From Dehalococcoidia bacterium (GTDB taxonomy: Bacteria > Chloroflexota > Dehalococcoidia > Lucifugimonadales > Lucifugimonadaceae): 64,000 nt of DNA. Below the pieces are notes generated by a model. That model saw nothing but the letters and a program-made list of their open reading frames with translations, had not been told where the DNA came from and made no database searches. The number at the start of each line of letters is the position of its first letter. Position 1 is the first letter of the stretch. The position numbers were made by a program, and so were the translations under genes. Of this stretch, positions 1-64,000 are shown one piece after another. Where the stretch lies: NCBI GenBank assembly GCA_012959765.1, contig DUCO01000015.1, positions 1-64,000 on the forward strand. The letters are read 5' to 3'.

Positions 1-115
1 ACCGGCCGCCAGCACCGGAGACAATAAGGCTGAAACAAGCCGTCCGACTAACATAACGAGTGGTACAGGTTATGGGGCAGGTCAGTTTCGTACCCAGTAG
101 TACAGCAGCATCCGC

Positions 116-138
116 TAGGTACCACATTAGGTACCACA
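116..138. repeat. Tandem 11-bp direct repeat TAGGTACCACA
   Basis: TAGGTACCACA occurs at 116-126 and again at 128-138, one base apart. It lies between the window edge and the 3' end of tRNA-Ala. I see no convincing gene in bases 1-226. A short direct repeat beside a tRNA 3' end could be a recombinase or attachment-site remnant, but no integrase is visible, so this is only a description. Confidence 0.5.
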
Positions 139-180
139 CCCTTACCAGATTTCATGGGGTTTTACGGGGGTTTAAAGAAC

Positions 181-207
181 ATCGGGAGGGAATAAAACCC
201 TCCCGAT
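181..207 (-). terminator. Hairpin terminator downstream of tRNA-Ala
   Basis: A perfect 10-bp inverted repeat ATCGGGAGGG / CCCTCCCGAT with a 7-nt A-rich loop lies 20 nt beyond the 3' end of tRNA-Ala. In the tRNA direction it is followed by GTTCTTTAAA, a weak U tract. Confidence 0.6.
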
Positions 208-226
208 GCTCAGTTCAATTTCAGTT

Positions 227-302
227 TGGTGGAGCTTGCGAGACTCGAACTCGCTACCTCCTGCTTGCAAAGCAGGCGCTCTCCCAGTTGAGCTAAAGCC
301 CC
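227..302 (-). tRNA. tRNA-Ala (anticodon TGC)
   Basis: The minus strand folds as a 76-nt cloverleaf with 3' CCA encoded. The acceptor stem GGGGCTT pairs with AAGCTCC and includes G3:U70, the alanine identity pair. The anticodon loop CTTTGCAAG gives UGC, and the T arm has GTTCGAGTC. A strong hairpin follows at 181-207. It appears to be a single-gene transcription unit. Confidence 0.97.
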
Positions 303-420
303 AAACCGGCTAACTATTGTAAGACCATAATCCCAAAATTAGTGAGAGCTAACCACATAATTTCGCAACATCTCAAACATCAACCGAAGTAAACCTCTCT
401 TACACCCAATTAAATGAGAT

Positions 421-867
421 CTAGCCAGCTGCCTCCAGCTTGTTCGTACCGCCCAACGTCTCAGCAAGCTCATCACCCGGGTTAAACAAAGCACAACTAT
501 CGATCGACAAACAACCACAACCAATACAACCCGACAAATCATCACGAATCTTCGTCAACCGAGCAATCCGAGCCTCAAGCTCACTCTCCCACGCCCTCGA
601 CAACTGCTCCCAATCCCGCCTGTTCGGTGCCCTGCCCGTAGGCAACCCACCAAGCGCCTCGCCAATCGACTCCAGCGAAATCCCGGCGCGCTGAGCAGCC
701 TTAATCACCGCCACCCTGCGTACAACCGACCGCTGAAACCTGCGCTGATTACCAGCCGATCGCTCCGACATAATCAACCCAATACTCTCGTAAAAACGCA
801 AAGCCGAAGTCGCCACACCTGTGCGTTCCGACATTTCACCAATCGTCAGTACCGGAGATGTCTTCAT
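421..867 (-). CDS. soxR: Redox-sensitive MerR-family activator SoxR
   Basis: This 148-residue protein has an N-terminal MerR winged helix (LTIGEMSERTGVATSALRFY, residues 7-26), a dimerization helix, and a C-terminal [2Fe-2S] ligand set C114, C117, C119, C125 with the exact CxxCxCxxxxxC spacing of SoxR. It acts in the cytoplasm as a redox switch that distorts DNA when its cluster is oxidised. It is divergent from an MFS transporter, and an 18-bp SoxR-like box lies 33 bp upstream of its ATG. In non-enteric bacteria SoxR usually controls transporters and redox enzymes for redox-cycling compounds rather than SoxS, so the neighbouring MFS gene is the likely target (inference). Confidence 0.93.
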   Translation of the reverse strand: MKTSPVLTIGEMSERTGVATSALRFYESIGLIMSERSAGNQRRFQRSVVRRVAVIKAAQRAGISLESIGEALGGLPTGRAPNRRDWEQLSRAWESELEARIARLTKIRDDLSGCIGCGCLSIDSCALFNPGDELAETLGGTNKLEAAG

Positions 868-896
868 AATCCACTTGCCTCGCCACTCACGCTAAT

Positions 897-927
897 TTGA
901 CTTCAAGTTAACTTAAACTAGTAGCCT
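897..927 (+). promoter_or_regulatory. SoxR box inside a long-spacer promoter for the MFS gene
   Basis: Bases 901-918 (CTTCAAGTTAACTTAAAC) match the canonical SoxR operator CCTCAAGTTAACTTGAGG at 14 of 18 positions, with a perfect AAGTTAACTT palindrome at 905-914. On the + strand it sits between a -35-like TTGACT (897-902) and a weak -10-like TAGCCT (922-927). The 19-bp spacing is what MerR-family activators remodel. The start of the MFS gene is 48 bp downstream. The box is clear; the exact -10 is an inference. Confidence 0.8.
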
Positions 928-974
928 ACCGTCAGCACAAGAAACACGCAACGATCCCCATCGTCCAAAAATAA

Positions 975-2462
975 ATGCCGACCCCCCCGAGCGACGCAAA
1001 CTCAAACAGCGAAACTGATCTACGAGATCAGCATTCAAACACGCCATCCGAACATGACGAAGACGATTTCGACGACGAACCAACCAACCCGGTCTCACGA
1101 TTCATCGACGACTATTTCGACAAAACCCGCCAGTTCAGCCGAAACGCAAACCTTTACGTAATCCACGTAATCGGCATGGACATGATCCACGGATCGTTCA
1201 ACGTTCTGCTCAACCTCTACCTACTCGCCGTCGGCTACGACATAGCCTTCATCGGCACCCGGCTCATGGTCGGCTTCATCGCCCGCGCAGCAACCGCACT
1301 ACCAGCCGGACTCATCTCCGACCGAATCGGCAGAAAAGCATCGTTCATTCTTGGCGATGGCATAGGCGCAATAATCGGCCTGATAGTCATCAACTCGTCC
1401 AGCGAAACGATGCTCCTCGTAACCCCCATATTCGCCTCGTTCTTCGGCAACATGCACCACACCGCCGAACCCGCCTTCATGGCCGAAAACAGCAAACCAT
1501 CCGAACGAGTTCACCTCTTCGCAGTAGCCGGCAGCTTCCGAACCTTCTCAGCAATGATGGGCGCACTTATCGCCGGAACAGTTCCCGCACTCTTCGCCGA
1601 TGAACTCGGAATCGTCACCGCCTACCGATACGCCGTCTACGGCGGACTCGGCCTCTGGTTCCTCTCGCTCATCCCCGCCCTCATGCTCCGATCCCATGAA
1701 GCAGAAGAGCGACCCGAACTGGAATTCAAAGCCGATCCAAAAGCGCAACGCGTCAGCCTCATCGGCAAGTTCAGACCGGGCGAACTCTTCTCAGGCATCA
1801 CCCACTGGCGCAGAATTTTCTACTTCGTCTTAACGAGTGCCTTTATCTCGGCCGGATTCGCCGCGATCGCGCCAATGTTCAACGTTGTATTCCACTCCGA
1901 ACACGGCCACATCCACGCCAGCGAAGGCCAGGTCGGAATCGTCTTCGCATCAGCTGAAATGACCCTCGCAGTAGCAACCATCTTCGTTCCACTCCTCGCA
2001 GCAAGAATGCTGAAAGTCGACGCCATAGTCCTGACCCGACTCCTCTCAATCCCGTTCGTCCTGGCGATGGCTCTTCTGCCGTTCTTGTTCAACGAAGGCA
2101 TGCTCTTACTGGTCCTCTCCGGAGCTGTCTACGTCGGCCGAGTCGGCATCTTCCGACTCACCTCACCACTCGACAACGCCTTCAACATGGGAGTACTCGA
2201 CGCCAAAGAACGCGCCACCAATACAGGCCTTGAAATGGCCGTTGGAGGAGCCGTATCAGCGATCGCAATCTACTTCGGATCCCGAATGCTCGATAACGGT
2301 GACTTCACCACACCGTTCTTCATCATGGCATCAGGCATCGCAATATCCAGCATCATCTACTGGAAAGTATTCCGCCCCCTGGAAATCTCCGAATCCAAAC
2401 TCCCAATTCCTGAACCCGACTCCGACCAAGACCAAGATCCCCAGCCAGCCCTGGCCGATTAA
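975..2462 (+). CDS. MFS transporter, probable SoxR-controlled exporter
   Basis: This 495-residue polytopic membrane protein starts with a hydrophilic acidic segment (residues 1-55, rich in D/E), followed by about 12 hydrophobic segments. The MFS motif A is visible as GLISDRIGRK at about 112-121, between predicted helices 2 and 3. The C-terminus is acidic and proline-rich. Its substrate is unknown. Its position divergent from soxR with the operator between them suggests efflux of a redox-active compound (inference). The acidic N-terminal extension is longer than in typical MFS proteins. Confidence 0.85.
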   Translation: MPTPPSDANSNSETDLRDQHSNTPSEHDEDDFDDEPTNPVSRFIDDYFDKTRQFSRNANLYVIHVIGMDMIHGSFNVLLNLYLLAVGYDIAFIGTRLMVGFIARAATALPAGLISDRIGRKASFILGDGIGAIIGLIVINSSSETMLLVTPIFASFFGNMHHTAEPAFMAENSKPSERVHLFAVAGSFRTFSAMMGALIAGTVPALFADELGIVTAYRYAVYGGLGLWFLSLIPALMLRSHEAEERPELEFKADPKAQRVSLIGKFRPGELFSGITHWRRIFYFVLTSAFISAGFAAIAPMFNVVFHSEHGHIHASEGQVGIVFASAEMTLAVATIFVPLLAARMLKVDAIVLTRLLSIPFVLAMALLPFLFNEGMLLLVLSGAVYVGRVGIFRLTSPLDNAFNMGVLDAKERATNTGLEMAVGGAVSAIAIYFGSRMLDNGDFTTPFFIMASGIAISSIIYWKVFRPLEISESKLPIPEPDSDQDQDPQPALAD

Positions 2463-2854
2463 TCTCAACGAAGTACAACCCCCTCTCCCGGCGGGAGAGG
2501 GCTGGGGTGAGGGAAAAGCGACCACCTCACAATCCAGCCAACACCCGAGTGGCAAGAAAAAGTGGCAATGCCACCACAGTCATCCTGAACTTGATTCAGG
2601 ACCTCGCACGCCGCCAACTACCGTCCAACCTCTCCACTGTCATCCTGATGAAAATCAGGATCTGTACCATCGCGCCCACTACGTCACTCACCAGCCAACA
2701 CTCCGCTGGCAAGAAAAAGTGGCCTCGCCACCCCCGTACCTCCCCAAAAAGTCGTAAAGTGCACCCGCGCTCCACAGAAGCAACCCAACCCGAAGCATCA
2801 GCGTCACAACCCAGCCAACACCCCCCGATCTCTCAGAAAGCGTGGCTAGCCACT
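2463..2854 (+). repeat. Intergenic cluster of dispersed repeats (modules A, C, B, B, C, C)
   Basis: This gap holds no gene. Module A (CTCTCCC / GGGAGAGGG plus CTGGGGTGAGGG) is at 2478-2518. Module C hairpins (GTGGC-loop-GCCAC after GCAAGAAAAA) are at 2532-2574 and 2692-2731, with a degenerate copy at 2811-2853. Module B hairpins (ATCCTGAA...TTCAGGA and ATCCTGAT-GAAA-ATCAGGAT) are at 2579-2603 and 2639-2665. All lie in the + orientation. The last C copy ends one base before the next start codon. Confidence 0.9.
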
Positions 2855-3961
2855 TTGAAAATCACTGATATCACCACCACCCCACTCAAAACCGGAAAAT
2901 CCCTCGTCCGGATCCAAACCGACGCCGGAGTCGAAGGCTGGGCTGAAGGCCCCGGAGTAAACAAAATCGTTCCCGGCAGAACTGCCTCCGTATTCGAGGC
3001 CTACCTCGAAAGCATCATCAAACCTACCCTCATAGGCGAAAACCCACTCGACATCGACCGACATTGGGAGACCCTCGCTCAGGGCAAAGAAGACCGCCTC
3101 TACAAGCTCCCAGCCAACATCGTAGGCATCATCGACGTCGCACTCTGGGATCTTCTCGGCAAGGAAACCGGCAAACCCGTATACACCCTCATGGGCGGCG
3201 CAGCACGAACCGTCATCCCGCTCTACTGGAGCACCGGATCCGGCTGGAAATTCACCCCACAGGAAATGCTCGACATCGTCACCGTTGGGCACGACATGGG
3301 ATTCGAAGCCTTCAAAATCCGCATGGACTGGAAAGGCTGGCGACAAGACGCCAACCCAACCAAAGACTTCGCAATGTTCAAACTCGTAAGAGAGTTCCTT
3401 TCCGACGGCCAGTATCTCGGCTTCGACGCCAACAACGGCTACTCGGTAAGCACCGCAATCCAGCAGGGACGTAAATTCGAAGAACTTGGCATCGACCACT
3501 TCGAAGAGCCACTCCCAAGGGAAGACCTACCCGGACTCAAGCAAGTCGCCGACGCCCTAGACGTAGCAGTATCAGCCGGTGAACAAGACGCCTACCGCTG
3601 GTGGTTCCATCACCTCGTACTGCTCGGCGACCCCGACATCCTCCAGCCCGACATCCTCAGCGCTGGCGGTCCATCTGAAGTGAAGAAAATCTTCGACCTA
3701 TCAACCATGTGGAACAAGCCAGTCATGCCCCACAGCCCGCAGGCCGGAATCAACTCCATGGCATCACTCCACACCTACGCAACCGTGCAAAACGCCGTAC
3801 GACCGCACGAGTTCTCGACAGAGTTCTCTGGCCCCCTCGACGAAGTAGCCGAGCTCTATGGTGAAGGAGTCCTGCCAAAAGCAGGCAACATGCACCTATC
3901 CGACCGCCCCGGCCTCGGTATCGAACTAAACGAAGCAGCAGTAGCAAAATTAACGCTTTAG
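2855..3961 (+). CDS. Enolase-superfamily (mandelate racemase/muconate lactonizing type) enzyme
   Basis: This cytoplasmic Mg-dependent enzyme abstracts a proton alpha to a carboxylate. Family features in the 368-residue product are K154 in the FKIR motif, metal ligands D191 (FDANNGY), E217 (FEEPLPR) and E243 (AGEQD), and the D266 / H293 pair (QPDILSAGG; MPHSPQ) of the MR subgroup. I chose the TTG at 2855 because the translation then begins MKITDI, as in paralogues; no ATG is suitably placed. There is no Shine-Dalgarno: a repeat hairpin (2842-2853) abuts the start. Substrate is unknown; an acid-sugar dehydratase or racemase is likely. Confidence 0.88.
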   Translation: MKITDITTTPLKTGKSLVRIQTDAGVEGWAEGPGVNKIVPGRTASVFEAYLESIIKPTLIGENPLDIDRHWETLAQGKEDRLYKLPANIVGIIDVALWDLLGKETGKPVYTLMGGAARTVIPLYWSTGSGWKFTPQEMLDIVTVGHDMGFEAFKIRMDWKGWRQDANPTKDFAMFKLVREFLSDGQYLGFDANNGYSVSTAIQQGRKFEELGIDHFEEPLPREDLPGLKQVADALDVAVSAGEQDAYRWWFHHLVLLGDPDILQPDILSAGGPSEVKKIFDLSTMWNKPVMPHSPQAGINSMASLHTYATVQNAVRPHEFSTEFSGPLDEVAELYGEGVLPKAGNMHLSDRPGLGIELNEAAVAKLTL

Positions 3962-3983
3962 GGAAGACTTGCCCGAACCAAAA

Positions 3984-4153
3984 CCCCCTCTCCCCTAGGG
4001 AGAGGGCTGGGGTAAGGGAGAAAGCTGCTCTTTAGTGAACCACTCCTCATCAGCAAACTGTCATCCTGAACTTGATTCAGGACCCATCCCAAACCACCAA
4101 CCACCCCACAATCCAGCCAACACCCAAGTGGCAAGAAAAGGTGGCCTAGCCAC
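3984..4153 (+). repeat. Repeat block A-B-C between two plus-strand genes
   Basis: Module A is at 3984-4022. Module B (ATCCTGAA-CTTGA-TTCAGGA) is at 4060-4084. Module C runs from CAGCCAACACC to the hairpin GTGGCCTAGCCAC (4141-4153), which ends 12 nt before the next ATG. Order and orientation match the other blocks. Confidence 0.88.
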
Positions 4154-4165
4154 CCACAACACTCC

Positions 4166-4933
4166 ATGCTCTGGGACCCCACCCAATACCTAAAATTCGC
4201 CGATCACCGCCTACGCCCCGCGCTAGACCTGCTCAACAGCGTCAACCTCAACGACCCAGCAACCATCTACGACCTCGGAGCCGGAACCGGCAACGTCACC
4301 GAACTGCTTGCCAGCCGATGGCCAAACGCGCGAATCATCGGCGTCGACTCATCAGAAGAAATGCTCAAAGAAGCAGCACAAAAAGCAGCGAACATCGAAT
4401 GGGAAGTCGGGGGTATCGGCAATTGGCAACCCAATGGGCGAGCCGACCTCATCTTCTCCAACGCAGCACTCCACTGGGAACCCAACCACACCAAACTCTT
4501 CGTCCGCCTAATGGCATCACTGAAACCCGGCGGCGCTCTCGCCGTTCAAATGCCCCGTAATTTCGACGCCCTATCGCACACCTCAATCTCCGAAGCTGCA
4601 CTAAGCGGACCATGGCGCGACAAACTCGAACCACTACTCCGACCCGCCCCCGTAGAACCACCACCGTTCTACATCTCAACCCTCTCGCCGCTCGCCGAGA
4701 GCCTCGACGTCTGGGAAACCGAATATCAGCAAATCCTAACCGGCGAAAACCCCGTCAAAGAATGGACAAAAGGAACCTGGCTCCGTCCCCTGCTCAACGC
4801 CCTCGAAGAACCCCACAGATCCCAATTCGAAGCAACCTACGCCGAACTGGTCGCCAGCCACTACCCGAAACAACCCGACGGCTCAACAATCTTCCCATTC
4901 AAACGATTATTCATAATCGCCACGCGAGCATGA
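4166..4933 (+). CDS. tam: Trans-aconitate 2-methyltransferase (Tam-like)
   Basis: This 255-residue class I SAM-dependent methyltransferase has motif I DLGAGTGNV at about 36-44 and a post-I acidic residue in GVDSS. The opening WDPTQYLKFADHRLRPALDL is characteristic of Tam proteins, which methylate trans-aconitate formed spontaneously from cis-aconitate. It is a cytoplasmic enzyme. The start ATG lies 12 nt after a repeat hairpin and lacks a Shine-Dalgarno sequence. Related small-molecule methyltransferases cannot be excluded, but the N-terminal signature and length fit Tam. Confidence 0.85.
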   Translation: MLWDPTQYLKFADHRLRPALDLLNSVNLNDPATIYDLGAGTGNVTELLASRWPNARIIGVDSSEEMLKEAAQKAANIEWEVGGIGNWQPNGRADLIFSNAALHWEPNHTKLFVRLMASLKPGGALAVQMPRNFDALSHTSISEAALSGPWRDKLEPLLRPAPVEPPPFYISTLSPLAESLDVWETEYQQILTGENPVKEWTKGTWLRPLLNALEEPHRSQFEATYAELVASHYPKQPDGSTIFPFKRLFIIATRA

Positions 4934-4941
4934 GTGCTCTT

Positions 4942-5144
4942 CCCCCTCTCCCTGGGTAGAGGGTTGGGGTGAGGGAGAAGCCTTGACGCAGCAAACAACT
5001 TCCCGGCCGCGATCCACCCACCCGTCATCCTGAACTTGCCTGCACTGAGTAATGTCGAACGTGATTCAGGACCTCGCACGCAGCCAACATCCTCACAATC
5101 CAGACAATCCAGCCAACACCCAACTGGCAAGAAACCGCTCCCTA
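4942..5144 (+). repeat. Repeat block A-B-C with an interrupted B module
   Basis: Module A is at 4942-4982. Module B at 5024-5073 is split in its loop by about 25 nt (5039-5063) resembling another widespread repeat (CCTGC-CTGAG-GTCGAA type, compare 61309-61325). A C module without its hairpin ends near 5144 (CCAGCCAACACCCAACTGGC). The minus-strand ATPase gene ends just to the right. Confidence 0.8.
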
Positions 5145-6209
5145 CCCTCGCAAAGCCCCGCCATACCCCGTAGCCAGCAAGCAAGCAGCAGCCTGATTCT
5201 CAGCCAACACCCGCAACTCAGGATCAGTACCAGCGCAAGACTCGACAGCAACCGGACATCGAGGATGAAAATAACAACCTGAAGGCGGGTTAATCGGACT
5301 CGGCAAATCACCCCGCAAAATAATCCGCTCCCGCGAACGCTCATGCACCGGATTCGGAGTCGGTATCGCCGAAAGCAACGCCTGCGTATACGGATGCAAC
5401 GGACGCTCGTACAAATCCTTGGCATCCGCCGTCTCAACGATCCTGCCCAGATACATCACAGCAACCCGATCGCTAATGTGCCGCACCACAGAAAGATCGT
5501 GCGCAATAAACAAATAAGCCAGGTTGTACTGATCCTGAAGATCCTGCAGCAAGTTCAAAATCTGCGCCTGAATCGAAACATCCAGCGCCGAAACCGCCTC
5601 ATCCAGAATCAGCAGACTCGGCCTCGCAGCAATCGCCCGCGCAATACCCAACCGCTGACGCTGACCACCACTGAACTCGTTCGGATACCGCTCGGCCATA
5701 CCCGGACTCAGCCCCACCCTCGAAAGCAGCGAGGCCACCTGCTTGCGGTAATCGCTCTTCGACTCAGCCAGCCCGTGAACCTTCAACGGCTCGCCAACAA
5801 TATCTCCAGCGCGTAAACGAGGATTCAGCGACCCATAAGGGTCCTGAAACACCATGCCCATCTTTCGACGAACCGGCCGCATCCTCGAATTCGAAAGGCC
5901 AATCAACTCCTGCCCCTCGAACTTCACACTACCCTGACCCGCAGTTCGTAGCTGAATAACCGCCTTAGCAGCAGTCGTCTTACCCGAACCACTCTCACCA
6001 ACAAGCCCAAGCGTCTCGCCCGGATAAATATCGAACGAAATCCCGTCCACCGCTCGCACTCGCGCCACTTCACGCTGAACAATAAATCCGCGCTTCAAAG
6101 GAAAGTGAACACTCAAATCCCGAACACTCAGAATCGGCTCGTTCACCGAACCTCCGGTAACCTCACCAATGGCAGAACTGCCAGCAGCAACAGCAGGGGT
6201 AACAGTCAT
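5142..6209 (-). CDS. Oligopeptide ABC importer ATPase, OppF/DppF type, with C-terminal cysteines
   Basis: This is a nucleotide-binding subunit of a peptide/opine/nickel-class importer. Visible motifs are Walker A GESGSGKT (71-78), signature FSGGQRQR, Walker B LLILDEAVSALD (Ala replaces the usual Pro) and the H-loop AHD. The C-terminal oligopeptide domain has GCYFHPRC...C and a fourth Cys (AAACLL), the four-Cys set that binds an Fe-S cluster in some DppD-like proteins. The ATG at 6209 overlaps the upstream TGA (ATGA), indicating translational coupling; an in-frame GTG at 6215 is an alternative. Permeases are not adjacent. Confidence 0.93.
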   Translation of the reverse strand: MTVTPAVAAGSSAIGEVTGGSVNEPILSVRDLSVHFPLKRGFIVQREVARVRAVDGISFDIYPGETLGLVGESGSGKTTAAKAVIQLRTAGQGSVKFEGQELIGLSNSRMRPVRRKMGMVFQDPYGSLNPRLRAGDIVGEPLKVHGLAESKSDYRKQVASLLSRVGLSPGMAERYPNEFSGGQRQRLGIARAIAARPSLLILDEAVSALDVSIQAQILNLLQDLQDQYNLAYLFIAHDLSVVRHISDRVAVMYLGRIVETADAKDLYERPLHPYTQALLSAIPTPNPVHERSRERIILRGDLPSPINPPSGCYFHPRCPVAVESCAGTDPELRVLAENQAAACLLATGYGGALRG

Positions 6210-7231
6210 TTCCACACCGCCTCAACCGATTCCACCACCGTGCTCGATTCGTAACATGCCACCATCTGCCGATCGCCAACCTGCTCCAACACCGGCTCAG
6301 CAATCTCGCACTCAGCAGTCGCCCATCGGCACCGCGGCCTGAAAGCACATCCAGTAGGCAAATTAGCGGGATCGGGTATTTCACCCTCGATTGGATCAAG
6401 CCGTTCCGAAGCCGGACGATCCAGCCGAGGCACAGAGTTCAGCAAACCAATCGTGTAAGGATGACCCGGTCGCAAATAAACCTGCTCAGCGGTCCCCGAC
6501 TCTCGAATCTCCCCTGCGTACATCACATTTAGACGATCGGCGTAGCGAGCGATAATTCCAAGATTATGAGTGATGATCAAAAGTGCCGTACCAAGCTGCG
6601 AAGTCAGATTCTTCATCAACTCGAGTATCTGCGCCTGAATCGTCACGTCGAGCGCAGTCGTAGCCTCATCAGCAATCAGCAGCTTCGGCTCGCAACTCAA
6701 AGCAATGGCAATCATCACCCTCTGGCGCTGACCACCACTCAACTGGTGCGGATGATCGCTCAGCCGTTGCCTGGAATCGGCAATTCCCACCATTTCCAGC
6801 AGCTCAGCGGCCCGTTTCTCAGCCGCACCACGCCCAAGGCCCAAATGCTCCTCAAGCGGCTCGGTTATCTGCCTGCCAATAGTCAGCACCGGGTTCAGTG
6901 ACGACATCGGCTCCTGAAATATCATCCCAATGCCCGCACCACGAACGCCCTGCATCTCCTTATTGGAAACACTCAGCAGGTCGACGCCCTCGAAAATCAC
7001 CTCGCCGTCTTCGATAACGCCGGGTGGGTTCGGCACCAATCGCATGATCGAAAGAGCGCTCACACTCTTACCGCAACCGCTCTCGCCAACCAAACCCAGC
7101 GTCTCGCCATGGTTCACATCGAAAGAAACGCCGGCAACGGCAGTAATTTTGCCATCGGGCGTGTTGAACGAAGTACGAAGATTCCGTACTTGAAGAAGCG
7201 GGGTTGAAGTGTTCGGTGAATCGGTTGTCAT
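6206..7231 (-). CDS. Oligopeptide ABC importer ATPase, OppD/DppD type, with C-terminal cysteines
   Basis: This partner of the OppF-like gene has Walker A GESGCGKS, signature LSGGQRQR, Walker B LLIADEATTALD and H-loop THN. The C-terminal extension carries GCAFRPRC...C...C, four cysteines. The start at 7231 (MTTDSP) was chosen over the in-frame upstream start at 7288, which adds an uncharacteristic basic leader. It overlaps the downstream gene by 4 nt. The pair probably energises one of the permease pairs at 27-29 kb or 49-51 kb (inference). Confidence 0.92.
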   Translation of the reverse strand: MTTDSPNTSTPLLQVRNLRTSFNTPDGKITAVAGVSFDVNHGETLGLVGESGCGKSVSALSIMRLVPNPPGVIEDGEVIFEGVDLLSVSNKEMQGVRGAGIGMIFQEPMSSLNPVLTIGRQITEPLEEHLGLGRGAAEKRAAELLEMVGIADSRQRLSDHPHQLSGGQRQRVMIAIALSCEPKLLIADEATTALDVTIQAQILELMKNLTSQLGTALLIITHNLGIIARYADRLNVMYAGEIRESGTAEQVYLRPGHPYTIGLLNSVPRLDRPASERLDPIEGEIPDPANLPTGCAFRPRCRWATAECEIAEPVLEQVGDRQMVACYESSTVVESVEAVWK

Positions 7232-7341
7232 AAGGCTCGCTGGCGTTTCGCGCATCATCCTACAACGTGCCCGGCCTAAACCGAACATGCCTTACGAGTT
7301 ACGTAACCGAACTTAAGGCGGACTCACCACGACCCAACAAG

Positions 7342-7878
7342 CTACCTTCGGCGCCTCACAACGCGCCTTCGCCTGACAATCTTCTTCTTGCCAGTACCCG
7401 AAGTAGCTGCCGCCGCTGCACCACTGCCAGAAGCACCCACTCCAGCACTTGCCTTAAGCTCCTTCGGATAAGAACTTGAATAAGCATCGAGAATCTGCTG
7501 AACCGAGCTAATGCGAGCAGCAATCAACTGCTGCGTGCTCTTCACCATGCCCTGTCGAGCCTTCAAATTCACCGTAACAGTCTCGAGCCGCTCACGCTGA
7601 TACCCGAAATCCTGTTCGATCTCATCAACACGGGGAGCAAGCGCACTTGAACCCGGCGTACGAGCAACTGCACCACCCGACTGGCGCATTGACTGCTCAC
7701 GACCAGACAAATACACCACCTGGCGAGTTGCAGTTTCCACTTCAGAACGAAGCTTCTCAATCTCAAACAGGAAGTCATTCACCTGACGCGCCATATCGGC
7801 AACCTTATTATTAGGCTTGCCTTTCGAATCGGTCTCGCCAATTCGCTCGATAATCTCATCGATCCGAGGATCACGCAT
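7342..7878 (-). CDS. Hypothetical coiled-coil protein with a strongly basic tail
   Basis: I do not recognise a family. The 178-residue product is polar. Heptad-like leucine/valine/isoleucine stretches at about 35-65 and 85-130 suggest coiled coil. An Ala/Gly/Ser linker (about 145-162) follows, then a terminal KKKIVRRRRVVRRRR tail. There is no signal peptide or membrane segment. The tail suggests binding to nucleic acid or another polyanion (inference only). It lies 110 bp upstream of the first ATPase pair, in the same direction. Confidence 0.7.
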   Translation of the reverse strand: MRDPRIDEIIERIGETDSKGKPNNKVADMARQVNDFLFEIEKLRSEVETATRQVVYLSGREQSMRQSGGAVARTPGSSALAPRVDEIEQDFGYQRERLETVTVNLKARQGMVKSTQQLIAARISSVQQILDAYSSSYPKELKASAGVGASGSGAAAAATSGTGKKKIVRRRRVVRRRR

Positions 7879-8224
7879 TATTGTCGGTTTCCAACTGGTT
7901 CGAACTCAGGTATCTCTGGTGCCAGAACAGGTATAACGCCCATTCCACTATTCGACAATGTCACGTCAGAGGCTCACTCGGCTACGAGAAACACCCCATT
8001 TCGAATGTTGGTATGCACAGTCCCGTTCATGGCAAATTGAATACATCAACAACAATATCGGCAGTAAATCTCTCAGTCGGATCAACTCCCGTTCAAATCC
8101 TAGGACCATAGAACTACTTTCAACCCGGAACGTCAGCGTCAAATTACGTCAACCTTGAATGAATGAGTGATTCCAGGAACAACCACCCAATTCATTCCAC
8201 ACCGGGCCACCTAACCACACCCAC
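7879..8224. other. Intergenic region without recognised gene
   Basis: About 345 bases upstream of the coiled-coil gene. The short open frames here lack ribosome sites and family character. I found no tRNA, riboswitch or strong promoter motif. It presumably contains the promoter of the minus-strand gene. Confidence 0.5.
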
Positions 8225-8417
8225 TGTCATCCCAATCTAGAATCGGGATCTCCGCCAACCACAAACTTCCTTACAATCCAGCCAACACCCAAGTGGCTAG
8301 AAAAAGTGGCAATGCCACCAACTGTCATCCTGAACTTGATTCAGGATCTACGCCATACCGCAAACTTCCTCACAATCCAGCCAATACCTAAGTGGCTAGA
8401 AATAGTGACCTAGTCAC
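8225..8417 (+). repeat. Double B-C repeat block
   Basis: A variant B (ATCCC...GGGAT arms, 8225-8251) is followed by C with hairpin GTGGCAATGCCAC (8306-8318). A second B (ATCCTGAA-CTTGA-TTCAGGAT, 8323-8347) is followed by C with hairpin GTGACCTAGTCAC (8405-8417). The stem changes in the second C are compensatory. Confidence 0.88.
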
Positions 8418-8456
8418 CCCAACAGCACGAAAATCGCATATCCTAAATAGCCGTGT

Positions 8457-8530
8457 TCCCGGGTCGTTCAATGGTAGGACAGGGGCCTTTGAAGCCTCTA
8501 ATCCTGGTTCGAATCCAGGCCCGGGAGCCA
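8457..8530 (+). tRNA. tRNA-Gln (anticodon TTG)
   Basis: This is a 74-nt cloverleaf with CCA encoded. The acceptor stem TCCCGGG / CCCGGGA is perfect and begins with U1:A72, typical of tRNA-Gln. The anticodon arm GGGGC-CTTTGAA-GCCTC gives UUG, and the T arm has GTTCGAATC. A strong hairpin terminator follows at 8553-8594. Confidence 0.95.
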
Positions 8531-8552
8531 ACACACACCCAACAAGCACACA

Positions 8553-8594
8553 ATAAGAAAAAGCCCCCGGCAAACGCCGAGGGCTTTTCTTATT
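8553..8594. terminator. Bidirectional intrinsic terminator
   Basis: AAGCCCCCGGC and GCCGAGGGCTT form a GC-rich stem with loop AAAC. It is flanked by A-rich sequence on the left and TTTTCTTATTT on the right, so it can end both tRNA-Gln and the leftward ATPase operon. Confidence 0.9.
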
Positions 8595-8644
8595 TCTCAC
8601 TACTAAATCCTGAAAATTACTTCAGGACAACCATCACACCACTA

Positions 8645-9736
8645 CTAAACGCCCTCATGACTCGTCAGCTCAACCTGCAAGCCAGCATCCGAAGCCATCG
8701 ACCACGGAGTCTCTACAACCCAGTGTCCCGGCTCCTTCTCCACCAGAGGCGGGCGTTCGTTCGCCCACTTGTGGTTCGGGTCCACTTCCAGCGGTGTTCG
8801 AGTCATGAACACATCTCCCGGAGGCGGGTCGATCGGTGAAACAACTTCACCAGGCAACAGGAACTCTTCGCGCTGAATGTCAGGGTGCGACGGCAAAGCC
8901 GCTGAAACCAGAGCATTCGTGTAAATGTGCATCGGGTTATTGAAAATAGCTTCAGTCTCACCCGACTCCTGAACAACACCAAGATACATAACAGCCATGT
9001 CGTGGCACATGTATCGAACCGTCGCCAGGTTGTGAGCAACCAGCAAGTAAGCCAGTCCGTGCTCCTCCTGCAAGTCCACCAGCAAGTTCATGATTTGGGC
9101 ACGAATCGAAACGTCCAAAGCCGAAACCGGCTCATCAAGCGCAATAACCTTCGGGTTCAAAGCAAGCGCACGGGCAATACCAATACGCTGTCGCTGCCCA
9201 CCCGAGAACTCGTGCGGATACAGGTTCGCCTGATAAGGGTTCAAACCAGTCTCACTAAGCAGATCACCAACGCGAGTTGCAATCTGGCCCTTAGTCATCG
9301 TAGTCGCAATCTCAAGCGGCTCACCAACAATCGCACGCACACGCATGCGAGGGTTCAGTGAAGACCAGGGATCCTGGAACACTGCCTGCACAGAACGCCG
9401 GAACTCAGTCTTTCCAGCCTTCGACAGCGTCGAGACGTCTTCGCCTTCGTAATAAATAGTTCCACTGGTTGGCTTCTCGAGTCCGAGCAGAAGCTTCAGG
9501 GTAGTCGTCTTACCACAACCCGACTCACCAACAAGACCAAAAGTCTTGTTGCGTTCAATGTCGAAGCTCACATCATCGACAGCCTTCAGGAATATCTTCT
9601 GGCCGAAGCCAAGAAAGCCTCCGCCAACCTGGTACCACTTACGAAGGTTACGGATAGAAATGATCGCATCGGCGCTCGGGTTTACCCCGGGAGCTGGTGG
9701 GACGGGTGCAGTTGATACGTTTTCAGCAATTGTCAT
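8645..9736 (-). CDS. Oligopeptide ABC importer ATPase, OppF/DppF type, cysteine-free C-terminus
   Basis: This 363-residue ATPase has Walker A GESGCGKT, signature FSGGQRQR, Walker B VIALDEPVSALD and an AHN H-loop. After the nucleotide-binding fold, the segment that normally reads GCxFxPRC is GDVFMTRTPLEVDPNH. None of the four cysteines seen in the 5.1-7.2 kb pair is present. A different tail (PPLVEKEPGHWV) follows and is shared with the upstream gene. It forms an operon with the OppD-type gene 44 bp upstream. Confidence 0.92.
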   Translation of the reverse strand: MTIAENVSTAPVPPAPGVNPSADAIISIRNLRKWYQVGGGFLGFGQKIFLKAVDDVSFDIERNKTFGLVGESGCGKTTTLKLLLGLEKPTSGTIYYEGEDVSTLSKAGKTEFRRSVQAVFQDPWSSLNPRMRVRAIVGEPLEIATTMTKGQIATRVGDLLSETGLNPYQANLYPHEFSGGQRQRIGIARALALNPKVIALDEPVSALDVSIRAQIMNLLVDLQEEHGLAYLLVAHNLATVRYMCHDMAVMYLGVVQESGETEAIFNNPMHIYTNALVSAALPSHPDIQREEFLLPGEVVSPIDPPPGDVFMTRTPLEVDPNHKWANERPPLVEKEPGHWVVETPWSMASDAGLQVELTSHEGV

Positions 9737-9780
9737 GTGTAGTTACCGATTCTTGTGGATCGTAGGTTCAAAATCACCGA

Positions 9781-10899
9781 CTACTCGTCGTCTTCGGCAG
9801 GCATCAGGTTGGCGTACTTGTCGTAGTTCGAAACCGAACTTCTTGAGAGCTGAACCCAATGGTCCTTCTCAACCTCAACCAGCGGTGGGCGGCGAGCCGC
9901 ATCTTCCGGTGTGAATTCTAGAGTCGATCGAGGTGCAAAAGCATCACCAGGAGGCAAGTTGTAAAGCAACGGCGGCTGACCCTCAATCTGAGGCAGTCGA
10001 CCCGACTTCTCTTCCAACTTCGGTACAGAACTAATCAAAGCCTTGGTGTACTCGTGCAATGGGTTGTTGAAAATTGTGCGCACATCAGAAACCTCAACAA
10101 TTCGGCCCGCATACATAACCGCAACACGGTCACACATCTTGGCCACAATTCCGAAGTCGTGAGTAATGAAGATGATCCCCACACCCTCTTCCTGCTGAAT
10201 CTGTCGCAGCAGTCGCAAATAAGCAGCCTGAATCGTCACGTCGAGCGATGTAGTCGGCTCGTCAGCAATAATCACTGCAGGGGCAGATGAAATACCGATA
10301 GCACCAACAACACGCTGTCGCATGCCACCAGAAAGCTGGTGAGGATAGTCCTTCGCTCGAGTCTCAGGAGCCGGGATTCGAACCTTTCGGAGTGAATCGA
10401 CAACCTTGTCCCACAGCGCCGCACCCTTCAGCTTCTGGTGAATCTTTATAGCTTCACCAACCTGATTCGAGATATCGAAAACCGGGTTTAGAGCCTGCAT
10501 CGGGTCCTGCAAAATGATGGAAATCTCACCACCACGAACCCCTGTCATCTCGCGTTCCGATAAAGCAAGAAGGTTTCGGCCCCCAAGATGCACTTCACCA
10601 TCAACAATCTTGCCCGGAGGTGTAGGAACAAGCCTCATCAGCGACAGCGCGGTAACCGACTTACCTGACCCCGACTCACCAACGATTCCCAGAGTTTCCC
10701 CTCGGTTCACGTGGTAGTTAACTCCATCCACAGCCTTCACCGTGCCCCAACGGGTGGTGAAATGTGTTTGAAGGTTTTTTACTTCCAATACAACCTCATC
10801 GGATGTAGCGGTATCGCCAAAACCATCGGTGTCCACAACTACGCCGACAGAAGAATCTTCGTCCTTCTCTTCAACAGTAGCGTCGGTGGATTCTGCCAT
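9781..10899 (-). CDS. Oligopeptide ABC importer ATPase, OppD/DppD type, cysteine-free C-terminus
   Basis: The 372-residue product has an acidic N-terminal extension of about 35 residues, Walker A GESGSGKS, signature LSGGMRQR, Walker B VIIADEPTTSLD and H-loop THD. The C-terminal motif is GDAFAPRSTLEF instead of GCAFRPRC, and the tail PPLVEVEKDHWVQ resembles that of its partner. The pair thus forms a distinct subtype lacking the presumed Fe-S site. It is the first gene of the two-gene operon; two DNA dyads lie 55-85 bp upstream. Confidence 0.92.
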   Translation of the reverse strand: MAESTDATVEEKDEDSSVGVVVDTDGFGDTATSDEVVLEVKNLQTHFTTRWGTVKAVDGVNYHVNRGETLGIVGESGSGKSVTALSLMRLVPTPPGKIVDGEVHLGGRNLLALSEREMTGVRGGEISIILQDPMQALNPVFDISNQVGEAIKIHQKLKGAALWDKVVDSLRKVRIPAPETRAKDYPHQLSGGMRQRVVGAIGISSAPAVIIADEPTTSLDVTIQAAYLRLLRQIQQEEGVGIIFITHDFGIVAKMCDRVAVMYAGRIVEVSDVRTIFNNPLHEYTKALISSVPKLEEKSGRLPQIEGQPPLLYNLPPGDAFAPRSTLEFTPEDAARRPPLVEVEKDHWVQLSRSSVSNYDKYANLMPAEDDE

Positions 10900-10954
10900 T
10901 CTGAGTCCCCTGTACTAGTCGTTTCAACTTGTCAGCCATTCTTTGGCCACTAAC

Positions 10955-10984
10955 CAAGTCCAACGACTTGTAATCGAATTACAA
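10955..10984. promoter_or_regulatory. Two adjoining dyads upstream of the ATPase operon
   Basis: CAAGTC-caac-GACTTG (10955-10970) adjoins and partly overlaps TTGTAAT-cga-ATTACAA (10968-10984, perfect 7-bp arms). They lie between the start of the OppD-type gene and the end of the aminotransferase gene, where a promoter for the ATPase operon would be expected. An operator function is an inference; no regulator is adjacent. Confidence 0.4.
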
Positions 10985-11081
10985 ATAAATCCAGACGATC
11001 ACATATTGAACCGCCCGAACTGCCCGGCACGATACCAAACTTTGAAGGTAAACGCTACCGGTCAACAAACACTAACGTCCC

Positions 11082-12464
11082 CTAAATCCCGAGATCACTT
11101 TCCAGTTCATCTAAAGCACCATCTATCGCACTCACAACGAAGTCAATCTCATCCTTATTGATGGAAAGCGGCGGGCAGAGCGAAATAATGTCTCCAGCCC
11201 TGAAGCTAACAATGTTCCGGTCGAACAACATCTTGGGCAACTTCTTCGCCAATCCAGCACTCGCTGGGAACGAAGTTTTGCTATCCCGGTCCGCTACCAA
11301 TTCAACAGCTGCCAGCAACCCCAACCCACCACGAACGTCACCAACACTCTTGTGGCTGTACAAACTCTGAAGCTGCTCGAATAAATACGTACCCATCCGC
11401 TTCGAATTTCCTACAAGATCCTCGCGCTCGAAAATCTTCAGGTTTGCCAACGCAGCGGCAGCCGAAACCGGGTGCCCACCAAACGTAATCAAATGCTTGA
11501 ACGTCTCGTTCGGACCACCAACAAACGCATCGGCAATCCGCTTCGTCGCAATCGCCGCACCAAGCGGGGCGTAACCACTCGTAATGGCCTTCGCAACACT
11601 CGTAATATCAGCCTGCACACCCCAGTTCGTAGGAGCGAACCACTCACCCGTGCGACCAAATCCCGTAATCACCTCGTCAGCAATCAGAATCACGTTGTAC
11701 TGATCCGCAATCTCACGCAATCGCTGCCAGTACTCCGCCGGGGGAACCTGAATGCCGTACGCAGCCGAAATCGGCTCAGCAATCATCGCAGCAACAGTGT
11801 CGGCACCCTGATGCTTGATCACCTCTTCAAACTCGTTGGCGCACCTGATAGCCACATCCATCGGATCCCCGGCAAACGGCAAACGGTACGAATTCCAGTT
11901 CGTAACGTGAATCGCACCCGGCATCAACGGACCCATCGGGTCAGCAGCAGCGTTACCACCCAAACTCACAGCCATCGCTGTTCCACCGTGATACGAATAG
12001 CGCCTGCTTATCACCTTGAACGCCCCGGCCTTGCCGTTCAAAATCGAATACTTCTTCGCCATCTTCACAGCGGTCTCAACAGCCTCGGAACCACCCGAAA
12101 CGAAGAACGAACGCGCACCCTTGTCCGGGTACAACTCAGCAACCTTGCCCGCCAGTTCAATCTGCGAAATAGTCGCCGCACCAGCCGGAGACGAATCGAT
12201 CGAAGTCATCTGCGCATAAACAGCGTCGGCAATCTCTGTCCGACCATACCCCGCCGACTTGTACCACAACCCCGACATAGCATCTAGGTGCCGCTGCCCA
12301 TCAACAGTCTCCACCCAAACTCCATCACCCTTCACATACATCTTCAAACTTCCACGCCAGTCGTTCGTCTGAGCAGCGTGCATGAACAGGTGCTCGCCTG
12401 CAATCGCTTGCAGTTCTTCGATCCGTTCACCACTTATGGTTGCGGGATTGGTGGTCGACGTCAT
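11082..12464 (-). CDS. Class III PLP aminotransferase (omega-amino acid type)
   Basis: This 460-residue fold-type I enzyme has phosphate-binding SGGSEAVE (123-130), the aspartate pairing with the pyridine nitrogen in IADEVITGFGR (D263) and the Schiff-base lysine K292 in SVAKAITSGYAPLG. It would transfer an amino group from an omega- or beta-amino acid or polyamine to pyruvate or 2-oxoglutarate. The ATG at 12464 is preceded by GGAG at 6 nt; in-frame starts further upstream are less well supported. It is isolated from the ATPase operon. The exact substrate is not assignable. Confidence 0.9.
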   Translation of the reverse strand: MTSTTNPATISGERIEELQAIAGEHLFMHAAQTNDWRGSLKMYVKGDGVWVETVDGQRHLDAMSGLWYKSAGYGRTEIADAVYAQMTSIDSSPAGAATISQIELAGKVAELYPDKGARSFFVSGGSEAVETAVKMAKKYSILNGKAGAFKVISRRYSYHGGTAMAVSLGGNAAADPMGPLMPGAIHVTNWNSYRLPFAGDPMDVAIRCANEFEEVIKHQGADTVAAMIAEPISAAYGIQVPPAEYWQRLREIADQYNVILIADEVITGFGRTGEWFAPTNWGVQADITSVAKAITSGYAPLGAAIATKRIADAFVGGPNETFKHLITFGGHPVSAAAALANLKIFEREDLVGNSKRMGTYLFEQLQSLYSHKSVGDVRGGLGLLAAVELVADRDSKTSFPASAGLAKKLPKMLFDRNIVSFRAGDIISLCPPLSINKDEIDFVVSAIDGALDELESDLGI

Positions 12465-12668
12465 CAGGGTCTCCATTAGCGCGAAAATTAAGTTGCACAT
12501 CCATCAATGCGCCCACCAATTCTAAGTCCTCAACAATCCCCGGTCTATCACTCAACCCAGTAAAAATATTGCTCCCTACAATCGAACAAATCCTTTCCAG
12601 CATCAAATTCATATCTGACCTATCCTTAATCAACCACTCGCAACCCATCATCCTGAGCCCCGCAAACT

Positions 12669-12762
12669 GTCACCCTGATGAAAATCAGGATCTGTGCCCA
12701 ATAGCCAGCAACTAACATCCCAGCCAGTAACCCAGTGGCGAAGAATAAGTGCCGCCGGCACC
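12669..12762 (+). repeat. B-C repeat block upstream of cysH
   Basis: B is ACCCTGAT-GAAA-ATCAGGAT (12669-12692). The C module ends in GTGCC-GCC-GGCAC (12750-12762), with stem bases covarying relative to GTGGC/GCCAC copies. It ends 7 nt before the cysH ATG. The rest of the 12465-12769 gap shows no gene. Confidence 0.85.
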
Positions 12763-12769
12763 CCAAAAC

Positions 12770-13504
12770 ATGACTCAGAAATTCACCCCCGCCCAACTCG
12801 CCGAGATAAACCGAAAACTCGAAACGTCCACAACCGAAGAAATTCTCAACTGGACCGACCAAACATTCGGCAACGCCGCAGCCCAAATGTCGAGCTTCGG
12901 ACTCGAAGACCAGACACTCTTCCACATCTACTGGACCGTCAACCCCAAAGCACGGCTCATGACCCTCGACACACTGCGCCTGCCAACCGAAACCTACTCG
13001 CTCTTCGACCAAACCAAACTCCGCTACGGAGTCGACGTCGAATTCTTCTATCCCGAAATGGACTCTGTTGCCAAAATGGTTAAAGAAAAAGGCAACAACT
13101 TCTTCTATCAAGGGCGCGCCAACCGAGAATTCTGCTGCGGAGTGCGCAAAGTCGAACCCCTCGGAAGAGCACTCGCAACGCTCGACGCCTGGGTAACCGG
13201 CCTGCGAAGAGATCAGGGCATGGACCGCGGGTCGATCGACATCGTCGAATGGGACGCCGCCCACAACAATTACAAGATCAACCCACTCGCCAACTGGACC
13301 TTCGAACAAGTGCAGGAATTCGTCAAAGAAAACGAAATCCCATACAACGAACTCCACGATCAAGGCTACCCATCACTCGGCTGTGCACCCTGCACCCGAG
13401 CCATCAAACCCGGCGAAGACATCCGAGCAGGCCGCTGGTGGTGGGAAGACGACCCCAACGCAAAAGAGTGCGGCATCCACATAGTCGCCCCCCTAAAAGC
13501 TTAG
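12770..13504 (+). CDS. cysH: Assimilatory adenylyl-sulfate (APS/PAPS) reductase
   Basis: This 244-residue thiol-dependent reductase converts activated sulfate to sulfite. The [4Fe-4S] ligand pairs are visible as C122-C123 (EFCCGVRKVEPL) and C205-C208 (LGCAPCTRAI), which marks the APS-reductase branch. The catalytic cysteine is C234 in KECGIH. The ATG at 12770 is preferred; a GTG further upstream would lie inside a repeat hairpin. There is no Shine-Dalgarno. No sulfate adenylyltransferase or sulfite reductase is nearby, so the rest of the pathway must be elsewhere. Confidence 0.93.
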   Translation: MTQKFTPAQLAEINRKLETSTTEEILNWTDQTFGNAAAQMSSFGLEDQTLFHIYWTVNPKARLMTLDTLRLPTETYSLFDQTKLRYGVDVEFFYPEMDSVAKMVKEKGNNFFYQGRANREFCCGVRKVEPLGRALATLDAWVTGLRRDQGMDRGSIDIVEWDAAHNNYKINPLANWTFEQVQEFVKENEIPYNELHDQGYPSLGCAPCTRAIKPGEDIRAGRWWWEDDPNAKECGIHIVAPLKA

Positions 13505-13530
13505 GGACCGGGCGAGGTCGCCCTTTCTAA

Positions 13531-13751
13531 CCCCCGCTCCCAGCGGGAGAGGGCTGGGGTGAGGGAGAAGCTTCTACTTAGCTGACAGCCTTCCAAACAT
13601 CCACTGTCATCCTGAAAAAAATCAGGATCTGTGCCCACGCGCCCACCAATAACCCAACAACACACATGGCAATAAAACGCGCCACTGTCGACCCATAAAC
13701 CGCTATCATCTCAGCCAACACCCCAAAGGCAAGAAAAGGTGGCCTAGCCAC
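13531..13751 (+). repeat. Repeat block A-B-C
   Basis: Module A is at 13531-13571. A B variant with an A-rich loop is at 13604-13631. C spans 13711-13751 and ends with GTGGCCTAGCCAC 5 nt before the next ATG. Confidence 0.87.
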
Positions 13752-13756
13752 ACACC

Positions 13757-14497
13757 ATGCACGGAATCGAAACCCTTAAAACCCGAATCCAAAACGGCGA
13801 AAAAATAGTCGGCGCATCAATACGGATGTGGGCAACCAAAGCCGACATCGAACAAACGATGTCCCAGCGAAACTACGACTACCTCGCCGTCGATGCCCAA
13901 CACTCCCCATTCAGCGAAGAAAACCTCGCAAACTTCTGCGAAATCGCAAACAGCATGGGAATCCCCGTTCAATTGCGAATCAAACACACGCAGTTCACCT
14001 TCACCATCGGCAACATGCTCGACCTCGGACCCTCGATGATCGAAATCCCACAGGTCGAAAACCTGAACACCGTCAACGACGCAGTAGCCAACTTCCACTA
14101 CCCGCAAAAAGGACGCCGAAGCTGGGGCCCTTCTCGAAGTCCCCAAACAGCCGAATACCCCCAACGACTCGATTACGCCAAATGGTGGAACACGCACGGT
14201 GTCCTGTGGATGCAACTCGAGTCGATAGCCGCCGTAGTCCAGACAAAAGAAATGTCAGAAGCCGGAGCCAACGTCCTGTCGTGGGGACCCAACGACCTCG
14301 CCTTCAACCGCGAAGCCAACCCCAACCACGCGCTGAAAACCGACGACGACTGCATCAACCACGTTCTAAACGCCCTGAAAGGCACCCAAACAAAGCTCTG
14401 CCTGCGAACCTACGGCGATGAACAGCTAGCACGCTACGAACAAATGGGCGCCACCATGTTCCTCGACGAAACCAGCATCGCCTCAGCCCCCGACTAG
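13757..14497 (+). CDS. HpcH/HpaI-type aldolase/citrate lyase family protein
   Basis: The 246-residue product resembles class II pyruvate aldolases of the HpcH/HpaI family. It begins LKTRIQNGEKIVGASIRMW, has a VDAQHSPF segment in place of the usual DxEH, a metal-ligand candidate E in MIEIPQVEN and SWGPNDLAF near the C-terminus, where the second acidic ligand of the family sits. It would cleave a 4-hydroxy-2-oxo acid to pyruvate and an aldehyde. The start lies directly after a repeat hairpin. The family is likely; the substrate is unknown. Confidence 0.75.
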   Translation: MHGIETLKTRIQNGEKIVGASIRMWATKADIEQTMSQRNYDYLAVDAQHSPFSEENLANFCEIANSMGIPVQLRIKHTQFTFTIGNMLDLGPSMIEIPQVENLNTVNDAVANFHYPQKGRRSWGPSRSPQTAEYPQRLDYAKWWNTHGVLWMQLESIAAVVQTKEMSEAGANVLSWGPNDLAFNREANPNHALKTDDDCINHVLNALKGTQTKLCLRTYGDEQLARYEQMGATMFLDETSIASAPD

Positions 14498-14526
14498 TTC
14501 CAGCCGGTCTACCCAGCAGACAGCCG

Positions 14527-14650
14527 TCCTACGGCAAGAAAACGTGCCATTGGCACCTGTCATCCTGATGAAAATCAAGATCTGTGCCAACCCACTAACA
14601 CCTAACACATCAGCCAACACCGCAAAGGCAAGAAAAAGTGCCACTGGCAC
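14527..14650 (+). repeat. Repeat block C-B-C
   Basis: A C-type hairpin GTGCCATTGGCAC is at 14544-14556. B is at 14558-14583. A full C ends with GTGCCACTGGCAC (14638-14650), immediately followed by the TAG of the leftward DUF3604 gene. In the leftward direction the hairpin is followed by TTTTT. Confidence 0.87.
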
Positions 14651-16840
14651 CTAGCCGCGATCAGCGAACACCGGGCTAACCCACGCCATCTCCATGTCCT
14701 GCTGAACAACCTTCACCCAGTAAGGATTCACACCCGGCTCCACACCTTCATCAGTAACGCTAAACGACGCCCGATCAACACCCGGCTCCGGCGCCAGCTC
14801 CACGCTCACACTCCTGTTCAAATGACCCAGATTCACTCGAGCCGCACGCTCCCCAAGCTGTGCCAACGAAGTCGTTATCCGAACCGAATCAGCCTCCGAA
14901 GCAGCCATCCGTCGAGGACCCACCTCACCATGCAAACCAAACGTTTCACCAATAATCAACTGCGAATTCAGCACCAGAGTGATCTCAGAATCGACGTCCG
15001 ATGACACATCAGCGATCACTCCACTCGGATACCCACACGCCCAACCGTCCAACCCGAGCCGCGAATCACTCTCCCGATCAAACCGCGAACGAGGACTATC
15101 AAAGCGAACCGTGGAAACCTCTCCAATCGATCCACCCGCAACCTCCAGATAACCATCCCAGATAATCCCCGAATAACTCGACATCCGACTCGCACCATCC
15201 CACAACACCCTCACCCGGGTCCCCGTCGCCACAGCACCAAACCGCTCCGTGTGAATCAGCTCAAGACCCCGATAAACCTCAACCCGCTCTAAAGGCGCAG
15301 TCCCCTCAACATTCACTTGAATTTCGCAACTCTCGCCACACGAATACTTCTCACCAATCAGGTGACCGTCCACGCTCACATCAGCCCGAATCCGAGCCCC
15401 CGTCGTCGCATACACACGCTTGGCTTTAATGGCGTCGAGAACACCCTTAAGCGTCAACTCCTCAGCGTAAACACCAGTCAGCCCACCCTTGGAATATCGA
15501 CGTAGCTGGTGACCCGGCCGATCATCTCCCGGCCTGCCCGTGTGGCAGTCGTTCCCGCCAACAAAACCCATCTGGTACCCACGTTCAAGAGACTCTCGCA
15601 AAATCCACTCAAACGAACCGTGCGTCGAAGTAACCTCCACCGCCGGCTCCAGCGTCGGATCGTGCCACTGCAAATCAGCGTGCTGCCCACCAACGTGCGG
15701 AGTAATCACCGTGTCGGTACCCCGGTAGTAGTTGTGCAAATCTCGAACATGAGGCAAATCCGACTCCCCATCCCGGCCTAGCCGATCAGCACCACGCCAC
15801 CGCTTCATCGGCACGTCGTACCGACCAAAATAAACGTTGTGATGCCCCCCGGCCGGCAAGTTCCCCGACCACTCAAACCCCGGCAACGGAACGAACCGAC
15901 CAGGCTGATGAAACTTTTTTTCCTCAACCTGCTGAATCTCGTAAGCATCGGTCGAATGAGCACTGTCATTTCGCTGGTATCCAGCGAAATCCAACCCCGA
16001 TACCTCGTGAGCGTAAGCGAAATAATTCCCGATCTTCGAAGGATCGGCAACCTGCCCCGAATGAGGATCGCCCCAGAACAGCTTCAACGCAGGCAACTCC
16101 TGCGCAATCCGAACTTGATTACTACTAGCCGAAAGACTGTTCTCAACATCCTCAACACCAATCCGAGTCGCCCCGGCCTCGGTAAACACAGCCCTCTCAA
16201 TCCGCCTCACACCACCGTCCGACTCCCCAAAATCCAATCGATCCCCATCAGGCAATATCAACCCCGGAGCCGAAACCTCCACACTCCCGCGATACCGTTC
16301 GGCGGGATTGCCCCAACGATCCTCTGCCTTCAATAACAGCGCGAACGAAGACCCGATCTCGATATCAGAAGGTGCGATCGCCGACAACGACTCAGCCTGA
16401 CCACCCGACACCTCGACTATCACCGATTCGATAGCTGTCGAAACACCTTCGCCAGTAGGGTCTACCCGACACCGAAAGTAGTGCTGCGTCTCATAGAACG
16501 TTTGGGCCCGAAGCCCATCACCGGCACCAAGCGAAATCGTCAAAATCTCGCCCGCCGAAACCCGACCCGACTGAACGGTAACAACAAGAGATTTGTGATC
16601 AGGCGTATGAACCGAAACCGCACACCCGTCGGGCGAAGCAACAGATAAATAATCGTCAGCCGAAGAATCCACAACCTGCGGACGCCCCCAGTCCGAATCC
16701 GACTCAGTGTCGACGGTAATCGAACCACCAGCAGCCAAACCCGCACTGCCAGCCACATACCGCAACACAACAACAGCCGGCTCCCCAGCCTCAACCCGAC
16801 CATCAGAAACCAACTCAATCAACCCAAATTCACTAGACAT
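14651..16840 (-). CDS. DUF3604 (PHP-fold metallohydrolase-like) protein
   Basis: This 729-residue protein has an N-terminal all-beta region of about 240 residues. A PHP-like metal domain follows: LFWGDPHSGQ opens it, and further His/Asp motifs are PGFEWSG, GGHHNVYF, TPHVGG and GGNDCHTGRP. A beta-rich tail ends the protein. There is no obvious signal peptide. Members are often annotated as metallophosphoesterase-like, without firm biochemistry. The gene stands alone and ends at a repeat hairpin that could act as its terminator. Confidence 0.8.
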   Translation of the reverse strand: MSSEFGLIELVSDGRVEAGEPAVVVLRYVAGSAGLAAGGSITVDTESDSDWGRPQVVDSSADDYLSVASPDGCAVSVHTPDHKSLVVTVQSGRVSAGEILTISLGAGDGLRAQTFYETQHYFRCRVDPTGEGVSTAIESVIVEVSGGQAESLSAIAPSDIEIGSSFALLLKAEDRWGNPAERYRGSVEVSAPGLILPDGDRLDFGESDGGVRRIERAVFTEAGATRIGVEDVENSLSASSNQVRIAQELPALKLFWGDPHSGQVADPSKIGNYFAYAHEVSGLDFAGYQRNDSAHSTDAYEIQQVEEKKFHQPGRFVPLPGFEWSGNLPAGGHHNVYFGRYDVPMKRWRGADRLGRDGESDLPHVRDLHNYYRGTDTVITPHVGGQHADLQWHDPTLEPAVEVTSTHGSFEWILRESLERGYQMGFVGGNDCHTGRPGDDRPGHQLRRYSKGGLTGVYAEELTLKGVLDAIKAKRVYATTGARIRADVSVDGHLIGEKYSCGESCEIQVNVEGTAPLERVEVYRGLELIHTERFGAVATGTRVRVLWDGASRMSSYSGIIWDGYLEVAGGSIGEVSTVRFDSPRSRFDRESDSRLGLDGWACGYPSGVIADVSSDVDSEITLVLNSQLIIGETFGLHGEVGPRRMAASEADSVRITTSLAQLGERAARVNLGHLNRSVSVELAPEPGVDRASFSVTDEGVEPGVNPYWVKVVQQDMEMAWVSPVFADRG

Positions 16841-16861
16841 CTGTCAACTCTCCATAATTCG

Positions 16862-17169
16862 TCTAACGGCGTCTCCAAGCGTGAGCCGCGTCGCAGACTG
16901 GAACCAACTGCGAATGCATGCCCGGTCCTAACGAGGGTGAGGGAGAAGCAGTCATCCCAACCATCACCCACCCAACCACAAACTGTCATCCTGAACTTGA
17001 TTCAGGATCTATCCCCCACTATTGAAGCGAACACAATCAAGTCTTTCGACGTCGCCCGAAACAACCAGTCCTACCCCGGACCGGGGGAGTTAGAGGGGGA
17101 GATTGCGACGCGCGACCAAGCACGAATGCGCGCCCGGAGCTAAAACGAAAGAAAAAGTCACCTAGTGAC
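16862..17169 (+). repeat. Repeat-filled gap (modules D, A-like, B, D, C)
   Basis: There is no gene here. A degenerate D lies at about 16862-16930, followed by part of module A (GAGGGTGAGGGAGAAGC). B is at 16984-17010. A full D is at 17078-17143 (key core GACGCGCGACCAAGCACGAA). A C hairpin GTCAC-CTA-GTGAC is at 17157-17169; its loop is the TAG stop of the leftward SelA-like gene. Confidence 0.82.
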
Positions 17170-18286
17170 CCAAAACCTCTAGCAGCCGATCCGCAATCAC
17201 ATCCTCTTGCCCATCCGAAACATTCACCATGTTCGCCGCCAACCCACCATGATTCTTGGCCACGTAAATCCGAGGACTTCCCTCGTGCAACTCACTCCAC
17301 ACCCGCTCGATCTCGGTCTCGCCACCATCCAAAACAATCACAACGTTAGGCACGTGATAAGTCTCATAATCCTGCTCGACAGTCGCCGAAACACCATCTA
17401 AACCCTGCAATCGTGAACAAAGACTATTCGCCCGAGACCGCATCCCATCCTGCCTCGACTCATCATCCGCCTCAATAAACAGCTGCAGCGCAGTCACCAT
17501 CCCGATCATCTCTTCACGACCAACCTTCTGCGGACGACCAATCGCCATCCCCGGCCCACTGTTCTCCAGCGCCGCCTCGATCAAGTCAGCCCGGCCCGCC
17601 AATAATCCAGCCGACTGCGGGCCACCGATGTACTTCCCGCCCGAGAACGTCACCAGATCAGCGCCCTCATCGATATAAAGGTTCAAGTTCGATGCAGGCG
17701 GCAACATCGCTGCCCCATCCACGATAAACGGCACACCAGCCGTCTTCGCAACCGCCGAAATCTCACGGGCCGTCAGCCCACCCCGGGCAACGCCATACGC
17801 ATAGGTGTACAAAATCCCCGCAGTAGAAGGCGTAATCGCCGCAGCCAACTGCTCAGCAGTAGCCCCGCCCGAAGAATCGCCGGCATACGTCATCACCGCA
17901 CCCGCATACTCATGGCACTTCAAATACCCGCCAGGATTATTCGCCTGAGTCAGTATCTCGTTCTTCAACCCGGTCGTGTCAGGAAGCTGAGCAATCTTCG
18001 AAGCATCAGTCCCCGTCATCACCGCCGCTGTTGCCAGCACCAACCCACCCGCAGCCCCCGAACAGATCAACCCCGCCTCAGCGCCCGTAATCTCAGCAAC
18101 ATAACTTCCCGTTGCACGCTTCAGCTCCACCAAATCGATAAACGACTCCGATGCGAGACTCATCGCCTCACGCACCTCAGGCCGCATCATCGATCCACCG
18201 TGCGTCGTATGAGTACCGCCAGCGTTAATCAATGGCGTCACACCAAATCGAGCGTAAACAGGGTTATTCAGCGGATCGCTTGTCAT
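17162..18286 (-). CDS. SelA-like PLP enzyme (DgaE / seryl-selenium transferase superfamily)
   Basis: This 374-residue fold-type I PLP enzyme has lysine K218 in FSGGKYIGGPQSAGLL and D190 in FIVDGAAMLPP. Relatives include D-glucosaminate-6-phosphate ammonia-lyase and proteins encoded beside COG3964 amidohydrolases. No selenocysteine function is implied, because selB and the Sec tRNA are not nearby. The ATG at 18286 is preceded by GAGG at 9 nt. The stop codon is the loop of a terminator-like repeat hairpin. It diverges from a second SelA-like gene and probably acts on a small beta-hydroxy or amino-sugar acid (inference). Confidence 0.85.
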   Translation of the reverse strand: MTSDPLNNPVYARFGVTPLINAGGTHTTHGGSMMRPEVREAMSLASESFIDLVELKRATGSYVAEITGAEAGLICSGAAGGLVLATAAVMTGTDASKIAQLPDTTGLKNEILTQANNPGGYLKCHEYAGAVMTYAGDSSGGATAEQLAAAITPSTAGILYTYAYGVARGGLTAREISAVAKTAGVPFIVDGAAMLPPASNLNLYIDEGADLVTFSGGKYIGGPQSAGLLAGRADLIEAALENSGPGMAIGRPQKVGREEMIGMVTALQLFIEADDESRQDGMRSRANSLCSRLQGLDGVSATVEQDYETYHVPNVVIVLDGGETEIERVWSELHEGSPRIYVAKNHGGLAANMVNVSDGQEDVIADRLLEVLGH

Positions 18287-18449
18287 CAACTCAGTCCTCA
18301 AGCACAGTGCCACTAGTTGCACCGGATGCTCTTTGTGCCGTCCTGAACGCCTTCGCCTGTGGTAAAACTACGCCGGAACGAGCAAATTCGAATGTTGTAC
18401 CGGCATATTGACACAAGTTATCGCCGAGCAACCACTACCGGAGGATAAA

Positions 18450-19592
18450 TTGAGCGGAATATACGAACAGTTCGGAGTCACACCCGGAATCAACGCACGA
18501 GGCAACCAAACCCTGCTCGGTGGTTCGACACCCCCACCCGAAATTCAAGAAGCCATGGACGAGGCTATGAACTCCGGCTACGTGGTGTTTGAAGATCTAC
18601 TCCGCAAAACCGGCGCATTCATCGCCGATACCCTCGGAACAGAACAGGCTTTCGTTACCTCAGGCGCAGCAGCAGCTATCTCACTCGGAACCGCCGCAGC
18701 ACTTGCTGGCAACGACCGCGAAAAGATGGGTCTCATCCCCGACACCTCCACCTTCGACCGCAACGAACTGGTCTTCCAGAAAGGCCAGGACTACACCTAC
18801 AAACGCTGCTTCACACTCGCTGGAGCCAAGCTCGTCGAAATCGGACGCGAAGACGGCTGCACTGTCGAAGAAATGGAAGCTGCCATCGGACCCAAAACCG
18901 CCGGAATAGCCTTCTATGAAAGCGGTCAGTGGGGTCCGGAATGGGTAACGATCGAACAAGCACGTGAACTCGCCGACAAACACGACATCCGCCTGATCGT
19001 CGATGCAGCAGGCCAGATATACCCACTCGACCAGTTCACCAAGACCGCCCAGATCGCCGATGTCGTGGCTTTCGGTGCCAAGTACATAGGCTCACCCCAC
19101 TCAACAGGAATCTGCACCGGCCGCGCCGAATACGTTGAATCAGCCTTTCTGCAGAACTTCATCGGATTCGAAATGGCAGGTCAACAGGGACTCGCCCGAC
19201 CCTACGGACGCCCTTACAAGACCGACCGTGGCGAAGTGATCGGTGTCGCAGCCGCACTCCGACGTTGGTTCACTATCAACCACGAAGACCGACTCGCCAT
19301 CGAAGAAGCCAAGCGAACTGGATTCCACCGCGGCCTTAGCGATATTGCAGGTATAAGCGTCAACATTCCGAAAACACCCCAGATCGGCCCAAACACCACC
19401 GTCTTCATCCACTTCGATCCAGACGTACTAGGTATCGGTGGTCACGAAGTGATCAAGCGCCTCGAGAAGGGCGATCCGCCAATCTGGACCCGAACCCACG
19501 ACGATGGAAAATCGATCGGAATCGGTGTGCAAATGCTCTCCGATGAACAAGTCGAAACAGTCATCCAGCGAATCAGAGAAATCGTCTCCTGA
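18450..19592 (+). CDS. SelA-like PLP enzyme, second paralogue
   Basis: The Schiff-base lysine is K211 in VAFGAKYIGSPHSTG, with the aspartate in LIVDAAGQIYP. Residues that read SGGK in the neighbour are FGAK here, so this is a diverged subfamily. I chose TTG at 18450 because a perfect GGAGG lies 5 nt upstream; an in-frame TTG at 18408 has none. It is followed after 63 bp by a COG3964 amidohydrolase, the classical pairing of these families. A two-step conversion of one imported metabolite is plausible. Confidence 0.85.
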   Translation: MSGIYEQFGVTPGINARGNQTLLGGSTPPPEIQEAMDEAMNSGYVVFEDLLRKTGAFIADTLGTEQAFVTSGAAAAISLGTAAALAGNDREKMGLIPDTSTFDRNELVFQKGQDYTYKRCFTLAGAKLVEIGREDGCTVEEMEAAIGPKTAGIAFYESGQWGPEWVTIEQARELADKHDIRLIVDAAGQIYPLDQFTKTAQIADVVAFGAKYIGSPHSTGICTGRAEYVESAFLQNFIGFEMAGQQGLARPYGRPYKTDRGEVIGVAAALRRWFTINHEDRLAIEEAKRTGFHRGLSDIAGISVNIPKTPQIGPNTTVFIHFDPDVLGIGGHEVIKRLEKGDPPIWTRTHDDGKSIGIGVQMLSDEQVETVIQRIREIVS

Positions 19593-19655
19593 TCTGAACC
19601 CAAAAAATAACGTCGGCACAACTCAGCCGACGCCCCCTCGAAAGTGAGCTTCGAA

Positions 19656-20801
19656 ATGAAGTGGAACATACTCATCACTGGCGGACGAGTAATCGACCCG
19701 TACTCGGGAATCGACGGCGTCCGTGACGTCGCAATAACCGGCAACAAAATCGCCGAGATAGGTGAAAACCTGCCGCAAGATCAGGCCGATCTCGTGATCG
19801 ACGCATCAGACAAGATCGTCACGCCCGGCCTCATCGATCTCCACGTTCACAACTACACGGCACGCGGCAATCGGCCCAGTGTCGACTCCGACTCCACCAA
19901 CATGGCGTACGGAGTCACCACGGCCCTCGACGCCGGTACCGCAACGCCGTCCGAGTACCCCCACTACTGGGAATCCGACATCCAGAACACCAAAGTCAGG
20001 CTCTACTCGCTGGTGCGCATGCCCGACCCGTACGGACCCGACCCGTCATCGGTCGGTGAAGTGAGCGATCTCATCACTAGCTACGACACGCTTCTCGGCG
20101 TGAAGTTCCACCACTCCCAGCACTTCTCATCACTGCCATTGGCTCGAGAAGCCGTTGACTTCGGAGGCGGAATCCTGATGTGCGAAGCCTACGGAGCACC
20201 GATCCCGCAGCTACTCGACTGGATGAACCCCGGCGATATCCTGACCCACACGTTCCACGCAGCATTCCGGTTCCCAATCTTCGACCACCGAGGTCAACTC
20301 TGGTCGAAAATCTGGGACGCCAAAGAACGTGGCGTATTCCTCGATATCGGGCATGGCGCTCGCGGCTTTGCATTCCGAACGATGGAACAGGCGCTTTCGC
20401 AGGGATTCAAGCCCGACACCATAAGCACCGATGTCCACGTCGGCAACATCGATGGCCCCGTCTACGACATGCCAACAACCATGTCGAAAATGCTCGCCAT
20501 CGGTCTCTCTCTCAACGACGTAATCGAAATGTCGACACAAATTCCAGCACGTGCCCTAATGCAAGAAAAAGAGCTGGGCTCACTCGCAGTTGGCACTGTT
20601 GCCGACGTAGTAATCAGCAACATGGATCAGGGCTCGTTCACCTACCTCGACGTACTCCACGAAGAACGCGCGGCCAAAGAAAAATTCTCACCCGAAACAG
20701 TCATCTACTCAGGAAACATCTACGACGGCGACAAGTTCCAACCCGGCGAAATGTCCCACAAACACGACGCCCCACCAGGCTTCATCCTCACAGAAACCTA
20801 A
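19656..20801 (+). CDS. COG3964 amidohydrolase/deacetylase
   Basis: This amidohydrolase-superfamily TIM barrel has a complete binuclear set: HxH in LIDLHVHN, carboxylated-lysine candidate in LLGVKFHHS, His in ILTHTFHAA, His in LDIGHGARGF and Asp in ISTDVH. COG3964 proteins are often misannotated as dihydroorotase; characterised members hydrolyse acetylated alpha-hydroxy acids. The ATG at 19656 is preferred over a GTG at 19644. It forms a transcription unit with the SelA-like gene upstream. The C-terminus is longer than in the other paralogues here. Confidence 0.88.
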   Translation: MKWNILITGGRVIDPYSGIDGVRDVAITGNKIAEIGENLPQDQADLVIDASDKIVTPGLIDLHVHNYTARGNRPSVDSDSTNMAYGVTTALDAGTATPSEYPHYWESDIQNTKVRLYSLVRMPDPYGPDPSSVGEVSDLITSYDTLLGVKFHHSQHFSSLPLAREAVDFGGGILMCEAYGAPIPQLLDWMNPGDILTHTFHAAFRFPIFDHRGQLWSKIWDAKERGVFLDIGHGARGFAFRTMEQALSQGFKPDTISTDVHVGNIDGPVYDMPTTMSKMLAIGLSLNDVIEMSTQIPARALMQEKELGSLAVGTVADVVISNMDQGSFTYLDVLHEERAAKEKFSPETVIYSGNIYDGDKFQPGEMSHKHDAPPGFILTET

Positions 20802-20828
20802 ACCGACGTTTAAGTGCAGCGCACGTAA

Positions 20829-20995
20829 CCCCCTCTCCCCAGGGGAGAGGGTTGTGGTGAGGGAGAAGCCCCCTACTCAGCAAACAACCCACCAATCGCC
20901 CACTGTCATCCTGAACTTGATTCAGGATCCATGCCAACCCACAAACAACCTATCGCCTCAGCCAACTCTCCAAAGGCAAGAAAAAGTCACCCAGT
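20829..20995 (+). repeat. Repeat block A-B-C
   Basis: Module A is at 20829-20868, B at 20902-20929, and C at 20957-20995. The C hairpin is imperfect here (GTCACCCAGTGCC), and the TGA of the leftward aldo/keto reductase lies in its left arm, followed by TTTTTC in that direction. Confidence 0.85.
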
Positions 20996-22024
20996 GCCCC
21001 CCCGCGGCGGCGCCAAAGTCGGCTCATAAAAATAACCAGCAGCCGAAAAATACGGACCAGAATTCTCCGCCGGATACTCATCCAAAATCGCATCCACCTC
21101 AGCCTTATCCGAAGCCGACAACACCCACTCCACAGCCGCAACATTCTGCGCAATCTGCTCAGCCGAACTCGCTCCGGCAATCACCGTCGCCACGATCGGG
21201 TCCGCCAAAAGCCACGCAAACGCCAACTCCAACACAGTGTGCCCACGATCCCGAGCCCAGCCATCCAACAACCCCACCAGCTCAAGATTTCGCGAGGTAA
21301 TCCACCGATCCGCCATCCCCTGCTCAAGCGCCAAACGTGTCCCCTCAGGAACCGAACCCCCATCAGCCGCGTTCGCCTTTCCCGTCAGCATCCCAGCAGC
21401 CAACGGCAAATAAGGAATCACGCTCATTCCCAACTCCCTGCAAGCCGGAATCATCTCAGCCTCAGCGCCCCGAGCCATCATCGAATAAGCAAACTGCGAA
21501 GCCGCAAACGGCACAAACCCGTTCTGCTTGTTCGTCCACTGAGCATCCGTAATCCGCCACGCCTCGAAATTGCACCCGGTCGTATACCGAATCTTGCCGT
21601 CACGAACCAGATCGTCTAACGCCCGCAAAGTCTCCTCGATCGGCATCCGAGTGTCGGGACGATGGATCATGTACACATCGATATAGTCGGTCTGAAGTCT
21701 CGTCAAACTCTCCTCAACCGACCGCATCACAAAGTTGCGCGAACCCCCAAAGTTGTTCGGACCCTGCCTGCGCATCGACCCAAACTTTGTCCCGATCAAC
21801 ATCTCGTCACGCCGACCCACCAGCGCATGCCCGATGTACTCCTCCGACAACCCCGTGGCGTACACATTCGACGTATCGACGAAGTTCACCCCATGGTCGA
21901 TCGCGGCATGAATGATCGCCACCGACTCAGGCCGATCCCGCCGATCCGGCATCCCAAAGCTGTTCGCCCCAAGCCCAATCTCCGAAACCTCTAACCCTGT
22001 GCTGCCCAGATGTCGATACTTCAA
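20987..22024 (-). CDS. Aldo/keto reductase
   Basis: This 345-residue (alpha/beta)8 NAD(P)H-dependent oxidoreductase has its catalytic tetrad visible: D50 and Y55 (FVDTSNVYATG), K80 (LIGTKFG) and H121 (YMIHRPD). It reduces an aldehyde or ketone of unknown identity. Its ATG overlaps the TGA of the upstream alpha/beta hydrolase (ATGA), so the two form a coupled operon. The last codons and the stop run into a dispersed repeat, which also provides a hairpin plus T-tract. Confidence 0.93.
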   Translation of the reverse strand: MKYRHLGSTGLEVSEIGLGANSFGMPDRRDRPESVAIIHAAIDHGVNFVDTSNVYATGLSEEYIGHALVGRRDEMLIGTKFGSMRRQGPNNFGGSRNFVMRSVEESLTRLQTDYIDVYMIHRPDTRMPIEETLRALDDLVRDGKIRYTTGCNFEAWRITDAQWTNKQNGFVPFAASQFAYSMMARGAEAEMIPACRELGMSVIPYLPLAAGMLTGKANAADGGSVPEGTRLALEQGMADRWITSRNLELVGLLDGWARDRGHTVLELAFAWLLADPIVATVIAGASSAEQIAQNVAAVEWVLSASDKAEVDAILDEYPAENSGPYFSAAGYFYEPTLAPPRGGTG

Positions 22025-24000
22025 CTCGACACCCCCAACGCCCTCGAAACAGCCACGTCATAACGATCCACCGCGTTCTGAACAACCAGTTCGAGATCTT
22101 CTGGCAAAACATATCCATTCCGCACCAGCGCCTCCGCATCCCGCCTCACCAGCTCGAGATACTCATCTCGGCCTCCATACCGCTCCTCAACAGAAAGCCG
22201 AGGATCACCAGCCTCGTCCCGTGCCGCCCGCGTCGCGGCAAACCAGTTCGAGAACCCCAGCATCAAAATCTGCTGCTCAGGCGACCCCGTCTCGGGATCT
22301 CGAACATTCCAGCCTGAATGCGTCGCCACCGGCCGTGTCAAATCAGGCAACCGAACCCCCGCCACCTCGTTCCCATCACCATCGACCGCCGAAACAAGGC
22401 ACTGATACGTCGCACCCTCAACCGACGGATACACACCAACACCCTCATCGGCCCGCGCCCCCAACTCCATCGATTTAATTACCCACAACTTCGATCGATC
22501 CGGAGTCACCTGCCCCGGCAACCGATCAAACACATCCAACACAGCACCCTGCGCCACCGCCGTCTCCGACCCAACTTGCGCATGCGCGCTCGCAGGCGGC
22601 TCAACACCGTCCGTCACCCACCGCTCCAGGTTCACCAGCGCCGCCCTCAACAAAGGCGAATAGTCGACCACGTTGTAGGCATACCTACCTAGCCCACCCT
22701 CCGTACTCGAACCTCGCCCCTGCGGCAACGAACCCGCCCCATGCTGCGTGCCAGCAAAGTGATAAGACCGTGTGTCGGCGTCCGATTCAAGGTCACGTCG
22801 CCCCTCCGGGTCCGTGTGCGCCAGTGAAGCATCACCCCGCCAGTACTCAGCCGAACTATTCGTATAAATCACCTTCGGAACGTTCCCACTCGCCTTCAAA
22901 CGCTTGAGCAACCCATCCGAACCCTCGCCAAACGGATCATCAAGCTCCTCATCAGCGAACGGAAATAAATGCCCAAAACTCGGATACGACTGGTTCGACG
23001 GCTGCGCATAACGATGGTTAAAAGCGCCCATCCTCGCCCCCGCAACGTGAGGCAGTAACCCGTCGTAAACCTTCCGACCCTGCTCATCAACGTTCAACCC
23101 GAGATGCAAAAACTGCCGCAACATCCGACCCGTCTGAGAAGTGCCAAACCCAAACGCGTGATCAAGCCGACCCACCTCAGGCAAAAGCTCCGCACTATCG
23201 AACTTCAACCACGAAGCAACATCCCGCAACGCCAGCAACCCGGCACCAACAACCGGAGAATCCTTCGTCGAATATACAATCTGGTAGTACTTACCCGGCT
23301 CAAACCCGGCACCAAGGTAAATGTGCTCGTCGCTTGGCTCAACACCACTCGCCGTCTCACGAGCGAAACTCCACTCCGAACGCGGAACAACCTCGTCTAC
23401 GCCGTCCTCGTAATCCTTCACATACAGAACAGCCCCCGCCTCATCGAGATCACTCACTCGCAGCGGCTTGTGAATCCGATCAGCAAGCAACCACGTCGAC
23501 TCACGCTTATTCGGCCGTATCTCCACCACGTTCTGCCCCGCATCAGCCTCACCCGACAAATCAGCAATCGGCGGCTCCAAACCCATCAACACGTCATCCA
23601 CATACACATCCCACTGCCACCCAATCGAAGCAACTGTCCAACCCTGCTCAAACAAAAATCCATCACCCTGCCCTGCACTGGCAGAAGCCTCCTTAGCGCT
23701 CCTGTTGAACGTATCCACAACCCTGCGCCTGCCTCTGTTTGGCAGCTCCACGAGTAACCGATTCGCAGCTCGATCCGGATCCACCGGCGTCACAATCGAA
23801 AAATCAGCCGCAAACCGCACCCGGCCATCGCCATCGCGAGGAGCGAACTCCAAATCGACGATCGAACTGTTCACCTCAGCCAACGGATCAACAGCGAACG
23901 TCAGAACGGCATCAATCTGCTCGTACGCACCTGCGTCGCCAAATTCACGACCACCCGCATACGGAAATCGGTTGACCTGCTTCATATCGACGATTGTCAT
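22021..24000 (-). CDS. Alpha/beta hydrolase domain protein (about 660 residues)
   Basis: The 659-residue product matches a family of large secondary-metabolite-type alpha/beta hydrolases. The nucleophile-elbow candidate is the Ser in GFGTSQTGRMLRQF (about 295-308). There is no signal peptide. A plausible substrate is an ester or lactone. The start ATG follows a short divergent region shared with the sulfatase gene, which contains the dyad AAAAAT-TGCG-ATTTTT (24027-24042). It is coupled to the aldo/keto reductase downstream, suggesting ester cleavage followed by carbonyl reduction (inference). Confidence 0.8.
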   Translation of the reverse strand: MTIVDMKQVNRFPYAGGREFGDAGAYEQIDAVLTFAVDPLAEVNSSIVDLEFAPRDGDGRVRFAADFSIVTPVDPDRAANRLLVELPNRGRRRVVDTFNRSAKEASASAGQGDGFLFEQGWTVASIGWQWDVYVDDVLMGLEPPIADLSGEADAGQNVVEIRPNKRESTWLLADRIHKPLRVSDLDEAGAVLYVKDYEDGVDEVVPRSEWSFARETASGVEPSDEHIYLGAGFEPGKYYQIVYSTKDSPVVGAGLLALRDVASWLKFDSAELLPEVGRLDHAFGFGTSQTGRMLRQFLHLGLNVDEQGRKVYDGLLPHVAGARMGAFNHRYAQPSNQSYPSFGHLFPFADEELDDPFGEGSDGLLKRLKASGNVPKVIYTNSSAEYWRGDASLAHTDPEGRRDLESDADTRSYHFAGTQHGAGSLPQGRGSSTEGGLGRYAYNVVDYSPLLRAALVNLERWVTDGVEPPASAHAQVGSETAVAQGAVLDVFDRLPGQVTPDRSKLWVIKSMELGARADEGVGVYPSVEGATYQCLVSAVDGDGNEVAGVRLPDLTRPVATHSGWNVRDPETGSPEQQILMLGFSNWFAATRAARDEAGDPRLSVEERYGGRDEYLELVRRDAEALVRNGYVLPEDLELVVQNAVDRYDVAVSRALGVSS

Positions 24001-24026
24001 TGAATTCCTCAGTCTGTCTCAAAAAT

Positions 24027-24042
24027 AAAAATTGCGATTTTT
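24027..24042. promoter_or_regulatory. Dyad in the hydrolase/sulfatase divergent region
   Basis: AAAAAT-TGCG-ATTTTT is a perfect 6-bp-arm dyad located 27 bp from the hydrolase start and 65 bp from the sulfatase start. It could be an operator for both genes; function is not shown. Confidence 0.3.
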
Positions 24043-24106
24043 GTCTGGCGGGGCGATTATAGGCTCGCTCACGGCAAATAGAAGATAACAACTCATCGGA
24101 GAACGC

Positions 24107-25645
24107 ATGTCACAGCCCGCTCGCCCCAATCTCGTCTACATCTTCACCGACCAGCAGCGAGCCGACACCATGGCCGCCTACGGCAATGACTGGATCGACA
24201 CGCCGAACCTCAACCGACTCTCCGACCAGAGCTTCGTTTTCGAAAACGCATACGTCAGTTCCCCCATCTGCACACCGTCCCGCTCAACCCAGATGACCGG
24301 ACTCTGGCCCCACACCAACGGCTGCATCAAAAACAACATCCCGCTCCCGCAGAACGTCCAGACCTTCGCCGAATTCTTCCCAGACGACTACCACACCGCC
24401 TACTACGGCAAGTGGCATCTTGGCGATGAAGTGATCAAGCGCAAAGGCTGGGACGAGTGGCACTCGATCGAAGACCAGTACCGCATCTGGAACACCGATC
24501 CAGTCCACGACGAAACCCTCAGCGACTATCACCACTGGCTCGTCGGCCTCGGCTACAAACCCGATAAAGAGTCCCGCGGCACGATGGTCTTCTCCCGACC
24601 CTTCGCCGCATCACTCCCAATCGAACACACTAAGGCAATCTATCTTGGCGACCGCGTCGCCGAGTTCATCGACGAACGAAAAGACTCGCCCTTCGCCATC
24701 TGCATCAACTTCTTCGAACCACACCCGCCGTACGTCGGACCCACCGACGATCTGTACGACCCCAAAACCCTCCCGCAATCGCCAATCTTCATGAAGAACC
24801 CGCCCGAGGACGCCGCAAGAATGCACCTGCTCATGGCAGAAGCCCAGCAGTCGAAAAGCGACTCCCCCGGATCCACATCGCTCTCTGAAGTGATGGGCAG
24901 AGACCTCCCTCCAGAAGACGTCATCGGCGAAGGCCCAACCGAAAACACAGAAGCGGAATATCGGCGAATTCAGGCGAGCTACTACGGACTCGTCACCCTG
25001 ATGGACAAAGCCGTCGGTAAGGTCCTCGACACCATCGACAACGCCGGAATCGCCGACAATACAGTGGTCGTTTTCACCTCAGAACACGGCGATCAGATGG
25101 GCGAACACAACATCTTCCAAAAAGTCGTCATGTACGAACAGTCAGCCAAAGTCCCATGCCTCATGAAAGTGCCCTGGCTCAACAACCAGCGCGTGCCCGG
25201 CCGCTACTCCCACATCGACACCATCCCAACCCTGCTCGACCTCATGGGTATCGATGTGCCTGACCACCTTCAAGGCGAATCAAAAGCATCAACCCTCAGA
25301 AACGATGAAACTCTCGAAGACAACGACATTTTCCTCGACTGGAACGGCCGCAGCATCGACCTCAAATTCCCGCTCACCGAACTCGAACGAATGCGAGAAC
25401 TCCCACACCGCTGCATCGTCACTGGCGACGGCTGGAAGCTGAACCTATCAGTAGGCGATCAAAGTGAACTCTACGACCTCAACACCGACCCCTACGAACA
25501 GACCAACCTCTTCAACGATCCGCAATACTCCGACCGAGTAGTCGAACTAGCTAAAAAAATCCGCAACTGGCAAATCCAAACCAACGACACAGCCCTAATC
25601 CCCGACGTCTATCCCGGAGTAGGCCACGTAGAAGGCATGCGTTAA
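24107..25645 (+). CDS. Cys-type sulfatase
   Basis: This 512-residue alkaline-phosphatase-superfamily sulfatase has the formylglycine motif C55-T-P-S-R (SSPICTPSRSTQMTG). The first metal-binding Asp pair is replaced by YIFTDQQRADT, the TDQ form common in sulfatases, and KWHLG and SEHGDQMGEH carry active-site lysine, histidines and aspartate. There is no signal peptide, so it is presumably cytoplasmic and modified by a formylglycine-generating or anaerobic maturase encoded elsewhere. GGAG lies 5 nt upstream of the ATG. It would desulfate an organic sulfate ester. Confidence 0.93.
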   Translation: MSQPARPNLVYIFTDQQRADTMAAYGNDWIDTPNLNRLSDQSFVFENAYVSSPICTPSRSTQMTGLWPHTNGCIKNNIPLPQNVQTFAEFFPDDYHTAYYGKWHLGDEVIKRKGWDEWHSIEDQYRIWNTDPVHDETLSDYHHWLVGLGYKPDKESRGTMVFSRPFAASLPIEHTKAIYLGDRVAEFIDERKDSPFAICINFFEPHPPYVGPTDDLYDPKTLPQSPIFMKNPPEDAARMHLLMAEAQQSKSDSPGSTSLSEVMGRDLPPEDVIGEGPTENTEAEYRRIQASYYGLVTLMDKAVGKVLDTIDNAGIADNTVVVFTSEHGDQMGEHNIFQKVVMYEQSAKVPCLMKVPWLNNQRVPGRYSHIDTIPTLLDLMGIDVPDHLQGESKASTLRNDETLEDNDIFLDWNGRSIDLKFPLTELERMRELPHRCIVTGDGWKLNLSVGDQSELYDLNTDPYEQTNLFNDPQYSDRVVELAKKIRNWQIQTNDTALIPDVYPGVGHVEGMR

Positions 25646-25650
25646 GCCGG

Positions 25651-25823
25651 TCCCCTCTCCCAGCGGGAGAGGGCTGGGGTGAGGGAGAAGCGTCTGATCA
25701 GCAAACAACAACCAAACAACCAACTGTCATCCTGAATTCATTTTCAGGATCTAAAACACCAAACCACCAACAACCCCACTCCTCAGGCAACACTCAAAAG
25801 GCAAGAAAAAGTGGCCTAGCCAC
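25651..25823 (+). repeat. Repeat block A-B-C between convergent genes
   Basis: Module A is at 25651-25691. B (ATCCTGAA...TTCAGGAT, loop TTCATT) is at 25724-25752. C ends with GTGGCCTAGCCAC (25811-25823), five bases from the stop of the leftward amidohydrolase. In that gene's direction the hairpin is followed by TTTTTCTTGCC. Confidence 0.88.
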
Positions 25824-25827
25824 CCAC

Positions 25828-26997
25828 CTACGGCAAGTTCAAATCTGTCGTCGGCGTCTCGCCCCAATCATCCTTACCCATACCGTCGTAATCGAACTGA
25901 ACAACGCCATCCTTGATCGTCATCTGGTTAAGCAACCTACCCTCAGCCCTCATGATCCGATACCCGGTCGGACCCGAATCCGAAAGACCCGCCGGACGAT
26001 CCTGGAACTCCAGAATCGAAACATCAGCAAGCGCACCCGGCGTCAACGTCCCCAGCTCGGTGTGATTAATCCACTTTGCCGGCTCCCACGTCGACCGAGC
26101 AACAACCTCAGCCATCGGCATGCCCATAGCTAAGAACTTGCTCATAACCTCAGTCATCTGCGCACGAGAAGTGTGCAAACTCGAACGGTGCATATCAGTT
26201 GAAATAGTGTCAGGCGGGAACCCCTGATCTAACGCAGGCTTCGCCATCGAGAACGAAAAACTGTTGTTCCCATGACCAACATCAAACTTGATTCCCCGCT
26301 TGCGAGCATCAATGTAGTGCTGCTTCACCTTGCCATCATTGCCGATCATCGGCTTCCCGTAACCAAAGCAATGCGTCGTGCCATCACCCGGTCGTAACCG
26401 CTTCAGCATGTCCTCAAAAGTACGAGTCGGCTTAGCGTTCTGATCTACAAGAGTGAACGTACCCGAAAGCCGAGCAGCCTCAACACCCCGGTCGATCGAC
26501 TCCCAACCCTTGCCCTGGAAATGAGCAACTTTTACACCAACAATAATGTCCGACCGCTGCATGATCTTCGCAGCCGTCAGCTCCGCATCCATATCCTCAA
26601 TATCCTGCTCAACATCGCCATCCATACCCTTGCCAACGATATTCAACAACGCAAACACTCGGACAGCCGACTTCTTGATTATCTCGTCATTGAACTGGTC
26701 AAAAGTGCGCCATCCAGCACCACCACAATCGACCATCGTCGTCACACCGTAAGGAAAGCACATCTCCTCAGGAAACATCGCCCCCGAATAGACAGCCGTG
26801 TGAGCGTGAATATCGATCAGCCCCGGCGTCACAAACATGCCCGAAGCATCGATCACACGCCGACCCTGCGACTCCGGAATGTCCTTTTCGACACCCGCCA
26901 CAACCCGCCCGGCAATCCCAACGTCCATCACCTCGTCGATACCGTTTGCGGCATCAATAACATGACCGCCCTTAATCAGTAGATCGTAGCTAGGCAT
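25828..26997 (-). CDS. COG3964 amidohydrolase (import-operon copy)
   Basis: This 389-residue metal-dependent hydrolase has all binuclear-site residues: H64, H66 (IDIHAH), K156 (IVGVKVAHF), H209 (TTHCFGYGKP), H242 (FDVGHGNNSF) and D268 (STDMH). The ATG at 26997 is preferred over a GTG at 27000. It follows the DppC gene by 79 bp and is the last gene of the lipoprotein-DppB-DppC-amidohydrolase series, so its substrate is probably the imported compound. It is a paralogue of the genes at 43.7 and 45.4 kb. Confidence 0.88.
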   Translation of the reverse strand: MPSYDLLIKGGHVIDAANGIDEVMDVGIAGRVVAGVEKDIPESQGRRVIDASGMFVTPGLIDIHAHTAVYSGAMFPEEMCFPYGVTTMVDCGGAGWRTFDQFNDEIIKKSAVRVFALLNIVGKGMDGDVEQDIEDMDAELTAAKIMQRSDIIVGVKVAHFQGKGWESIDRGVEAARLSGTFTLVDQNAKPTRTFEDMLKRLRPGDGTTHCFGYGKPMIGNDGKVKQHYIDARKRGIKFDVGHGNNSFSFSMAKPALDQGFPPDTISTDMHRSSLHTSRAQMTEVMSKFLAMGMPMAEVVARSTWEPAKWINHTELGTLTPGALADVSILEFQDRPAGLSDSGPTGYRIMRAEGRLLNQMTIKDGVVQFDYDGMGKDDWGETPTTDLNLP

Positions 26998-27076
26998 CAC
27001 AAGTAGTCCCTTCGAACTAAACAGAAGTTGAAAACGAAAAAGTTAACGAACCACGATCAAAAAGCAGCCTAGCTGC

Positions 27077-28024
27077 CTAGTCACGCAGCTGGCGCAATCT
27101 CGGATCAGTGCGATCACGAATCCAGTCGCCCAGGAAGTTCATCGACATCACAGTCAGGAAAATTCCGAGACCCGGGAAGAACGAAATCCACCACGCCTCA
27201 TCCAAAGTGTCACGACCATCGCTAATCATCGATCCCCAAGAAGGAATTCGAGAAGGAATCCCAATACCCAGGAAACTCAACGAAGCCTCCGTCAGAATCA
27301 AACCGCCAACCCGCAAGCTCGCAAGCACCAGCAGAAGGTTCGTCACACCAGGGAAAATGTGCTTGTACATCAAGCGCAAATCCGAAGCCCCCGCAACCCG
27401 CGAAGCATTCACATAATCACGCGTTTTCAAACTTAAAACTTCCGCGCGAATGTTCCGAACGAAACCAACCCACGTCAGCATGATTAACAACACCATCATG
27501 ATGATCACACCCTGACCGATCGTTATCGAAACCACAAGCGCGATTAACAGGAAAGGCAACGCGTTCCACACATCGACATACCTCGTCATTAACTCATCCA
27601 GCAACCCACCGTAGAACCCGGTCATAATCCCGGCCCACGCACCAAGAATTGTCCCGCTAATCATTGAAACGATCGCCACCATCAGCGACACTCTGGTGCC
27701 AAACACAACCCGGCTAAATACATCTCGGCCAAACTTGTCGGCTCCAAGAATGTGGCGCGGCTCAATCGAACTGCCAATACGGTCTGTTTCGTAGTACTCG
27801 TTGTACCAGAACGGACGCGCAAGGTTGCTGCGAAGATCCTGATGGTTGGGATCTTCAGGAGCGATCAGTGGCGCAAATACGGCCAGAATCACAAGGAATA
27901 TCAGTACCGCAACCGGAATAACCGGCCATCTCCTCATGAAGTTCCAGAAAGCCGGCAAAATGCCAGAGAACGATTTTTCGGACTTCTTTTCGGATGTTTC
28001 AAGCGACCCAATTCGTTCGGTCAT
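27077..28024 (-). CDS. Peptide/opine ABC importer permease, DppC type
   Basis: The 315-residue inner-membrane protein has a DppC-type N-terminal region (FWNFMRRWPVIPVAVLIF helix, then LAPEDPNHQD-like periplasmic loop), five further helices and the cytoplasmic coupling segment RDYVNASRVAGASDLRLMYK. GADKFGRDVFSRVVFGTR is typical of DppC/OppC. It overlaps DppB by ATGA. ATPases are not adjacent; one of the pairs at 5-7 or 9-11 kb could serve it (inference). Confidence 0.93.
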   Translation of the reverse strand: MTERIGSLETSEKKSEKSFSGILPAFWNFMRRWPVIPVAVLIFLVILAVFAPLIAPEDPNHQDLRSNLARPFWYNEYYETDRIGSSIEPRHILGADKFGRDVFSRVVFGTRVSLMVAIVSMISGTILGAWAGIMTGFYGGLLDELMTRYVDVWNALPFLLIALVVSITIGQGVIIMMVLLIMLTWVGFVRNIRAEVLSLKTRDYVNASRVAGASDLRLMYKHIFPGVTNLLLVLASLRVGGLILTEASLSFLGIGIPSRIPSWGSMISDGRDTLDEAWWISFFPGLGIFLTVMSMNFLGDWIRDRTDPRLRQLRD

Positions 28025-28965
28025 GAGTATCGAATCCTCGGGTCAACAACCGTATACAACAGGTCGGCTACAAGACTCATAAACAGGAACAGGAAAGTGA
28101 AAATAAACACTGTCCCCGTAATCAACATAAAGTCGTTCTGGTTCACCGCCTCAACCGCAACCCGACCCACGCCCGGCCACGCAAAAATCACCTCAACCAG
28201 AACCGCGCCGTCCAAGAAGCCCGCCAGCAAAAGTGTGGCGATCGTCAACGGCTGAATAAGTGCGTTTCGCAGTGCGTGCTTCCAAACAACAACCGTTGTC
28301 GTAACACCCTTGGCACGTGCCAGCACAATATATTCAGAATCAAGCACCTCTAACATCGCCGAACGCGTGATCCTCATATAGCCCGCCATCGGACCCCAAC
28401 CAAGCACCAGAACCGGAAGCACGTAGTAACTCGCCTGCTCCCAGAACGGCAGCCCAGCCCCGCTTCCAAACACAGGTAGCCATCCTAAATAGACCGCGAA
28501 TATCCAGATCCCCACCAAACCGACCCAAAACGCGGGAAGCGATTGGCCAAATAGCGCGAATCCACGAACAAAGTAATCCGTGGGAGAACCGCGCTTCAGC
28601 GCGGAAATAATCCCTAACGGAACACCCATAACAGTCCCAAAAATCCACGCGACTATTGCCAGCTTAAACGTCGCGCCCCACTTTTCGCCGATGATCCGTG
28701 TAACCGGTCGGCTCTGCATCACGCTGTCTCCGAGATCGCCCCGAACCATGTTTCCAGCCCATGTCAGGTACTGAAGCACAATCGGCTTGTCGAGACCCCA
28801 CTTTGCCTTCAGGGCACCAAGCGTCTCTGGAGAAATGAAATAACCCGGCTGAATAAATAAATTGATCGGGTCTTCCTTGGCGTGTGCCAACCCAAACACA
28901 GCCATTGAGGCTACCAACAATGACAGTACGGAAAATATCAGACGACGTGCCAGGAAATTTTTCAT
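28021..28965 (-). CDS. Peptide/opine ABC importer permease, DppB type
   Basis: This 314-residue permease has six membrane segments, the DppB N-terminal signature (RRLIFSVLSLLVASMAVFGL), GLDKPIVLQYLTW and GDLGDSVMQSRPVTRII in the first periplasmic region, and the coupling loop EYIVLARAKGVTTTVVVWKH. The stop overlaps the DppC start. It lies 113 bp after the lipoprotein gene, with a strong hairpin plus T-tract between, which should lower its expression relative to the binding protein. Confidence 0.93.
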   Translation of the reverse strand: MKNFLARRLIFSVLSLLVASMAVFGLAHAKEDPINLFIQPGYFISPETLGALKAKWGLDKPIVLQYLTWAGNMVRGDLGDSVMQSRPVTRIIGEKWGATFKLAIVAWIFGTVMGVPLGIISALKRGSPTDYFVRGFALFGQSLPAFWVGLVGIWIFAVYLGWLPVFGSGAGLPFWEQASYYVLPVLVLGWGPMAGYMRITRSAMLEVLDSEYIVLARAKGVTTTVVVWKHALRNALIQPLTIATLLLAGFLDGAVLVEVIFAWPGVGRVAVEAVNQNDFMLITGTVFIFTFLFLFMSLVADLLYTVVDPRIRYS

Positions 28966-29019
28966 AGATCGAGTATCAGAAACCTGAGGGCATACCGCCC
29001 TCTAGAACAAAACTAGAGC

Positions 29020-29064
29020 AAAAAAAACGGAGTGCCGGGCCGCCAGAAGCAGCCCGACACTCCG
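29020..29064 (-). terminator. Attenuating terminator between lipoprotein and permease genes
   Basis: On the minus strand, CGGAGTGTCGGGC and GCCCGGCACTCCG form a long GC-rich stem followed by at least seven T. It lies 15 nt after the lipoprotein stop and 55 nt before DppB. Partial read-through would give excess binding protein over permeases. Confidence 0.9.
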
Positions 29065-29078
29065 CCATCATTTCGAAC

Positions 29079-31043
29079 TTACTTTACGAGCTTAATGAAC
29101 TCGGGGTGGTGGTATGCAGCTTCACGAATGTTAAGCGGCATGTCCCATGACAGCAGCTTGTTCGGGTTTGCAAGCGCTACGTTAGGTCGAGCAACTGTAC
29201 CGATAACCGGCATCCAGTGTGCAAGGAACTCAACGTTGGCGTTTCGCAATTCGTTTCGCTTGGCAATGTCACCTTCAGCGCTCATTTCGACGTAGAAGTC
29301 ACAGAGCTCTTTGATTTCAATACCAATGTTGAAACCACCTCGACCACGGGAACATTCAGAGTTACCCATAACCGGCCAGTCCCAGGGAGCCTGTGGGCTC
29401 TCAGCACCAGCGGAGTGGATCCAAGGAGCTACAGCGGTTCGACCTACAAGATTCGGCCTGTACGTCTGGTACTGAGCCTTCCATTCCTGCATGTCGACAC
29501 CGAGTTCTCGCCACATGCCGACAACGGCTGTACCGATTTCCTCGTCACCTCGACCAATTCGGATGAAGAACGGCATTTCGAATCGAATGCCATTTGAGTC
29601 CTTCGGGTATCCAGCCTGGTCAAGCATCTCACCAGCAAGTGTCGTGTCGTATGGAGTCGCCCACTTTTCCTGCCAGTTCGGGTTGTTGATGTCCGCACCG
29701 TATACGTAGTTAGGCCACGCAGCGCCGGCGAACAGTACTTCCGAAATCAAGTCACGGTCGATAGCAAGTGACAGAGCCGTTCGAACTAGTCGAGCGTTCT
29801 CCATCTCTTCTTCATGCTCGCCGTCATTTCGGCCCATCCACGGAGAATCCTTGAACGTTCCGTTACCGAAACTGTTATTCAGCGGTGTCTTGTCGATGTA
29901 GTGCTCGCTCTCCCAGTAGTTACCTGAGAAAGAAATCGAGTGGAAGCTACCTGCTCCAGCACTGACAGTAACGAATCCAGCTTTCTGCATCGCAGTCATA
30001 TTGCGAAGCGGAACCTGTGAAATGTCAACAGCACCAGTCTGCAAAGCAGCTTCTGCTACAGCTTCGTCAGGAATGGACCGCGCGATGTATATCTTCGCAT
30101 CCGGTGTGATCCTGTAGTGACCTTCAACCGCTGCAAGCTCCATAACGTCATCACGTTGGTAATTCGTTACAGAGTAAGGCCCGGTTCCGATCAAGTTCTC
30201 TCGCGCCCAGTCTTCACCCTTCTCATCGAACGCTGCCTTCGAGTGAACACCCAGAGCTAGCCCTGACTGACCAAGAAGCAGTGTCTGCCATCGTGGGTCA
30301 AACGTTGCGATCGTGAATTTCACAGTCTTCGAGTCAACTGCAGTAACCAAATTGTCGCCAAGGAAGGAGATCCAGTTGGCCCCACCATCAGTTGCCGATT
30401 CCGGGTTAGTTCCCGGGTTACCTCGGTTGTATGACCAGACCACGTCATCCGCAGTCATCTCGCCAAATCCACCGTGGAACTCAACACCCTCTTTAAGGGT
30501 AATCGTTACCGAAGAAAGGTCCGTAGCAAGTTCCCATGAGTCTGCAAGCAGATTCACAGCGTTACCACCGGAGTCGGTCGTAAACATCTTCTCGGTAATA
30601 CTGCTGCCCAAACCACCACCCTCTTCCGGCAAACCGGATAAGCGGAGTTCAAGTCCAGCACGGAGTTCAATAGTGCCCGACGCTGACTTAGGTGCAGGTG
30701 CAGTACCTACATCGTCAGGAACCACCGGAAGTGGTAGACCGTAGAAAGTCTCTTCTGCAGGAACAGCCGTGGCATTTACCACAACCGTTTGGACAACCTT
30801 GTCACCCTTTTCAGTCACGATGACGGTCTCTACAACCGTGTCACCCTTGACCTCTTGAACGATGGTGTCACCCTTTTCGGTCACAATCACGGTCTCTACA
30901 ACCGTGTCACCCTTGACTGATTTTTCGACGACAACCGTTTGGATTATCACCTCTGAGTCAGAGCTACAAGCCGCAATCATCGCTGCCGCGATGGCCGAAA
31001 CCATCAGCAGACCCATGATGCGGGTCAATTTCATATGCTTCAT
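29079..31043 (-). CDS. Family-5 extracellular solute-binding lipoprotein
   Basis: The 654-residue product begins with a lipoprotein signal (hydrophobic core, then IAACSSDS with the lipidated Cys near 26). A stalk of KGDTVVETVIVTEKGD-type repeats follows (about residues 40-90; the DNA repeats with a 66-bp period near 30801-30917). The family-5 domain then runs to the end (ELATDLSSVTITLKEGVEFHGG; GTGPYSVTNYQRDD). It captures peptides, opines or similar compounds for the DppB/DppC permeases. GAGG precedes the ATG. A consensus-like promoter lies at 31143-31171. Confidence 0.94.
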   Translation of the reverse strand: MKHMKLTRIMGLLMVSAIAAAMIAACSSDSEVIIQTVVVEKSVKGDTVVETVIVTEKGDTIVQEVKGDTVVETVIVTEKGDKVVQTVVVNATAVPAEETFYGLPLPVVPDDVGTAPAPKSASGTIELRAGLELRLSGLPEEGGGLGSSITEKMFTTDSGGNAVNLLADSWELATDLSSVTITLKEGVEFHGGFGEMTADDVVWSYNRGNPGTNPESATDGGANWISFLGDNLVTAVDSKTVKFTIATFDPRWQTLLLGQSGLALGVHSKAAFDEKGEDWARENLIGTGPYSVTNYQRDDVMELAAVEGHYRITPDAKIYIARSIPDEAVAEAALQTGAVDISQVPLRNMTAMQKAGFVTVSAGAGSFHSISFSGNYWESEHYIDKTPLNNSFGNGTFKDSPWMGRNDGEHEEEMENARLVRTALSLAIDRDLISEVLFAGAAWPNYVYGADINNPNWQEKWATPYDTTLAGEMLDQAGYPKDSNGIRFEMPFFIRIGRGDEEIGTAVVGMWRELGVDMQEWKAQYQTYRPNLVGRTAVAPWIHSAGAESPQAPWDWPVMGNSECSRGRGGFNIGIEIKELCDFYVEMSAEGDIAKRNELRNANVEFLAHWMPVIGTVARPNVALANPNKLLSWDMPLNIREAAYHHPEFIKLVK

Positions 31044-31142
31044 GTTCGCCTCTTTGAATAAACGTAATCAAGCTTTCTGAAAGCAAGCAGAATGCCCAGC
31101 TCGATAGATAACGCACTTCACGCAAAACCCTCAGATTGGCAC

Positions 31143-31171
31143 AAGGTATGTAAAAGCTGTTCAAGTGTCAA
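31143..31171 (-). promoter_or_regulatory. Sigma-70-like promoter of the lipoprotein operon
   Basis: On the minus strand, a perfect -35 TTGACA (31166-31171) is separated by 17 bp from TACCTT (31143-31148), matching TATAAT at 3 of 6 positions. It lies 100 bp upstream of the lipoprotein ATG, leaving a leader of roughly 90 nt. Within 31044-31298 I saw no gene. Confidence 0.6.
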
Positions 31172-31298
31172 TTCAAAATCGCCTGTTTCTAAGGCTCCAT
31201 CGTTTGAATTAACACCGGACAGATTTCGGCTGCATCGTCACGCAAGGCGCGCAAAACCGGCAGGTACACCGTGAGATCGGCGACACAGACCATGCCAG

Positions 31299-31766
31299 TT
31301 ACTTGCCAGAACGACCGTAAATAACCGACAAAACAACCGCGAACACGCTCGCCCCAATCGCCGCACCCATGATCACCACCTGCGTCAACTGCTGGTTCAA
31401 TATGTACACATCGTGGTTCTTGATAAACGCGTCACCAACGTAATAACCCACCACCGCACCAAGTAAGCCGCCAATTCCACCCACCACCCAAATCAGGGAA
31501 GCGCCAGACTTCGACCCAAACACGTTGAACCACGCAATCATCCCGCCAGCTGAAGAAGCGAATCCAATAACCAGCACTCGAACGAAAAATGCAAGATCAT
31601 CACCGGCAGCAGGAGAAGGAATAATAATGCCGTTGAACATGTTGCCGACAAACCCGGCCACCAATGCAATAGGCACCCCAACCATTAGCCGTATTACAAG
31701 TACACCAACCGAGGCGTTCACGTTATCCGACTTGTATTTGTAATCCATTTGTTCTGATCGAGTCAT
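31299..31766 (-). CDS. Small membrane protein, unknown function
   Basis: This 155-residue protein has about four hydrophobic segments (near 22-45, 60-82, 90-110 and 128-150) and glycine-rich helices (GGIGGLLGAVVGYYVG). It has no recognised family or catalytic motif. Its ATG overlaps the TGA of the UxuA-like gene (ATGA), so it is translationally coupled to it and may be a transport or scaffolding partner for sugar-acid metabolism; this is inference. Confidence 0.7.
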   Translation of the reverse strand: MTRSEQMDYKYKSDNVNASVGVLVIRLMVGVPIALVAGFVGNMFNGIIIPSPAAGDDLAFFVRVLVIGFASSAGGMIAWFNVFGSKSGASLIWVVGGIGGLLGAVVGYYVGDAFIKNHDVYILNQQLTQVVIMGAAIGASVFAVVLSVIYGRSGK

Positions 31767-32740
31767 TGAAAAACTGTCTGCAAAGCGGCGTTGATATAGC
31801 CGTAGCAGTACGCGAACCCAACTCTGCGAGCGTTGTCCCCTGCCAAACCAGGAACATGGTCTGGCATCAACATGTATTCGTAACCGACATCTCTGTATAC
31901 CTTAATCGCCTTCAGCATGTCGATATCACCTTCGTCGGGAAAAACCTCAACGAAATCCAGAAATCCACCCTTAATATTTCGGAAATGAACGTTAAAAATC
32001 TTCTTACGCTCCCCAAAATATCGAATTACATCGAAAATTTCTTCTCCAGGATTCTCAAGCATCTCCGAAACAGTCCCCTGACAGAAGTTCAATCCGTGAT
32101 ACGCACTCTCGTGCATCGAAATAAACTTCTTCAAGCCATCAACCGTACCCATCACCCGCGCAACACCCCGATACTCACGATTCCCAATCCCCGGATCCAT
32201 CGGATGACACGCAATCTGCACCTTGTTCGACTCGGCAACCGGAACAACCCTGCTTAAAAAGTAGTCAATCCGCTCCCACATCTCGTCTGCATCCGCTGCC
32301 CCGCCCTCAAACTCGCCCAGAGTCTGATCCAACTTCGAATAATCGAACGAAGACAACTGCGCACCACCACGCCCATACGTCGGCTCGGTTCGCATATGAC
32401 CCAGAATCGTAATGTTGTACCGCAGCGCTCTCACCCCAGCAGCACCAGCCTCCTCTATAAGGTGGCAAAGCAGGTCGATCTCCTCGTCGCGCTCCTTGCT
32501 CGGGCCAAGAAACACATTCCCGGAATCGTTCTCGAACGCAGAACGCGAACCCAAAGGCATCAACGACATGTCGAGCGTAATTCCGTACTTCGCCAGCCGC
32601 TCCTGATGAGCAGCAAACGCATGCCGATCCCATCCCGTCCACGGACCCTCAGGATCCGACGAAATGTGATTCACCCCGAGCTGACTCAAAACGCCCAACT
32701 CATCATCAGTAACCGGCTGCCCCTGTGTACCCAAATACAT
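31763..32740 (-). CDS. Mannonate dehydratase-like (UxuA-family) protein
   Basis: This 325-residue xylose-isomerase-like TIM barrel shows the UxuA signatures: metal-site ACHPMDPG, NFCQGTVSEM, FNVHFRNIKGG and EVFPDEGDIDM. Genuine mannonate dehydratase converts D-mannonate to 2-keto-3-deoxygluconate. At 325 residues it is shorter than E. coli UxuA (about 394), as in the compact bacterial subfamily. It is followed by a coupled membrane protein and preceded, in the same direction, by two enolase-superfamily enzymes, consistent with sugar-acid breakdown. The specific substrate is uncertain. Confidence 0.85.
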   Translation of the reverse strand: MYLGTQGQPVTDDELGVLSQLGVNHISSDPEGPWTGWDRHAFAAHQERLAKYGITLDMSLMPLGSRSAFENDSGNVFLGPSKERDEEIDLLCHLIEEAGAAGVRALRYNITILGHMRTEPTYGRGGAQLSSFDYSKLDQTLGEFEGGAADADEMWERIDYFLSRVVPVAESNKVQIACHPMDPGIGNREYRGVARVMGTVDGLKKFISMHESAYHGLNFCQGTVSEMLENPGEEIFDVIRYFGERKKIFNVHFRNIKGGFLDFVEVFPDEGDIDMLKAIKVYRDVGYEYMLMPDHVPGLAGDNARRVGFAYCYGYINAALQTVFQ

Positions 32741-32799
32741 GGAACTCGTTCCTTTTCATCCAATTGCCGATCTAATCTAATCGTTAGACAGCAAAAAAT

Positions 32800-32894
32800 T
32801 GTCATCCTGAACTTGATTCAGGATCCGTGCCAACCCATCACCAATCTAACACCCCAGCCAACACTCCAAAGGCAAGAAAAAGTGGCATCGCCAC
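32800..32894 (+). repeat. B-C repeat block
   Basis: B is at 32800-32825. C spans 32853-32894 with hairpin GTGGC-ATC-GCCAC (32882-32894), directly followed by the TAG of the leftward enolase-superfamily gene. Confidence 0.87.
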
Positions 32895-32895
32895 C

Positions 32896-34083
32896 CTAGC
32901 CACCACCTCGCAAGTTCGCCTGCCTGCTGTACCTCGTCTGAACATAAACATGCTCGTTCCACGTACCCGGCTCGTAATTACCATCGCCCTCTTCACCCGG
33001 AGTTGAAGTATTCCCCTCCGAAGGATTCGCAGCCACAACATCCTCGTCAATATCAACACCAAGACCCGGCGCGTCCGGCACCTCAATAAACCCGTCCACA
33101 GTCGGAATCTCAGGCACCACATCGTAGCGAGCCGGAACATCGTCATGCAATCGCTCAAGAATCAACGCATTCGGAATCGCCGCCAAAATGTGAATCGCCG
33201 CATACTCAGCAATCGGACCCAACGAACCCGAATGAGGAGCAACCGAAATGAAATGCGCCTCTGCCATCGCCGAAAGCTTCATCATCTGACTAATACCGCC
33301 AATCCGACCCGTATCGGGCTGAATCACATCGACAATCTCTTCCTCGATCAGCCGACGCACACCCCATATGTGCGAGTGCCGTTCACCCGCAGCAATCGGA
33401 ATATCCACGTTGTCCTGAACCCGCCGCAACGCCTCAACATTGTCGGGCGGCACAGGATCTTCATAGAAAAGTAAATTGAACTGCTCAAGCGACTTACCAA
33501 CGATGATGGCGTCCTTGGTGCTGTGCCACGGCGGACCGTGCGCATCCACCATGAGGTCCACATCGTCACCAACAGCCTTGCGAAGCGCCTCAACATTGTC
33601 GGCTGTGCGGTGAACACCACCGGTCTTCAATGCCTTCAATCCGTATTTATCTACCAGATGAAGCGCCTTCTCCGGCGTACCAGCGTGACCATAAGCCCGA
33701 ATCCTGTCCCTCATCTTGCCGCCGAGCAGATTCCAAACCGGGGTGTTTAGCGCTTTTCCTTTAATGTCCCAGAGCGCCATATCGATAGCGTTCATCGCAC
33801 CAGAACCCGGCGTACCCGTCATGCCGTTACCCATCGTAGTAACAAGCATCTTCTGCCAGATTCGCTCGATATTCATCGGGTCTTCACCCACAACAATCGT
33901 TCGCAAATCCTCAAGCGCCGTCTGAACAACGCGAGGCCAACCCGAACCCTCACCAATACCCACAATGCCCTCGTCGGTATACACCTTCACGAAGCACCAG
34001 TTGCGTCTACTCCAGCTCGACGAACCCTGCTCCTGCGAGACCCCAGCCGCCATCAAAAACGTCTTAATATCAGTAATTTTCAA
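32896..34083 (-). CDS. Enolase-superfamily (galactonate/mannonate dehydratase-like) enzyme
   Basis: The product begins MKITDIKTFL when the TTG at 34083 is used; GGAG lies 11 nt upstream, and the longer frame has an implausible leader. Metal ligands are the Asp in MVDAHGPP and the Glu residues in FYEDPVPP and AGERHSH. QPDTGRIGG and VAPHSGSLG supply the Asp/His pair, and LKALKTGG holds the N-terminal lysines. The C-terminus carries an unusual polar tail (PSEGNTSTPGEEGDGNYEPG). The predicted activity is dehydration of an aldonic acid, adjacent to the UxuA-like gene. Confidence 0.87.
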   Translation of the reverse strand: MKITDIKTFLMAAGVSQEQGSSSWSRRNWCFVKVYTDEGIVGIGEGSGWPRVVQTALEDLRTIVVGEDPMNIERIWQKMLVTTMGNGMTGTPGSGAMNAIDMALWDIKGKALNTPVWNLLGGKMRDRIRAYGHAGTPEKALHLVDKYGLKALKTGGVHRTADNVEALRKAVGDDVDLMVDAHGPPWHSTKDAIIVGKSLEQFNLLFYEDPVPPDNVEALRRVQDNVDIPIAAGERHSHIWGVRRLIEEEIVDVIQPDTGRIGGISQMMKLSAMAEAHFISVAPHSGSLGPIAEYAAIHILAAIPNALILERLHDDVPARYDVVPEIPTVDGFIEVPDAPGLGVDIDEDVVAANPSEGNTSTPGEEGDGNYEPGTWNEHVYVQTRYSRQANLRGGG

Positions 34084-34194
34084 AGAACCAAAACTCCATA
34101 TCAGCCCGCAAAAACCAACGCCAAGAAACAGCCACCCCCGCCACCGAAACACAACCTACCACGCCCCAAGCCCATATTGGCGCAGAGCGCTCTT

Positions 34195-34382
34195 TGTCAT
34201 TGCGACGAGTGAGGCACGAACGACGTGGCAATCACCCACAGCTGAAATCACCAACCAATTCAACAAACAGCTAACCAACCACCCACCTGTCATCCTGAAC
34301 TTGATTCAGGATCTGTGCCGATCCATCACCAACCCAACGCCTTAGCTAACACCGCAAAGGCAAGAAAAAGTGGCCTAGCCAC
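34195..34382 (+). repeat. Repeat block G-B-C between enolase-superfamily genes
   Basis: Module G (GTCATTGCGA...GACGTGGCAATCACC) is at 34195-34238. B is at 34289-34315. C ends with GTGGC-CTA-GCCAC (34370-34382); its CTA loop is the complement of the TAG stop codon of the leftward gene. Confidence 0.88.
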
Positions 34383-35544
34383 TCACCCGGTTGTCACCTA
34401 TGTAATCCCAGTCAAACTCAAACCCCAACCCATCACCCTGCGGCAATAACACATTCCCCTCCGAATCCATCGGATCGCAAGGCGCCTTTAAATAAAGAGG
34501 CGTCACATCGTAATCACCCAACGGATGATCCGCCGGATACAACAACCCCCGCTCGAAAAACTCGCACGTCTCAGCCGAAGTCGAACCCAGAATCGCAGCG
34601 TTGCCAAACCCGCCCACATGCATCTCGCACGGCAACCCGAACGACTCGTACATATCGACCGCTTTTCGACACGCCGTCAACCCCCCAAAGTTCACATCGA
34701 TGCGACCGATATCAGTAGCTTTCTGAGCCACCCACTCGGCACGCGAATAGTGCATGCCAGTAGCCAACTCCGGACCACAAATCGGAATATCCAACTCAGC
34801 AGACAACCGCCTGTAAGGCTCAACCACCCGCTCATCCATCGGATGCTCAAAAAAGTAAAAGCCTAGCTTCTCGATCTCACGACCCACCATCAACGACTCC
34901 TGAAGCGAATAAATGCCCCACGGATCAAGCATCAAAGTCATCGAATCGCCAACCGCATCGTAAACCGCCTCGCAAACCTCCAAATCGGCCATCGGGAACG
35001 CCGGCTTGCCCGGCACAGGCTCCAACGTCTCAGGGTCTGCATAGATGTAAGCGTGAATCTTGAACGCCGTGTAACCCTTGGCCCGACTCTCCAACGCAAG
35101 CTTTGCATAAACGTCTGGCGATCCGATATTCGGCGCGGTCGAAGCGTACGCCCTGGCCTTCGTGCGAACCCGACCCATCAGCGAAGCCACCGACTGCCCT
35201 GCAGCCCGACCCGCCAGATCCCACAGAGCAGAATCGATGTTCCCGACCAGCGCCTCTGAAAATCCCCTGTTCGCCTTCATCCACTCCCACAACAACCCAC
35301 GATCCAGCGGATCCTGACCCATCAGTAAAGGCTTCACCAACCGCTCAATCTCGTCAGTCGAAGCGCCATAAAAATACGAATGCGCCCCACCAACCGCATA
35401 ACCCTCAACACCATCGTCCGTAACAATCTTCGTCAGCGTCTGCACCCCATCGTGCACCTCGCCATCAGTCCCATAACCCCACTTCGTCCCATGGCTGTAA
35501 ACAGGCAACCGAAACCGAATCAGCTCAACATCAACAATTTTCAT
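34375..35544 (-). CDS. Enolase-superfamily enzyme, third paralogue
   Basis: This 389-residue MR/MLE-type enzyme has a KxH motif (TAFKIHAY), the metal Asp in MLDPWG, Glu in FFEHPMDE, Glu in CGPELATG and a late His in EMHVGGFGN. The KxH motif and HVGG differ from the two other paralogues in the window, so its reaction is probably different. The stop codon TAG sits in the 3-nt loop of a repeat hairpin followed by TTTTT. It is transcribed toward the other enolase-superfamily and UxuA-like genes. Confidence 0.87.
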   Translation of the reverse strand: MKIVDVELIRFRLPVYSHGTKWGYGTDGEVHDGVQTLTKIVTDDGVEGYAVGGAHSYFYGASTDEIERLVKPLLMGQDPLDRGLLWEWMKANRGFSEALVGNIDSALWDLAGRAAGQSVASLMGRVRTKARAYASTAPNIGSPDVYAKLALESRAKGYTAFKIHAYIYADPETLEPVPGKPAFPMADLEVCEAVYDAVGDSMTLMLDPWGIYSLQESLMVGREIEKLGFYFFEHPMDERVVEPYRRLSAELDIPICGPELATGMHYSRAEWVAQKATDIGRIDVNFGGLTACRKAVDMYESFGLPCEMHVGGFGNAAILGSTSAETCEFFERGLLYPADHPLGDYDVTPLYLKAPCDPMDSEGNVLLPQGDGLGFEFDWDYIGDNRVSG

Positions 35545-35632
35545 GAGGGACTCCAGAGTCCAAAAACAACAACGCAGACGCGACGCGACGCAGCATACCC
35601 CGAATGAAAAGAAAATTACCCGGCAACGCCCA

Positions 35633-35730
35633 CTGTCATCCTGATGAAAATCAGGATCTGTGCCAACCTACCAATAACCCAACGCCCCAGCCAACACCTA
35701 ATCAGCAAGAAAACGCAGCCTAGCCACCTC
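35633..35730 (+). repeat. B-C repeat block
   Basis: B (ATCCTGAT-GAAA-ATCAGGAT) is at 35633-35660. A degraded C (GCAAGAAAACGCAGCCTAGCCACC) is at 35690-35730. Nothing else is recognisable between 35545 and 35837. Confidence 0.82.
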
Positions 35731-35837
35731 GAAACACCCGCCAGCACGTCACAACTCGGCCCGCCGCAAAATAACCATGCCACCCAACACTTCTCAAATC
35801 GACTTCGTCCTAAACTGCCAACCAACGGAGATGAATA

Positions 35838-36378
35838 ATGGCGAAAATCGTGCAAACAAATGTCGAGTCCTACTATTTCGTAAATCCCGCTAACGCAGCA
35901 ATCCTCACGAGCTCCAGTCAGGGAAAAACCAACGCCATGGCGCTCGCATGGCACGCCACGTGCTCCCGCGATCCCCTTCAATACGGAGTACTTCACTCAT
36001 GAATTGATCGCTGATTCAGGTGAATTCGTCATCAACTTCATGCCCGCCGAAAATGCTGATCTAGTCGCAAAAGTCGCAGGCTGCAGCGGGAGCGATGTAG
36101 ACAAATTCGACGCGTTTGAAATCCAGACAACTCCGGCATCTACAGTCGAAGCACCCGTACTCAGCGCTCCCTACGCGTTCTATGAATGCAAAACAATCGA
36201 CCGCCAGAGCTACGGTGACCACGATCTATTCGCTGGACGCGTTACAGCCGTGCAATGGGAAGAATCAGCGTTTTTCAAAGATGGAACTATCGATCTGGAG
36301 CACGCATCACCGGCTCTATACATTGGCGAAGATCAATACACCCGGGCGTCGCAAACATTCCACCACCCCCGAAATTAA
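35838..36378 (+). pseudogene. Flavin reductase-like (FMN-binding split barrel) gene with a frameshift
   Basis: An ATG at 35838 (GGAG 8 nt upstream) opens a frame giving QGKTNAMALAWHATCSRDP and stops with TGA near 36000. The next frame continues the family sequence at once (YFTHELIADSGEFVINFMPA) to 36378. Together they match flavin reductase-like FMN-binding proteins, but the bases joining the two halves lack roughly five codons plus a frame-breaking number of bases. Either the gene is broken or the assembly has an indel. It converges with the DtxR gene, sharing TTAA at the stops. Confidence 0.78.
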
Positions 36379-37082
36379 GCCGGCCGCAACCGAATCTGGC
36401 TACTCACCCCGTACCCAAGCACCGCACTCTCATCGCCAATCTGCAACGTAACCACACCCCGATAAGGAGCAATATCCGAAACAACCACCTCAACACCCGG
36501 CAACACACCACTCTCACTCAAATACGCAATCAGCTCCGAATCATCCTCAGGAATCCGATCCACAATCATCGGCTTCCCAGTCGGAGCATTATCCAAAGCC
36601 ACCACTCCACCCGGCTCCCGGTACCCACTACCCGGAATCGGCTGACCAAAAGGATCAGTCTTCGGATTCCCTAACCGATCCTGAATCCGCTTCTCAAGCG
36701 TTGAACTCAAAGCATGCTCCAGCATGTGCGCCTCAGCATCCACCTCGTGCAACGGCACACCAAGCAAATCAACCACCATCCGCGCCGCCAAACGGTGCTT
36801 CCTGATCATCGACTCCGCAAGCTTCCGACCCTTTGGAGTCAGATCAATATCACGCGTATCACCCAACCGAATCAGCGACTCACGCTCCATTCGACGCAAC
36901 ATTCCCGATACCGCCGGAAGCGAAGTACCCAAATTCTCACTTGCAGGCACACGCCTCAACTGCTCCACCAAATTCGAATTGCTCACCTTCTCTCCACGCT
37001 CCTGCACCACGTAGATCGACAACAAGTAGTTCTCCATCGCCTGTGTCAGGCGAGGCGCATCTTGCTTTCCTTGATCAGCCAT
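36375..37082 (-). CDS. DtxR/MntR-family metal-dependent regulator with a FeoA domain
   Basis: The 235-residue product has an N-terminal winged helix (MENYLLSIYVVQERGEKVSN... ISGMLRRMERESLI type), a dimerization/metal domain (HRLAARMVVDLLGVPLHEVDAEAHMLEHALS) and a C-terminal SH3-like FeoA domain (about 155-235). It senses Fe2+ or Mn2+ and represses uptake or controls homeostasis genes. No operator is obvious. Its stop codon overlaps that of the flavin-reductase pseudogene (convergent). Confidence 0.9.
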   Translation of the reverse strand: MADQGKQDAPRLTQAMENYLLSIYVVQERGEKVSNSNLVEQLRRVPASENLGTSLPAVSGMLRRMERESLIRLGDTRDIDLTPKGRKLAESMIRKHRLAARMVVDLLGVPLHEVDAEAHMLEHALSSTLEKRIQDRLGNPKTDPFGQPIPGSGYREPGGVVALDNAPTGKPMIVDRIPEDDSELIAYLSESGVLPGVEVVVSDIAPYRGVVTLQIGDESAVLGYGVSSQIRLRPA

Positions 37083-37174
37083 ACCCGAACCCTCTGTTCA
37101 CTCAAAGTCCAGTCACACACGAACCGCAACTCACACCCCATGTTACGACATAACTTCGCACACACGAACACCAA

Positions 37175-37900
37175 ATGAAACGAATCGAGATCCTCGTCAT
37201 CGCTCTGATGGCACTATTGGTCATCAGTTGCGGCGCGTCCGATTCCACCAGCATGAATATCTTCGAAGAAAACGTTCCCAACTTCTCCGAACGAAACGAT
37301 CTTTCAGATATCGACAACGTCGATGAAACCGAACTCGAAATCATCCGACTCCTCACCGAAGGCCACGTCATGTACCGCCGATTCGAGATATTCAACAAAC
37401 GAATGAACAACCCACTCGACTGCACCGAACGCCCCGGTTCCCGACCCAAAGAAGTCTGCGAAAGCTACCCTGAACGGGTAGTCGGTGAAACATGGGAATC
37501 AGCCGAGTCATCAGGTATGCGAACCGCAGTATTCGGGCGCGAATCCAATCTCGACGGCACAGTTCTCGCTAATTCAATAAGTGGTGAACGGACACATATC
37601 GAAACCGGCCGACAATGGTCCAGCGGCCACAAAATCGGAACCAACCTGTTCATAACCATCGAAAACATATCGGTATCACTCGAAAGAGTCTATGAACGCC
37701 ACGAAAATCTCGAAGACGGCGAATTTCTGGGCCGACCCAGCATCGTCGTTCCTGAAGGCATATTCGAATACCAACTCGCAAACCCGCTCATCCAACGCAC
37801 CACCCGCTGGCAGGACTCCGACGACGGCTCCCCGTTCATGCTAAGCGAAGCAAAAGTCACCGACTTCGCCATGCTCCCACCCAACTCGTTCCCAAACTAG
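37175..37900 (+). CDS. Hypothetical lipoprotein
   Basis: The 241-residue product has a short positively charged N-terminus, a hydrophobic core and a lipobox (LLVISCGAS, Cys near 19). The rest is polar and rich in Glu/Arg/Ser, with two further Cys (about 81 and 93) that might form a disulfide. I recognise no family. It is divergent from the DtxR gene and followed by another unknown anchored protein; both are presumably extracytoplasmic. Confidence 0.75.
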   Translation: MKRIEILVIALMALLVISCGASDSTSMNIFEENVPNFSERNDLSDIDNVDETELEIIRLLTEGHVMYRRFEIFNKRMNNPLDCTERPGSRPKEVCESYPERVVGETWESAESSGMRTAVFGRESNLDGTVLANSISGERTHIETGRQWSSGHKIGTNLFITIENISVSLERVYERHENLEDGEFLGRPSIVVPEGIFEYQLANPLIQRTTRWQDSDDGSPFMLSEAKVTDFAMLPPNSFPN

Positions 37901-37987
37901 TCCACCCGCTAAAAGAAAAACCAACCAGTCACCGACGAATTTCTGAAAGCCAACGCCTCAATCTGGAAGCGATTCTTCAGCCCTTCG

Positions 37988-38656
37988 ATGCCCGAATGGA
38001 CCCCCGCAAAGGTCGCAGTAGTGGTTCTTGTTGCTGTGACTCTACTGCTCGGGATTATCCAGTTCTTCCCAGAGCGATCAACCCGAAATTTCGCGGCGAC
38101 CGCAGTCGAAACCGCGCAACTCCAGTGCACAAACGTAAACCTCGCTGCATACGAAGGACTTCAAACCTCTGTCAAAACCGATGACGGTTTCTCAGGCGGC
38201 GCTTACTCCCCCATCGGCGGTGTCTTCATCGAAGGACACCTAACGAACACGAGCCCCAATGAAATATTCCTCATCTTCGACACCAATATATCGCCCATTT
38301 CCGCTGGTTTCGCAGACTCAACAATCATTAGCGATGCTTCCAGATGGTCGAGAACCCTTATGGAGGTCAAAGGCTCTCCCCTGGCAAAAAACTGGAACCA
38401 GAATCACGGATACTTTATCGCCTCGGGCCAGACCGTCGAATTCAAGCTCATGGCATCCAGATTCGAGGTCGACCCAGCAGAAAAAAACAACCTGGCAATA
38501 AGTTGGAATTTTGTAGATCTCGAATCCCTTACAGAAAAACGGACTAACCCGGTTATCAACTTTGAACGCACCGGATCGTCGCTGGTATGGAGCGAAAGCG
38601 AAATCTACTGGAGGCAACCAACCGCCGAATACCATCCCGAACTTCGGGTTCCTTGA
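37988..38656 (+). CDS. Hypothetical single-pass membrane protein
   Basis: The 222-residue product has one N-terminal membrane segment (VAVVVLVAVTLLLGIIQFF, about 9-27) and an extracytoplasmic beta-rich domain with motifs such as VFIEGHLTNTSPNEIFLIFD. There is no known family. The frame is open upstream to a TAA with no other good start. Tag follows after 46 bp, but a functional link is not evident. Confidence 0.68.
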   Translation: MPEWTPAKVAVVVLVAVTLLLGIIQFFPERSTRNFAATAVETAQLQCTNVNLAAYEGLQTSVKTDDGFSGGAYSPIGGVFIEGHLTNTSPNEIFLIFDTNISPISAGFADSTIISDASRWSRTLMEVKGSPLAKNWNQNHGYFIASGQTVEFKLMASRFEVDPAEKNNLAISWNFVDLESLTEKRTNPVINFERTGSSLVWSESEIYWRQPTAEYHPELRVP

Positions 38657-38702
38657 GACAGCCCCAACCTTCTTCCCAGCCGAAAACGATAACCTCCCAC
38701 GC

Positions 38703-39296
38703 ATGACTACTAAAGAACAACGCGACGCCGTCCGCTGCTTCGGCACCGGATCACCCATCTACGAGGCATACCACGACGAAGAATGGGGCGTGCCAATCCA
38801 CGACGATCGACACCTCTTCGAACTCCTGATCCTCGAAGGCGCACAGGCCGGACTCTCGTGGGAAACCATTCTCAAACGACGCGAAACCTACCGCGCAGCA
38901 TTCGACAACTTCGATGTCGGCAAAGTAGCCAACTACGGCCAAATAAAAATAGCAGCACTGCTGCAAGATGAAGGCATCATCCGCAACAAGCTAAAAGTAA
39001 ACGCGGCAATCAAAAACGCCAACGCCGTACTAGAAATCCAGAAAGAATTCGACAGCCTCGACGCCTATCTCTGGAACTTCGTATATGGAAGCCCGCTCCA
39101 ACCCGAATGGCTATCGATAAGCGACGTCCATGCCGAAACACCCATCTCAACCGCCCTCAGTAAAGACCTCAAAAATCGAGGTATGGCCTTCGTGGGTCCC
39201 ACCATCATGTACGCATTCATGCAATCCACCGGCATGGTCAACGACCACCAAACAACCTGCTGGCGCCACCAACAAGTACAAAATATGACCGACTAA
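38703..39296 (+). CDS. tag: DNA-3-methyladenine glycosylase I
   Basis: This 197-residue base-excision repair enzyme removes 3-methyladenine. Tag signatures are the N-terminal RCFGTGSP (the first zinc-ligand Cys; Trp is Phe here), YHDEEWGVP, LSWETILKRRE, FVGPTIMYAFMQSTGMVNDH and the C-terminal HxxxC zinc pair in DHQTTCWRH. The ATG at 38703 matches the family's N-terminus; a longer in-frame start at 38562 would overlap the preceding gene. Confidence 0.93.
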   Translation: MTTKEQRDAVRCFGTGSPIYEAYHDEEWGVPIHDDRHLFELLILEGAQAGLSWETILKRRETYRAAFDNFDVGKVANYGQIKIAALLQDEGIIRNKLKVNAAIKNANAVLEIQKEFDSLDAYLWNFVYGSPLQPEWLSISDVHAETPISTALSKDLKNRGMAFVGPTIMYAFMQSTGMVNDHQTTCWRHQQVQNMTD

Positions 39297-39322
39297 CCCA
39301 CCAAGACCGTAAACCATCTACA

Positions 39323-39499
39323 TTGTCATCCTGATGAAAATCAGGATCTATGCCCAACCCCCAACAACCCGACTATCCAGCCAACACGCGCCCGAAACAA
39401 ACGCACCCTCTCGACCGGGGGAGCTAAACGGGGAGAGTGCGACGCGCGACCAAGCACGAATGTGCGCCCGGAGCTAACGCAAAAAAATCGCCTCGCTAC
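39323..39499 (+). repeat. Repeat block B, partial C, D, C-stub
   Basis: B is at 39323-39350. The C start (ATCCAGCCAACACG) is at 39373-39388. Module D is at 39413-39478 (core GACGCGCGACCAAGCACGAA). A C-like stub AAAAAAATCGCCTCGCTA (39482-39498) abuts the stop codon of the leftward TolB-like gene. Confidence 0.82.
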
Positions 39500-40525
39500 C
39501 TACCAGTCGGCGCCGATCTTCAGGTTGGCAATCGACGTCTTGCGAACCTGCTGCTCGCCGTTCTTATCCATCCCATACAAATTGAACGAACCATCACCAT
39601 CCGAAAGAAACAGAATCGAAGCCCCATCACCGCTCCACAACGGAGCCATATCAACAACCCTGTTCGAAGTCAGCTGCCTCGTATCCTTGCCATCCCTACC
39701 CGTCACGTAAATCTCAGCATTCCCAGTCAACTCACTAACAAAAACCAACTGCTTGCTATCCGGCGACCAATCGAAAGGACTCACCGCCAGAATCCCCGAA
39801 GCAACCACCTTCACGTTCTCGCCATCCTTGTCCATCACCACAAGCGAAAACGAACCATCATCCGTCTCGCGCTTAAACGCAATAAACTGACCGTTTCGGG
39901 ACCAATGCGGATCGCTATCAGCGTAAACCGTCAGAGTGATCTCATCAACCCCCGTCGGATTCCGACGTCGAATGCCGCTCCCATCACCCTCGATCGCCGA
40001 ATAAACCACCCAATCACCGTCTGGCGACCAATCACCAATTCGAACGTCTTCAAAGGGCGAAGTTAGCGAAACCGACTCGTCCGACTCCGTATCGAGAATC
40101 ACAATGCCATGAACGGCATCGTTCACCACCTCGAGACCTATCCGGGTCGAATCTGGCGACCATCGGAAAGCAGCCAAAACAGTGTCCGGCGACGTCACAA
40201 GCCGCTTCGATTCCCCCTCCGAATCCATCACCCACAAAGCCGTCCCACCGTTGCGATCCGACATAAAAGCGATCTGATCCTTGTTCGGCGACCACGCAGG
40301 TGCGAAATCGATACCCACCGCCGTCGTCAACCGAATCGGATCATCGCTATCGGCACTTATCTTGTAAATATCAACATTGCCATTTACATCGGCGCTGAAC
40401 ACGGCATCCGCCGAATCCGAAGCCGAATCGCCACAACCTGCTGCAATCACGACCAGTAAAACTAGCCACGTCAAAACAACCAATCGAATCGGAAAAGTGG
40501 AACTCGTCTTCTTGGAAATCGTCAT
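39500..40525 (-). CDS. TolB-like beta-propeller lipoprotein
   Basis: The 341-residue product has a lipoprotein signal (VVLTWLVLLVVIAAGCGDS) followed by about six PD40/WD40-like repeats (IDFAPAWSPNKDQIAFMSD; RIGDWSPDGDWVVYS; SPFDWSPDSKQLVFVS; APLWSGDGASILFLSD). Such propellers bind protein partners or sense cell-envelope state. No Tol-Pal genes are near, so 'TolB-like' describes only the fold. The ATG at 40525 gives a compact signal peptide; the longer in-frame start adds 33 residues. Confidence 0.85.
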   Translation of the reverse strand: MTISKKTSSTFPIRLVVLTWLVLLVVIAAGCGDSASDSADAVFSADVNGNVDIYKISADSDDPIRLTTAVGIDFAPAWSPNKDQIAFMSDRNGGTALWVMDSEGESKRLVTSPDTVLAAFRWSPDSTRIGLEVVNDAVHGIVILDTESDESVSLTSPFEDVRIGDWSPDGDWVVYSAIEGDGSGIRRRNPTGVDEITLTVYADSDPHWSRNGQFIAFKRETDDGSFSLVVMDKDGENVKVVASGILAVSPFDWSPDSKQLVFVSELTGNAEIYVTGRDGKDTRQLTSNRVVDMAPLWSGDGASILFLSDGDGSFNLYGMDKNGEQQVRKTSIANLKIGADW

Positions 40526-40655
40526 CGTTACCGCAAGGCCTACCAAATCGTGCTGCGCAAATAATCGTCGAGTCAAAACGAAAAACATCGGTCTATCAAT
40601 AGCAACGTAAGAATAACGTATCACGCCAACCCGCCGTCAGAATACAACAACCCCA

Positions 40656-40890
40656 CTGTCATCCTGAACTCATTTCAAGACCTGTGCCCAAACCCCAAAC
40701 TACCAATCAATCCAACTACCACTCAAAAGGCAAGAAAAAGTGGCACCGCCAGCTGTCACCCTGATGAAAATCAGGATCTGCGCACTTCAGCCAACACATC
40801 CGATGACGCTCGGAGCCTGTCCGTGTCCTCCCTCCCAGACCGCGAAGCAAGAGCGGCGACCAAGCACGAATGCGCGCCCGGAGCTAAACG
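40656..40890 (+). repeat. Repeat cluster B-C-B-D upstream of tRNA-Asn
   Basis: B-like is at 40656-40682, C with imperfect hairpin TGGCACCGCCA at 40724-40751, a second B at 40754-40780, and the D core at 40853-40890. There is no gene between 40526 and 40980. Confidence 0.8.
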
Positions 40891-40980
40891 CCAGCGCCCG
40901 GCGCTAACGCAAAAAATAACCAACCACCTAACGCCAAATCAAAATCCCCGCGGTATCATCAATTAGCGCACCACACGCAT

Positions 40981-41055
40981 TCCCGAGTAGCTCAGTGGTA
41001 GAGCAGCTGACTGTTAATCAGCGGGTCGTAGGTTCGAATCCTGCCTCGGGAGCCA
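40981..41055 (+). tRNA. tRNA-Asn (anticodon GTT)
   Basis: This is a 75-nt cloverleaf with CCA encoded. The acceptor TCCCGAG pairs with CTCGGGA. The anticodon arm CTGAC-TGTTAAT-CAG gives GUU, and the T arm has GTTCGAATC. An intrinsic terminator follows. Confidence 0.96.
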
Positions 41056-41077
41056 TACTGAATTCATACTGAACAAG

Positions 41078-41103
41078 ACCTCGGATATTTCCGGGGTTTT
41101 TTC
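41078..41103 (+). terminator. Intrinsic terminator after tRNA-Asn
   Basis: ACCTCGGA-TATT-TCCGGGGT forms an 8-bp stem with one G:U pair, followed by TTTTT. Confidence 0.85.
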
Positions 41104-41166
41104 GCGGAATGGTCACTAACTGGTCACAGGCGTCTCAAAAGTAGCTCGTTAATCAGCACCCGCGGA

Positions 41167-41302
41167 TCTGTCAGTACTCAGTGCTCGACCCTGTTTTTAG
41201 CCGTAGGAATGACATCCAACATTCGTGTGCCGAGAACGAATGCACCGATATGCATAGCAAAATTAGGCACGAATTTGAGCTTGAGCACTGAGTTCTGACA
41301 GA
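41167..41302 (+). mobile_element. MITE-like element, copy 1 (136 bp)
   Basis: It has 20-bp terminal inverted repeats TCTGTCAGTACTCAGTGCTC and GAGCACTGAGTTCTGACAGA, one mismatch apart. The interior shares GAGAACGAA and the GTTTTTAGCC motif near its left end with the copy at 42482-42616, in the same orientation. It has no coding capacity, and no target duplication is obvious. It lies between the tRNA-Asn terminator and the SDR gene. Confidence 0.82.
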
Positions 41303-41439
41303 ACCCTCCCCACGAACTCCTGCTCGCAATCTCTTGGCTAACGGCAAAGCACTCACCGCAAAAAGCACTCACCCCCAACTCCGTTGAAGTAACATGCCGC
41401 CAAACATCCAGCGTCAGCACATCCAACGGAGAAAACATA

Positions 41440-42198
41440 ATGGCAAATGACAAAGTAGCGGTAGTCACAGGGGCAGGCAGCGGAGTCGGCAGAAGTGCGG
41501 CGTTAGCCCTACTCGGCGACGGCTACAAAGTCACGCTGGTCGGCAGAAGACTCGATGCGCTGGAAGAAACAGCAGCCTTAGCCGGAAGCAACTCCGGAAA
41601 CGCCCTATCCGTTTCAGCCGATGCCGGAAAAGCCGACGCCGTTGCAAACGTATTCAAGAAAACCATGGACACGTTTGGCGGCAGACTCGACGTGCTCTTC
41701 AACAACGCGGGAATCGGCGTAGGTGCGCCATCCCTCGAACAGATCACACCCGAACAGTGGCAATCCGTCGTCGACATCAACCTCACCGGCACCTTCCTCT
41801 GCACACGCGAAGCCATGCTCATCATGAAAGATCAAGACCCCATGGGCGGCCGCATAATCAACAACGGCTCCATCTCAGCCTTTGTCCCCCGACCAGGCTC
41901 CGCACCGTACACAGCAACCAAACACGGCGTCACCGGACTCACCCGTTCGACCTCGCTCGACGGACGCAAATACGACATCGCCTGCTCACAGATCGACATC
42001 GGAAACGCCGCCACCCCCATGACCCAAAAATCAGATGATGGCCAAATGCAGCCATACGGAGAAATGGCCAAAGAACCCAGATTCGACGTCAAATACGTCG
42101 GCGAACAGGTCCTGTTCATCGCAAACCTGCCCCTCGACACCAACATCCAGTTCATGACCATCATGGCAACAAAAATGCCCTACATAGGCCGAGGCTAA
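41440..42198 (+). CDS. Short-chain dehydrogenase/reductase
   Basis: This 252-residue classical SDR has the cofactor motif TGAGSGVG (10-17), NNAG (88-91), N114 and the catalytic S144, Y157, K161 (YTATK). R36-R37 after beta-2 suggest NADP preference. The substrate is unknown. GGAG precedes the ATG at 8 nt and a strong terminator follows. The gene, with its own terminator, is enclosed by two directly oriented MITE-like elements. Confidence 0.93.
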
Positions 42199-42234
42199 CC
42201 CTCCAGCACCCAAGAACGCTTATCGCAACCCAAA

Positions 42235-42268
42235 TGAAAAGCCCCCAGAAGTTTTCCGGGGGCTTTTC
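42235..42268 (+). terminator. Intrinsic terminator of the SDR gene
   Basis: AAAAGCCCCC and GGGGGCTTTT form a strong symmetric stem around AGAAGTTTTCC, followed by a T-tract. It could work in both directions. Confidence 0.9.
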
Positions 42269-42308
42269 GCTGAATTTTCGCAGTGGACCTATGTGCTGAA
42301 GATCTCTA

Positions 42309-42480
42309 TCAGTGACCTGCTCGATTCAGCGTCGAGACAATGAAATCGGTCTTGGCATTGGTGTAACCAAGGCGACCAGTCTGATAATCCGCAGCGAGAC
42401 GCCGTTTGAAAGCCGCATAGTCCTCAGAAATTTTCGGGTGGCTCCGGAGCTGGTCCCTGAACAGAAGCAACCTTGACCGG
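42309..42480 (-). pseudogene. C-terminal fragment of a GrpB-family gene
   Basis: On the minus strand an open frame ending with TGA at 42309 encodes LLLFRDQLRSHPKISEDYAA and, further on, YTNAKTDFIVSTLNRAG. This matches the last roughly 53 residues of GrpB-family (nucleotidyltransferase-like, UPF0157) proteins, usually about 170-190 residues. The homology ends at the right edge, where the MITE-like element at 42482-42616 begins; no 5' part was found beyond it. The gene is therefore truncated, apparently at the element boundary. Confidence 0.8.
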
Positions 42481-42481
42481 A

Positions 42482-42616
42482 TCTGTCAGGACTCAGCGCT
42501 CAACCCGGTTTTTAGCCTTGATATTGATATCTGACGTTAATGTATTGAGAACGAAGCATCGAAATTCCCGGCAGAATTTGGCCCGGATTTGGGCTTGTGC
42601 GCTGAGATCTGACAGA
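42482..42616 (+). mobile_element. MITE-like element, copy 2 (135 bp)
   Basis: The left terminus TCTGTCAGGACTCAGCGCTC is inverted at the right end as GTGCGCTGAGATCTGACAGA. The interior shares GAGAACGAA and GTTTTTAGCC with copy 1, in the same orientation. TTGACCGGA also occurs inverted on both flanks (42473-42481 and 42622-42630), which may belong to an extended hairpin. Confidence 0.82.
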
Positions 42617-42715
42617 ACCGGTCCGGTCAAGGCGAAGTTCCGAACCGACGGAATCGAGTTTACTGGCGGGATCAAACTAACTTTAGGCGATCAATCTGAC
42701 GACCCTCATGCGTCC

Positions 42716-42785
42716 CTACCGGGAGGGAGTTAGAGGGTGGGGGAATGCGACGCGCGACCAAGCACGAATGTGCGCCCGGAGCCAA
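42716..42785 (+). repeat. Module D repeat
   Basis: A copy of the 65-bp D repeat: ACCGGGAGGGAGTTAGAGGG, then GACGCGCGACCAAGCACGAA and TGTGCGCCCGGAGC. It ends 7 nt before the FluC stop codon. Other copies are at 17078, 39413 and 40853. Confidence 0.85.
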
Positions 42786-42791
42786 CGCTAA

Positions 42792-43190
42792 CTACACCAT
42801 CCGCACAGCCCTGAACCCCGCATACATCGCAATCAACCCGCCAACATTCGTCAGCACCATATTCGCACCAAACCAACCCCACTCAGAAGCCCGCGCCATC
42901 TGAACATTATCGAAAGCAAACGTCGAAAACGTAGTAAACGCCCCCAGAAACCCAACCAACGCAATCACCCGCATATTCTCGCTAATCCACCCACGCTCCT
43001 CACTCGCAGCCCAAATCAGCCCGAACAGCAGCGCCCCGATCATATTTGCAACGAAAACACCCCACGGCATCCCACTTACGCCATCTCGCTGAAAAAGAAC
43101 CCCAACCCCATAGCGAGTCAGCGTACCCGCAGCCCCCGCAAGTGCAATGTAAACAATCTTCTCCACAGCAAATTCCCTCACCAAACGCAT
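42792..43190 (-). CDS. fluC: Fluoride channel FluC (CrcB)
   Basis: This 132-residue protein has four membrane helices. CrcB signatures are GAAGTLTRYGVG (GxxxTxxRY), WGVFVANMIGALLFG and GFLGAFTTFSTFAFD. It forms a dual-topology dimer that exports fluoride. A GTG start at 43166 preceded by GAGG is a good alternative to the ATG at 43190. I looked for a fluoride riboswitch upstream and found only weak similarity. Confidence 0.93.
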   Translation of the reverse strand: MRLVREFAVEKIVYIALAGAAGTLTRYGVGVLFQRDGVSGMPWGVFVANMIGALLFGLIWAASEERGWISENMRVIALVGFLGAFTTFSTFAFDNVQMARASEWGWFGANMVLTNVGGLIAMYAGFRAVRMV

Positions 43191-43499
43191 CGCGCGCCAA
43201 TTCTATTACGCATGAGTGTCAGCCTTTCCCGGTTATTAACCTCACCGGTCCCAGTCGTACTCACACCCATAGGCTCGCACCTGCGGGTCAGAAGGAACTG
43301 AGTTCAAACCAAATGGCATAAGACAATAACAAGCACGACAGCAGATCTTGACCTAAATCGCACGGCCCTACCCCCTCAAGCCTCACGAACAAACAAACGG
43401 CAAACTGCAACAGGCATGATCCTTCAGGAGAATCAAGATCGAATCCGCAAGCGCAGCTCCAAAATCAAACTCAATATCAAAAATCCTCGTTGCCGAAGA
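43191..43499. other. Intergenic region without recognised gene
   Basis: There is no supported ORF, RNA gene or dispersed B/C repeat here. The region marks the change from repeat-rich, C-over-G plus-strand sequence on the left to more balanced sequence on the right. Confidence 0.45.
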
Positions 43500-43667
43500 T
43501 TAGGTGTCGGGTCGAAGCTCGTCTGCTTCAAGCAACGCAGTCAGCCGCTCGATGATCGCCCGCGGTGTTTGCGGCTCTCCGTCGCCTGAAAACACAACGG
43601 TGTTGGGACTAGACATCACCCGGGCTCGCTTGGCAGCGGACTCTAGTATTTTGGTCGTGGTATTCAT
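43500..43667 (-). CDS. Small hypothetical protein (55 aa)
   Basis: An ATG at 43667 opens a 55-residue frame (MNTTTKILESAAKRARVMSS... ERLTALLEADELRPDT) that ends at TAA 43500. It lies 42 bp downstream of the amidohydrolase gene in the same direction, so it may be its operon partner. It has a predicted amphipathic helix at each end and no recognised family. The ribosome site is weak, so this is tentative. Confidence 0.4.
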   Translation of the reverse strand: MNTTTKILESAAKRARVMSSPNTVVFSGDGEPQTPRAIIERLTALLEADELRPDT

Positions 43668-43708
43668 CGTCAATCAGCCGTCTTTACGTGTTGCTGGGTT
43701 TGGTGGTT

Positions 43709-44899
43709 TTACGCTGTCCAGGGATTAGTCGGCGGAGTCGACGGCCAGTCATCGCGTGACCGTGCGTTTTTGTCCCACACAACCTGTCCATCTTTAATTG
43801 TCATCTGGCATACGATTCGCTTGTTGGTTCGGTATGCCCTGTTGCCGGATCCATTGTCGGTAAGGCCGAAGTCACCTTCAGCGACTTCCAATACCGCGAT
43901 ATCGGCAAAAGCGGTTTGCCCAATGTTCCCTAGCTCGGGATGGCCGATAGTTTGAGCTGGGACCCAGGTTGAGCGAGCGATGATGTCTGGCAAATCCATG
44001 CCCAGTGCCATCAATTTAGTCATCGTTTCGGGCATTGTGCTTTGATTCACCAGTATGCTCGATGTGTGCATGTCGGTCGAAACGGTGTCGGGCGGGAATC
44101 CCTGCTCAATGGCGTGCTTGGCAATTCGGAACGAAAAACTTCCCGCTCCGTGCCCAACATCAAATTTGACTCCACGTTCGCGAGCTTCGAAGAAGTACGG
44201 CTTAACCTTGTCATTGGAGTCGATCATCGGCTTGTCGAATCCGTAGCAGTGGGTGGTCATATCACCGGGGCGGAGGTGCTCTAATAACATTTCGTTATTA
44301 GGGCGAGATTTGATCGGAGCCTGATCGACCATCACGAAAACACCGGTGTTTTTGGCGGCCTGCACCCCCCGATCTAGCGGTTCCCAGCCGGGTCCACGAT
44401 AATGGGCGACTTTTACGCCAACGATGCGATCTGGACGTTGAGCGATTTTCGCTGAGGTGAGATCGATCGACATTCCTTCCAGATCCTGCTCGGGCAACCC
44501 AACCATTCCCTCGCCTACGATATTCAGTAAGGCAAACACATTTGTCCTGGCGGGAGAGATTATTTTCTCGTCAAAATCGTCGAATGTGAGGTGCCCTGAT
44601 CCGCCCACATCAACTGCGGTTGTGGTGCCTTCTGGCAGGCAATGCGCATCGGGATGAACAGCCGCTACATACCCGTAAAAATGAGCATGTAAATCAATCA
44701 GACCAGGCGTAACGATAAGTCCGGTAACGTCAGCAACTCGACTCGAAAGTGCCGGAGAAATGTCCTTGTCAACGAGCGAAATATATCGCCCCACGATCGC
44801 CACATCGAACAGTCCATCGACGTTGTTTGCGGGGTCGATAACGCGCCCGCCTTTAAGGAGTAAATCGTACTTTCCGGATGCCTTGCTTATCGTTGTCAT
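43709..44899 (-). CDS. COG3964 amidohydrolase (island copy 1)
   Basis: This 396-residue amidohydrolase has a full metal set: HAH in LIDLHAHFYG, Lys in VGVKVAHYRG, His in TTHCYGFDKP, His in FDVGHGAGSF and Asp in VSTDMH. It is very close to the divergent gene at 45367; both contain GRVIDPANNVDGLFDVAIVG. The ATG at 44899 has GAGG at 5 nt; the longer form at 44917 is less likely. Predicted role: deacetylase or amidase acting on the compound imported by the neighbouring ABC system (inference). Confidence 0.88.
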   Translation of the reverse strand: MTTISKASGKYDLLLKGGRVIDPANNVDGLFDVAIVGRYISLVDKDISPALSSRVADVTGLIVTPGLIDLHAHFYGYVAAVHPDAHCLPEGTTTAVDVGGSGHLTFDDFDEKIISPARTNVFALLNIVGEGMVGLPEQDLEGMSIDLTSAKIAQRPDRIVGVKVAHYRGPGWEPLDRGVQAAKNTGVFVMVDQAPIKSRPNNEMLLEHLRPGDMTTHCYGFDKPMIDSNDKVKPYFFEARERGVKFDVGHGAGSFSFRIAKHAIEQGFPPDTVSTDMHTSSILVNQSTMPETMTKLMALGMDLPDIIARSTWVPAQTIGHPELGNIGQTAFADIAVLEVAEGDFGLTDNGSGNRAYRTNKRIVCQMTIKDGQVVWDKNARSRDDWPSTPPTNPWTA

Positions 44900-45366
44900 G
44901 AGAACCTCAAAAACCATGTGCGAAAATTATGTGATCTATTAATTCGATGCTCGGCGACATACTAGTCTTGCTGAGGTAATTAAGGCAGTTTTTGCGGACG
45001 AAATTCACTGAAATTAGACGGTATTTTAAGGTGTTTTCTCCGAGATTCCAGCTCCGAAAATCGTAGCGGCATTCCGGGTAATTATTGAGATCGGGCTAGA
45101 TACGAAAATGGCACACCGGAATGCGGTGATTTGTGACGGAAATTCGTCTTGTGGATTCAACGTCTTATTTCGCACGGTAGAAAGCGTTGTTCGCACCTGG
45201 CGAAAAAGCAGGAAATTGAGGCGGTTTTCAGCGTTTGAGCAGATATTGACTGGTTTTACTTACTCGACGCGCATATAGGAGCGTTATGGAGCGTAATAGT
45301 GAGGCTAATATGTGGCGGAATCGATAAACATCTAACGGCATATATTTAGTGCGATCTGAGGTTCAA
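44900..45366. promoter_or_regulatory. Long divergent intergenic region with an inverted repeat
   Basis: This 467-bp AT-richer region separates two divergent amidohydrolase paralogues. The inverted pair GCATTCCGG (45069-45077) and CCGGAATGC (45116-45124) has perfect 9-bp arms 38 bp apart, near the centre. No gene or RNA is recognised. It presumably holds both promoters and a shared operator. Confidence 0.45.
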
Positions 45367-46557
45367 ATGGTGGCCGAGCAAATAACCGAGCGGATATACG
45401 ATCTTCTTCTAAAAGGCGGGCGCGTTATCGACCCCGCAAACAACGTCGATGGATTGTTCGACGTGGCGATTGTGGGGCGATTCATAGCGCTCGTCGACAA
45501 GGATATTTCGCCAGATCTCGCCAAAACAGTTGCCGACGTCAGCGGCCATGTGGTTACGCCGGGTCTTATAGACATTCATGCGCACTTTTTTGGAATAAAA
45601 GGGGGGGTGCTTCCCGACGCACATTGCCTGCCACAGGGCACAACAACTGGTGTTGATGCCGGCGGTTCTGGTCATCGAACATTTGATGAATTCAACGACA
45701 CTATCATCACGCAATCACTCATGAATGTATTCGCACTGATCAACATCGTCGGTGAAGGGATGATTGGCGAACCCGAACAAGATCTCGAAGATATGGATGC
45801 CGAACTAACAGCCGCAAAAATCAATCAGCGGCCCGACCGAATCGTTGGTGTAAAAGTCGCCCACTACATGGGGCCGGGATGGGCTCCGCTCGATCGCGGT
45901 GTTGAAGCCGCTGAAGATGGTGGCGTTTTCTTGATGGTCGACCAGTCGCCGATTCATACCCGCCCAATGAAAGAAATGATGCTCGATCACCTTCGTTCAG
46001 GCGATATAGTGACTCACTGTTACGCGCTCAGCAAACCAATGACCGATGTCGATGACAAGGTGAAACCGTATTTCTTCGAGGCAAGAGACCGTGGTGTGAA
46101 ATTCGACGTCGGGCACGGTTCAGGGAGTTTCTCGTTCCGCATCGCCAAAGCCGCGATCGAACAGGGGCTTCTACCCGATACTGTTTCCACCGATATGCAT
46201 GAGCCAAGCATCATGTTCAATCAGGCAACGATGCCCGAAACGATGACAAAATTGCTTGCGTTAGGCATGGATTTAGCCGACATCGTGAAGAGGTCTACCT
46301 GGGATCCGGCAGTGGCGATTGGTCACCCCGAACTTGGAAAACTTGGGCAAACATCACTCGCTGATATCGCAGTGCTCGAAATTGCTGAGGGTGATTTTGG
46401 TCTGACCGACAATGGGACCGGCTACCGAGTTTTTCCAGCAGATAAACGAATCGTGTGCCAGATGACGATCAAGGACGGAAAAGTCGTTTGGGACAAGAAC
46501 GGTAAATCACGCGAAAGCTGGACCGCCACTCTGCCAACAAATCCTGCGCTGGACTAG
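45367..46557 (+). CDS. COG3964 amidohydrolase (island copy 2)
   Basis: This 396-residue paralogue retains HAH (LIDIHAHFFG), Lys (VGVKVAHYMG), His (VTHCYALSKP), His (FDVGHGSGSF) and Asp (VSTDMHE). The ATG at 45367 is preceded by GAGG at 5 nt; a GTG at 45349 is an alternative. Differences from copy 1 cluster around the loop after HAH (HFFGIKG versus HFYGYVA), which often shapes substrate choice in this superfamily. It converges with the SelA-like gene. Confidence 0.88.
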   Translation: MVAEQITERIYDLLLKGGRVIDPANNVDGLFDVAIVGRFIALVDKDISPDLAKTVADVSGHVVTPGLIDIHAHFFGIKGGVLPDAHCLPQGTTTGVDAGGSGHRTFDEFNDTIITQSLMNVFALINIVGEGMIGEPEQDLEDMDAELTAAKINQRPDRIVGVKVAHYMGPGWAPLDRGVEAAEDGGVFLMVDQSPIHTRPMKEMMLDHLRSGDIVTHCYALSKPMTDVDDKVKPYFFEARDRGVKFDVGHGSGSFSFRIAKAAIEQGLLPDTVSTDMHEPSIMFNQATMPETMTKLLALGMDLADIVKRSTWDPAVAIGHPELGKLGQTSLADIAVLEIAEGDFGLTDNGTGYRVFPADKRIVCQMTIKDGKVVWDKNGKSRESWTATLPTNPALD

Positions 46558-46610
46558 TAATCGAGACCGGAGCCAAGTGTTGTTTAATCAGCAGGATTCG
46601 CAGAAGATAC

Positions 46611-46669
46611 CACCGGAGTACCAAACTAGCAGGGCAACCAAAAAGACCTGCAGATCTAGCACTCCGGTG
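46611..46669. terminator. Nested stem-loop between convergent genes
   Basis: CACCGGAGT (46611-46619) pairs with ACTCCGGTG (46661-46669). Inside, GCAGG (46629-46633) pairs with CCTGC (46647-46651). It lies 54 bp after the amidohydrolase stop and 9 bp from the SelA-like stop. There is no clear T-tract, so it may be a factor-dependent terminator or 3'-end protector. Confidence 0.5.
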
Positions 46670-46677
46670 ACGAAATA

Positions 46678-47799
46678 TTAGCCGAGCACTTCGGCTAATC
46701 TGGCTCCCAGAACGGGCCCCTCGCCAGGCTGAAGATTTATCGGGTTGACCGACATCGCATCTTCATTGGCGTCATATGTCATGAACACTCGCGGCTCACC
46801 ATCAAGAAGCTGCTGAAGCAGTTCCTTAGGATTGCGGCCCGAATCGCTCGACTTCAGCCCGATCACTAGCGTCGGCACGTGGTATTTCGAAGCCGTTAGC
46901 TTGATGGACATATCGATCCCCCGAACGTCCTTCAGTTTTTCCTGAATCGGTGCCAATGTCTCTCGATACGCTGCAAACTGAGCTTCGTCGTCGGACTCCA
47001 TGAACAGCTTCAACGCCGTGTGCAAACCAATCATTTCGTCCTTGGTGACCTTTTGGGGTCGACCAATCGAGTGGTTTGGAGCCGTGTTCAACGTGGCTGC
47101 TTCAATCAGGTCTTTCCTGCCGAACAGCAGACCCGCACCCTGCGGACCGCGTATGTACTTTCCACCAGACATTGTTACGAGGTCAGCGCCATCGTCGATA
47201 TATTTTCGTAGATTCGATTTAGGTGGCAACATAGCCGCGGCGTCAACGATAACCGGCACGCCGCGGGCATGAGCGATTTCGGAGACTTCGCTCAACGTAA
47301 GACCATTAGTTAGCACGCCAGGCCCAAACAAGTACGCGACTGCGGCGGTGTTGTCGTTGATCGAAAGATCAAGTTCTTCAGCTAAGCAACCGTTTACCGA
47401 ACCTGCCTCATTGAACTTGGCACCAGCGAATGTGTACATATCACTGTATCCACCACGGTGAATTTTCTGAATAGCGAGTTCGTTTTTCATCCCGGTTGTG
47501 TTCGGTAATTGCCGTACATAACCGACGTTACTTCCGGTCATACAAGCAGCAATCGAAAGCACGACGCCACCAGCTGCGCCACTCACTACCATGCCACCTT
47601 CGGCACCGGTGACTTGCGCAATGTATTCGCCGACTTTTTCATTGAGCTCGACTAGCCCAACGAACGCAGTTGAAGCCAAAGCCATAGCCTCGATCACTTC
47701 TGGTCGGGGCATTGAACCGCCGAAAGATGTAATTGTTCCGGCAGCATGAATTACGGGTTTGATTCCGAGTTCGTCATAAACACGGTTGTTAATGGTCAC
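46678..47799 (-). CDS. SelA-like PLP enzyme (island copy)
   Basis: This 373-residue fold-type I PLP enzyme has lysine K214 in MSGGKYIRGPQGAGLLFG and the aspartate in VIVDAAAMLPP. It is close to the gene at 17162 (shared AAGTITSFGGSMPRPEV-like start, GRPQKVTKDEMIG). Its start lies 20 bp downstream of the D-aminoacylase, so both belong to the same leftward operon as the ABC importer. A role as ammonia-lyase or racemase on the deacylated product is plausible; the reaction is unproven. Confidence 0.85.
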   Translation of the reverse strand: MTINNRVYDELGIKPVIHAAGTITSFGGSMPRPEVIEAMALASTAFVGLVELNEKVGEYIAQVTGAEGGMVVSGAAGGVVLSIAACMTGSNVGYVRQLPNTTGMKNELAIQKIHRGGYSDMYTFAGAKFNEAGSVNGCLAEELDLSINDNTAAVAYLFGPGVLTNGLTLSEVSEIAHARGVPVIVDAAAMLPPKSNLRKYIDDGADLVTMSGGKYIRGPQGAGLLFGRKDLIEAATLNTAPNHSIGRPQKVTKDEMIGLHTALKLFMESDDEAQFAAYRETLAPIQEKLKDVRGIDMSIKLTASKYHVPTLVIGLKSSDSGRNPKELLQQLLDGEPRVFMTYDANEDAMSVNPINLQPGEGPVLGARLAEVLG

Positions 47800-47819
47800 G
47801 TTTTAAATCTTTCAAATTT

Positions 47820-49412
47820 CTATACGGCCTGTATTCCTTCACCCGACATAACACCGGTACACTCGGAATTTTCCACAACCGGCTGCCCGTTCACGAGCAC
47901 GTGCGGAATTCCAATGGGGTGCATCATTGGGTCTTCGAAGGAAGAGAGGTCATTGATCATTTCTGGATCGAATACACAAATATCGGCACGGAATCCCTCT
48001 CGAATTTCACCACGTTCGGCAAGTCCGAATCGTCGTGCAGGGTTTTGAGCCAGTCGCTGTACAAGCTGCTCAACCGGGTATCCGTGCCTGCGACGCAGCC
48101 GCCCCATAATTCGAGGGAAAGTGCCCCATGCACGCGGGTGCTGAAGTCCACCGACCGGTATTGCATCGGAACCAACCATGTAGTCGGGCCGATCTAGAAG
48201 ACTCATCACGTCCTCTTCAACGGCACGCCATAGCCGAGCACTGCTCGGCGGCACACCGCGAAGTCCGCAAGAAAAACGTTCTTCGAGCATCACTTCGCAA
48301 ATCATCTGCTCGATCGACGTTCCCCGCGCAGTCGCAACATCCGCAAAGCTCATACCCTCGTAATGGCGATTTTTTTTCGATGCTATCCAGGTCCAGCTGT
48401 AGCTATGCAACACCGAAGAATCTTTAGATTCAAGTTCGCGCACCAACATCGCCTTGGTTTCTTTGTCGGCCAGACGTCTCAAAGCAGCTTCAGTACCACC
48501 CTCGTGGAACCAGCTTGGGAAGTGAGATAGGGGGTGCCCGGAACCGACCGGGTAGGGGTACAACTCAAGAGTTACATCAACGCCATCATCTTTAGCGCGC
48601 TCGATCGGTTCCATGATTTCGTCTATACGACCTGCGTTATCTGCGCTCGTTCGATAGTGCTCGATGTGAACCTTTACACCAGAACGCCGCCCGATCTCTA
48701 GCGCTTCCTCAACACCACCACCGAAATATGCTCGATCGACGTTGTGATTACGTGTGTGAATCGAAAACGTTTTGTCGTATCTGGCAGCTACTTTGCATAG
48801 TTCTACCAATTCTCGTGAATCAGAGAATGAATTCGGGTAGTACGAAAGGCCAGTTGCAAATCCACATGCGCCCTGCTCGAACGATTCTTCCATTGTTCGA
48901 ATTGCGTGCCGAAGCACTTCGCCCCGTAGCGGAACATCTTCCATCCCCACTGCATCTAAACGAATCGGGCCGTGCCCGAGGAACATCGCCACGTTTGGAG
49001 CCGTTTTGTGGTGATAATTATTTAGGGCAGAGCCTATCGACGACATATCGAGATCTTCTGGCGGTAGGCCAAGAAGTCCTGAGAGATACTGTCGATACAT
49101 CAGGTACTTTTTACGAGACAGTGGAGCGTACGTTAGCCCATCGGGGCCAACTATCTCGGTAGTGATACCTTGCCGCACGCCTTCAGCATGCTGACCATCG
49201 TTAAGCAAGGCTCCATCGGAATGAGCATGTGTATCGATGAAACCAGGGGAGACGACGTGGCCGGATGCATCGATCCGTTTTGAAGCTTCAGCCGCGCTCA
49301 AATCGCCAATCGCAGTTATTTTAGTATCGGTGATTCCGATGGAATTTTCAGCTCCGGGTGCCCCGGTTCCATCGACAACCAGCCCATTTTCGATTATTAC
49401 GTCGAACTGCAT
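47820..49412 (-). CDS. N-acyl-D-amino-acid deacylase family protein (D-aminoacylase-like)
   Basis: This 530-residue amidohydrolase has HxH in FIDTHAHSD (H62, H64), SIHTRNH, KVHIEHY and the catalytic Asp in VGSDAIP. The C-terminal ends (NPARRFGLAERGEIREGFRADICVFD) are typical of D-aminoacylases. The metal-bridging Cys of classical members (GNCG) is replaced by GPDG (D91). It would release a D-amino acid or related amine from an N-acyl compound. It follows DppC by 30 bp, consistent with hydrolysis of an imported substrate. Confidence 0.87.
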   Translation of the reverse strand: MQFDVIIENGLVVDGTGAPGAENSIGITDTKITAIGDLSAAEASKRIDASGHVVSPGFIDTHAHSDGALLNDGQHAEGVRQGITTEIVGPDGLTYAPLSRKKYLMYRQYLSGLLGLPPEDLDMSSIGSALNNYHHKTAPNVAMFLGHGPIRLDAVGMEDVPLRGEVLRHAIRTMEESFEQGACGFATGLSYYPNSFSDSRELVELCKVAARYDKTFSIHTRNHNVDRAYFGGGVEEALEIGRRSGVKVHIEHYRTSADNAGRIDEIMEPIERAKDDGVDVTLELYPYPVGSGHPLSHFPSWFHEGGTEAALRRLADKETKAMLVRELESKDSSVLHSYSWTWIASKKNRHYEGMSFADVATARGTSIEQMICEVMLEERFSCGLRGVPPSSARLWRAVEEDVMSLLDRPDYMVGSDAIPVGGLQHPRAWGTFPRIMGRLRRRHGYPVEQLVQRLAQNPARRFGLAERGEIREGFRADICVFDPEMINDLSSFEDPMMHPIGIPHVLVNGQPVVENSECTGVMSGEGIQAV

Positions 49413-49442
49413 TACCTGTTGCTTATCCCTTCGCCAATTAAA

Positions 49443-50357
49443 TTAGTCCAACTGGTTGAGTCGCGGGTCGAATCTGTCACGTAGCCAGTCACCGAGGAAG
49501 TTGAATGACATCACGATCAAGAAAATCGCAACACCAGGCATGATCGACATCCACCAGGTGCTTGTCAGGAATTTTTGACCCTGAGCAATCATCAAGCCCC
49601 ACGTAGGTACCGATGCTGGAACACCGACACCTAAGAAACTCAAGCCAGCTTCAGCGATGATCATCGATCCTGTCCGGAGTGTGGTTATCACGATGACCAC
49701 GTGCATCACGTTCGGAAGAAGATGACGCACAATAATCCGAAAATCAGAGGCATTCATCACGCGTGACATCTCGACGTATTCACGTCCCCTTAAAGAAAGG
49801 ACTTCACCACGAATATTTCTTGATCCTGCCGACCACGAACTTAAAGCGAGCAATGCCATCACCATGCCTAGGCTTGGCCCGACACTAATCGCCACAATTA
49901 ACGCGATTAACAAGAACGGCAAAGACGACCAAAGGTCTACGAGTCGCATCAGGATTTCATCGACCATCCCGCCGTAGTAACCTGCCACGATTCCAGTAGT
50001 AGTTCCCGCGATCAGCCCAAAAGTAACTGCCACAGCGGCTACGAATAGCGAAATTCGAGCTCCGTACAACATTCGGCTGTACATATCTCGACCAAGGTTG
50101 TCTGTGCCAAGCCAGTGGGCCGAATCACCACCATCCAGCCATATAGGTGGAATATTTCGTGCACGAAGGTCACCTTTTTGTGGCTCGTATGGAGCCAGCA
50201 GGGGAGCGAATACAGCACTAAATACGATCACGAACATGATCACCCCGGGGATGACCGGCCAGCGCTTCATAAACCGAACGAACTGACCCGGAAAATCCGT
50301 AATCCCGCGAGACGACGTTTGAGTCGTTCCCGTTGTAGTTGTTGATTGCTCAGTCAT
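49443..50357 (-). CDS. Peptide/opine ABC importer permease, DppC type (island copy)
   Basis: This permease has a Thr/Ser-rich N-terminus (TEQSTTTTGTTQTSSRG), the helix RWPVIPGVIMFVIVFSAVF, GTDNLGRDMYSRMLYGAR and coupling loop REYVEMSRVMNASDFRIIVR. It is homologous to the gene at 27077. The ATG at 50357 overlaps the end of DppB by 8 nt. Together with the lipoprotein it forms a second complete import set without an ATPase. Confidence 0.92.
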   Translation of the reverse strand: MTEQSTTTTGTTQTSSRGITDFPGQFVRFMKRWPVIPGVIMFVIVFSAVFAPLLAPYEPQKGDLRARNIPPIWLDGGDSAHWLGTDNLGRDMYSRMLYGARISLFVAAVAVTFGLIAGTTTGIVAGYYGGMVDEILMRLVDLWSSLPFLLIALIVAISVGPSLGMVMALLALSSWSAGSRNIRGEVLSLRGREYVEMSRVMNASDFRIIVRHLLPNVMHVVIVITTLRTGSMIIAEAGLSFLGVGVPASVPTWGLMIAQGQKFLTSTWWMSIMPGVAIFLIVMSFNFLGDWLRDRFDPRLNQLD

Positions 50358-51300
50358 ATCGGATTCTCGGATCAATTACTGCATAGAGAACGTCTGCCAG
50401 GAAGTTCATAAAGACGTAAGCCGAACCAAACAGAAGTACAACTCCCGCGAGCACGGGGAAGTCGTTGTCTAATGAGGCCTGAACAGCCAACCGTCCGATT
50501 CCAGGCCATGCGAATACCGCTTCAACGAAAACGCTGCCCGTAATAAATGATGCAAGCACCAACGCCGATACGGTCAAAGGCTGTATGAGCGCATTCCGCA
50601 ATGCATGCTTCCAAATAACTTTCTGAACTCCGACACCCTTTGCTCGAGCGAGTTTCACAAACTCAGAATCGAGCACTTCGAGCATCGAGGAACGAGTCAA
50701 TCTCAAATACGATGCCCATGGGTCGAACCCGAGCACCATCGCAGGCATCACAAAATAAGAAACCTGAGTCCAGAACGGATCGGTTGATGGTGCTTTCGTC
50801 GCTGGAGGGAACCAATCTAATCTCACAGCGAAGACAAGGATCATCAGGATTGCGAGCCAAAAGGCAGGAGTCGCCTGGCCGATAAGAGCGACCGAACGAG
50901 TTAAATAGTCCCAGGCAGAGCCGCGTTTGACCGCCGATAACACCCCCAATCCCACACCGGGTATCGAGGCCAATAGCCAGGCTATAGCGGCCAGCTGTAA
51001 CGTGGCCGGCAGCTTTTCGCCTATCATCTTCGTTACAGGACGTTGCGCAGCGATGCTCTCGCCGAGATCACCACGAACGACGGCGCCCATCCATTTCGAA
51101 TATTGAACGTGGAACGGACGATCAAGCCCCCACTTCTGTCGAAGCTTATGGAGGGTCTCTTCACTGATTCCGTACGAGTCATCTCTAACGTAAATTAGAA
51201 GGGGGTCTGGGCCCAATCTCGAGAGACCAAATACGACGAACGTGATTCCCCACAGCGTTAGCAAAGCGAATATTGCACGTCGAATGAAAAATTTTCTCAT
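50350..51300 (-). CDS. Peptide/opine ABC importer permease, DppB type (island copy)
   Basis: This 316-residue six-helix permease has GLDRPFHVQYSKWMG, GDLGESIAAQRPVTKMI and the coupling loop EFVKLARAKGVGVQKVIWKH. AGGAG precedes the ATG at some distance. It is separated from the lipoprotein gene by a hairpin followed by TTTT, mirroring the 29-kb operon. Confidence 0.92.
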   Translation of the reverse strand: MRKFFIRRAIFALLTLWGITFVVFGLSRLGPDPLLIYVRDDSYGISEETLHKLRQKWGLDRPFHVQYSKWMGAVVRGDLGESIAAQRPVTKMIGEKLPATLQLAAIAWLLASIPGVGLGVLSAVKRGSAWDYLTRSVALIGQATPAFWLAILMILVFAVRLDWFPPATKAPSTDPFWTQVSYFVMPAMVLGFDPWASYLRLTRSSMLEVLDSEFVKLARAKGVGVQKVIWKHALRNALIQPLTVSALVLASFITGSVFVEAVFAWPGIGRLAVQASLDNDFPVLAGVVLLFGSAYVFMNFLADVLYAVIDPRIRYD

Positions 51301-51321
51301 TAAGAACCCAAGCCATCTCCT

Positions 51322-51363
51322 AAAATGGCCGATTCCGCAAATTGCTATCTGCAGAATCGGCCA
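51322..51363 (-). terminator. Attenuating hairpin between lipoprotein and permease genes
   Basis: On the minus strand TGGCCGATTC and GAATCGGCCA (perfect 10-bp arms) enclose an 18-nt loop and are followed by TTTTAGG. It lies 20 nt after the lipoprotein stop. Confidence 0.82.
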
Positions 51364-51382
51364 AATTAGAAGGAGGAATTTA

Positions 51383-53335
51383 CTACTTCAGCCTAATAAA
51401 CTCAGGTGAGTTGCTTGTCTGCCGTAGGCCTAATTCCATGTCCCAAGAGGCGATGGCATTAGGGTTGAACACGAGCAAGCTTGGAGACGCAACGATGCCG
51501 AAACCAGGCAGCCATTCGTGAATGTAGTCAGCGTAAGCATTGTTCAGATCGATTCGACCCGATAGCGATGCCTCTGCAGAAACGTTCAGGTAGTTCGCTG
51601 TTGACTCTGGGTTCTCCAGACCGTGGCTCTTGCCACCGCGAGCGAGTGCGCTCATCTGGATACCACGCGGCCAGTCCCAAGGAGTACTTGCGTAGTTCTC
51701 GAGCGGTCCCGTGTCAGTCCACGCCTGAACTGCAGACCTACCAACCAAAGTTGGGCGGAATACAGCGTATTCGTAGTGGAGAACGTCAGTGCTCACACCG
51801 ATTTCTTCCCAGAAGATCGACACGTTGTCGCCGATCTCACCGTAGAAGTGACCAATTGGCCATGCAAACATCGGCATGCTGAATCGCTTACCCGAAGAAT
51901 CTCGTGGGAATCCCGCCTGGTCCAGAAGGGCTTCCGCACCTGCTGGGTCGTACTCGATCTTCCACTTGTCATCCCAGTTTTCGTTGTTGATGTCGAAGTA
52001 AGGGATGTATACCGGCCAACCAAGTCCGCTCAATGCAGCTTCGTTGATCAGGTCACGGTCGATCGACATAGCAAGGGCAGTTCGGACCAGGCGAGCCTGT
52101 TCCATGTCGTCCATGCCGGCCGGGTTGTTGCTGTCATCCGGCTTGTGTGGGTTCCCGAGCCAGGGCAGGTCGTGAGTGTATGTCACGATTTCTAGCTCTT
52201 CACCCGTTGTCGGGTGATTACTTTCCCACAGGTTGCCGGCGAACATCATTGTCACCATTCGAGCGGAACCGGAGCCCTTGGCTGTCATACCGAGTCGCTG
52301 GGCTTCAGCAACGTTCGACACACTGATGTCAGCGATGTCTGCGTCACCTGTCGCAAGCTGTGCGATTCGCACAGTTTCGTCAGGAACAGCAATCCTCGTG
52401 ATGGAAGTAACTTCAGCTGTTGCACGCCAGTGATTAGCCACTGCAGTGTAAATAGTTCGGTCACCTCGTGCCCACGAAGTCATTTCAAAGGGACCAGTTC
52501 CAACCAGGTGATCCTGGTTCCAGGCTTCACCCTCGGTGTCGTAAGCATTCTTGCTGACGATACCGGCACCAAGACCGTCCTGACCGAAGAACCATGTGTC
52601 CCAACGAGGGTCGAATGCTTCCCAATTGATCCGCACGGAGTGGGTTCCTGTCTTTTCGGTTGGGTTAGAGCCCAAGAATCCAGCCCATGTACCTGATCCA
52701 TCTGTAATAGAGATGTTTCCTGTACCAAGAGTTTCCGAAAGATTCGGGTTCGTGTCGTTGATAGACCAGACCAAATCATCGGCTGTCAATTCGCCGTAAC
52801 CGCCGTGGAACTGAATTCCAGAAACGATCGTGACATCGACATAGGTTGGTGGTGAGTTCGCAGAGTCAAGTTCCCACGATTCTGCGAGGAGCGGTGTTGC
52901 CGGTCCTCCGTCGTGAGTTGGCTTGAACAGGGTCTCAACCACACTCATCATTTTAGCGCCACAACATAGGTTGCCGGCGTTAAATCCGCCTCCAATGCCA
53001 CCGTCAGCAGTGGTTGACCAAACCAGTTGGCCAGAAGCTTGCTTCGAAGGTGGCGCAGGCTTGTCAGCAGGAACAGGCGTAGCAGTTGCCGGTAAAGTCG
53101 GTGTTGCTGTCACGACGACGGTGTCGCCCTTGACTTCCTTTTCCACGACGACGGTGTCGCCCTTGACTTCCTTTTCCACGACGACGGTGTCGCCCTTGAC
53201 TTCCTTTTCCACGATCACAGTCTGGACGACGATTTCAGGTTCTGCTACATCGCCGCCGCCACAAGCAACCACCGCCATTGCTCCAAGAGCAAGCATCAGT
53301 AGTGTTAGCTTGGGCAATACGTTCATATACCGCAT
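51383..53335 (-). CDS. Family-5 extracellular solute-binding lipoprotein (island copy)
   Basis: This 650-residue lipoprotein has a signal ending AVVACGGGD (Cys near 25). Its stalk consists of three identical 11-residue units (GDTVVVEKEVK), encoded by a 33-bp tandem DNA repeat, plus a degenerate one. A Pro/Thr linker (TATPTLPATATPVPADKPAPP) leads to the family-5 domain. AGGAGG gives a strong ribosome site. It is the first gene of the leftward operon lipoprotein-DppB-DppC-D-aminoacylase-SelA-like, and probably defines its substrate. Confidence 0.94.
   Translation of the reverse strand: MRYMNVLPKLTLLMLALGAMAVVACGGGDVAEPEIVVQTVIVEKEVKGDTVVVEKEVKGDTVVVEKEVKGDTVVVTATPTLPATATPVPADKPAPPSKQASGQLVWSTTADGGIGGGFNAGNLCCGAKMMSVVETLFKPTHDGGPATPLLAESWELDSANSPPTYVDVTIVSGIQFHGGYGELTADDLVWSINDTNPNLSETLGTGNISITDGSGTWAGFLGSNPTEKTGTHSVRINWEAFDPRWDTWFFGQDGLGAGIVSKNAYDTEGEAWNQDHLVGTGPFEMTSWARGDRTIYTAVANHWRATAEVTSITRIAVPDETVRIAQLATGDADIADISVSNVAEAQRLGMTAKGSGSARMVTMMFAGNLWESNHPTTGEELEIVTYTHDLPWLGNPHKPDDSNNPAGMDDMEQARLVRTALAMSIDRDLINEAALSGLGWPVYIPYFDINNENWDDKWKIEYDPAGAEALLDQAGFPRDSSGKRFSMPMFAWPIGHFYGEIGDNVSIFWEEIGVSTDVLHYEYAVFRPTLVGRSAVQAWTDTGPLENYASTPWDWPRGIQMSALARGGKSHGLENPESTANYLNVSAEASLSGRIDLNNAYADYIHEWLPGFGIVASPSLLVFNPNAIASWDMELGLRQTSNSPEFIRLK
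53112..53210. repeat. 33-bp tandem repeat, three exact copies (stalk of the lipoprotein)
   Basis: Units begin at 53112, 53145 and 53178 with ACGACGACGGTGTCGCCCTT. Each encodes 11 residues on the minus strand. Exact identity suggests recent slippage and possible length variation between strains. Confidence 0.92.
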
Positions 53336-53654
53336 CTATTTCCTCCTCCACTGTTAGTGCACTCGCACAACAATGTTTTTTTCCGTTTAGATTCTGGAAA
53401 CCGTACCGACAGCTGGTTGCTCCTCTGAAAGAGCGACAATATCGGCATTCTACTACCAGAAAACGGAATTCCTGCACAGCTTTGCGCCGACCGATGGGAG
53501 CCACAAGGTAACGAAAGTAATGGATAGGGTGACTTTAGTTACTACTGGCTGAGAATAGTGGAGTATCACTACGTCGGAAACTGCACAAAATTCTGAGATG
53601 GCCTAGCCAAACGGGTTATACCGGGCTTGTGCATGTTGTTTATGTATCAACAGC
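53336..53654. promoter_or_regulatory. Divergent region between lipoprotein operon and LuxR gene
   Basis: There is no gene in these 319 bp. A small dyad TAGTG-GAGTAT-CACTA lies near 53556-53571. It is a candidate operator for the adjacent LuxR-type regulator; no clear -35/-10 pair was found. Confidence 0.35.
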
Positions 53655-55418
53655 GTGGTAAGAAAGGTTGATGCCGGAGTTGCGCTCAACGCACAACGGA
53701 AAAATTTGCGACAGACCGATGAATATTCGGATCACGGTGTTAATTTGATGGCTAGTACCGAATTCTGCAGTCAGATCGAACAATTGCTTCTCGACAGCTC
53801 TGCGAGCTCGCAGGTGTGGGATGAGATTTCGAGCATCCTTAAAGAGAATGTTAAGTTCGATCGAATGGTCATCGCTTCTACCGATGTACCAAGAGCCTTA
53901 TTTTCTCCGTTTTTAATAGCTGGAATTTCGGTCCCAGATTGGGATACCAGCCCGCTACACCGTATGGCCGATAGCCTTATCGGTGAATCGGTGAAATCGA
54001 ATTCGCCAGTCATGTCGAACCATATTGTTTCGGTGTACACGAACCACACCGACGGCGACCTTGTAGGTATTCCTAACGCGTACTGGGCCTCGACACTCGG
54101 CATGCGTATAGTCAACGGCGGCGAAATCGTCGGCGCAATAGTGTTCCTCTCGCACACGCCAGACCTATATGGCCCCGACCAAGTAACGGAAATAGAAAAA
54201 ATCAGTCGGATCTTGGGGCCGTACCTGAGCCAGCAGTTTCTGCAAAAGGAAATTCTGAGGGCCACGGAGCATCAGTCCAATCTCGAATACCTGCTCCAAC
54301 ATTTCGACAATAGCCAGGATCCTTCGACCTTCTTCAACACGTTCTACTCGGTGTTTGCTTCAAGAGCATCACTGGTGCATGGAGCGCTGTTTGCCTACGA
54401 TAGATACTCGGATAAATACGTGCCAATAGCGAATGTTGACGGTATCGGTGATCCAGAAAATCCGACGCTTGAGCTAGGCACGCAGCTGGTAAATGAGCAC
54501 CGCCTGTCGGGTGAGTCAGTGCATCTCGCCTGCAAGCACAAGTCGGTCCCTGTATCTAGCGTGGGCACATCCCTAATGGAACTGGTAGGTCAATCGTCAG
54601 GTTTCAAGGAGCTGTGCCTTATACCGCTTACGGCAGGCACAAACCGCGTTGGTGCCTTGTTATTTGCGATGTCCGACTGCAACCCAAGCATGCTGGAACG
54701 GGTTCGAGATATTGAATCGGCCGGACCAATTGCGAGTGCGTTCCTCCAGCTTCATCAAACATCCCGTCAGTGGGATCGACAACAGCATATTTCTTCAGTG
54801 CTGCAATTTGCAGTTGAAAATTTGTGCGATGCACTGACCAGTGATCAGAAGCTAAGTGTGTTCGACGACACAATGATGAGAGCAATCGGTGCTTCTGAGT
54901 ACTCCATCGAGATAACTCATCGAATTACCGGAAAATCTTTCTACAGACACAGCAATCCACCCAAATCTTCGCCAGACGGCACTGCCTCGCATGATTCGGA
55001 ACACATAACTGTGAATTCCCGTTTGGGCGACGCATACGTTATCGATGTATCAGTAACTTTCGATTCAGGACTTGCCGGGCTATCAGCAAGCCATGAATTG
55101 CGGGCTGTAGTACGCGTTTGTGCCGTGATATTAGGCACCGCAATCGTTGTGGAATCGGAACTTACATTCGGTCTCCCGATTCAGCATGCCAACTTAGATA
55201 TCGCCGGTATCCAGGCCAATTCATTTGGGTTGACAGCCAGAGAGTCAGAAATTCTCAAGCATCTGACACGGGGCGCAACAAACGACGAAATCGCCATTCG
55301 TTGCGGTTTGGCAGTAGGCACGGTGAAAAACCGACTCGTTTCTATCTACAAAAAACTCGATGTGCGAACCCGGAATCAAGCGTCGTTGAAAGCTCTCGGA
55401 GCAGGCCCGAACGACTAA
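53655..55418 (+). CDS. LuxR-family transcriptional regulator with GAF-like sensor region
   Basis: The 587-residue product ends with a LuxR/NarL helix-turn-helix (LTARESEILKHLTRGATNDE ... GTVKNRLVSIYKKLDVRTRNQ, about 525-580). The preceding 500 residues look like two GAF-type sensor modules (motifs RMADSLIGESVKSNSPVMSN and LCLIPLTAGTNRVGALLFAM). There is no receiver domain. The GTG at 53655 is used; ATG at 53748 is an alternative. It is divergent from the importer operon, so control of that operon by a small ligand is likely (inference). Confidence 0.83.
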   Translation: MVRKVDAGVALNAQRKNLRQTDEYSDHGVNLMASTEFCSQIEQLLLDSSASSQVWDEISSILKENVKFDRMVIASTDVPRALFSPFLIAGISVPDWDTSPLHRMADSLIGESVKSNSPVMSNHIVSVYTNHTDGDLVGIPNAYWASTLGMRIVNGGEIVGAIVFLSHTPDLYGPDQVTEIEKISRILGPYLSQQFLQKEILRATEHQSNLEYLLQHFDNSQDPSTFFNTFYSVFASRASLVHGALFAYDRYSDKYVPIANVDGIGDPENPTLELGTQLVNEHRLSGESVHLACKHKSVPVSSVGTSLMELVGQSSGFKELCLIPLTAGTNRVGALLFAMSDCNPSMLERVRDIESAGPIASAFLQLHQTSRQWDRQQHISSVLQFAVENLCDALTSDQKLSVFDDTMMRAIGASEYSIEITHRITGKSFYRHSNPPKSSPDGTASHDSEHITVNSRLGDAYVIDVSVTFDSGLAGLSASHELRAVVRVCAVILGTAIVVESELTFGLPIQHANLDIAGIQANSFGLTARESEILKHLTRGATNDEIAIRCGLAVGTVKNRLVSIYKKLDVRTRNQASLKALGAGPND

Positions 55419-55560
55419 TCATTTGAATTGTTGTTTCGCCGCTTCGAATCGTTAGCTGAATCAACCACATAGAATGTCCCAATCTGACACTGATACAGCA
55501 TTCATTCATGGGAGTTTGGCTCAAATTGTCCACTTCAAACTTGCAGAATGTAGTCTCAGT

Positions 55561-56448
55561 ATGAACATCACGTCCAAGCTTGTTAAGCGCTTGATCGCTG
55601 AACAATTCCCTTGCTGGACGGCTCTCACCGTCACAGAAGTTCTACCCAATGGATGGGACAACAGAACATTTCGCCTCGGTGATGAAATGTCAGTGCGACT
55701 CCCAAGTGCTGAGCGATACATTCATCAGGTCCAAAAAGAACACTATTGGCTGCGGAAATTAGCGCCATTTCTTCCACTGCCTATACCCAATACAATTGCA
55801 ATCGGTGAACCGGCCTCGGGCTATCCATGGCAGTGGTCAGTCAACGGCTGGATCGAGGGAGAAACTGCCGCAGCCGGACACATCGCACATCTTCCACAAT
55901 TCGCACGATCACTCGCCAAATTCCTGATGGCACTACAGCAAATCGACTCGACTAATGCTCCAGTCCCGGGGCCGGGCAAACGAGGTGGTGATCTTGCATT
56001 CTATGATGATGAAACCCGTCAGGCAATTGAACTCCTTAGGCGAGGTAGGCGAAGCGATGATCTTGATACCAAAGCAATCACGAACGTCTGGAATACCGCC
56101 CTCGAATCAAAATGGACAACCTTCCCGATTTGGATCCATGGTGATATCAGCCTAGGGAACTTGCTCGTAGAAAATGGTGAACTATCTGCAGTAATCGACT
56201 TTGGTGGAATCTGTGTCGGCGATCCTGCGTGCGATCTCGCAATCGCATGGACAGCCTTCAGTGGCGAAAGCAGAGAAGCGTTTCGCGATGCCCTTAACCT
56301 TGACGATGCGACGTGGGCACGAGCCCGCGGCTGGACTTTATGGAAAGCCTTAATAACCTACACCGGATTATCCGAAACCAACACTATCGAGGCGCAAACA
56401 TCCTACCGAACAATCACTCGTATCCTGGCAGAGCATAGTCAGATTTAG
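55561..56448 (+). CDS. Aminoglycoside phosphotransferase (APH)-family kinase
   Basis: This 295-residue small-molecule kinase has the catalytic loop HGDISLGNLLV (193-203, D195 and N200) and the metal-binding VIDFGGICVGDP (D213). The N-terminal lobe has WDNRTFRLGDEMSVRLP, where R46 takes the place of the usual ATP-binding lysine. The ATG at 55561 begins the family homology; an upstream in-frame ATG at 55474 has no ribosome site. It probably phosphorylates an amino-sugar, homoserine-like or antibiotic substrate. It lies 142 bp after the LuxR gene. Confidence 0.85.
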   Translation: MNITSKLVKRLIAEQFPCWTALTVTEVLPNGWDNRTFRLGDEMSVRLPSAERYIHQVQKEHYWLRKLAPFLPLPIPNTIAIGEPASGYPWQWSVNGWIEGETAAAGHIAHLPQFARSLAKFLMALQQIDSTNAPVPGPGKRGGDLAFYDDETRQAIELLRRGRRSDDLDTKAITNVWNTALESKWTTFPIWIHGDISLGNLLVENGELSAVIDFGGICVGDPACDLAIAWTAFSGESREAFRDALNLDDATWARARGWTLWKALITYTGLSETNTIEAQTSYRTITRILAEHSQI

Positions 56449-57009
56449 TGCACATTCGGTGCCTGACTACAGAGGAACGACACTAAAGCTGAGCTTCAAA
56501 ATCGCCTTGATGCGCTCGACCCAAATCGTGTCGCTGAACTCGAAGAAGCCAAACCCTGCTGCCAGCCATAATCAACATGCTGGATTGATCTGAAACATGG
56601 GCCCGCGGCCATTGATAAATACTGGCAGTTTGAACTTCTTCATACCAGGTGGAGTACCACCGAATTCTGATAACCCAGAGGTTGATGAGTTAGCAATGTT
56701 GTGGCCATTAGCACCGCCTGATTGGTGGATTGGCGATACGGTGAGATTCGAAGACCGAGCATGGCCACGACGGATGCTGACCGAAGTTCTCGACCGGCTG
56801 CGACCATCGTGGTCAAAGGCGATGATGTTTCGCTCGAAGGACGCTGCCAATCTCGATTCCGTTCGATCCAAATGACGCTCTCTCAATCTCCCATTGCCCG
56901 TCTCGTGATCCGCGGGAGTTGAGTCGCGTAGAGGGAATACCAATCGTGCTTCAAATCGAATTGTGATTCCTAACCATTCAAAACGAACTGACTTTGAAGG
57001 TTTTTTTAC
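56449..57009. other. Unassigned region, possible gene remnant
   Basis: About 560 bp with no convincing gene. A plus-strand frame at 56597-56875 (92 codons; NPEVDELAMLWPLAPPDWWI) and overlapping frames on the other strand have no recognised family and no ribosome site. The mixture of short frames suggests degraded coding DNA at the right edge of the repeat-free block. Confidence 0.4.
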
Positions 57010-57041
57010 AGGGCGTGGCGCAGTGGTAGCGCACCCGTTTT
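57010..57041 (+). pseudogene. 5' part of a tRNA-Pro(TGG)-like gene
   Basis: AGGGCGTGGCGCAGTGGTAG, then CGCACCCGTTTTGGGG, reproduces the acceptor 5' strand, D arm, 5' anticodon strand and anticodon loop (TTTGGGG, UGG) of a bacterial tRNA-Pro. The 3' anticodon strand and T arm are not recognisable downstream, and no matching 3' acceptor strand follows. It is therefore a tRNA fragment rather than a functional gene. Confidence 0.6.
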
Positions 57042-57124
57042 GGGGGTTGGCACAACATGTGAATAACGTGTGCCCACGGTGTGCAATCAAAAAATGCGCG
57101 CCCGGCACCCACAACACCTCGACC

Positions 57125-57249
57125 CAGCCAAGTCATCTCAAACTCAGAAAAAGTCACCCGTGACCTGTCATCCTGAACTTGATTCAGGATCCATCCCAAC
57201 CCACAAACAACCCAACACCTCAAACGCAAGAAAAAGTGCCACTGCTACC
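57125..57249 (+). repeat. Repeat block C-B-C
   Basis: C hairpin GTCACCCGTGAC is at 57151-57162, B at 57166-57192, and a second C at 57213-57249 (AAAAAGTGCCACTGCTACC, degraded arm). The TAA of the leftward bicupin gene follows at once. This is the first block to the right of the repeat-free region. Confidence 0.83.
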
Positions 57250-57990
57250 TTAGTCGACGTCGATACGCGGCGGCGGATTCAGCACCGGGTGAATCGCCAG
57301 CAACCTCGCCGACGTCGAAGAAGCGTTGTAAATCCCGTGCCGAATTCCAACCTCGCACGTAAAGCAATCGCCAGCACTCAGCAAAACGTTATTCTCGTCC
57401 GCATACACAGCGTTCAACTCACCCTCGAGACAGAACATCGACTCCTCGTGACCGGGGTGATAGTGATTCGGAGCAATTGAACCCGGCTCGAAAATCAACT
57501 CGCTCAAATAAAGTGAAGCAGCACCCAGAAAAACGCCCACCATATCGAAGCGAGAAACACCCGCCATAAACTCGTACGGCTCGTTATCGCTGCGCACAAA
57601 AACCGTCGCACCCGGATCTCCATCCGTGTACGCAACATCGTCCAACGCCTCACGCTCAGGATCAGCAGTCGGGTAAATCGTAATCAACCGAGCAGGAGAA
57701 TCGCCGACGTTCTCCAAACCATGCCCAATCCCCTTCGGAGCCAGAACACAATCGCCAGTTGAAGCCCGGAATCGGGAAGACCCAATCCTGAACTCCATCT
57801 CACCCTCAACAACGAAAATCGCCTCTTCCGTGTTCGGGTGAAGGTGATAGCCCGACTTCACACCCGGCTGCACCGTCAAATCGCCAACCGTCGCCATCGA
57901 CGCCCCCGTAGAAGCACCCGCCATCATCAAAGAACTCATACCCTCCATCGCAGAGGATTCTTTCTGGTCGGCCCGTCGCAGAATTGTCAT
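57250..57990 (-). CDS. Bicupin protein
   Basis: This 246-residue protein has two tandem cupin barrels. The N-terminal barrel shows SGYHLHPNTEEAIFVVEGE and a late LAPKGIGHG, giving the 3-His/1-Glu metal set. The C-terminal barrel shows NHYHPGHEESMFCLEGE and IRHGIYN. The ATG at 57990 is preferred; upstream in-frame residues are hydrophobic and atypical. Likely roles are isomerase, lyase or ligand sensing in sugar-acid catabolism. It ends the leftward gene series beginning at RraA. Confidence 0.85.
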   Translation of the reverse strand: MTILRRADQKESSAMEGMSSLMMAGASTGASMATVGDLTVQPGVKSGYHLHPNTEEAIFVVEGEMEFRIGSSRFRASTGDCVLAPKGIGHGLENVGDSPARLITIYPTADPEREALDDVAYTDGDPGATVFVRSDNEPYEFMAGVSRFDMVGVFLGAASLYLSELIFEPGSIAPNHYHPGHEESMFCLEGELNAVYADENNVLLSAGDCFTCEVGIRHGIYNASSTSARLLAIHPVLNPPPRIDVD

Positions 57991-58113
57991 ACCAGCTACT
58001 TTCCACAGCCCGAATTGCCACAACAAAACCAACAGCAATTCAAGCCAATAAATTGAATTCGAGAGGCGATAGTCTACAAGGGAAGTCCCAGCAATGCCGA
58101 TCGCCGAAGATCG

Positions 58114-58830
58114 CTAGCTATTCAAGAACGGATGCACCACGCACAACCTGGCTACTTCATCGCCCTGATTGGCAAACCCATACGCCTCGCCAGCCGGGAT
58201 CCCAGCCCCATCGTCCGTCGCCAGCGAATACTTGTTCTCGGCAACCGAAACAACCGAACTCGAAACCACGAACAAAGCAGTCTCTGCATCCTGAGTTTCA
58301 ACTGGCATCACAGCACCCGGCTGAATGTCGACAAAATAGGTGTAAGTCGACTTCGCACCAGAGAAATCACCCGACAACTCAATTCTGTCGACGCCCTCAA
58401 CACCCACCGCATAAGGCATCCGCCTCGACTCAGCGCGAATTATCGCCGGATGCTCGTCCGCATCTTCCAATTCAGGATCGTCGATATGAACGGTCTCAGG
58501 TGAAGTGAGCGGAAAAGCAGTAATCATCCGCCCGATCTTGTCACTCCGATTCTGAAACGCATGCCCAATCCCCGGAGCAGCAGTAACCGTATCGCCCGGA
58601 TACACCGTCACACGCTTACCATCCACCCAGCACTCAAGCTCGCCCTCAAGCATGATCTGAGTCTCCTCAGCACCACCCGTGTGATAGTGATGCGGCACAC
58701 CGTGACCCGGCAAATACGAAAGATCGCCAACGTGCAAACTAGTGTGCCCAAAATCAGCACCGATAATAGCAAACCGAGGACACCCCGGATACCGATCCAC
58801 AGCCTCCTGCTCCGACCTACGAATAATCAA
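58114..58830 (-). CDS. Bicupin protein with a degenerate second barrel
   Basis: The N-terminal cupin of this 238-residue protein is intact (PHHYHTGGAEETQIMLEGE; AAPGIGHAF). In the second barrel the corresponding segment is VMPVETQDAETALFVV, with no histidines, so it probably lacks metal and is structural. It lies 114 bp downstream of the divergent COG3964 amidohydrolase and 124 bp upstream of the other bicupin. Confidence 0.82.
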   Translation of the reverse strand: MIIRRSEQEAVDRYPGCPRFAIIGADFGHTSLHVGDLSYLPGHGVPHHYHTGGAEETQIMLEGELECWVDGKRVTVYPGDTVTAAPGIGHAFQNRSDKIGRMITAFPLTSPETVHIDDPELEDADEHPAIIRAESRRMPYAVGVEGVDRIELSGDFSGAKSTYTYFVDIQPGAVMPVETQDAETALFVVSSSVVSVAENKYSLATDDGAGIPAGEAYGFANQGDEVARLCVVHPFLNS

Positions 58831-58877
58831 CTCTCAAATTCCTTCTTTATATTCTTCAACGAACCGATATCGCAAAC

Positions 58878-58972
58878 TGTCATCCTGAACTTGATTCAGG
58901 ATCCATGCCAACCCGCAAACAACCTAACACCCCAACCAACACCTCAAAGGCCAGAAATAGTGGCAATGCCAC
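58878..58972 (+). repeat. B-C repeat block overlapping a coding end
   Basis: B is at 58878-58904, and C at 58934-58972 with hairpin GTGGCAATGCCAC (58960-58972). The last codons of the leftward amidohydrolase-like gene (GGGIATISGL) are read through this repeat, so the element supplied the present C-terminus. Confidence 0.85.
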
Positions 58973-60086
58973 CACCCTTCACCACGTCCATAGCTCGCCA
59001 TCGGATCTCGCTGCGAACTTCACCACGACCATCCACCATTTCTTCAACAACATCCCCAGCCCTCACAACACAAAAATCAGCAGCAGCACCCACCTCCAAC
59101 CGCCCAATCTCATCGCCCAAACCAAGCACCCGCGCCGGCACCGAAGTCACCAACGGCCAACACTCGTCAGCCATCATCCCAACAGCGATCATCTTCGAAA
59201 CGACATGCGGCATATCGTGATCCGGCTCCTCCACAAAATGATGCCGATAATAATCCGTAGAAATCGTGTCAGGCACAAACCCCTCAGCAACCGCCACCTC
59301 AGCCACATCGAACCCGAACGCCGTGGCACCATCGCCAACATCGAACAACACACCCCGCTCACGAGCCTCCCACACGAAATCGAGTACCCGGCCGTCCTCA
59401 ACAATGGCCCCATCGCCCGAGTAAAAGCAGTACGTCATCAAATCGCCCGGCCTCAATAATTCAAGCTGAGCCGAAAGAGGAACATCCGCATTCTTAGTCG
59501 CCCCGAAAATCACCGGCTTACCCGACTCCTCAGCAGCACGAATCCCCCTTCGCATCACCTCAAGCGGATCAACCCCCTCGCCGCGAATCAAAGCGATATT
59601 CAGCGAAATGCCCCACACATGCGAACCACCCCGCTCGATCGCCGCAACACACTCATCAACACTCGCTTCGTCCAGACTAAAAAAGCGACCATCAGGGTTC
59701 GATTCGCCCTCCGCACAAAAGTTAATCGCTAACTTCACACGGGTACGAGCCGACTCGATCGTCTCTTCTATATACCGATCCATATTCAGCGCCCCGGCAT
59801 CACCCTGCGAAAGCACAGTAGTCGAACCCCGAGGCAACAGGCACGTATCCGAATCAATCCCAAACTTCGAACCCGAAAGCGCCGGGTGAGCATGCAAATC
59901 CACCATCCCCGGAAGCAACACACCCTCATCAACAACAATCGTCTCCCGGGCAGTCGGAACCTCGCCACCAATATCACCCGACTCCACAAAAGCAATCAAT
60001 CCATCCCGCACACCAATCACACCCGCACCATCCAACCCGGTAGCAGGACAAACCATCCGCGAAGCAGAAATCACCAAATCCAACAT
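58944..60086 (-). CDS. COG3964-like amidohydrolase paralogue with a depleted metal site
   Basis: Alignment by eye to the paralogue at 25828 is good over the whole barrel. HxH is kept (H65, H67 in VDLHAHP) and so is the catalytic Asp (D278 in STDYY). But the carboxylated Lys becomes S161 (WGISLNI), the first metal His becomes Y219 (MTYCFY) and the second becomes D252 (FDVGDGAT). A binuclear centre as in the other copies is therefore unlikely. It overlaps the dehydrogenase stop (TAATG), so it is expressed in that operon. It may be a mononuclear enzyme or a binding protein. Confidence 0.87.
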   Translation of the reverse strand: MLDLVISASRMVCPATGLDGAGVIGVRDGLIAFVESGDIGGEVPTARETIVVDEGVLLPGMVDLHAHPALSGSKFGIDSDTCLLPRGSTTVLSQGDAGALNMDRYIEETIESARTRVKLAINFCAEGESNPDGRFFSLDEASVDECVAAIERGGSHVWGISLNIALIRGEGVDPLEVMRRGIRAAEESGKPVIFGATKNADVPLSAQLELLRPGDLMTYCFYSGDGAIVEDGRVLDFVWEARERGVLFDVGDGATAFGFDVAEVAVAEGFVPDTISTDYYRHHFVEEPDHDMPHVVSKMIAVGMMADECWPLVTSVPARVLGLGDEIGRLEVGAAADFCVVRAGDVVEEMVDGRGEVRSEIRWRAMDVVKGGGIATISGL

Positions 60087-61162
60087 TAGTTATTAGGCCT
60101 CACCATCACCCGAATCGCCCCCGACTCCCTCTTATCGTCAGCCGTAGCAAACGCCACCCCAATCTCATCCAGCGAAAAATGATGCGTGACGATAGGATCT
60201 GGATTCAGTCGACCCGACGCCAACAACCCAAGCGAAGTCGCAAACTCCGACTCACCCTTCCAGCTCGAAAAACTGTTCGACCAGCCGATAGTCACCTCAC
60301 GCTCCATCGCCAAAACGGGGTCAATCGTCTGGGGCTTCGTGAACAGCCCGATCACCGAAACAGCACCACCGCGCCGAGTCATCTCAACCGCCTGCTGAAT
60401 CAGCTGACTCTGCCCACCAACCGTCTCGAACGTAACCACTGCACCCTCGCCTCCAGTAGCAGCCAAAACAGCCTCCACCGGATCCGACCCAGAAGCAATA
60501 ACAACGCCAACATCAGCCGCACCCGACGCAACAGCAACCTCCACCGGCTGCTCTCGAGTCCCAATTAAAATCACCTTGCTCGCCCCACGAGCCTTCAACA
60601 CCTGACCCAACGTCAACGCAATCGCACCCGCCCCAATAATCGCAACGTTCTGGCCCGAAACATCCGGAACACGGTTCATCGCATGAACCCCGCACGAATA
60701 GCAATCCACCAGCGCAGCAGCATCAAAAGAAACATCGTCAGGCAAAACCGTCACGTTCTCGGCTACGCAAACGTCGTACTGCGAAAAGCCGTGACTCGAT
60801 TGCTTCGCCCCGTGCCTAACACCCCGTTCCAGACATATGTGGTACTGACCGTCCTTGCACAACCGGCACACACCACACCCAAGCAAATGCTCTGCCTCAA
60901 TGCCCACCCGCTGGCCGATCTCTAGACCCGTCACGCCCTCACCCAATCCGGCAATAACACCCGAAAGCTCATGACCCTGCTGCCACGGAACGTCTTCACG
61001 AGTCCGATGCCCCCGGTAATTGTGCAAATCACTCCCGCAAACACCAGCCGACATCACCTTAAACAACACCTCGTCGGCACCCGGCGAAGGAATCTCTTCC
61101 TCAACAACCCGAATGTCTTCCCCACCATAAAAATAAGCAGTCTTCATCATCGCCAAAACCAA
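60086..61162 (-). CDS. Zinc-dependent medium-chain alcohol/polyol dehydrogenase
   Basis: This 358-residue MDR enzyme has catalytic zinc ligands C42 (GVCGSD) and H64-E65 (QGHELSG), structural zinc C96, C99, C102 and C110 (GCGVCRLCKDGQYHIC) and the nucleotide site GAGAIALTLG. It resembles sorbitol/threonine dehydrogenases. The TTG at 61162 is supported by AGGAG 4 nt upstream; the nearby ATG at 61147 is the alternative. Its stop overlaps the next start by one base. It would oxidise a polyol or hydroxy acid. Confidence 0.92.
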   Translation of the reverse strand: MVLAMMKTAYFYGGEDIRVVEEEIPSPGADEVLFKVMSAGVCGSDLHNYRGHRTREDVPWQQGHELSGVIAGLGEGVTGLEIGQRVGIEAEHLLGCGVCRLCKDGQYHICLERGVRHGAKQSSHGFSQYDVCVAENVTVLPDDVSFDAAALVDCYSCGVHAMNRVPDVSGQNVAIIGAGAIALTLGQVLKARGASKVILIGTREQPVEVAVASGAADVGVVIASGSDPVEAVLAATGGEGAVVTFETVGGQSQLIQQAVEMTRRGGAVSVIGLFTKPQTIDPVLAMEREVTIGWSNSFSSWKGESEFATSLGLLASGRLNPDPIVTHHFSLDEIGVAFATADDKRESGAIRVMVRPNN

Positions 61163-61205
61163 ACAACTCCTAATTTCAAGTCAACCAGCAGTCAATACCA
61201 CAACA

Positions 61206-61403
61206 CTGTCATCCTGATGAAAATCAGGATCTGTGCCAACGAGCCAACAACTCAACACCCCAACCAGCACCGTCCATCTGTCATTACGAGGAGGCACTTA
61301 GCCTGCCCTGAGCGCAGTCGAATGGGTGGCAATCACGCCAGACCCACCAACAACCTCACGCCTCAGACATCACCCGAAAGGCAAGAAAAAGTGGCCTAGC
61401 CAC
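61206..61403 (+). repeat. Repeat cluster B, G with an inserted unit, C
   Basis: B is at 61206-61232. A G module (GTCATTACGAGGAG...GGTGGCAATCACG) at 61278-61338 is interrupted by CCTGCCCTGAGCGCAGTCGA. C ends with hairpin GTGGCCTAGCCAC (61391-61403), five bases from the stop of the leftward TM1367-like gene. Confidence 0.83.
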
Positions 61404-61408
61404 GCCAC

Positions 61409-61783
61409 TCACCGTTCAACAACAATCTCCGCACCGTCCGCCACCTGCGCAAACACCCTCGGATCGCCATCAATCAAGCCCATAACATTCACAGTTGAAG
61501 CAGGACGAATCTCACCCGGCGCGCTCATCGGAGTCGGACCCCAGAACAAACACAACGCCTTACCCGGAGGCCAGTAAGCAACCGCCCCCATCTCAACCGT
61601 CTCGACCGCGTCCTCGACCTCATCCGCACTCACCGGAATCGAAAAGTAAATCTCATCGCCCCAAGTCTGAGCAACCCCCGTAATCGGCAAAGCATCCCAC
61701 AACAAATCCGCCGTCGACGAATCATTCAAACTAGCCGTAACAACCAACCCATCAACAGAAATCTGCACAACCCGATCACTCAT
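61409..61783 (-). CDS. Cyclophilin-like TM1367-family protein
   Basis: The 124-residue product matches the TM1367-like cyclophilin-fold family (PF04126): WDALPITGVAQTWGDEIYFS, MGAVAYWPPGKALCLFWGPT and ASTVNVMG. The fold resembles peptidyl-prolyl isomerases, but the family's function is not established. The ATG at 61783 is used, with GGAG 9 nt upstream. It sits between the RraA-like and dehydrogenase genes in the same direction, so it may belong to that catabolic unit. Confidence 0.86.
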   Translation of the reverse strand: MSDRVVQISVDGLVVTASLNDSSTADLLWDALPITGVAQTWGDEIYFSIPVSADEVEDAVETVEMGAVAYWPPGKALCLFWGPTPMSAPGEIRPASTVNVMGLIDGDPRVFAQVADGAEIVVER

Positions 61784-61807
61784 AAGCACTCACTCCATTC
61801 GAACCAT

Positions 61808-61913
61808 CTGTCATTGCGAGGAGGCCCTGCGACGTGGCAATCACCGACCAACACCCCAGCCGCCAACCTTCTCAGCCAACCCTCCACACACCCAGAAAAA
61901 GTCGCCTAGCGAC
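61808..61913 (+). repeat. Repeat block G-C
   Basis: G (GTCATTGCGAGGAG...GCGACGTGGCAATCACC) is at 61808-61844. The C hairpin GTCGC-CTA-GCGAC is at 61901-61913, abutting the TAG of the RraA-like gene; the leftward T-tract is TTTTTC. The stem differs from GTGGC/GCCAC by compensatory changes. Confidence 0.86.
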
Positions 61914-62648
61914 CTAGCGATTCTTCCAGGCAGCGTAAATCTTCTCCGTCTCCTCGTTGAACGGATAAAAGAACTTAGGCGAAATACCCTCGCGCTGCGT
62001 GTGCCACAAAATCGCAGCCTCAATCTCATCGTGATGTACACACTCGTCGTAAATCTCCTCAGCCAACTGCGACGGCAACACAACCACACCATCCTCATCG
62101 CCAAGAATCACATCACCCGGCCAAACCAACACCGTGCCACACGCCACCGGCTCGTTCACCTCGTAAGGCAAAACATTCGGCTCGCCAATCGTCGGAGTAC
62201 TACCTCCGCCGTAAACCGGATACCCGTACTGCGCCACCTTGTGACCATCACGAACACCACCATCCGTCACCAACCCCGCCGCCTTCTGCGAAAGAATCCG
62301 TGAAAACACAACGTCCCCACCAGTCGACGTCATGCTCAAGCCCATGCAATCGGCAACCAAAACATCACCCGGCATCAGCGCCTCAAGCGCATCCCACCTC
62401 GGCGTCTCGTTAAACCCCTCGCCATGACCACCACGAGTCACATGCTCCTGCAAATCTGGACGCGAAGGCAGATAGCGAAGAGTCACCGCACGACCCACCA
62501 AACGACGACCCGGCGACAGACTCTGTACGCCATACATAAACACCTTCATGTACCCACGCTTCGCCAACGCCCCAAGAACAGTCGCATTCGAAACGGTTTC
62601 GTACTTCTTTAAAAGGTCATCAGATACTCTGATGGCTGCATCAACCAA
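61914..62648 (-). CDS. RraA-like aldolase (4-hydroxy-4-methyl-2-oxoglutarate aldolase type)
   Basis: This 244-residue RraA/MenG-like protein has GGDVVFSRILSQKAAGLVTD and GGVRD (R133-D134), the metal- and oxoacid-binding motif of class II HMG/CHA aldolases, and DEDGVVVLP near the C-terminus. The true substrate is probably a hydroxy-oxoacid; RNase E inhibition is not implied. The TTG start at 62648 has AGGAG 7 nt upstream. It heads the leftward series RraA, TM1367-like, dehydrogenase, amidohydrolase-like, bicupins. Confidence 0.9.
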   Translation of the reverse strand: MVDAAIRVSDDLLKKYETVSNATVLGALAKRGYMKVFMYGVQSLSPGRRLVGRAVTLRYLPSRPDLQEHVTRGGHGEGFNETPRWDALEALMPGDVLVADCMGLSMTSTGGDVVFSRILSQKAAGLVTDGGVRDGHKVAQYGYPVYGGGSTPTIGEPNVLPYEVNEPVACGTVLVWPGDVILGDEDGVVVLPSQLAEEIYDECVHHDEIEAAILWHTQREGISPKFFYPFNEETEKIYAAWKNR

Positions 62649-62978
62649 TTTCAGTCTCCTATATCGTGATCGTCGTTATCATTCCGGCTGGGCAAAGGCG
62701 AAATACCACCCGCTCAACGGTGGCGAAGTATAACCGCCCGAACCCGCCCACAGAACAAAGCAAACACCCCCACCTACCGATAACATCAGAGTTCAAATTT
62801 ATTACTACAAACAATCACCTCAACCAACACCCCAAGAAAACGTGCCACCGATCATCCTGAATTCATTTTCAGGATCTAAACCCAACAACCTGAACAGCTA
62901 CACAGCTCAGCCACCAACCAACCCCCTAACATCCCAGCCAACACGCAGTTGGCAAGAAATAGTGCCACTGGCACCCAC
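62649..62978 (+). repeat. Gap with B-C repeat block
   Basis: There is no gene. A short C-like stretch CAAGAAAACGTGCCACC lies near 62832-62849. B is at 62850-62877, and C at 62934-62974 with hairpin GTGCCACTGGCAC (62962-62974), four bases before the next ATG. Confidence 0.83.
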
Positions 62979-64000
62979 ATGAAAATTTACTGGAACACGC
63001 TCAACCCCCGACTGCGCGCATTAATCGTCTTCATACTCGCGTTCGTCATAACCCAAATCGGATTTGCGGTCGGCGGACCACTCGCATACGTCGACCAACT
63101 CTTCGGCGTCTACATCGGCGGATTCGTCGTCTACTTCCTCGCACGCTGGGGATTCTTCGCCACCCGAATCTCAATCCACCTCCCGAATCAAGAAACCCCC
63201 ATCTACGAGAAGTACCGTAAGAACCCCGGTAAACGAAAGCTCGGACCCGGCGAGCCAGCCGAATTTATCGATGCCAGCGAAGCCGACGAAGAACTCCTCT
63301 CCGACGATCGAATAGTAGGCATCTACTTCAACGGAGAAGCCGCCGCATACCCACTCGCAGCCATCGGCGTTCGCGAAATATCAAACGAAGAATTCGGCGA
63401 TACGCCACTCATAATCTCATGGTCGCCAGTCACCTACTCCGCCAGAGCGTACCTTGCGAAACCCGGCGGCCAGGACCCCGTAAACCTGAACCGACACACC
63501 CACACCGTGTTCAACTCGCCCGCCCTGCCCGACGACAACGACAGCACGTTCGTCCAGTTCATCGGCCAGGCAGTCACAGGCGAACTCGCCGGGTGGACCC
63601 TCGAACAGGTCCCGGTTATCACAACAACTTGGGCAGCATGGAAACAGGCATACCCGGATACCGAAGTGATGTCGACCGAAGGCGGACCCGAAGCCGATAT
63701 TTTCGAACGCTACTACGCCAACGATCGAAACGGTATCCACAGCCTCATGCCCACCGACAAACGCCTTCACGGCAAAGACGTCGTGCTCGGTCTCGATATC
63801 AAAGGCGATGTGAAGGCATATTCCTACCCCGGCCTCATCGACACCCCGCTGGTCGAAGACAACCTCGGCCGTGAACCCATCGTAGTGCTCCACGAACGCT
63901 CGTCCGCAACCGCAGTCGCATATTCACGAACCGTGAACGGCCAAACCCTCAACTTCAAAGGCAAAAGCAAAAACCCACACAGACGCAGCGTCGAAGCAAC
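62979..64000 (+). CDS. DUF3179 membrane-anchored protein (3' end outside window)
   Basis: An open frame runs from ATG 62979 past the window end (340 codons seen). Two hydrophobic segments (about 13-34 and 40-57) are followed by a DUF3179 domain: VGIYFNGEAAAYPLAAI, FVQFIGQAVTGELAGWTLEQ and TTTWAAWKQAYPDTEVMS. The position usually occupied by a CPLC motif reads SWSPVTYSAR, without cysteines. The function of the family is unknown. The start codon lies 4 nt after a repeat hairpin and lacks a Shine-Dalgarno sequence. Confidence 0.85.
   Translation, partial: MKIYWNTLNPRLRALIVFILAFVITQIGFAVGGPLAYVDQLFGVYIGGFVVYFLARWGFFATRISIHLPNQETPIYEKYRKNPGKRKLGPGEPAEFIDASEADEELLSDDRIVGIYFNGEAAAYPLAAIGVREISNEEFGDTPLIISWSPVTYSARAYLAKPGGQDPVNLNRHTHTVFNSPALPDDNDSTFVQFIGQAVTGELAGWTLEQVPVITTTWAAWKQAYPDTEVMSTEGGPEADIFERYYANDRNGIHSLMPTDKRLHGKDVVLGLDIKGDVKAYSYPGLIDTPLVEDNLGREPIVVLHERSSATAVAYSRTVNGQTLNFKGKSKNPHRRSVEA

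Follow-up and report, generated by a model that had tools for sequence, protein, structure and literature searches.

The stretch of DNA considered here (the window: 64,000 nucleotides at the start of contig DUCO01000015.1 of a Dehalococcoidia bacterium, whose genome of 2.63 Mb in 49 contigs is 92% complete with 1.4% contamination) encodes an amidohydrolase-fold protein of the COG3964 type, in which several of the residues that hold the metals in related proteins are replaced. The question arises which ligands have been lost and what kind of protein is left. An earlier note on this DNA had counted three of six metal-site residues as lost and had offered two readings, namely (i) a mononuclear enzyme of new specificity or (ii) a non-catalytic binding protein.

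Fold of the protein and identity of the lost ligands

58944..60086, minus strand: COG3964-type amidohydrolase-fold gene of the M-beta-less subfamily, ATG start, 380 aa

The open reading frame of 380 codons runs from the ATG at 60086 down to 58944. Its AlphaFold model, built with a 28-row alignment, has a mean pLDDT of 92.7 and a pTM of 0.92, which agrees with the earlier description of a well-kept barrel, and the barrel strands are predicted to end at residues 66, 94, 122, 163, 195, 218, 249 and just before 278. Structural comparison yields VIA Z values of 45-48 against 2ics, 8wzy, 8je0 and 2ogj, as opposed to about 29 for the next families, and Foldseek matches the model to COG3964 structures with E values of 9e-35 to 6e-22. 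The best NCBIfam models for the protein are three of the COG3964 type, and none of the curated models reaches its cut-off on it (PRK09237, 217.5 bits vs 371; EF_0837, 147 bits vs 432). When 28 aligned members were searched against NCBIfam at E 1e-20, matches were obtained solely to three generic COG3964 models.

The protein has the barrel, the HxH after strand 1 and the Asp after strand 8 by which the amidohydrolase superfamily is recognised, and in full-length sequence and fold it is closer to COG3964 than to any other group. The binuclear site of COG3964, with Lys on strand 4 and His on strands 5 and 6, is however missing, as S161, G195 and Y219 occupy these positions. As such, the protein belongs to COG3964 by fold and ancestry, yet stands outside the metal site that defines this group.

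All six residues listed in the earlier note (H65, H67, S161, Y219, D252 and D278) are present as read, and its count of three lost ligands out of six stands; the set does not, as position 252 was wrongly included and position 195 overlooked. The superfamily motif is HxH-X83-140-Lys-X25-70-Hisc-X18-25-Hisd-X52-143-Asp (PMC4407906). Within these ranges fall the spacings 67-161 (X93), 161-195 (X33), 195-219 (X23) and 219-278 (X58), whereas 219-252 (X32) and 252-278 (X25) lie outside; since the motif admits 195/219 and rejects 252, Hisc corresponds to 195 and Hisd to 219. In the predicted strand order, strand 4 carries 161 and strand 5 carries 195, residue 219 directly follows strand 6, and 252 and 278 come behind strands 7 and 8, respectively; in a profile alignment the Lys, His and His of 8je0, 2ics, 8wzy and 2ogj fall on 161, 195 and 219, with Asn at column 252 in 8je0. 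As M-beta ligands we thus identify K161 (strand 4), His195 (strand 5) and His219 (strand 6), and because all three are replaced the entire M-beta site is absent. The M-alpha half (HxH) and the catalytic Asp are retained while the M-beta site is erased:

59886..59894, minus strand: H65 and H67 (HxH) after strand 1, M-alpha ligands, kept; invariant wherever covered
59604..59606, minus strand: S161 at the position of the carboxylated Lys on strand 4, bridging ligand lost; Lys in 50/50 canonical, Ala, Ser or Thr in 45/45 subfamily sequences
59502..59504, minus strand: G195 at the strand-5 His (Hisc), M-beta ligand lost; Gly in 45/45 subfamily sequences, His in 43/50 canonical ones and Asp or Glu in the remaining 7
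59430..59432, minus strand: Y219 at the strand-6 His (Hisd), M-beta ligand lost; Tyr in 45/45 subfamily, His in 50/50 canonical sequences
59331..59333, minus strand: D252 replacing the His of 'GHG' after strand 7; Asp in 9/9 tree sequences of a nested clade
59253..59255, minus strand: D278 at the end of strand 8, catalytic Asp, kept; invariant in 95/95 sequences

The view that D252 replaces a metal-ligand His is contradicted by the motif spacing, the strand order of the model and the alignment to the four structures. Elsewhere in the subfamily column 252 is His in 35/36 sequences, and in relatives it can also be Val, Tyr, Asn or Phe, most of these relatives having the full metal set. D252 is thus not among the six superfamily ligands but marks the nested clade, and a role of D252 itself as metal ligand was rejected on account of the spacing, the strand order and this variability in metal-complete relatives.

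G195 had escaped attention because the comparison was made with paralogues of the window, in which this column holds Asp or Glu. The four other COG3964 paralogues of the window, all with the Lys and the strand-6 His kept, are:

19644-20801: COG3964 paralogue with Glu at column 195
25828-27000: COG3964 paralogue with Asp at column 195
43709-44917: COG3964 paralogue with Asp at column 195
45349-46557: COG3964 paralogue with Asp at column 195

The same strand-5 carboxylate variant is found at a locus on another contig of the window genome (L004, contig C22) and in a second genome (L135, G074). A further paralogue of the window genome (L007, contig C3) has Lys-His-His intact, Val at the strand-7 GHG His and a long branch. 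The many paralogous catabolic enzymes hint at a SAR202-type member of the Chloroflexota as the host (compare PMC6946804).

Distribution, history and pocket of the subfamily

A search of 250 genomes of the window genome's order found full or partial orthologues of 60-73% identity in ten further genomes, all with S161 and G195. Column 252 is covered in eight of them and is Asp in 8/8, the other two orthologues being contig-edge fragments that end before this residue. Wider relatives at 39-50% identity have A/S/T161, G195, Y219 and H252 (one Phe). The subfamily is spread over many families of the order, and its type extends to further classes of the phylum: in a sample of 400 genomes from across the phylum, a subfamily profile gives matches that pass E 1e-80 in 32, residues having been read in all but one, and one of the 32 (G855, L140) has a canonical K-H-H protein, which places the subfamily in about 31/400 genomes (about 8%) by profile search. 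One genome (G106) carries both subfamily types (L015, L126). In three genomes, two to three COG3964 genes lie side by side (L112 in G246, L124 in G017, L131 in G247), and the cluster at L124 holds canonical members together with one subfamily member.

Among 398 genomes of Proteobacteria no subfamily member was seen, the best score being 254 bits vs 478 and more for members elsewhere, and the loci read there have K-H-H in 15/15 cases. The sole match in a search of genome contigs, L040 from this phylum, was rejected as an unrelated amidohydrolase that aligns over the N-terminus only. The plasmid matches listed have at most about 34% identity, and the four that were read (4/4) have the K-H-H ligands. 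No paper describing the subfamily was found in the open-access literature, a scope outside which most subscription journals fall; the subfamily is conserved and apparently undescribed.

In a maximum-likelihood tree of 95 sequences, the 45 from the subfamily lie on one side of a single branch (support 100/100) apart from the 50 canonical ones, and the nine D252 members are grouped together, again with 100/100. Both splits were recovered after removal of all trait columns (SH-aLRT 100), and H65, H67 and D278 are conserved in subfamily and canonical sequences alike. The altered site of the 45 sampled sequences therefore forms a conserved clade in the family alignment, as the earlier note had considered possible. 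The triple change that it described is conserved across a clade as well, but did not arise in one event, K161, H195 and H219 having been lost first and H252 later. The most parsimonious history would accordingly have two steps, in which the M-beta ligands disappeared at the root of the subfamily and Asp later took the place of H252 in the nested clade. With one metal half lost, the other invariant and the H252-keeping intermediate still alive, the loss of a metal site becomes testable across three living protein sets.

The statement that the gene is not decaying is borne out by codon comparison, in which the three pairs with estimable and unsaturated dS gave dN/dS values of 0.21, 0.19 and 0.07 (the last one rough, its dS being as high as 3.4), and by the frames, which are open throughout the D252 clade with 0 stop codons in any member. 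A decaying paralogue or a sequencing or assembly error, for which nothing speaks besides the unusual residues, can be dismissed with near certainty: the same residues recur in independent genomes, in open reading frames and with dN/dS well below 1, so that the orthologues refute this reading and with it the case of private changes accompanied by decay. The gene probably encodes a working enzyme with changed chemistry. In two small genomes (L035 in G131, L036 in G135), the match to a subfamily member crosses one TAA at the same place, which is probably the natural end of the gene.

In addition to the lost ligands, the subfamily has residues of its own around the active site:

59805..59810, minus strand: S93-Q94 at the end of strand 2, for canonical D93-A94; S/Q in 44/44 subfamily sequences covering them
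59703..59705, minus strand: E128 after strand 3, subfamily-specific; Glu in 42/45
59598..59615, minus strand: W158 to N163 on strand 4 (WGxSxN), for canonical [VL]GxKxR; W158 in 45/45, N163 in 40/45
59217..59240, minus strand: H283 and H290 just after the catalytic Asp, subfamily-specific; H283 in 45/45, H290 in 45/45

Taken together, canonical D93, A94, R163, H280 and N/S283 are exchanged for S93, Q94, N163, Y280 (Gln in a few members) and H283, and H290, W158, P68, Y105 and E128 are near-invariant as well; at 283 and 290 canonical sequences mostly have N/S and F/Y, respectively. By this pattern of fixed exchanges, the pocket is rebuilt rather than eroded, and H283 and H290 can be regarded as candidate substitute ligands or acid-base groups.

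One could therefore imagine that a binuclear or mononuclear centre was relocated onto substitute ligands (H283, H290, E128 or D252) with the metal chemistry largely conserved. H283 and H290 sit 5 and 12 residues past D278; every sampled subfamily sequence has them, canonical ones hardly ever do. D252, in turn, places an acidic side chain where strand 7 ends. However, most subfamily members have His at column 252, a position that is variable among enzymes whose sites are intact, and substrate binding would be an equally good role for the gained residues, so that we consider a relocated centre rather unlikely. Still far less credit is due to the second reading of the earlier note, a non-catalytic binding protein akin to the CRMPs, which are related to dihydropyrimidinase. 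Although three of six ligands are lost and the fold is kept, the HxH and the catalytic Asp never vary among the sampled sequences, in a protein that only binds, the Asp should have disappeared at some point within the clade, and the pocket has gained fixed polar and aromatic residues. Because of these unvarying residues and the newly fixed ones this reading is disfavoured, and pseudoenzyme status is unlikely.

Genomic surroundings

The neighbouring genes on the minus strand are:

61914..62648, minus strand: RraA-like aldolase-family gene at the head of the cluster (PF03737; NCBIfam PRK08245, 213 bits, cut-off 208)
61409..61789, minus strand: cyclophilin-like open reading frame (PF04126, 142 bits) between the RraA-like gene and the dehydrogenase
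60086..61162, minus strand: zinc-type medium-chain dehydrogenase, upstream (ADH_N, ADH_zinc_N)
58114..58830, minus strand: bicupin protein, downstream (Cupin_2 in two stretches)
57250..58038, minus strand: second bicupin protein (Cupin_2 in two stretches)

The order in the window genome is thus RraA-like, cyclophilin-like, zinc-type dehydrogenase, amidohydrolase, bicupin, bicupin; the start of the dehydrogenase is likely an ATG a few codons into its frame. As the ATG of the amidohydrolase and the TAA of the dehydrogenase share one base (TAATG), the two genes are probably translationally coupled in the window genome. The overlap behind the earlier claim of co-translation is hence real, but it is weak evidence against decay, the arrangement being limited to the genus. 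Among the genomes examined, G108 and G110 are the only ones besides the window genome to have the full or near-full order; they are also the two closest relatives on the gene tree, together with G000 (support 100/98). In G116 and G124 the dehydrogenase adjoins the bicupin gene without the amidohydrolase in between, the latter being encoded on a different contig. The dehydrogenase-cupin pair is likewise present in G121 and G111, where no subfamily member was found, the matches being canonical-like only (best E about 1e-47). The link to the dehydrogenase carries little weight because within the same genus the dehydrogenase-cupin pair occurs without the amidohydrolase between, and the adjacency is a recent, genus-limited arrangement.

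Gene neighbourhoods vary across the subfamily and elsewhere include an enolase-family gene, hydantoinase A, an acyltransferase, short-chain dehydrogenases or transporters; not being conserved, they are of little help with function. Operon context was consequently dropped as a guide to the substrate, given that the full order is confined to the three genomes named above. Overall, the context suggests catabolism of small organic acids without naming a substrate, and from the mixed catabolic neighbours a small organic acid or sugar-acid derivative would be our guess.

A near-palindromic repeat, CCTGAATCAAGTTCAGG, occurs 9 times in the window, each time in the same orientation, and 30 times in the genome, with 0 in the reversed control and a chance expectation of 0.04 in the window. 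One copy (58884-58900) falls into the gap that separates the amidohydrolase gene from the first bicupin gene; the others are at 2584, 4065, 8329, 16990, 20910, 32806, 34294 and 57172.

Possible mechanism and comparison with known systems

From our point of view, the lost and kept residues are, with fair probability, best explained by an active barrel enzyme of a COG3964 subfamily of single origin, which has lost the M-beta half of the metal site and kept the M-alpha half together with D278. With K161, H195 and H219 changed to A/S/T, Gly and Tyr, a water held between two metals would be impossible in the normal way, and for this reason one alpha-site metal or none is to be expected; a mononuclear mechanism with M-alpha only, or a metal-free one, is likely. 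In the first case, catalysis would proceed on a single metal held by H65, H67 and D278, with a fourth ligand perhaps contributed by the newly gained residues. In the second, D278 could act as general acid-base while the HxH orients the substrate. The later change of the second-shell H252 to Asp in the window's clade may then have tuned specificity. The mononuclear enzyme of new specificity put forward earlier fits in so far as the losses coincide exactly with the M-beta ligands, whereas the M-alpha ligands and the Asp never vary. Alpha-mononuclear and metal-independent enzymes are both accepted classes of the superfamily (PMC12017989). Two His and one Asp amount to three protein ligands and would make a thin metal site.

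Taken alone, the metal-free branch of this explanation, a LigI-like enzyme in which the HxH and the Asp serve as acid-base and binding groups and no metal is bound, seems possible but somewhat doubtful to us. All M-beta ligands are gone and merely three alpha-site residues are left, the class is a recognised one in the superfamily (PMC12017989), and the new His residues could take on acid-base roles, but neither the HxH nor the Asp is replaced in any sampled member, which is what a metal site would call for. One could further speculate, with some reserve, that the enzyme with a single alpha-site metal or none catalyses a non-hydrolytic reaction on a small organic acid, such as an isomerisation, lyase or decarboxylation reaction, and that this switch arose independently inside COG3964. 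If true, it would represent an exit from metal-water hydrolysis, from hydrolase to non-hydrolase, that became fixed across one bacterial phylum. Automatic annotation describes COG3964 proteins as metal-dependent deacetylases; for the subfamily this is probably wrong in kind, as its active site cannot be the annotated one.

With COG3964 proteins (PRK09237; 2ogj Atu3266, 2ics EF0837, 8je0 and 8wzy), the window protein shares the full-length fold, the HxH and the strand-8 Asp, at 23-29% identity to the solved structures. It differs in that these structures have Lys, His and His at 161, 195 and 219, whereas the subfamily has A/S/T, Gly and Tyr and a pocket of its own. Uronate isomerase, which holds one weak zinc by the HxH and the strand-8 Asp alone and catalyses an isomerisation, and the 2-pyrone-4,6-dicarboxylate lactonase LigI, a metal-free superfamily member that has kept the HxH and the Asp, may be the nearest analogues; the former is a separate sequence family, and both family and pocket of the latter differ from those of the subfamily. 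In alpha-mononuclear deaminases of subtype III (cytosine, guanine and adenosine deaminases), the strand-5 His is a ligand and the strand-6 His is kept too. Like the subfamily, these enzymes have the alpha-site HxH and Asp and no bridging Lys, but at their His on strands 5 and 6 the subfamily has Gly and Tyr, and the site of the subfamily is leaner than theirs, since the known deaminases retain both. The guanine-deaminase-type site consists of three His and one Asp (PMC13054789). Lastly, the beta-mononuclear molinate hydrolase and PpOngB use M-beta and not M-alpha (PMC4407906, PMC12017989), and thus work with one half-site, as proposed for the subfamily, but with the opposite half.
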